Below, piece after piece: positions 1 through 22,859 of a stretch of 22,859 nt of DNA. Source of the stretch: Candidatus Thorarchaeota archaeon (GTDB lineage Archaea > Asgardarchaeota > Thorarchaeia > Thorarchaeales > Thorarchaeaceae); contig SDOA01000061.1 in assembly GCA_004524595.1 (NCBI GenBank), positions 1 to 22,859 on the forward strand, given 5' to 3'. The notes under the pieces were generated by a model. That model was not told the DNA's origin and did not search any database. It saw nothing but the letters and a program-made list of their open reading frames with translations. Position numbers and translations under genes: made by a program. Positions within the stretch are counted from its first letter, which is position 1. Each line of letters begins with the position of its first letter.

Positions 1-324
1 ATTCAGGAAGTGATAACGGACTCAATCGAGATGTATGGAGTAAAGGAGGACAAGTCATCAGTAGAGTTTGATGGTGTAACTATTGAGCAAGACTCTACAG
101 GTGGAAGAATTCTCTATGTGGTCCTAGTTTCAGAGATTGATACTCATAAGATTCCAGTCACTCAGCACCTCCATGATATCAGACAACTTGGACGTATCAA
201 TAGGGTGCATTTTGAGAGTCATGTTAAGGAGAGGCTCAGCGAGTGCAATCTTAGTGATGATAATTTGGATACGGCTGTGAAGGAATTTGTTCAAAAAATG
301 AGGAGCGAAAAGCTAATCAAATAA
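1..324 (+). CDS. C-terminal part of an unknown protein (5' end outside window)
   Basis: The frame is open from base 1 and ends at TAA 322-324, so this is probably the tail of a longer gene; the GTG at 10 could be an internal codon or a start. About 107 residues are visible, hydrophilic and mixed alpha/beta, with no Cys-rich cluster, membrane segment or motif I recognise. The last 30 residues look like an acidic/basic amphipathic helix. It converges with the broken small membrane ORF on the minus strand, only 20 nt away. Function unknown. Confidence 0.6.
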   Translation: MQEVITDSIEMYGVKEDKSSVEFDGVTIEQDSTGGRILYVVLVSEIDTHKIPVTQHLHDIRQLGRINRVHFESHVKERLSECNLSDDNLDTAVKEFVQKMRSEKLIK

Positions 325-344
325 CACTAGACAACGCGCCTTAA

Positions 345-623
345 TCACGCTTGAATTATTTCACTCTTAAGCACTTCTATCTCTCTGTCCTTCGTTTTTG
401 GGATTATAGCATCAAACAAGATAACAACTCCGATAAAGAGCAAAATTCCTAACGGTATAGAAATGAGCAGAAAACCAACTGGATCTATGACCCATATTGG
501 CTCTCCAAAGGCCTAATCTGGATGCAATACTCTTGTAATGTAATCAAAGAGAACTGAGGTAGCTAAAGACTAGGCTATTATACTACCTATTATTATGAAC
601 AGTCCAAGATGTGACTGTTTCAT
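345..623 (-). pseudogene. Small two-helix membrane protein ORF interrupted by two TAG codons
   Basis: Read from ATG 623 to TGA 345 the frame encodes about 92 residues with two clear hydrophobic segments (about residues 6-26 and 48-70) and a charged C-terminal tail (PKTKDREIEVLKSE). TAG codons interrupt it at codon 18 (570-572) and codon 37 (513-515); everything else reads as normal coding sequence. A Shine-Dalgarno-like GAGGTAA (629-635) sits 5 nt before the ATG, and the start lies 11 nt after the stop of the upstream DUF6485-like gene, so the two were probably an operon. Either it is decaying (both stops are one base from Trp or Gln codons) or TAG is read through. TAG normally ends genes here, so decay is favoured. 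Confidence 0.55.
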
Positions 624-634
624 TATACTTACCT

Positions 635-853
635 CTATTTTTTACCTAATTTCTTACTCCAGACTTCAATGAAGTTCTCAAGAGACCGATCGTAGGTTCT
701 CTCAGCATCAGGTGGAAATAGACATCCTGGCAGTTCACGATGTTTCCAATGATATTGTAAGCAATCACAGCAGTACCCCTGTCTTGAGCAACCTGGGTAT
801 GAACAAGAGCATCGTTGTTTGTTTTTTTCGACATTGCATATTCTGCCAGTCAT
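635..853 (-). CDS. Cys-rich DUF6485-like protein
   Basis: A 72-residue protein dense in potential metal ligands: C6, C15, C17, C22, C28, C29, C31, H35, H38 and C44. The pattern CxC-YPGC-GxCCxCxxYH-LPGC matches my memory of the DUF6485 family (small Cys-rich proteins of archaea and anaerobic bacteria), and the length is usual for it. Zinc or Fe-S binding is inferred from the cysteines; no function is established. It ends in TAG, 11 nt before the start of the broken membrane ORF, suggesting co-transcription. The overlapping 62-residue ORF in another frame is a shadow. Confidence 0.75.
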   Translation of the reverse strand: MTGRICNVEKNKQRCSCSYPGCSRQGYCCDCLQYHWKHRELPGCLFPPDAERTYDRSLENFIEVWSKKLGKK

Positions 854-947
854 GGTGACTCACATTCTAACCCTATCTTAATCTGTTAAAACCTGTTTGG
901 TCGTGTCGGTAGGCTAATAGCGATAATCATACAATCGAAAAATCACC

Positions 948-1730
948 ATGAATCTCACAAAGTGGTTTGACGATATTCCCGCATGTATAGATGGTAAATC
1001 ATTGCCTATTGAAAGGATTCACACCCTTGAAGAGATTCTCCTAGATAGGTTTGGAAAAGATATCGTTGTCGAATCAATAATTCGTCTAAAAAGTAAGAAA
1101 AATACAGTAGTTCATTTGAAGGCAAGTAATTTTGATTCAAAAGAGATTGATATGGTTGCAAAGATGTTTATTGAAGGAAACTATGAAAATGAGTTATCTA
1201 TTCTGACTTCAAGTCTTGCTCATGGGCTATCTGTTCCCGAAGTTCTCGATGCACGAGATAACGTTATTCTCATGACCTTCATTCCAGGTGAAGTCTTTGT
1301 TGACAGAATTAATCATACCTTTGAGCCAGTACTGGTCGAGAAACTTGCCATGTGGTATTACAAATATCACTCAACTCATAGACAAATAAAAGCCGATCCA
1401 CGTCTTAGAAACTTCATCTATCATACTGATAGAGTATTTGGTGTTGATTTCGAAGAATCTCATCCAGGACACTGGATGACTGATATTGGTGGTATCTGTG
1501 CAAGTCTACTCGATACAAATCCAATCTTTGATTCAAGAAAGAGAGATCTCTCCTGGCACCTGTTAGACACCTATTTGTCCCTACTTGGGAGAGAGAGAGA
1601 TTCCACTATTGAAACCATGTTTAACACGACCATAGCTGAAACACTCAAACAGACATCAATCTGGCGCAACGACGAAAAGATACTCCAATTATCTGAATTA
1701 ATCGAGAAAGATGGTCTACCTCACGATTGA
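948..1730 (+). CDS. APH/protein-kinase-fold putative phosphotransferase
   Basis: A 260-residue protein with the layout of small aminoglycoside-phosphotransferase-like kinases. The N-lobe is at about residues 40-110, with a hinge-like ILMTFIPGE at 107-115. The catalytic loop is KADPRLRN at 148-155, giving a candidate catalytic D150 and metal ligand N155. The DFG-equivalent is GVDFEE at 165-170, with D167 as metal ligand. The usual HGD of APH enzymes is KAD here. The substrate cannot be read from sequence; relatives phosphorylate small molecules or proteins. It is divergently oriented from the DUF6485-like gene with 94 nt between them, and no strong ribosome site precedes the ATG, so the mRNA may be leaderless. 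It is followed by the phosphatase gene after 107 nt, so co-regulation is possible but not shown. Confidence 0.65.
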   Translation: MNLTKWFDDIPACIDGKSLPIERIHTLEEILLDRFGKDIVVESIIRLKSKKNTVVHLKASNFDSKEIDMVAKMFIEGNYENELSILTSSLAHGLSVPEVLDARDNVILMTFIPGEVFVDRINHTFEPVLVEKLAMWYYKYHSTHRQIKADPRLRNFIYHTDRVFGVDFEESHPGHWMTDIGGICASLLDTNPIFDSRKRDLSWHLLDTYLSLLGRERDSTIETMFNTTIAETLKQTSIWRNDEKILQLSELIEKDGLPHD

Positions 1731-1837
1731 TTGCCGCTTGACCCAAGTTCCCCCTAAGGTTCATATTGTAGTTCATCACACACCGAAATATACATCTATG
1801 CATATCGGTCGAAGGAAATCGGAGAGTATCAGAATCT

Positions 1838-3103
1838 ATGGAGCAACAGAAACTCGTTGTAGCATTTTCTGTTATGATTATCATCATTTTTAGTACAACT
1901 TCCATTGTTCTGTATTTCGGGATAACAGACAATAATGAATCACTCAATTTCTTCGTATTTGGTGACTCCCAAGGGTATCAAGGTAGTGTTGAGCAAATCA
2001 TCTCTACTGCAAACATACTCAGACCCAACTTTCTCTTTCACTGTGGAGACCTTACGCCTTTTGGACAAGAAATTCAGTATCAAGAAATCAAGACAATCCT
2101 TGATACTTCACTCGTTCCGGTATATACAACCATAGGTAACCATGACATTAAGGGAGGTGGCAGCGAACTATACACAGAGTACTTTGGTAGTTCCACATAC
2201 TCATTTAATCTAGGCCCTGCCCATTTCTCTATATTCAATTCATCCGCTGGTGATGTCACAGAAATTGAAATTTCTTGGCTTGAACGTGATCTGTCTGAAT
2301 CCAATGCAGAATACAAGTTTGTATTCACACACATTCCTCCTTTTGATCCGAGACCTGAACATGATCATAGCCTGCTCAATGCTACGACTAGTTCTCGTCT
2401 CATGGCACTCTTTGAACTAAAAAGAGTCGATGTTGTCTTCACTGGACATATTCACATGTATAACGAAAGCATCGTAAATGGAGTCCGATATGTTATTACC
2501 GGTGGAGCAGGTGCAAGTCTATATGCTGATGAAGAAGCAGGTGGAATCTATCATTACATGGATGTCACTCTTGATGACTCTGGCCTGTCTATCGAACCAG
2601 TCCTATTGGAAGCCCCATCTATTTCTCGTGATAGAGTTGTTATTAGAGGTGCTGTTGAAGACATAACCTTCTCTCTTGAAGATCTATCTCAATTACCATC
2701 AATTCAAGGCTATTCTTCTTTCCAAAATCAGTATGATAACTGGCGCGGTCAAGGTGTATACATTGGCATTTTACTCTCGAATCTAGTAGAACTCGTTGGT
2801 GGGATGTCTACAACTGATAAGCTAGTTGTGAAATCCTATGATGGGTACTCTCAAGAATTCAGGCATTCGAATATCTATCCAAATGCTAGTTGGGTTGAAA
2901 TCCAAGGACCAATAATCTTGGCTTATGCATATAATGATACCTTTGTCCTTGATTGGGCTGATGGTATGCGTATTGTCATGTTACCCCCTGATGGAGCCTA
3001 TAGCAATGATGACGCAATAGAAACAACCGAGTCTGGAAATGTTTCTTCTGCTGGGGCTAGATGGGTTCGATTTGTCCAAATTCTGGAGGTGATACCAGAG
3101 TGA
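1838..3103 (+). CDS. Membrane-anchored extracytoplasmic metallophosphatase with C-terminal Moco-fold-like domain
   Basis: 421 residues. An N-terminal hydrophobic helix (about 7-27) anchors or exports the protein. A calcineurin-like phosphoesterase domain follows (about 36-260) with all metal motifs: D43, D71 (GD), GNHD 100-103, H165 (THIPPF), GHIH 203-206. A second domain (about 265-421) starts VVIRGAVED, contains FSLEDLSQLP and SYDGYS, and ends RWVRFVQILEVI. This pattern resembles the sulfite-oxidase-type molybdopterin-binding fold, though cofactor binding is unproven. The next gene carries the same domain, and their junction is a GTGA start/stop overlap, so they are translationally coupled. 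Probable role: an extracellular phosphatase releasing a substrate for the adjacent ECF importer (inference). Confidence 0.8.
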   Translation: MEQQKLVVAFSVMIIIIFSTTSIVLYFGITDNNESLNFFVFGDSQGYQGSVEQIISTANILRPNFLFHCGDLTPFGQEIQYQEIKTILDTSLVPVYTTIGNHDIKGGGSELYTEYFGSSTYSFNLGPAHFSIFNSSAGDVTEIEISWLERDLSESNAEYKFVFTHIPPFDPRPEHDHSLLNATTSSRLMALFELKRVDVVFTGHIHMYNESIVNGVRYVITGGAGASLYADEEAGGIYHYMDVTLDDSGLSIEPVLLEAPSISRDRVVIRGAVEDITFSLEDLSQLPSIQGYSSFQNQYDNWRGQGVYIGILLSNLVELVGGMSTTDKLVVKSYDGYSQEFRHSNIYPNASWVEIQGPIILAYAYNDTFVLDWADGMRIVMLPPDGAYSNDDAIETTESGNVSSAGARWVRFVQILEVIPE

Positions 3104-4158
3104 ATTGGTCCCTCTCAACACGCGATATAGTCACTATTGCACTATTGGCCTCTCTTGGAGGTGCACTCAGTACCTTTGTAGGATATATCGGGAATCTCAT
3201 TAATTTGACATTAGGCGTTCCTTTTGGAGCTGGTCAATTCATGGCTGGACTTCATGTATTCTGGCTTGTTCTCATTAGGGCAATTGTTCCAAAACACGGT
3301 GTTGGTACTGCAGGGGGACTATTGAAAGGTATTGTCGAGTTGTTCACAGGCAGCACCCATGGTGTTATAATAGCCCTGATTTCATTAATACAAGGTTTTC
3401 TGATAGATGTCGGAGCAGCAGCTGCAGGGAATAATAAAAATCCAGCTGAGAGTACCCGGATAACTTGGTGGCTTGGTGCTGGAATAGCCTCAGCGGCTAA
3501 TGTCTTAGTATTCCAATTTTTTTATTTCTCTGGAGTTCCAATAGTGTACATTATTATAATTACAAGTCTTGCTTTTTGCTCAGGAATAATCTTTGCAGGA
3601 TACTTCGCCTGGGAAACTCTTGAATTTCTAAATGATACTGGAACAATAGTAGGGTTCCAAAGCACAAAACCAACAATCCAAACAAAGACACCAAGGATAC
3701 TTGCCTCTCGAAATTTGCCTGCGATAATTTTTGTAAGTTTCTTACTAGTTGGTTCTCTTTATTACACATCCAATATAGCACATGTATTTGCAGATCCTAA
3801 TACATGCAGAGTTACCGGTCTTGTTGATAATCCCTACTCTTTCACAATTGACGACTTTTCGGATGAAATGGTCACAATCGAGGCCGAGCTAGTTGGAGCC
3901 TATACACATTTACCATCTGCCAATTATACAGGTCCCTTGCTATCTACTATTTTGCAACGTTCGAATTTACTCTTTGAAGCTTCAGCACTTCAAGTTACAG
4001 CACGCGATGGATACTCAGTGATATTTGATAATCTTGAGAGTGTAATGTCTGATACTCATCTTCTACTTTCTATGGCCAGCGATGGTTTCTGGCTTATAGC
4101 TGCTGAATATGACGGGTCAATGTGGGTTCGTCAAGTCATTGTATTACAAGTAATCTAG
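3100..4158 (+). CDS. ECF transporter S component, YkoE-like, with extra TM helix and extracytoplasmic domain
   Basis: I place the start at GTG 3100, overlapping the upstream TGA, because GGAGGT lies at 3085-3090; the ATG at 3061 would overlap the phosphatase by 43 nt. This gives 352 residues. The N-terminal part (about 8-180) is a multi-helix membrane domain with FGAGQFMAGLHVFWL, KHGVGTAGGLLKGIVE and LIQGFLIDVG, the pattern of YkoE/ABC_cobalt-family S components, best known for thiamine or hydroxymethylpyrimidine. One more helix (206-224) leads to a C-terminal domain (235-352) homologous in pattern to the phosphatase tail (VTGLVDNP, FTIDDF, ARDGYS, final WVRQVIVLQVI). That topology puts both tails outside the cell. 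S components normally lack such a domain. Substrate assignment is inferred. Confidence 0.75.
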   Translation: MNWSLSTRDIVTIALLASLGGALSTFVGYIGNLINLTLGVPFGAGQFMAGLHVFWLVLIRAIVPKHGVGTAGGLLKGIVELFTGSTHGVIIALISLIQGFLIDVGAAAAGNNKNPAESTRITWWLGAGIASAANVLVFQFFYFSGVPIVYIIIITSLAFCSGIIFAGYFAWETLEFLNDTGTIVGFQSTKPTIQTKTPRILASRNLPAIIFVSFLLVGSLYYTSNIAHVFADPNTCRVTGLVDNPYSFTIDDFSDEMVTIEAELVGAYTHLPSANYTGPLLSTILQRSNLLFEASALQVTARDGYSVIFDNLESVMSDTHLLLSMASDGFWLIAAEYDGSMWVRQVIVLQVI

Positions 4159-4167
4159 GGGAACAGA

Positions 4168-5619
4168 ATGTTAGAAACACAAGACCTTACCTTCTCATAT
4201 GATGGCAGCACACAAATACTTCAATCACTCCATCTCCAGATTCATCGAGGAGAGCTACTTCTCATTACTGGTCCCACTGGATCAGGAAAATCTACATTAG
4301 CCAAATGCCTAGCAGGATTTATTCCTCGAAGTATTGAAGGTTTCTTCTCTGGATTGATTAAAATTGATGGGAAGAACACAGAAGACCTCTCAATTGCAGA
4401 GTTTTCCAAAAGAATTTCTCTTGTTCAACAAGATTCTGACAGCCAAATCTGTACTCTTAGGGTATCAGATGAGATTGCATTTGGACCAGAAAACTTCGAA
4501 TTTGATGAAAAAACAATTGAAACTCTTGTAAATTCATCATTATCTGATGTAAAATCACTACACCTCTCTCGTCGTACTCCTCATACACTATCTGGAGGTG
4601 AGAAACAAAGAATTGCCATTGCTGCGATGCTCTCATGTCAATCTGATTTCATCATCTTAGATGAACCATCATCCAGTCTGGATCCCAAAGGAATAGTCCA
4701 GCTCAGAAATATTCTATCAACCCTGAAGGAAAAAAATGTAGGAATCATCTGTATCGAACACAATCTTGGCGCAGTTAGTCCAATTGCTAATCGAACACTC
4801 TTTCTTAACAACGGCATACTATCTAAAGTCCCTGAAAAGACTCCTCTAGATTTGATTATGTCTAAAGAAATACATCTCTTGGCAGACCAAAAACCACTAC
4901 TCTCCTTAGAGAGAATCTGTTTTTCCTATGAAGATACTCCAATAATCAAAAACGTAGATTTTGGTATCACCTCTGGAGAAATAGTTGCTCTCATGGGTGG
5001 AAACGGATCAGGAAAGACCACTCTTGTTTCTCTTCTTGGAGGTCTGGTCGCTCCTAATAATGGGACCATCACTCTTTGTGGAGTTCCCATTTCTAAATTG
5101 AAACCAAAGGACATTACAAAACAGCTCTCTGTGGTCTTTCAAAATCCAAATCACCAAATCTTCGAGAGTACTGTTTGGAAGGAACAAATGCTCACATCTG
5201 AAATCCTTGAAATGACAGATGGGGACCACATGGAATTCTCTCGACATCTGTTAGACACCGCAGAGCTTCTTCATCTGAGTGAACGAAATCCCTTCTCTCT
5301 CAGTCACGGACAAAAAAGACGGCTCAACATCACTTCTACTACTGGTCACAGACCACATATTCTGCTACTCGATGAGCCATTTGTTGGGCAAGATTATGAC
5401 GGCCGCCAGTTCATTCTAAATACTATCCTTGACATCGTGAAAAATGGCGGAACGGCACTGATTGTCACTCATGATATGAATTTTGCTAAAAATTGTTGTA
5501 CCCGAATAGTATTCCTTGAAAATGGGTCGATTTTACTTGATGGAAGTCCTGAAACTGTAATACAAAGACTGTCCGAGATTGGCCATGAAGAATATACAAT
5601 ACAGGGAGTGGAGGCATAG
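4168..5619 (+). CDS. ECF transporter energizing module: fused double ATPase (YkoD/EcfA-like)
   Basis: 483 residues with two ABC nucleotide-binding domains in one chain. NBD1 has Walker A GPTGSGKS 35-42, signature LSGGE 141-145, Walker B FIILDEP 161-167 and switch H198. NBD2 has Walker A GGNGSGKT 277-284, Q-loop Q325, variant signature LSHGQ 378-382, Walker B ILLLDEP 398-404 and switch H435. Fused EcfA1-EcfA2 proteins accompany YkoE-type S components. GGGGA just before ATG 4168 is the ribosome site and overlaps the previous stop. The gene hydrolyses ATP on the cytoplasmic face to drive import through the S and T subunits encoded on either side. Confidence 0.9.
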   Translation: MLETQDLTFSYDGSTQILQSLHLQIHRGELLLITGPTGSGKSTLAKCLAGFIPRSIEGFFSGLIKIDGKNTEDLSIAEFSKRISLVQQDSDSQICTLRVSDEIAFGPENFEFDEKTIETLVNSSLSDVKSLHLSRRTPHTLSGGEKQRIAIAAMLSCQSDFIILDEPSSSLDPKGIVQLRNILSTLKEKNVGIICIEHNLGAVSPIANRTLFLNNGILSKVPEKTPLDLIMSKEIHLLADQKPLLSLERICFSYEDTPIIKNVDFGITSGEIVALMGGNGSGKTTLVSLLGGLVAPNNGTITLCGVPISKLKPKDITKQLSVVFQNPNHQIFESTVWKEQMLTSEILEMTDGDHMEFSRHLLDTAELLHLSERNPFSLSHGQKRRLNITSTTGHRPHILLLDEPFVGQDYDGRQFILNTILDIVKNGGTALIVTHDMNFAKNCCTRIVFLENGSILLDGSPETVIQRLSEIGHEEYTIQGVEA

Positions 5620-5622
5620 ATA

Positions 5623-6438
5623 GTGAGTAATGTGAGTTCCAATCCGAATGTGAACGAAGAACCGCGACTCAACCCACTCCTGAAACTCTTTTTACTTATA
5701 GTAACACTCACAGGCATCATAATCTATCCTAGTTGGAAGCTCAGTCTTATTCTTCTGATATTTCTTCTATTCTTATTCAAAATCTCTCAAGTTACACTTA
5801 CTTTATCTCACCGCCGCACAAAATTTATCATATTTTTCTCTGTAATCCTCCTTCTTTTTCAGGTCATAGTTACAGCGAACGGTACAATTTTGGGATTCCT
5901 TGTCCCACAAATCAATACTTTTGGTCCCTATCTCCCTGTAACCGATTACGGAGTAGAGAGAGGTCTCTCTATCACCTTTCGATTCTTACTCATTATTCTT
6001 TCAAGTATGCTCTTTGTGTCTGTCACTGATCCCACCTTACTTGCCCATTCCTTGACGAAGCTGCGATTATCTTACAGGTATACATTTGCTCTTGTGATTG
6101 CACTTAGATTTCTTCCTCTCTTTGAATCCGAAAATCAGATTGTCCGTCAGGCACAGAGATCTCGAGGAATTCAGCCCGAAGTTGGAAGCCTCAAGAAAAT
6201 CTTCCGAACAATTCAGTATACATTCTTTCCTCTTCTTGTCTCATCTCTCTCCAGAGTTGAATCTCTCTCGATGTCCATGGATGGTCGTGGATTTGGTTAC
6301 CATCAAACACGAACATATTTACGAAAATCTACGTGGAGAGTTGTAGATACTGCCGCAGTTCTTGTAGCCACTGTCTTCGTTATCCTATGTATTGCTCTTG
6401 CTGCTGGATTTATTCCTCAAATTTCAAACATAATCTAA
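5623..6438 (+). CDS. ecfT: ECF transporter transmembrane T component (EcfT/CbiQ family)
   Basis: 271 residues. Hydrophobic helices lie at about 18-34, 39-53, 68-84, 118-135, 152-166 and 242-264. The two cytoplasmic coupling motifs of EcfT proteins are present: AQRSRG (177-182) and SMDGRGFG (218-225), which dock into the ATPase grooves. The start is GTG 5623 after GGAGG, 4 nt beyond the ATPase stop, so it is co-translated with it. Length is normal for the family. The TAA stop at 6436-6438 overlaps the stop of the convergent minus-strand gene by two bases. With the two genes upstream it completes an S-A-T transporter. Confidence 0.9.
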   Translation: MSNVSSNPNVNEEPRLNPLLKLFLLIVTLTGIIIYPSWKLSLILLIFLLFLFKISQVTLTLSHRRTKFIIFFSVILLLFQVIVTANGTILGFLVPQINTFGPYLPVTDYGVERGLSITFRFLLIILSSMLFVSVTDPTLLAHSLTKLRLSYRYTFALVIALRFLPLFESENQIVRQAQRSRGIQPEVGSLKKIFRTIQYTFFPLLVSSLSRVESLSMSMDGRGFGYHQTRTYLRKSTWRVVDTAAVLVATVFVILCIALAAGFIPQISNII

Positions 6439-6680
6439 ACAAAAGAGAACAAATCTGGTGGTAATCTGACCTCACATTCTGAATTCCGAGCAACAAACTC
6501 CGGAAATGGAACTTTTCTTTGATAGTAGGAAAATCCCACACCAAGACAGGACTCTGACTCTTCATCAAAATATCTACAGTCTTTACATGATAGAGTACAA
6601 TCAGGTGAACGTTGAACTGGAATCTCAACGAACTCAGCTTTACTCCTGTCCCAACAACGTATCATTTTCATTGTTCTCAT
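6435..6680 (-). CDS. Small Cys-rich protein, unknown
   Basis: 81 residues with C9, C28, C32, C35, C45 and C69; the core CxxxCxxCxYF...C looks like a small zinc or Fe-S site of the kind often annotated hypothetical in archaea. The frame is favoured over the overlapping minus frame because of this cysteine spacing. No clear Shine-Dalgarno precedes the first ATG, but TTTATAG lies about 25 nt upstream, the spacing expected for a leaderless archaeal transcript. In-frame Met codons 4 and 6 are alternative starts. It converges on ecfT with overlapping stop codons. Function unknown. Confidence 0.6.
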   Translation of the reverse strand: MRTMKMIRCWDRSKAEFVEIPVQRSPDCTLSCKDCRYFDEESESCLGVGFSYYQRKVPFPEFVARNSECEVRLPPDLFSFV

Positions 6681-6695
6681 GTACTCTTGTCTTGT

Positions 6696-6708
6696 CAGAG
6701 TCCTATAA
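6696..6708 (-). promoter_or_regulatory. TATA-like box for the small Cys-rich gene
   Basis: Read on the minus strand, a TTTATAG element lies roughly 25 nt before the ATG at 6680, the distance at which an archaeal transcript would begin at or near the start codon. No other ribosome-binding signal is visible. Confidence 0.4.
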
Positions 6709-6714
6709 ACCCCT

Positions 6715-6730
6715 CAAAAAGAAAAAATAG
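6715..6730 (-). terminator. U-rich terminator of the giant-SagB-GNAT operon
   Basis: On the minus strand, about 70 nt after the GNAT stop, the sequence runs CTATTTTTTCTTTTT without a GC hairpin. Oligo-U tracts alone commonly end archaeal transcripts, and this one lies between the operon end and the TATA-like box of the next minus-strand gene. Confidence 0.5.
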
Positions 6731-6753
6731 GAATAATCTTTACCTGTTCTTAG

Positions 6754-6770
6754 TGCGCACAAAATGCGCA
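6754..6770. promoter_or_regulatory. Paired TGCGCA palindromes, possible operator
   Basis: Two copies of the self-complementary hexamer TGCGCA lie at 6754-6759 and 6765-6770, 11 bp apart start to start, i.e. one helical turn. They stand in AT-rich DNA about 50 bp upstream of the TATA-like box of the small Cys-rich gene. The arrangement suits a dimeric regulator; this is inference only. Confidence 0.3.
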
Positions 6771-6796
6771 TTTTATGTTCCCAATCATGGTTAGCT

Positions 6797-7783
6797 CTAC
6801 TTGAGTTTCTTTTCCATGAAATATCCTGGCGCTTCTAGTCCCAACTCCTGGCATGTTTCAAGACTTAGGTCATGTTTTACATGCAAAAGCATGTAATATC
6901 GGCTAAATTCTTTCTTTTTCACCCAATTTTCAGCAATTTTAATTAGTTGCTTCTCTAATTCTCCCTGTCTGAGATCAGTACAGACCGCAAAGTCATAGTT
7001 CATTGCTATTCTCTCATTGAAGGAAGCCTCTCCAACCCATACGAAGGCTGCAATCTTGTCTGAATCATCTCTTGCAACAAAAATTGAGTGATTTCCATCA
7101 TTTTTGAAGTTCTTTTGCCAATATTCATGATATCTCTCTACAATTCTATCTTCGGTACTTTCTGCTGTGAACTCTACTAATTGCTTGAACTTTTCTACTC
7201 CGAAGGTCTGAATCTCGGATTCAATTTCAGAAATTTTCTCATGAGCTTCAACATGGAATGCACTCTGAGGAATATTTCTAGTTTCTGGGTATTTTGATAT
7301 TGGAACACATTTTACTTGATACCCACACTTCTTGTACAGATTGATGGCACCAGTATTTTGTGCATGAACAAAGAGACCAATATTTAGATTCAGTTCCTTT
7401 GCAAAGGTCTCAGCTCTCTCTAGTAGTTTCACACCAAGTCCTCCTCTTCTAAACTCAGGTTGGACTGAGATATCGTAGATCCAGAGAGGTTTCTCGAAGT
7501 CCCACACATCTTCACTATCCCTAATTCCCATCCATATATACCCAGCAAACTCTCCTTGCTCACTATCTAACATGAAGATTTTACAATCTGGACGGTCGAA
7601 ATCAAAGGACTCAACAATCTCTTCTTTGAACAGCTCAAAGATCTCTTCTTCACTTTTTTCAAAATGTCGCTCTTTCAGACTAGTATAATGAAAATCATTG
7701 GTATTCTTTGCTGTTTCAAGGCACGACCTGAAGAAATTCTCCATATCTTGTTCTGTTATTTTCTCCCGGATTGTAAAATTCAC
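6797..7783 (-). CDS. Tandem GNAT-fold protein (one active-looking, one degenerate domain)
   Basis: 328 residues. GNAT domain 1 covers about 1-160: beta strand WIYDISVQP, acetyl-CoA pyrophosphate loop RRGGLG at 112-117, and the late motif NLYKKCGYQ at 148-156. Domain 2 covers about 195-328 and has the same order of strands (IFVARDD..IAAFVWVG, YDFAVCTD), but its CoA loop is altered to RQGELE (272-277), so it is probably a non-catalytic partner. GTG 7783 overlaps the TGA of the SagB-like gene (GTGA) behind a GGAGGAGG ribosome site, so it is translationally coupled. Acceptor substrate unknown. It is the last gene of the giant-SagB-GNAT operon. Confidence 0.75.
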   Translation of the reverse strand: MNFTIREKITEQDMENFFRSCLETAKNTNDFHYTSLKERHFEKSEEEIFELFKEEIVESFDFDRPDCKIFMLDSEQGEFAGYIWMGIRDSEDVWDFEKPLWIYDISVQPEFRRGGLGVKLLERAETFAKELNLNIGLFVHAQNTGAINLYKKCGYQVKCVPISKYPETRNIPQSAFHVEAHEKISEIESEIQTFGVEKFKQLVEFTAESTEDRIVERYHEYWQKNFKNDGNHSIFVARDDSDKIAAFVWVGEASFNERIAMNYDFAVCTDLRQGELEKQLIKIAENWVKKKEFSRYYMLLHVKHDLSLETCQELGLEAPGYFMEKKLK

Positions 7784-8694
7784 TCATCCTCCTCCTCCGA
7801 ATTTATTCCAATTTTTCCAACCGGTGCAACATAGATAGTAAACTCATTCTTACCATCTACCCCAATCAGTTCATCAATTCCTTTCTGATTGTATGCAGCA
7901 ATGGCACATGTTCCTACTCTGATTGACTCACATGCAAGGTATAGATTCTGGCAGATGTGACCTGCTTCAATTGCGATATCTTTGTATGCAACGATGCTGT
8001 ATCGCCATTCAGATTTATATGGAATAACGGCCCAGATGAAGAAGATAGCTGATTTTCCACAGAATGTCTGGTCCCAACATAGACTTGATACTTTGTCTTG
8101 AATCTTAGAGTCAGTTTTTTTAATCAGGAGCAATCTGTGTTCTATTGGTAGATATCTGTAAATTCCAGAAGTTATTCCCTCCACCCAGTTTATTACCAGA
8201 TAGGTTTCGAATGGATGCCTTGCTCCTCCTGAAGGAACTGTACGTAGCGTCCATACCAGATTCTTGTCAACCTTTCTAACGCCCTGCGTACTCCACAAGA
8301 GAAACGAAACTTCTTCAAGAGTGAGAGGAGTATCTACAAACTTTCTACGACTTCTTCTCTTGTCTATTACTTCCCTCAGGGGCCGATTACCAGAGATGAA
8401 ATCCTCTGGTTTCACAAGATCAACAAATACTCCCTCTTTTAGAAATGGTTTCTCCAGAGGAGGTGGTGCAACTCCTTTTCGTTGATGTGGTTCCCACCAA
8501 TCTTCGTTAGGGGTCTCATCATAGTCATGAGCCTTCAGAAGATTGCGGCGTGTGTTTATGGTTTCTTCATATTTTGTCAATGAATACCAACTCTCAAACT
8601 GTCTACAATATGTTTTGAGAGCGAGAAAGACTGACCTATAAGACAAATCATCTGAGCCATTTGATATTATGTTGACACTCTCGTTAGTAATCAT
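7780..8694 (-). CDS. SagB-type FMN nitroreductase/dehydrogenase
   Basis: 304 residues. An N-terminal all-helical/linker part (1-100) precedes a SagB/ThcOx-like nitroreductase domain (about 104-298) with RRSRRKF at 113-119 (phosphate and FMN contacts), PSGGARHPFETYLV at 154-167, and the conserved helix near 232-265 (YKDIAIEAGHICQNLYLAC). Family members bind FMN; SagB enzymes oxidise azolines to azoles in peptide toxins, but many stand-alone members have unknown substrates. No YcaO cyclodehydratase or precursor peptide is seen nearby, so an azole peptide pathway is not supported. The ATG lies inside the end of the giant gene (11-nt overlap), implying coupled expression. Confidence 0.75.
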   Translation of the reverse strand: MITNESVNIISNGSDDLSYRSVFLALKTYCRQFESWYSLTKYEETINTRRNLLKAHDYDETPNEDWWEPHQRKGVAPPPLEKPFLKEGVFVDLVKPEDFISGNRPLREVIDKRRSRRKFVDTPLTLEEVSFLLWSTQGVRKVDKNLVWTLRTVPSGGARHPFETYLVINWVEGITSGIYRYLPIEHRLLLIKKTDSKIQDKVSSLCWDQTFCGKSAIFFIWAVIPYKSEWRYSIVAYKDIAIEAGHICQNLYLACESIRVGTCAIAAYNQKGIDELIGVDGKNEFTIYVAPVGKIGINSEEEDE

Positions 8695-11600
8695 TTCTAA
8701 GGTTCATTTTATCAAGCATTGACTCCAGTTCTTCGAAAAATCTCTCTATGTTAATAATATTGTACTTAGACAACTCTCCCTCCTCTAATTGATGGTAAAA
8801 TCCATTTAAAATTGCTTCACGACTCTCATTTTTTTCTATAACAAACGTAGTCTTGTGGATAATCCGCGTCATTAATTCCTCTCCTTCGTAAAGAGTTATC
8901 ATGATTTCTCTGCCATTCCGAGTCAACAAGAGCTGACATGGTGGCCCGGACTCTGAATATCCTCGATTTGATAATATCATCATAATTTGCTGGTCAATTT
9001 CATTCAGATTTAAAATAGAATCTGTGGGAATCTCACGTGTGATACTCCTAAAAAACTCATTTTTTACCTCATCAAGACTCAGACCGGGATTCATTGTAAA
9101 GTGAAATACTTTGTTCTTCCAATAAATCCCGGAAATAGATGATACTCCTATCCACTCAACAGTGTTATCTTGTATGACAAAGTCAATTATCCACCTCTCA
9201 TCATCCCTGAAGTACGTTCCCGGTACCAGCTTCTTCAGATGCATATCTTTTTCGTGCAAGAGTCTTCGAATCCAGTCGTCCTCATGGTAGACATAGAATT
9301 CTCTCTCATTTGATTTGTACTCAAGAATTAGTTGAATATCGTATACTTGCTTTCCAATACTAATCTTGCCTGTGGCTAATTGACCATAGATCTCTTTCCC
9401 ACTCATGGAAGTAACAAACTGCGGCAGAGATATACCACTATTCGCGGACTTAACAGTCCAGCAATTACCATGTAAGATATCAGTATTCAATACTATTGGA
9501 CATTTTTCCCGGTCATGACCTAATACAAGATATAGTACTTGTTCTTCCTCGGTTTCAAATAACTCTTCAACTATCTGTGGTAGTTGCTTACCTACTTCCC
9601 TTGGTGCATTTGTTTCAACATAAGGACGAACAAGATCAAAGTCACCATACTCGATATCCATGAAGGGATTCCAGGTCAATAAGCTTCCATCGTCTGCTCT
9701 TAGAGTGCTGTTTTCTGAAAATGGTAATCTCAGAATAGTAATCAAATCGGGAACACTCTGCACCCCAACAAGATGTATCAGTTCATCATCTATGATGTTT
9801 TGAAGTAGTATCCTGCAACCTATATCATCTCTCTCAAGAGAAACTTTCACATCCTTTTTCATTTCTTTCAGGTGGACTAACTGAAAAAATACTGCTTGCT
9901 TGACATCATCGATGAAGCTCTTTGGTAACATGCGTTGAGATACAATTGTTTCTTTGGTTACTAGCTGATCCTCACGAATCCCAACTATTGAACCAATTTG
10001 CCCTACTTTCTTAGAAAATATCTCAATGACACTTTGAGGAGTCCATTTTTCTGTATCGTAATCCCATTGCCAGAGTTCCTGTTTATTATCTATAATCCTG
10101 ATGAGGATTTCACTAAAATCAAGTGAATCTATCTCTTCTATTATTGATTGTAATCGGTCATTATCTCTCTCACTCCACAGAAACCCTGATTGGTCTCTCT
10201 TACAACACTCTGAGAAATGTCCCACTAGTAACCCTGTTGATATCTTTGGGTCTTGGATTACTAATAGCTCATCCTGTTCTTCGGGGGTCACCTTTGTGAA
10301 GATACGACCAAATACCAATCTCTCATCAGGTTTTGATTTTATCAATTCAGGACTATACTGTGACACTCGTTTCTTTGTCTTGAGTGAGTATTGGCTACGA
10401 TACAATCGCTGAGAATTGATGGTATTTGCTGCCATCTGTACCGAAGATCTACCACTCTTTCCATCCAAAGGTCTGAACTTGATCCTCTCAAGCAGACTGG
10501 GTTCCTTACCACTTTCAACCAGTACCTTACTTTTAATCCCAATTTGACCCGGTGTTTGGTGATACCTGTCTTTCATCTCAAGGAGTAATTTGTACACAGA
10601 CCTCTCATCACCATCTCCAAGATCTATTTTTGTTAACAATTCAGGAAGCCATGGTATGAGATCAAATGCGAGAACTTTCATTCGCTCTCTGACATCTGCT
10701 TCTGGTACAGACTTCTTCAGGAGCGTTTCCAGATTTGCCTCAGTGAAGTCACCTCTGAACTTGCTCGACCATCCTGCAAGAGGAGGTACATTGACCAGCT
10801 CGGCAGTGAACCCTCTCTTCTCCTGCATGATAACGACTCTGATATCATCATAGGAAGGAGCAGTTGCAGTGTACGGCAAGATCCAGTCATCCGGCAGAAC
10901 CTCACTCTCAGGAGCCACCGGCACATTCCATAGTATCTTAGAGACCTGCCCATAGAATGGCGAGTTATTATAGAAGGGGATCAGGGTTCGAGTCAGATAG
11001 ACGCTGGAATTCTGTTCACTTGGCAGGGGGACATCAAACCACAGGACAGAGGCTTCAGACTGCTTCACGAGCTGGTTCACGAGTCGTACCTTGAGTTCTC
11101 TCAGCCTCTCATCATACGGTGAGGGAGTTGACCCAAGTATCCTGTCCCATCCACTGACTACTATCAAATCAGGTACGGTATCAAAGAGAATACTGACCTC
11201 ATTCTGCTCCTTGAACAGGAACTTCTGTATCTCTTCAAACATTCCATTCAGTTCAATCGAGTCGAAGATGTTTCTGACAGACTCATCATGGGCTCGAATC
11301 ACATCGACCAATCTCCTACTCCGAGGAAACAGACCGAGGCGGCTCTCCCTGAAACTTGGCTCTAGAAACTCATCAGCCAAATCAATCCACAGAGTCTTGG
11401 ACTTTCCTGTTCGTTCTCTCCGCTCCTTGATGAATTGGAATCCATGATGGTACTTGGCAATCCACGCTGCCGAGGCCCCACCCGAAGTAGCAGACTCAGC
11501 AGCAAGGTAGAGTATGAACCCCCTCGTGTCGTCAGTCTGTGCCTCAAGAGGATCCTGAACAGGGACGAATGGCGCAGGGACTGAGACCATTCGAGTCTCC

Positions 11601-13285
11601 TCTACGTTCTCCTGTTCATGGAGGATAATTGCTAAGCTGGGTGTGACCTGGTCCAGTGTGACAGTGTAGCAGGTCCGTGGTATTCTTCTCTCTGATTCCA
11701 TAGTCGACTCAAAGACCCCAATGATGAGGGACCGCACCAGTGAACGGATCAGCCGGATGTCATCACCGGCATCCACCAGCAGGGTCCCCCTCAGGATGGT
11801 CGGTGAGCTCTCGGCTCCCGTGGTCGTTTTGTATACTTTCGCCACAGCATCTGCATAGGCATTGACCTGCGTCAGTGTGTTCTCAGAGGGAGTCCCACCG
11901 ACAATCTGTGTCCATTCTTTTTCATCTAGAGTACTCTCGGAGATGATGAACTCGGGGATCTTCCGCAGGGGGAGACCGTGTTCTCTCCTTGACCATGAGT
12001 CCTTTGTCTGGTATCCCAGATCCCACATGAATCCCATCCTGGTCTTGATGTCCAAGACAAAGACAGGCAGCCAGAAGACATTGAGACCGTCTTCTGTCAC
12101 CACTCGTCTGAACAGAATCAGATCTATCCTCCCTCTTCCAAGGGCTGTATCGATGGGAATCTCGGAGCAGACAAGGTACCCGTCCTCTCCACCCAGTTCA
12201 TCTCCGAATCTGCTGGCACGTTCCACACTCCAGTGGCTTGGAAAGAGCCCGGTGATCTGCTGATGGACCTGGGTGCCTCGTTGTCCACTCAGTTCAAAGA
12301 GCCGCCTCCAGAAGTACCTGACATCCTGCTCCGTCAGGCATGGCGCCGGTTCTTCCTTCCCTGTACCTTCATCAATCACTGTGGAGATGATAGACCCGCC
12401 CTCAAGGATACGTTCCAACTCGTATAGCGCAATCGTATCAATCCCACGTTCCCGTGCCTCTCTCACCTGATCCCTGAAGAAGGAGGGATCGAAGGTGGGC
12501 TCCTCGTGCTCGAGGCCTGCCGTCACTGTGGGTGCATCCCCTGTGCGTACCGTGTAGTATCGGGCGATGTCGTCTTTGAGTTCTCGCAGGATTCTCACCG
12601 TGCCCTGCCTGAATCCATGTTTTCCATACCTGTTCTCAGAGTAGAGCCGCTCCAGGTAGGGTCGCGCCCTGAGGAGGAATAGATTGGTGTACCTTGCCGT
12701 GTCGTTCAGGGGCACATCATAGATGTAGCACCAGGTGTTCAGGATCTGGATATGTTGTCTGCAGACATCGATGAAGTCCAGCTCTGGAATATTATGGATG
12801 GGAACGACCTCGTGGCACAGAGAGGTGGCTGGATATCCGTATACCTCATGGAGACCGTGCAGAGGTTGTCGGTCAGGGAAGGGAAAGGTTGTCATGGCAA
12901 CATCCCGCAGGACCTTCCCGCCCACGTTGAAACGCTGGTTCAGGAAGCCCACCGACTTATCCGAACTCTTCACCCGGCGGGTCTCGGTATTACCGTAGGC
13001 TGCGCCGCGCTCGAACAGCATCTGGAGACCGTTCTTCCTGATGTTCTTCTCTGCCTCGATGATGGGCGTGAGGGTGGTGGTGCCCCGCTGTTTCGCCTTC
13101 CTGTATCTCTTGTTGGCTCTGGTCAGCACCCGCAGGGAGGCCTCGTACAGGTGGGCGGTGGTCCTGTTCCTCATGGTCTTCTGGAGGTAGACCGCAGTAG
13201 CCAGGGCTGTCTTCAGGGTCCGCGTCAGCACAATGTTGGGGTGCACTGGGATGGTCTTTCGTGGTCTTCCTCTTTTCCCAGTCAT
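8684..13285 (-). CDS. Giant multidomain protein with RecB-like PD-(D/E)xK nuclease core
   Basis: 1533 residues, start ATG 13285 with AGGTGGG just upstream. The N-terminus KRGRPRK (4-10) is an AT-hook-like basic motif, followed by basic helical sequence to about 110. Residues about 355-480 show a PD-(D/E)xK pattern: E375, GRIDLILF with D388, VFVLDIKTR with D412-x-K414, then QVNAYA (Q473, Y477), the Q-x3-Y motif of RecB/Cas4-like nucleases. Residues about 585-755 alternate strands and helices like a RecA-type ATPase (LWIDLADEF 632-640, DLIVVSGWDRIL 706-717), but no lysine-bearing Walker A is visible. The last 550 residues are unrecognised. No signal peptide or membrane helix. It heads a coupled trio with SagB-like and GNAT genes. 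The 5' half is GC-rich, the 3' half AT-rich. Likely a DNA-acting protein (inference), family unknown to me. Confidence 0.7.
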   Translation of the reverse strand: MTGKRGRPRKTIPVHPNIVLTRTLKTALATAVYLQKTMRNRTTAHLYEASLRVLTRANKRYRKAKQRGTTTLTPIIEAEKNIRKNGLQMLFERGAAYGNTETRRVKSSDKSVGFLNQRFNVGGKVLRDVAMTTFPFPDRQPLHGLHEVYGYPATSLCHEVVPIHNIPELDFIDVCRQHIQILNTWCYIYDVPLNDTARYTNLFLLRARPYLERLYSENRYGKHGFRQGTVRILRELKDDIARYYTVRTGDAPTVTAGLEHEEPTFDPSFFRDQVREARERGIDTIALYELERILEGGSIISTVIDEGTGKEEPAPCLTEQDVRYFWRRLFELSGQRGTQVHQQITGLFPSHWSVERASRFGDELGGEDGYLVCSEIPIDTALGRGRIDLILFRRVVTEDGLNVFWLPVFVLDIKTRMGFMWDLGYQTKDSWSRREHGLPLRKIPEFIISESTLDEKEWTQIVGGTPSENTLTQVNAYADAVAKVYKTTTGAESSPTILRGTLLVDAGDDIRLIRSLVRSLIIGVFESTMESERRIPRTCYTVTLDQVTPSLAIILHEQENVEETRMVSVPAPFVPVQDPLEAQTDDTRGFILYLAAESATSGGASAAWIAKYHHGFQFIKERRERTGKSKTLWIDLADEFLEPSFRESRLGLFPRSRRLVDVIRAHDESVRNIFDSIELNGMFEEIQKFLFKEQNEVSILFDTVPDLIVVSGWDRILGSTPSPYDERLRELKVRLVNQLVKQSEASVLWFDVPLPSEQNSSVYLTRTLIPFYNNSPFYGQVSKILWNVPVAPESEVLPDDWILPYTATAPSYDDIRVVIMQEKRGFTAELVNVPPLAGWSSKFRGDFTEANLETLLKKSVPEADVRERMKVLAFDLIPWLPELLTKIDLGDGDERSVYKLLLEMKDRYHQTPGQIGIKSKVLVESGKEPSLLERIKFRPLDGKSGRSSVQMAANTINSQRLYRSQYSLKTKKRVSQYSPELIKSKPDERLVFGRIFTKVTPEEQDELLVIQDPKISTGLLVGHFSECCKRDQSGFLWSERDNDRLQSIIEEIDSLDFSEILIRIIDNKQELWQWDYDTEKWTPQSVIEIFSKKVGQIGSIVGIREDQLVTKETIVSQRMLPKSFIDDVKQAVFFQLVHLKEMKKDVKVSLERDDIGCRILLQNIIDDELIHLVGVQSVPDLITILRLPFSENSTLRADDGSLLTWNPFMDIEYGDFDLVRPYVETNAPREVGKQLPQIVEELFETEEEQVLYLVLGHDREKCPIVLNTDILHGNCWTVKSANSGISLPQFVTSMSGKEIYGQLATGKISIGKQVYDIQLILEYKSNEREFYVYHEDDWIRRLLHEKDMHLKKLVPGTYFRDDERWIIDFVIQDNTVEWIGVSSISGIYWKNKVFHFTMNPGLSLDEVKNEFFRSITREIPTDSILNLNEIDQQIMMILSNRGYSESGPPCQLLLTRNGREIMITLYEGEELMTRIIHKTTFVIEKNESREAILNGFYHQLEEGELSKYNIINIERFFEELESMLDKMNLRNDY

Positions 13286-13328
13286 TATTTCCCACCTATC
13301 TCAGGGATTATCTTTAATTTTTGAGAGT

Positions 13329-13350
13329 ATATTAGATAATCATCTAATAT
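13329..13350. promoter_or_regulatory. 9-bp inverted repeat upstream of the giant gene
   Basis: ATATTAGAT and ATCTAATAT, perfect complements, are separated by AATC. The centre lies about 54 bp before the giant gene's start codon, where an operator or upstream promoter element would lie. TTAGATAAT occurs again at 13394-13402, which supports a repeated binding site over a chance palindrome. Confidence 0.4.
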
Positions 13351-13423
13351 TTAATTCTGCTGGAAAATGGATTTAGATGGAGTAAAATATTAGTTAGATA
13401 ATGTTTTATTCAAATTGCTTAAT

Positions 13424-13440
13424 AAGTTTATAACTAATAG
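13424..13440 (+). repeat. 17-bp direct repeat, copy 1
   Basis: AAGTTTATAACTAATAG, identical to 13520-13536 and 96 bp upstream of it. It contains a TATA-like TTTATAA. It may be a duplicated promoter element or mark a duplicated end of the TnpB element. Confidence 0.7.
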
Positions 13441-13455
13441 TAATAACTATTGTAC

Positions 13456-13498
13456 GAGTTAATTACTCCTTCTTTGGACAAAGAGGGGAGTGAACTCA
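13456..13498. other. Long imperfect hairpin upstream of tnpB
   Basis: Arms pair in three blocks: GAGTT/AACTC, ACTCC/GGAGT and CTTTG/CAAAG around a GA loop. It is flanked by a 6-bp hairpin (AATAGT/ACTATT, 13436-13451) and a 5-bp hairpin (CTGAC/GTCAG, 13503-13519). Clustered hairpins near a tnpB start resemble subterminal structures of IS200/IS605-type ends. Confidence 0.45.
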
Positions 13499-13519
13499 AC
13501 TGCTGACTGAAACGGTCAG

Positions 13520-13536
13520 AAGTTTATAACTAATAG
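13520..13536 (+). promoter_or_regulatory. 17-bp direct repeat, copy 2, likely tnpB TATA element
   Basis: Second identical copy of the 17-mer at 13424-13440. Its TTTATAA lies about 20 nt before ATG 13546, so a transcript starting there would be leaderless or nearly so. Confidence 0.45.
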
Positions 13537-13539
13537 GCG

Positions 13540-15195
13540 ATGATAATGGGTCGTTCGAAAGGAGTTACAATAACAGTAAAAGTTCCTGTTGCTTGGGATG
13601 AAATGACCAAACACAAAAAACAGAGACTTAGACAGATTGTAGGCCAAGACACCCGTGTCATCCGTTCTTTTTTGGGAATAATCGAACAACATGAGAGTGA
13701 GCTACTATCTGGTCGCTACAAGACACGAATTGATGATGCAGCCCTTGATCATTTAACAATCACTGCAATACATGTGACATCTAAATATCCACAACGCCTT
13801 GAAGTTCTCCATGACATGAAGGAGAGATATCCACATTGTTCTTCTGGAGAACTTATTGAATGTCGAAGAACAGCAATTTCAATGTACGAGAGCTATTTGG
13901 CACTAAGAAAGAGAAAAAGGAGTGGAGTGTCCCGCCCGTGTGAATCCATCAATTCTGGAAGAATTCCTAGATGGATTTATTCTCCAAAATTCAAACTGAC
14001 TAAATCCACATCATCAACAATCCATTGGTGGTTGGACCTACAAGATTCTTTTGACACTACTCCTATGAAAAAATCTGTACATGGCAGGCTTCGTATCCCT
14101 CTTAAAATGTGTCAATTTCACATTAACCAAATCGAAAGAGGAAAGATCAAGGCTCTTCAAATCATTAATGATAGAAAAGGAAAGTGGTGGATTCATTTTG
14201 CTGTCAGACTTGATCAGGAGTCTGTATCTATTGAAAACAATCTTCCCCCTGCAGTATTAGGAATCGATCTAGGAATAAAAAAGGCTGCATGTACTGCACT
14301 AATAACACCTGAAAAAGTTCGAGAAACTAGGTACTTCTTCCAGCAGAGTAAAGCCAAGTCCATCGAAAAATATGACGACCTTGTGGCAGAGCTTCAGAGA
14401 GAAATGGAATCTCGTCGAAAAAGGCATCAACCTTGTGATAGCATTATCGTGAAGTTGAAGCAGTTAAAGTCAAAGCGCGAAAATATCTCAAAGGAATATG
14501 ACCTTATCCTTCTTCGAGAACTCATTGATTACATAATCAAGCTCTCTGAAAAATACACTCTTTTTGTAGCTCTTGGTAGACTGAAATATATTCGAAATAA
14601 AGCTGGTCGAGAAAGCAAATCTCCTCTTCAATTTCGAAAGATGATTAATTCGTGGTCTTTTGCAAGGATTACCAATAGTTTGAAGCATCAGCTCTCCCAA
14701 CTTGGGTGGGCTGTTGATGGAAAAAAGGCACGTTTCAAGATAGTTTCAGAAGCTTGGACATCATCATTATGTTGGAAGTGTGGCTTAAAAGGAAAACGTC
14801 CCAAACAGAACCACTTTATCTGTTCGTCATGTGGTCACCAGACCAATGCAGACAGGAACGGCGCAATCAATATCGCTGCGCGTTTAATTATGCTCACGGA
14901 TTCATTGCATTCTGTGAGAGGACGAGGAAAGTGGGTGGACTCTGTAAACACAGGGAAGAACCCACAGCTGATGTCCTTACTCCTAAAGAGGAGTCATGTA
15001 TCAGACCCCAAGGAGTCCGTGGCTGATCACTTTGTCCAATTGGATCTTCTCAGCTTTGGCGACGAATCTGAGAAGAGTGATAATGACCCCGCCGTGGAAA
15101 GAACTGTGGAAAGGCCTTCTGTCTGCGGAAGTGATACTCCGCTAGAAGCACAGAAGAAAGAAACCAGAACCTTAGGAGGGACCGTGTCCCGATGA
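13540..15195 (+). CDS. tnpB: TnpB RNA-guided nuclease homologue (IS1341/IS605 OrfB type), rearranged RuvC site
   Basis: 551 residues; ATG 13540 or in-frame ATG 13546. RuvC-I is GIDLGIKK with D243. At the RuvC-II position the usual catalytic Glu is G346 (LFVALGRLKYIR), but E404 in IVSEAWTSS lies just before the zinc site, as in the rearranged-site TnpBs of archaea and in Fanzors. The zinc ribbon is C411-C414 and C428-C431; RuvC-III is D438 in NADRNGAINIA. The catalytic set therefore looks complete (D243, E404, D438). The C-terminal about 100 residues are polar, and their DNA is hairpin-rich, as expected if the guide-RNA scaffold overlaps the 3' end of the gene. No tnpA is present. It lies divergent from the giant gene and 210 bp before the tRNA. 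Confidence 0.85.
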   Translation: MIMGRSKGVTITVKVPVAWDEMTKHKKQRLRQIVGQDTRVIRSFLGIIEQHESELLSGRYKTRIDDAALDHLTITAIHVTSKYPQRLEVLHDMKERYPHCSSGELIECRRTAISMYESYLALRKRKRSGVSRPCESINSGRIPRWIYSPKFKLTKSTSSTIHWWLDLQDSFDTTPMKKSVHGRLRIPLKMCQFHINQIERGKIKALQIINDRKGKWWIHFAVRLDQESVSIENNLPPAVLGIDLGIKKAACTALITPEKVRETRYFFQQSKAKSIEKYDDLVAELQREMESRRKRHQPCDSIIVKLKQLKSKRENISKEYDLILLRELIDYIIKLSEKYTLFVALGRLKYIRNKAGRESKSPLQFRKMINSWSFARITNSLKHQLSQLGWAVDGKKARFKIVSEAWTSSLCWKCGLKGKRPKQNHFICSSCGHQTNADRNGAINIAARLIMLTDSLHSVRGRGKWVDSVNTGKNPQLMSLLLKRSHVSDPKESVADHFVQLDLLSFGDESEKSDNDPAVERTVERPSVCGSDTPLEAQKKETRTLGGTVSR

Positions 15196-15236
15196 TTATG
15201 GTTAATGTCTTGACTAACCTTTGGGTGGTGCCAAAG
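14931..15236 (+). ncRNA. Candidate omega RNA (reRNA) region overlapping the tnpB 3' end
   Basis: Successive stem-loops on the plus strand: GTGGGT/ACCCAC (14931-14965) enclosing CTGT/ACAG (14942-14953); GCGGA/TCCGC (15125-15142); GGGAC/GTCCC (15178-15190, just before the tnpB stop); GGTTA/TAACC (15200-15219); CTTTGG/CCAAAG (15219-15236). TnpB guide RNAs are made from exactly this part of their locus, with the guide taken from DNA beyond the element end. The true ends cannot be fixed without relatives. Confidence 0.4.
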
Positions 15237-15372
15237 AATGATGGTGACATCAGGTTAAGAAATGGTGGAACACAGAAATTTCTTGCAGTTGTTGTTCACT
15301 CAACTATGACTAGAGATAGGTCAAGAGCTACATCCCGAATACGGACATCTTTTGATGATACTAGAGTAATCC

Positions 15373-15382
15373 TTTTAACATA
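15373..15382 (+). promoter_or_regulatory. TATA-like box of the tRNA-Tyr gene
   Basis: TTTTAACATA is centred about 29 nt upstream of the first base of the tRNA, the usual archaeal spacing. The 210-nt stretch between tnpB and the tRNA otherwise holds only hairpins near the tnpB stop and no convincing gene; the 63-residue ORF there shows no recognisable protein features. Confidence 0.45.
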
Positions 15383-15428
15383 ACAACGTTGGAAAAAATC
15401 CAAACCGGAGCGTAGCTCAACTTGGCAG

Positions 15429-15458
15429 TCTGTTGTACTATCTGTCCGACAGGTCATG
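15429..15458 (+). other. Non-canonical tRNA intron in the D arm (between positions 22 and 23)
   Basis: 30 nt. A bulge-helix-bulge fits exactly: central helix TGGC (15424-15426 plus the T before) with GTCA (15453-15456), bulge AGT cut as AG|T, bulge TGA cut as TG|A, and an intron stem CTGT/ACAG. Splicing restores the D-stem GCTC/GAGC, which is otherwise split. Confidence 0.8.
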
Positions 15459-15473
15459 AGCTATGGACTGTAG

Positions 15474-15504
15474 AGAGCGGCTGTTGTGATGGCTGGTCAC
15501 AGTT
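15474..15504 (+). other. Canonical tRNA intron at 37/38
   Basis: 31 nt. The bulge-helix-bulge is textbook: central helix CTGT (15468-15471) with ACAG (15499-15502), bulge AGA cut AG|A, bulge TTA cut TT|A, flanked by the anticodon stem ATGGA/TCCAT. The intron interior forms a further imperfect stem. Confidence 0.85.
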
Positions 15505-15522
15505 ATCCATCGGTTGCCGGTT

Positions 15523-15545
15523 CAAATCCGGCCGCTCCGACCATC
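15523..15545 (+). repeat. tRNA 3'-end repeat, copy A (inside the tRNA gene)
   Basis: The reference copy: CAAATCCGG through CCGACCATC, spanning T-loop, T-stem, acceptor strand and CCA plus two bases. It is followed by a pyrimidine-rich tract, as are the other three copies at 16551, 17775 and 19101. Confidence 0.85.
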
Positions 15546-15575
15546 TTTTCTTAAACAAACTGCACAGAGTATCTT

Positions 15576-16466
15576 CTATTTCTTCTGTCCGATTGTGATG
15601 CTACGACTAACTATCTCCTGTTCATGGATATGAGAGAGTTGTTCTTTATTCGCATCTTCAAGCATTCTAAAGTAATCGAAGAGAATCTGATATGCTTCAT
15701 TGATTTTGGAGGATTCCAATCCTGATTCAAGAAGAGTTTGCGTAGTGACCACTCGTTGATCTTCAAATAGTTCTCGTCTTCTTTTTATCCACTTTTTTCG
15801 TTCCCTAAAATCGAACCTTGCATCTGAGAGTGTGAATACCGAATACAAGCCATGACATCTGATGTTTTCTAAACCGACTTTTTCGAAGAAATCTGGGTAT
15901 GAATAGTAGAAGGGATTACTTCTCTCAATTTTACCAAAAGATTCTGCTCTTTTTTTGGACATGATAATACTGTACTGCCACAGAGTATCAAAAGCTTCTC
16001 CTACTGATTTATCAGGTACAAAGTGTCGAGAACCAAGAGCGGGTTCGATACAGATAACATATCCTTCTTTTCGAACTGCTTGCTTCATTTTTTCAATTGC
16101 GATTAATGGCTTTGGAAGGTTGTGAATAACAATGTGTGAAATTGCAGCATCAAATTCATCAAAAAAGTCAATCTCTTCAAGTGGGATATCTACAATATTG
16201 ATACTTGGGAACTTGCGAGAAAGAGATTTCCGTAGATTAAGATCAGGTTCAAGGCATGTGATTCTAGCACTTGGATAGATAATTTGTAGTTTCCCTGTGA
16301 AGAAACCACTACCTGATCCGACCTCTAGGACCTGTATTTTTTCTTCAACAAATGGAAGCCAATTTCTGAACATGGCCATAGCATCAGAATCATATTCAAA
16401 ATGACGTCCAATATCTATCTCATTAGCTGACTGAATCTTACTCCAATTGAAGGGATATGCAGACAA
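15576..16466 (-). CDS. Class I SAM-dependent methyltransferase
   Basis: 296 residues. Motif I VLEVGSGSG (46-54) binds S-adenosylmethionine; the acidic end of strand 2 is CLEPD (71-75); post-motif DIPLEEIDF and motif IV-like FDAAISHIVIHNLPKP follow at about 97-120. The C-terminal part (about 180-296) is helical, charged and specific to this protein, presumably for substrate recognition. Nothing points to a particular substrate. It is convergent with the tRNA-Tyr gene (32 bp apart) and divergent from the flavoprotein gene. It is the only gene between tRNA 3'-end copies A and B. The stop is TAG. Confidence 0.75.
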   Translation of the reverse strand: MSAYPFNWSKIQSANEIDIGRHFEYDSDAMAMFRNWLPFVEEKIQVLEVGSGSGFFTGKLQIIYPSARITCLEPDLNLRKSLSRKFPSINIVDIPLEEIDFFDEFDAAISHIVIHNLPKPLIAIEKMKQAVRKEGYVICIEPALGSRHFVPDKSVGEAFDTLWQYSIIMSKKRAESFGKIERSNPFYYSYPDFFEKVGLENIRCHGLYSVFTLSDARFDFRERKKWIKRRRELFEDQRVVTTQTLLESGLESSKINEAYQILFDYFRMLEDANKEQLSHIHEQEIVSRSITIGQKK

Positions 16467-16779
16467 ATTGAAACCTCTCTCTCAATGGTTCAATAGGTCA
16501 GCAATAAGCATTCTTCCAAAATCTGTTACTGATTTGTATGTAAATTAAAACAAATCCGGCCATCCCGACCATTTCTTTTGTTTCATAATATCAAGCACTA
16601 CACTACTTTTTTTCGGACATCGTATTATCCATATATGGAAATAGGTCAAAATTCGTCACTAGGCCAGATAATAGTATGTCCAGACCATCTTCTTTATCTA
16701 ATTATTAATTATAGTTAATATAACAGGTTCAAAAATATAGAACACATTTAATGTATTCTATTATGAAGGTGAATATCAT
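16467..16779. promoter_or_regulatory. Divergent intergenic region with tRNA-end copy B and a 12-bp palindrome
   Basis: 313 nt without a gene. It holds tRNA-end copy B (16551-16573), a perfect palindrome TCCATATATGGA (16628-16639), and very AT-rich sequence (16696-16765) that should contain the promoter of the flavoprotein gene, e.g. AAATATAG near 16733-16740. AAGGTGA at about 16766-16772 is the ribosome site for TTG 16780. No other structure noted. Confidence 0.5.
16551..16573 (+). repeat. tRNA 3'-end repeat, copy B
   Basis: Matches copy A at 19 of the first 22 positions: CAAATCCGGCC, then three differing bases, then CCGACCAT, again followed by a T-rich tract. No other part of a tRNA is present upstream, so it is a fragment only. 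Confidence 0.75.
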
Positions 16780-17715
16780 TTGACTGGAAATAATACGGAT
16801 TTTGACGTAGCAGTGATCGGAGGAGGGCCTGCAGGACTTTCTGCAGGGATCATAGCAGCCTACAAGGGGCTCAAGGCTGCAGTATTTGAAGGAGGTACAT
16901 GGGGTGGTCTACTCTCCACTATCTATCCACACAAATATGTATTCAATTATCCTGGAACTCCAAGAGTGATGGCAACACACCTAGTAGCGGAATGGGTTCG
17001 CCAAGCTGCTGATCTCGGTGTCAACCTGATTAAGGAGAGAGTCACACAAATTAGTAAGGAGCGAGTTGTAACTACAACTGAGCGAACCTATACTGCAAAA
17101 GTTATCATCATCGCAGCAGGAATGCGTCCTAATACACTTGGGATACCTGGTGAGGTCGAATTTTCAAGAAATGATAAGGGTGTATTTCCATATGTGACTG
17201 AACCAGAGTTATTCAGAGATAAGAGAGTACTTGTGGTTGGAGGTGGCGATACCGCTCTTGATGCAGTTATAGATGCTCGAAGAGTGACTGATAAGATTTG
17301 GATTGCTCATCGTAAGGATGAATTCAGAGCTGCCGAGACCGTTGTGGATGAGATAGTCAATCAAGGAATGGCTGAGATTCTTTACAACACAGAACTTGTT
17401 GCAATTAGGGGCAATTCAGAGGTCGAGGAAGTAACGCTTTACAACAATCAGACAGAGGAAAAGTGGGAACTTGCTGTTGATTGTGTCATAATAGCAGTTG
17501 GGTTGGTTCCTAACACCGAAGTCTTTGATCATTTAGGAGTAGAGATGAATCAGCGGTTCATTCGAGTTGATAGTGAACTGCGAACGAATATCGAAGGAAT
17601 CTTTGCTGCTGGAGATATTATCTCTATATACCAGTTAGCTTCGGTTGCTGCAGCTCAGGGTGCGCTTGCTGCACATAATGCTTACAAATACATAAGAAAG
17701 CCCTATTGGGCTTAG
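16780..17715 (+). CDS. Thioredoxin-reductase-fold flavoprotein lacking the CxxC (ferredoxin-NAD(P)+ reductase-like)
   Basis: 311 residues. FAD motif GGGPAG 14-19, NAD(P) motif GGGDTA 154-159 followed by HRKDEFRA (177-184, the pattern that contacts the NADPH 2'-phosphate in thioredoxin reductases), and C-terminal FAD motif AAGD. Where thioredoxin reductases carry CATC, this protein reads KGVFPYVTE, so it cannot reduce thioredoxin by the usual dithiol route. YumC-type ferredoxin-NADP reductases share this fold and this lack; that is the best guess, with NAD(P)H oxidase or regulatory roles as alternatives. Start TTG 16780 is chosen because AAGGTGA lies 8-9 nt upstream and no nearer ATG is in frame. 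It is the only gene between tRNA-end copies B and C. Confidence 0.8.
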   Translation: MTGNNTDFDVAVIGGGPAGLSAGIIAAYKGLKAAVFEGGTWGGLLSTIYPHKYVFNYPGTPRVMATHLVAEWVRQAADLGVNLIKERVTQISKERVVTTTERTYTAKVIIIAAGMRPNTLGIPGEVEFSRNDKGVFPYVTEPELFRDKRVLVVGGGDTALDAVIDARRVTDKIWIAHRKDEFRAAETVVDEIVNQGMAEILYNTELVAIRGNSEVEEVTLYNNQTEEKWELAVDCVIIAVGLVPNTEVFDHLGVEMNQRFIRVDSELRTNIEGIFAAGDIISIYQLASVAAAQGALAAHNAYKYIRKPYWA

Positions 17716-17774
17716 TCCTATTCTGGTCTCTCACTATTTCGGACGTTAGTCTATATTAAAATGCCTCTAACCGG

Positions 17775-17790
17775 TTCAAATCCGACCATC
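17775..17790 (+). repeat. tRNA 3'-end repeat, copy C (internally deleted)
   Basis: The similarity begins at 17771 (CCGGTTCAAATCCG) and continues ACCATC. Relative to copy A exactly nine bases are missing, between the two TCCG repeats of the acceptor/T-stem, a typical slippage deletion. It lies in the 3' untranslated region of the flavoprotein gene. Confidence 0.75.
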
Positions 17791-17797
17791 CTTTTTT
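17791..17797 (+). terminator. Oligo-T terminator after the flavoprotein gene
   Basis: CTTTTTT directly follows tRNA-end copy C and lies 76 nt after the stop codon. The tract may originally have been the tRNA terminator and now ends this mRNA. Confidence 0.45.
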
Positions 17798-17859
17798 CCT
17801 ATGCATTAAGAACTACCAAAACACAAATTCACATTAAGATAGCCCGAATACCATCTCAA

Positions 17860-18810
17860 CTACGAATCCATATTGAGTGTGATTCCAAGAGAACGAACGA
17901 GTTCCTTGTATCGATTTCGGATTGTGACTTCTGTAACTCTCGAAGCCATGGCTATCTCTCTCTGAGTACGCCTATCCTCCTCAAGTATTCCAGCTATGTA
18001 AAGTGCAGCTCCTGCAATCCCACCAGGCGATTTTCCTATGGTTATGTATCTCTCCTTTGCCTGCTGAATTATTTCTGTGGCTTTTTTCACAGTTCTTCCA
18101 TCAAGCATGAGATCTGAAGATAACCTTGGTATCAAATCCTTTGCAGAAGGAAGTGGTACATTAACTTCTATTTTGGAAACAATTAAGCGAACCGCATGAC
18201 CGATCTTTTTCCTACCCACATCAGTTTCTGTTGCAATCTCATCAAGTGACCTTGGAATCCTATGAATCCGGCAAGCAAGATAGATAGATGCTGCAACTAC
18301 TGATTCGATGCTTCTTCCTCTCACAATTCTCTTCATTAGAGCCTTTCTATAGATCAAAGCTGCACTTTCTCGGACTTCGTAAGGTATTCCAAGTTGTGAA
18401 GAGAGTCTCTGCATTTCACTCATTGCAATACTAAGATTTCGATGTTCTGAATTATGGAGTTTACTTCTAATGTGCCACTTTCGCATTCTATACATGGCTG
18501 CACGCGTGGTGCTTGTGAGTGCCCTACCACTTGCATCCTTGTTCCGCCAATCAATTGTTGTCGAAAGGCCTCTGTCCGCTCTAGTGAGAGTCATTGGTGC
18601 TCCAACTCTGGCTCTTGCATCTCTCTCTTCTGTAGTGAATGCTCTCCATTCTGGTCCACTATCTGTAGTATGCTCAGATCTTACAAGTCCACATGAAGCA
18701 CAGGTATTCTCTCCACGAGCATAATCCTCCGTGAATAACGTCCCTCCACAGTTAATACAAACACCTGTTTTTTTAACAATCTTTTCCTTCATTCTAGGTG
18801 AATCTGTCAT
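17860..18810 (-). CDS. tfb: Transcription initiation factor B (TFB, TFIIB homologue)
   Basis: 316 residues, the normal TFB length. The zinc ribbon uses C18, C21, C37 and C40. The B-reader/linker region includes EWRAFTTEER and the conserved TLTRADRGLSTTIDWRNKD (74-92). Two cyclin-like repeats (about 120-205 and 215-308) bind TBP-DNA and the BRE; the helix-turn-helix of repeat 2 includes RRTQREIAMASRVTEVTIRNRYKEL. TFB recruits RNA polymerase at TATA promoters. ATG 18810 has AGGTGAG 7-13 nt upstream. Archaea often carry several TFBs; this one looks fully intact. It stands alone between tRNA-end copies C and D, and a short ORF overlaps its start. Confidence 0.95.
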   Translation of the reverse strand: MTDSPRMKEKIVKKTGVCINCGGTLFTEDYARGENTCASCGLVRSEHTTDSGPEWRAFTTEERDARARVGAPMTLTRADRGLSTTIDWRNKDASGRALTSTTRAAMYRMRKWHIRSKLHNSEHRNLSIAMSEMQRLSSQLGIPYEVRESAALIYRKALMKRIVRGRSIESVVAASIYLACRIHRIPRSLDEIATETDVGRKKIGHAVRLIVSKIEVNVPLPSAKDLIPRLSSDLMLDGRTVKKATEIIQQAKERYITIGKSPGGIAGAALYIAGILEEDRRTQREIAMASRVTEVTIRNRYKELVRSLGITLNMDS

Positions 18811-18889
18811 ATTCTCTCACCTTAGCAGATTCCTTTCTACTTCCTTCCACAACGCTTGCATCATCTGCTACATCTTCTATCGTTTCCAT
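18794..18889 (-). CDS. Possible 31-codon upstream ORF overlapping the tfb start
   Basis: ATG 18889 to TAG 18794 encodes a highly charged 31-residue peptide (begins METIEDVADD) in a different frame from tfb and runs across the tfb start codon. A TATA-like CTTAAATC lies 20-odd nt before its ATG. It could modulate tfb translation or be chance. The rest of the 289-nt gap to the next gene (18890-19099) shows no gene. Confidence 0.25.
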   Translation of the reverse strand: METIEDVADDASVVEGSRKESAKVREYDRFT

Positions 18890-19099
18890 TAGCTTTGAAT
18901 TGGATTTAAGTGGAAAATTTCGGTCTATTGCTGAAAAACCCTATCTTGTATTGTACCATTCAACGAAACAGAACTCAATTGAGTAATGTAAGAAATAACC
19001 GAAGATACTTTCTACTTAGTTTCTCAATCGTTACTTTATACAAATCTTCCCTAATAAAGAAGAGGTCAGAACTAATATTGAAAGAAATAAATTCTTAGC

Positions 19100-19660
19100 T
19101 CAAATCCGACCACTCCGACCATCTCTATCTTTTTCCAGAGAATGAAGAAATGCTTCAATTTCTTTCTGTCCTCTTAGAATGAACACATTCTTTGAAACGT
19201 GTAGTTTTTCCAACAACTTGAAAATCGCTGGTTTCCGAGTGCGTGGATAGTTCCAGATCCATTTTATAAAATCCCAGTCGATCTTCTCAGGGCAGTCCTC
19301 GGTTAGATCCGGCCTAGTCTCTCCTCGAAATCGTAGGAATCGAACAAATATGCGCAGGTACGATAGTCTTCTTGGAATATTGACGAAGATGATGGTGTCT
19401 GCTGCGGAGGCACGAAGCTTAAGTGTAGATGTGTAATTGCCATCCATGATCCATGAGTCTGGACTAATCAACTCCTTGACCCTGGCTTGCCATTCATCTT
19501 CAGGAGTATACACCCAGTTTGGTTTCCAATAATACTGGTCCAAGTGAATAATGGGGATTCTGAGAATTCTACCAAGTCTTTCACCGAGAGTAGATTTTCC
19601 GGAGCCACTAGGTCCAAGAATTAGCACGCGTTTCATCATCAGAAGTAAGAGATAAAACAT
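19100..19660 (-). CDS. Small P-loop kinase (FlaR/adenylate-kinase-like)
   Basis: 186 residues from the first ATG; the true start is more likely one of the Met pair at residues 8-9 (19639/19636), giving the compact MKRVLILG start usual for the family. Walker A GPSGSGKST is at 16-24, followed by the family signature IIHLDQYYWKPNW (37-49), WIMDGNY (70-76) and a basic lid with RFRGETRPDL. This matches the group annotated as topology-modulation protein FlaR-like or AAA-family nucleotide kinases, whose real substrates are unknown. The last codons (about DGRSGRI and TGA) are read from tRNA-end copy D, so the native C-terminus may have been replaced. Confidence 0.75.
   Translation of the reverse strand: MFYLLLLMMKRVLILGPSGSGKSTLGERLGRILRIPIIHLDQYYWKPNWVYTPEDEWQARVKELISPDSWIMDGNYTSTLKLRASAADTIIFVNIPRRLSYLRIFVRFLRFRGETRPDLTEDCPEKIDWDFIKWIWNYPRTRKPAIFKLLEKLHVSKNVFILRGQKEIEAFLHSLEKDRDGRSGRI
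19101..19123 (+). repeat. tRNA 3'-end repeat, copy D (inside the kinase gene 3' end)
   Basis: Matches copy A at 21 of 23 positions (CAAATCCGACCACTCCGACCATC; the two differences are G to A). Same orientation as copies A-C, but it lies antisense to, and within, the last codons of the minus-strand kinase gene. Confidence 0.8.
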
Positions 19661-19773
19661 GAATTAAACACTAGTGACTAAGGCAGACAATCGCGGACGC
19701 AGACTACTTACCATTCAGAAACCGTCTAACTTATTAATGAATGCACTATTGTTAATCTTGTGAGATTTGAAAG

Positions 19774-20964
19774 ATGAAAGCAGTTGAAGTTGTGAAGGAT
19801 GTCTACTGGGTCGGTGCAATTGACTACGATGTCCGTAATTTTCATGGATACAGTTATACGACACATCATGGCACGACCTACAATGCATACTTGGTGATTG
19901 GAGAGAAGATAGCTCTCGTAGATGCGGTCCTTGGTTCATTTTCAGAAGAGATGTTCTCCAGGATCTCTGAGATTATCAATCCTGAGAAGATTGACTATAT
20001 GATATCGAATCATACAGAGATGGACCACTCTGGTGCTATTCCTGATGTACTGAAGAGGATGAAGAATGCGAAACTAATCTGCACACCAAAGGCAGTAGAT
20101 GAACTGAAGAAGCACTATCCTGATGGTTGGGACATTCAGACTGTCAAGACTGGCGATGAGATTGACCTGGGTGGGAAGACGCTGAGGTTTTATGAGGCTC
20201 CCATGTTACACTGGCCTGAGTCAATGTTTACATACTACGTAGAAGAAGAATTACTAATGCCCAATGATGCATTCGGACAACATTATGCTACAGAGAGGCG
20301 CTTTGCCGATGAGGTGGACCAGAATATCCTCTGGCGAGAGGCAGAGAAGTACTATGCAAACATTCTCTGGCCCCTGAGTTCTATGGTACAGCGAAAGATT
20401 GAGGAAGTCGTCAAGTTAGGACTCCCTATCAAGATAATAGCCCCATCTCATGGTCTCATCTGGAGAGAGAATCCCCTTGAGATCGTCATGAGATACCTTG
20501 CATGGGCAAAAGGTGAGAGAACATCTGACAAAGTCGTGATTGCCTGGGATACGATGTGGCAGAGTACGACAAAGTTGGCACGTGCAATCGCTGAAGGAAT
20601 TGACCATGAGGGGCTCACTCCCCTGCTCAGATTAATACCACACAGTGATAGGAGCGACATCATGGCCGAGTTGCTTGAGGCAAAGGGGATACTTGTCGGG
20701 TGTTCCACACTCCATAATGATATACTACCAACTGTGGCACCAGTTCTCTCCGACTTTGAGGTCCTCAAACCAAAGGGGAAGAAGGCTGCAGCCTTTGGGT
20801 CATATGGATGGGGTGGCGGAGCAGTCAAGAGAATTCAGGAGTCAATGGAACGCGGTAAGATGGAAATTGTCATGGAGCCACTCACTGTCAAGTGGGTTCC
20901 AACCGAAGAGGAACTCAAGGCTGCATATGAGTTTGGTCGCTCATTCGCAAAGGCAGTGAAATAG
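19774..20964 (+). CDS. fprA: Flavodiiron protein (FprA family; O2/NO reductase, possibly F420H2 oxidase)
   Basis: 396 residues, the typical two-domain length. The metallo-beta-lactamase domain (1-245) has the diiron ligands H80-x-E82-x-D84 with adjacent H85, H146 (LHWPES), D165 (NDAFGQH) and the late His of APSHGLIWR (about 229). The flavodoxin domain (about 250-396) has the FMN phosphate loop AWDTMWQSTTKLA and the later GSYGWGGGAVK. Such enzymes reduce O2 to water or NO to N2O in anaerobes; in methanogens the donor is F420H2. No rubredoxin gene is adjacent. A TATA-like TTATTAAT lies about 40 nt before the ATG. Divergent from the kinase gene. Confidence 0.92.
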   Translation: MKAVEVVKDVYWVGAIDYDVRNFHGYSYTTHHGTTYNAYLVIGEKIALVDAVLGSFSEEMFSRISEIINPEKIDYMISNHTEMDHSGAIPDVLKRMKNAKLICTPKAVDELKKHYPDGWDIQTVKTGDEIDLGGKTLRFYEAPMLHWPESMFTYYVEEELLMPNDAFGQHYATERRFADEVDQNILWREAEKYYANILWPLSSMVQRKIEEVVKLGLPIKIIAPSHGLIWRENPLEIVMRYLAWAKGERTSDKVVIAWDTMWQSTTKLARAIAEGIDHEGLTPLLRLIPHSDRSDIMAELLEAKGILVGCSTLHNDILPTVAPVLSDFEVLKPKGKKAAAFGSYGWGGGAVKRIQESMERGKMEIVMEPLTVKWVPTEEELKAAYEFGRSFAKAVK

Positions 20965-20974
20965 CTAGTTGATT

Positions 20975-21958
20975 TCACGGTACGTTGTCTGGAAGGTGAA
21001 TGATGAAACTACACTCATCATCACCCCTGAGTACCGATTTCATCAGCTCTACTTCCAACGGCTGATTCAGTGCTGCCTCCCAAGGCTGCTTTGTGAACCC
21101 TCCACTACAATAGCAGAATTCAGCTGATACTTCCTCGCCCTTCAAGATTGACTCTCTTGCCCACGCACAGTGACAGGCGTAGTACCGTTTCATCCTCTCA
21201 TCAGTTGCATCAAGATACTCTTGGGTCATGTATGGGATCTTTGTATGATAAATGGTGTTTTCTCTTCTTTCACCAACTAGGACATCTGGACGACCCTTTA
21301 CAAAATTCACAACATCATCAGTGATGTATTGATTGAAGAAGAGAGTTCCATTGTCCCTGTGTTTCTCCAGTTCTGCAATACCCTCTTCTCTCTGTCTGCG
21401 TAAATACTCATCAATGCTACCCGCTTTCAAGAATTTCTCTCGTTCTCCCTTCCTAAAATCCCGAGGTAATCCATGAGCAACATCAGCGAGTACCTTTTTA
21501 CATTCCTCTGGAGTTAAGACTTTGTTCATTTTCTCCAACACTTGACGAGTGACATCTATTTTCTGTGATGAGGGTAATCCAAGGGGTGGTAAATCTTCTT
21601 TTGGTAATATTTCATCTCGTTTTGTTTCACCAATATGCTCTCCTAATCGTTCGTTCAGAACATTCATCACTTCTGCTCCATCAATGAGCTCAAGAACTGC
21701 TAAATAGAAATCCATGTTCTTGATGAAGTTTCCATATCTGCTCAAAGCAACAAGGCTGGTATAGGTGTTCAGTTTCTCTTCAATCAATACTTTCGTAAAA
21801 TTGTTGACCTCTGTCGCAGATGCTGTTTCAAGGGTCTTTCCAAAATGCTTCAGATACTCCTCAAACTTTTCAACCATCTTTGTAGTTTCGATGATCTCTT
21901 CCTCGGGGATTGGTTGCACCCTATCTATCAAATACTGTCGATATCCTTCTCTATCCAT
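20975..21958 (-). CDS. DUF6144-like Cys-rich protein
   Basis: 327 residues. The N-terminal 100 residues are helical and reminiscent of a SAM-like DNA-binding or scaffold bundle. The C-terminal third has the signature YYACHCAWARES (259-270) and FCYCSGGFTKQPWE (281-294), then LEVELMKSVLRGDDECSFIIHLP, giving C262, C264, C282, C284 and C316. This matches what I recall of DUF6144 proteins, related in pattern to V4R-like ligand or metal sensors. Metal binding is inferred; function unknown. It is convergent with fprA (10 nt apart). The stop is TGA. Confidence 0.65.
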   Translation of the reverse strand: MDREGYRQYLIDRVQPIPEEEIIETTKMVEKFEEYLKHFGKTLETASATEVNNFTKVLIEEKLNTYTSLVALSRYGNFIKNMDFYLAVLELIDGAEVMNVLNERLGEHIGETKRDEILPKEDLPPLGLPSSQKIDVTRQVLEKMNKVLTPEECKKVLADVAHGLPRDFRKGEREKFLKAGSIDEYLRRQREEGIAELEKHRDNGTLFFNQYITDDVVNFVKGRPDVLVGERRENTIYHTKIPYMTQEYLDATDERMKRYYACHCAWARESILKGEEVSAEFCYCSGGFTKQPWEAALNQPLEVELMKSVLRGDDECSFIIHLPDNVP

Positions 21959-22147
21959 TCATCTCACTCTCGACTTACCTTTTCAAGCCATTTTTTCTTA
22001 TCAAACGGATGATGAAAGCAATAATTAACATCTTTACTCGGTCGTTTCGAGAGAATCTAGTCCGATTTGGCGCCCAACTTCAGTATTACTTGGTTAATAC
22101 AGGTGCTTTAGTAGTCTGATGATGACAAAATAGTGGTAGATAGTCAA

Positions 22148-22435
22148 ATGAATAATCTAGAGGCTAAGATTAAGCATGGATTAGCAGATAAGGGTATCAA
22201 GTGTCAGTCAATATACACGGTGCCCACTTCTGAGGATACAAGAGTAGTCATCGCATTCAACTCCAAGGACAATAGACGTCTGTCAGTAAAGCGAGTGGAG
22301 AGTGTATTATCATCACTCAATGTGGGCAATTTCAAGATACCCTCAGACTTTCAGCGTCTGAGCTCGGCATTCTTGCATCTTGAAGTGACATTCGGGGCTG
22401 GAACGAAACAGTCAATCGGTACCCCTGCATCATAG
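22148..22435 (+). CDS. Small protein of unknown function
   Basis: 95 residues from ATG 22148 (GTG 22133 would add five). Mixed alpha/beta, no cysteine cluster or membrane helix; it contains the hydrophobic strand TRVVIAFNSKD, a helix RLSVKRVESVLSSL and a closing strand FLHLEVTFG. I do not recognise the family. The upstream gap (21959-22147) is AT-rich and shows no other gene. The TAG stop lies 45 nt before the dehydrogenase start, so the two may be co-transcribed. Confidence 0.55.
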   Translation: MNNLEAKIKHGLADKGIKCQSIYTVPTSEDTRVVIAFNSKDNRRLSVKRVESVLSSLNVGNFKIPSDFQRLSSAFLHLEVTFGAGTKQSIGTPAS

Positions 22436-22480
22436 CCGGTGCCGTGCCCCTTATCTGCATGTATTCTCTTTAGAATCCCT

Positions 22481-22859
22481 ATGGATCTCGATATCAAAAA
22501 TAGGGTATTTCTTGTGACAGCAGCCTCAAAAGGGCTAGGGTTCAGTGTTACCAAATCTCTGATTGATGAAGGGGCTAGAGCGATTATCTGTAGTCGCAAT
22601 GAAGAATCTCTGAAAAAAGCAACCCGTCTTCTTGGAAAGAACTCCTCATACTATGTAGTAGACCTCTCAAAGAAAGATGATGTACAAGAACTTCTAGATA
22701 GCATCACAAAAAAATTCGGTCGTCTGGATGGTCTCTTTGTGAATGCTGGTGGACCACCACCTGGTCCTTTTTCAAGACTCACAGATGAGGACTGGAGAAA
22801 GGCCTTTGAGCTGACGCTCATGAGCGCAGTATGGTTGACTCGAGAATCACTCTCTCTCC
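22481..22859 (+). CDS. Short-chain dehydrogenase/reductase, N-terminal part (runs off window)
   Basis: 126 codons are visible from ATG 22481. Nucleotide-binding TAASKGLG (residues 13-20, the TGxxxGxG motif), the acidic-strand region YVVDLSK, and NAGGPPPGPF (the NAG motif) are present in SDR order; the catalytic Tyr-x-x-x-Lys lies beyond the window. NAD(P)-dependent oxidation or reduction of a hydroxyl/keto group is expected; the substrate is unknown. No strong ribosome site precedes the ATG. Confidence 0.85.
   Translation, partial: MDLDIKNRVFLVTAASKGLGFSVTKSLIDEGARAIICSRNEESLKKATRLLGKNSSYYVVDLSKKDDVQELLDSITKKFGRLDGLFVNAGGPPPGPFSRLTDEDWRKAFELTLMSAVWLTRESLSL

What the first reader, a model, noticed from the sequence alone, without database searches (positions are those of the whole stretch)
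15523..19123. Four directly repeated tRNA 3' ends delimiting single-gene blocks
The 3' end of the tRNA-Tyr gene (T-loop to CCA plus T-rich tail) recurs at 16551 (19/22 identical), 17775 (a 9-base deletion between TCCG repeats) and 19101 (21/23), always on the plus strand. The intervals hold exactly one gene each: methyltransferase, CxxC-less flavoprotein, TFB. tRNA 3' ends are classic attachment sites, and graded decay away from the intact tRNA fits serial insertions leaving att scars. Alternatives are remnants of a decayed tRNA array, or reuse of the tRNA end as a terminator or RNA-processing signal. No integrase is visible, so the mechanism would have to act in trans or be lost.
Basis: partly seen in the sequence, partly recalled or inferred. 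Interest (0 to 1): 0.7.

Follow-up and report, generated by a model that had tools for sequence, protein, structure and literature searches.

The report
Gene insertions stacked behind tRNA-Tyr
In a Thorarchaeota archaeon, genes seem to have been added one after another at the end of a transfer-RNA gene, each addition leaving a copy of the tRNA's tail as a scar, and sister genomes still show some of the earlier stages.

Summary
The window is Thorarchaeota DNA. tRNA-Tyr (15406-15543, two introns) is followed on the same strand by three partial copies of its 3' end: 16551-16571, 17771-17791 (9-nt internal deletion) and 19100-19121; 2000 random sequences gave no match as good as the best two. In sister genomes a junction now marked by a copy is the junction with the intact tRNA itself: copy 4/ADK in G030, copy 3/TFB in G029 and G021; copy 2/flavoprotein in G026 is weaker. 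Three of 28 regions read are empty. Blocks change order between genomes. One scar in G043 carries a T-loop intron that the intact tRNA-Tyr of G042 still has, so it comes from the gene, not from mature tRNA. Copies start mainly at the anticodon loop or T arm, as tRNA-directed tyrosine recombinases would leave, but no recombinase lies in the blocks tested and four genomes with copies show none, so the enzyme is inferred. Such tRNA-repeat 'additive islands' are published for bacteria; my searches found no report for Thorarchaeia. New member of a known kind.

The parts
15406..15543 (+). tRNA-Tyr (GTA), introns 15429-15458 and 15474-15504; target of the insertions
15505..15543 (+). copy 1: 3' exon of the intact tRNA-Tyr (ATCC...CCA)
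15576..16466 (-). block 1: methyltransferase-domain protein, 296 aa
16551..16571 (+). copy 2: tRNA-Tyr 3' end (T loop to CCA)
16780..17715 (+). block 2: thioredoxin-reductase-like flavoprotein, 311 aa
   Evidence: homologues at other places of the locus in G033, G026, G036
17771..17791 (+). copy 3: tRNA-Tyr T arm joined to ACCA, 9-nt internal deletion
   Evidence: aligns to the intact tRNA 3' end in G029 and G021
17860..18810 (-). block 3: TFB, 316 aa
19100..19121 (+). copy 4: tRNA-Tyr 3' end; its other strand encodes the last residues of the ADK-like ORF
   Evidence: aligns to the intact tRNA 3' end in G030
19100..19660 (-). block 4: ADK-like P-loop protein ('DNA topology modulation protein', NF005994), 186 aa
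19774..20964 (+). FprA-like flavoprotein, also in the variable region (no copy found between it and block 4)
20975..21958 (-). conserved right flank R1; next to tRNA-Tyr in empty sites

Best explanation
A tRNA-anchored additive island. Small DNA units, each with one or a few genes and a tRNA-Tyr 3' end, inserted behind the 3' end of tRNA-Tyr. Each insertion leaves a whole tRNA and pushes earlier blocks outward, and a copy of the tRNA end marks the old junction (supported by comparison for copies 3 and 4, weaker for copy 2). The simplest order in this lineage is ADK, TFB, flavoprotein, methyltransferase (inferred). Blocks have also been lost, exchanged or reinserted between copies (inferred from changed order and internal presence/absence). 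The recombination was most likely site-specific, by a tyrosine recombinase cutting at tRNA loops and supplied in trans or since lost (inferred from where copies begin; enzyme not found; I give this step about 0.5). The confidence below is for serial insertion at the tRNA.
For: Former junctions: window 19100-19319 aligns from copy 4 into ADK with G030 from its intact tRNA into ADK (73%); window 17771-19638 aligns from copy 3 through TFB and ADK with G029 from its intact tRNA (75%). Empty sites in G010, G012, G027. In G043 the tRNA is inverted relative to both flanks, and its F18 block and copy still lie behind the tRNA 3' end. Order change: G001 has TFB before block A, G003 the reverse, the TFB block 95.9% identical over 1288 bp from inside one copy to 13-15 nt past the next; G031 lacks TFB plus one copy between the same neighbours. 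Of 23 copies measured without gaps, 10 begin at about tRNA position 30-35, 9 at 47-57, 3 at 40-42, 1 at 7. A copy in G043 carries a 30-nt T-loop insert, 24 of 30 identical to one in G042's intact tRNA-Tyr, while G043's tRNA lacks it: displaced DNA, not an RNA copy. In G033 a 182-bp start of a block is duplicated (1 mismatch) behind the tRNA and joined to a copy at a T-loop-like sequence. 3 of 57 tRNAs examined in two other genomes carry a same-strand downstream copy. Cleavage at the anticodon-loop border is reported for IntSSV1 and loop borders are extrapolated for others; some archaeal integrases have low specificity (PMC8371274 passages).
Against: No recombinase was recognised in the block genes scanned. 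PF00589 is found in 18 of 47 genomes, never on a contig with tRNA-Tyr or a Tyr copy except single-contig G035, over 600 kb from its copies; contigs are short, so this is weak. PF16795 0 of 47, PF00239 14 of 47. G002, G033, G036 and G046 have copies but neither PF00589 nor PF00239 (completeness not told). In 22 of 36 integrase neighbourhoods read, a tRNA showed in 1 and a T-arm/CCA pattern in 1. T-arm starts are spread (47-57), and T-loop inserts in some copies mean that some starts may not be cut sites. One search left out copies with gaps (window 17771, L001 4654 and 6625, L095 16507, L097 270) and the traces in L116 and L124. Many copies are shared by descent, not independent. No reads or circles were seen.
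Confidence: 0.85

Rival explanations
1. Homologous or microhomology-driven insertion of DNA circles at the tRNA with no site-specific recombinase: any circle holding a broken-off tRNA 3' end could recombine into the tRNA and leave the same picture.
For: No recombinase in the blocks scanned or detectable in four genomes with copies; copy lengths from about 20 to 70 nt and one nearly full-length copy in G023; the G033 breakpoint has short homology to the T loop.
Against: 10 of 23 copies start within six positions at the anticodon loop, though not all are independent; 20-45 nt is short for homologous recombination (recalled).
Confidence: 0.3
2. Independent integrations of ordinary larger integrative elements (viruses, plasmids) at tRNA-Tyr, each eroded to one or two genes.
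For: tRNA 3' ends are standard att sites, SSV1 with a 44-bp core (PMC3293823 discussion part 1); Heimdall elements integrate at tRNAs (PMC8813620 passages).
Against: No integrase domain among the block genes scanned; two exact tRNA-Tyr 3' patterns found nothing in viral contigs; blocks are often about 1 kb with an open gene.
Confidence: 0.2
3. Remnants of a decayed tandem tRNA array.
For: One G023 copy covers about 70 of 77 nt.
Against: Copies with 44 of 44 and 45 of 45 identical 3' bases have no similarity upstream, so they were truncated from the start; empty sites show a single tRNA-Tyr there.
Confidence: 0.03
4. The tRNA end is reused as a terminator or RNA-processing signal.
For: T-rich tails follow many copies; copies often lie close to gene 3' ends.
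Against: Copies are on the tRNA strand, so antisense to neighbouring TFB, ADK and methyltransferase genes; several are badly decayed.
Confidence: 0.04

Closest known systems
Additive flexible genomic islands with tRNA direct repeats ('Ca. Actinomarinales' fGI1, PMC7771536; 'Ca. Methylopumilus' fGI-2, PMC10872708; passages)
   Same: [quoted passage not shown] islands vary among relatives.
   Different: Those are bacteria. Here Asgard archaea, mostly one-to-three-gene blocks, copies starting mainly in two tRNA zones, an intron-bearing target tRNA, and sister genomes that show which junction some scars were.
SSV-type / pNOB8-type archaeal integration and gene capture at tRNA genes (PMC8371274 passages; PMC3293823 abstract and discussion part 1)
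   Same: Core from a tRNA loop to the tRNA 3' end, whole tRNA on one side, partial copy on the other; intron changes linked to integration in Caldiarchaeum.
   Different: No integrase, whole or split, recognised in the blocks; PF16795 in 0 of 47 genomes.
Tycheposons (passages in PMC10872708; the original paper was not seen)
   Same: Cargo next to a tRNA, variable content.
   Different: Described there as 4-200 kb with a tyrosine recombinase; here blocks of about 0.3-4 kb and none recognised.
Integrons, archaeal ones enriched in Asgard (PMC9668308 passages)
   Same: Small gene blocks each with one site, stacked at an anchor, order changes.
   Different: The site is a tRNA end; no intI match over cut-off in 47 genomes; genes face both ways. 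attC was not searched.

Membership tests
tRNA-anchored additive genomic island | Direct repeats of the tRNA 3' part at block ends, same strand | tested here: met
   Window copies; copies in 11 of 47 class genomes, weaker traces in G020 and G029
tRNA-anchored additive genomic island | Same chromosomal position with variable content among relatives, including empty sites | tested here: met
   tRNA-Tyr regions of 28 of 47 genomes read; 3 empty, the others filled or rearranged in different ways
tRNA-anchored additive genomic island | Growth next to the tRNA, old junctions displaced outward | tested here: met
   G030, G029, G021 versus window; exceptions inside the array
tRNA-anchored additive genomic island | Foreign origin of the blocks | tested here: inconclusive
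   Some block genes are closer than flanks (window-L111: FprA 92, ADK 80, R1 63), others not; genes differ in conservation and no trees were built
SSV-type integrated element | Split integrase at the borders | tested here: not met
   PF16795 in 0 of 47 genomes; control genomes: 3 of 14 ring, 1 over cut-off; none in the window block genes
Tyrosine-recombinase integrative element | Integrase gene within the element | tested here: not met
   None in the block genes scanned; not all block genes of all genomes were scanned; PF00589 places
Tyrosine-recombinase integrative element | Copy core runs from a tRNA loop or arm to CCA | tested here: met
   19 of 23 gapless copies start at about 30-35 or 47-57
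Integron | intI integrase | tested here: not met
   TIGR02249 over cut-off in 0 of 47, weak matches in 8
Integron | attC sites | not tested
   No attC model was run

The most novel reading that the evidence does not exclude
Thorarchaeia run a cassette system that uses tRNA 3' ends as both anchor and cassette site: gene-sized circles ending in a tRNA 3' half, moved by a trans-acting recombinase that recognises tRNA loops, stack behind tRNA-Tyr and other tRNAs and are shuffled like integron cassettes, carrying TFB variants, redox and defence genes, and swapping tRNA introns in and out as they land.
Probability: 0.25. Interest if true: 0.75.

Novelty: new member of a known kind. Interest (0 to 1): 0.5.

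Why it matters
Gene exchange in Asgard archaea bears on eukaryote origins, but how single genes enter their genomes is poorly known. This locus is a readable record: some scars name a former junction that a sister genome still shows. It says where to look for circles and for the recombinase, it puts a basal transcription factor gene (TFB) among the moving blocks, and it links insertions to tRNA intron changes.

Tried and rejected
Whole genome of the window: not held. Rfam over 15000-19400 at E up to 1: one match, below its gathering score, no tRNA. Resident integrases: 22 of 36 PF00589 places read; ARAGORN finds a tRNA in 1 and a T-arm/CCA pattern appears in 1, so no element with a tRNA att site was found. 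SSV-type integrase, serine recombinase, integron integrase. Viral att sites: two exact patterns in viral contigs gave 0. A 230-bp sequence recurring just before several copies looked like a cassette end; it appears to be a small-gene region that goes with a 49-aa Cys-rich gene (15 places in 12 of 47 genomes, some with no copy), so I dropped it as a recombination site. A pattern match in G042 first taken for a possible extra copy is the intact tRNA-Tyr with a T-loop insert; its real copy, decayed, lies behind F18. An origin of copies by reverse transcription of spliced tRNA (suggested by copies without the anticodon intron) is disfavoured by the G043 copy that keeps a T-loop insert. Papers: searches showed no report of this in Thorarchaeia; I saw listings, and passages of the papers cited.
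Full report
What is there. The window is Thorarchaeota: its TFB is closest to four Thorarchaeota MAG contigs at 74-80% identity. tRNA-Tyr lies at 15406-15543 with two introns. Three partial copies of its 3' end follow on the same strand at 16551, 17771 and 19100. The two ungapped ones are beyond chance (2 and 4 mismatches of 23; best of 2000 Markov sequences, 5).

The locus in relatives. A pattern search of 47 genomes of the class gave matches in 41, some of them other tRNAs with similar 3' ends. I read the tRNA-Tyr region of 28 of the 47. The left flank (ECF transporter genes, F16, GNAT2 or NITRO genes) and the right flank (R1 to R5, R1 being window 20975-21958) recur. In G010, G012 and G027 only 33, 13 and 23 bases separate the tRNA from R1: the empty site. 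Copies outside the tRNA occur in 11 of 47 genomes (G001, G002, G003, G023, G024, G031, G033, G035, G036, G046, and G042, decayed), the G043 copy makes a further case split by an insert, and G020 and G029 show weaker traces. In G035, a contig of 2.58 Mb, two copies lie far apart, one before F7-F10 and one before a 200-aa ORF that clusters with TFB; tRNA-Tyr was not among its 32 tRNA hits.

The scars are old tRNA junctions. Copy 4 with ADK in the window aligns without break to the intact tRNA with a shortened ADK in G030 (window 19100-19319, 73%). Copy 3 with TFB and ADK aligns to the intact tRNA with TFB and ADK in G029 (window 17771-19638, 75%; its tRNA has a full acceptor stem and a D-arm intron). 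G021 and G002 contig C86 also have TFB directly behind the tRNA. For copy 2 the partner is G026, where the flavoprotein follows a tRNA 3' end; that contig starts inside the tRNA and overlaps the tRNA contig by exactly 127 nt, an assembly break, so this case is weaker.

Blocks move. G001 reads TFB, copy, block A, copy, F7; G003 reads block A, copy, TFB, copy, F7-F10; G031 reads tRNA, block A, copy, F7-F10 without TFB, its flank proteins R1, R2, R4 and R5 being 88-98% identical to those of G003. The TFB block is 95.9% identical over 1288 bp between G001 and G003. Flavoprotein and FprA also change order: window, G026 and G033 have the flavoprotein first, G036 has FprA first. In G038, G039, G040 and G043 the tRNA is inverted relative to the flanks; in G043 the F18 block with its copy lies behind the tRNA on the other side. 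Block genes include TFB, an ADK-like protein, flavoproteins, a nitroreductase, octopine-dehydrogenase-like and B12-binding proteins, methyltransferases and, in G024, an Mrr-type restriction enzyme, a weakly NucS-like protein (below the Pfam cut-off) and a TIR protein.

Introns travel with the scars. G042's intact tRNA-Tyr has a 30-nt insert in the T loop as well as one after the anticodon. G043's tRNA lacks the T-loop insert, but the copy behind its F18 block has one at the same place, 24 of 30 identical. The simplest reading is that the old 3' half was displaced as DNA and the tRNA received a new one. Against a single rule: copies in G001, G002 C52 and G024 lack the anticodon intron that the tRNA beside them has, so either the intron came later or the crossover lay 3' of it.

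How it may work. One search measured 24 ungapped copies; one (L120) proved to be the tRNA itself. Of the other 23, 10 start at about 30-35, 9 at 47-57, 3 at 40-42 and 1 at 7; five gapped copies and the L116 and L124 traces were left out, and copies are not all independent. Loop-border cutting is reported for IntSSV1 and extrapolated for other archaeal integrases (PMC8371274 passages). In G033 a 182-bp duplicate of the start of the F18 block lies behind the tRNA, cut at GAGTACAAAACC and joined to GTTCAAATCC of a copy, as if a T-loop-like secondary site had been used. But no recombinase is at the locus: PF00589 in 18 of 47 genomes, PF16795 in 0, PF00239 in 14, integron integrase over cut-off in 0. 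A trans-acting or lost enzyme and a homology-based route both remain possible. My 0.85 is for serial insertion at the tRNA; about 0.5 for site-specific recombination as the route.

Not only tRNA-Tyr. In G035 and G010 I examined 57 of the 66 tRNA hits (32 of 32 and 25 of 34), within the stretches fetched (mostly 4 kb upstream to 10 kb downstream). Leaving out matches to other tRNA genes and to the Tyr copy at 2223155, three tRNAs have a copy, all same strand and downstream by 1.2-3.8 kb: a five-ORF block in G035 (Lrp and ABC genes by eye) and two single-gene blocks in G010. I saw no integrase in them by eye; they were not scanned.

Known or new. [quoted passage not shown] passages). I found no report for Thorarchaeia. 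So this is a new, unusually readable member of a known kind, in Asgard archaea.

Noticed in passing
window 15429-15458 and 15474-15504: tRNA-Tyr has two introns, one in the D arm; intron content varies among Thorarchaeia.
   Followed up: partly
L207 7724 region (G042), L124 9533-9562 and L097 266-292 (both oriented with the tRNA on +): T-loop inserts of 27-30 nt in an intact tRNA-Tyr and in two copies, at the same place; window copy 2 may have a 16-nt one. Possibly T-loop introns.
   Followed up: partly
window 19100-19121; L002 and L092 equivalents: The tRNA scar supplies the last codons of the ADK-like ORF on the opposite strand.
   Followed up: partly
window 8684-15195: A 1533-aa protein without Pfam match and a TnpB-like protein sit just upstream of tRNA-Tyr, likewise in G024 and G022; in G020 the pair lies downstream, between the tRNA and a partial copy.
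   Followed up: partly
L001 2503-3032 and others: A 49-aa Cys-rich protein gene with a conserved region beside it, found in several blocks and also elsewhere.
   Followed up: partly
L002 and L092 (both G002, AB_25): One MAG holds two versions of the locus, with an intron-less and an intron-bearing tRNA-Tyr: probably two strains.
   Followed up: no
L121, L122, L123, L124: In G038, G039, G040 and G043 the tRNA-Tyr is inverted relative to both flanks.
   Followed up: partly
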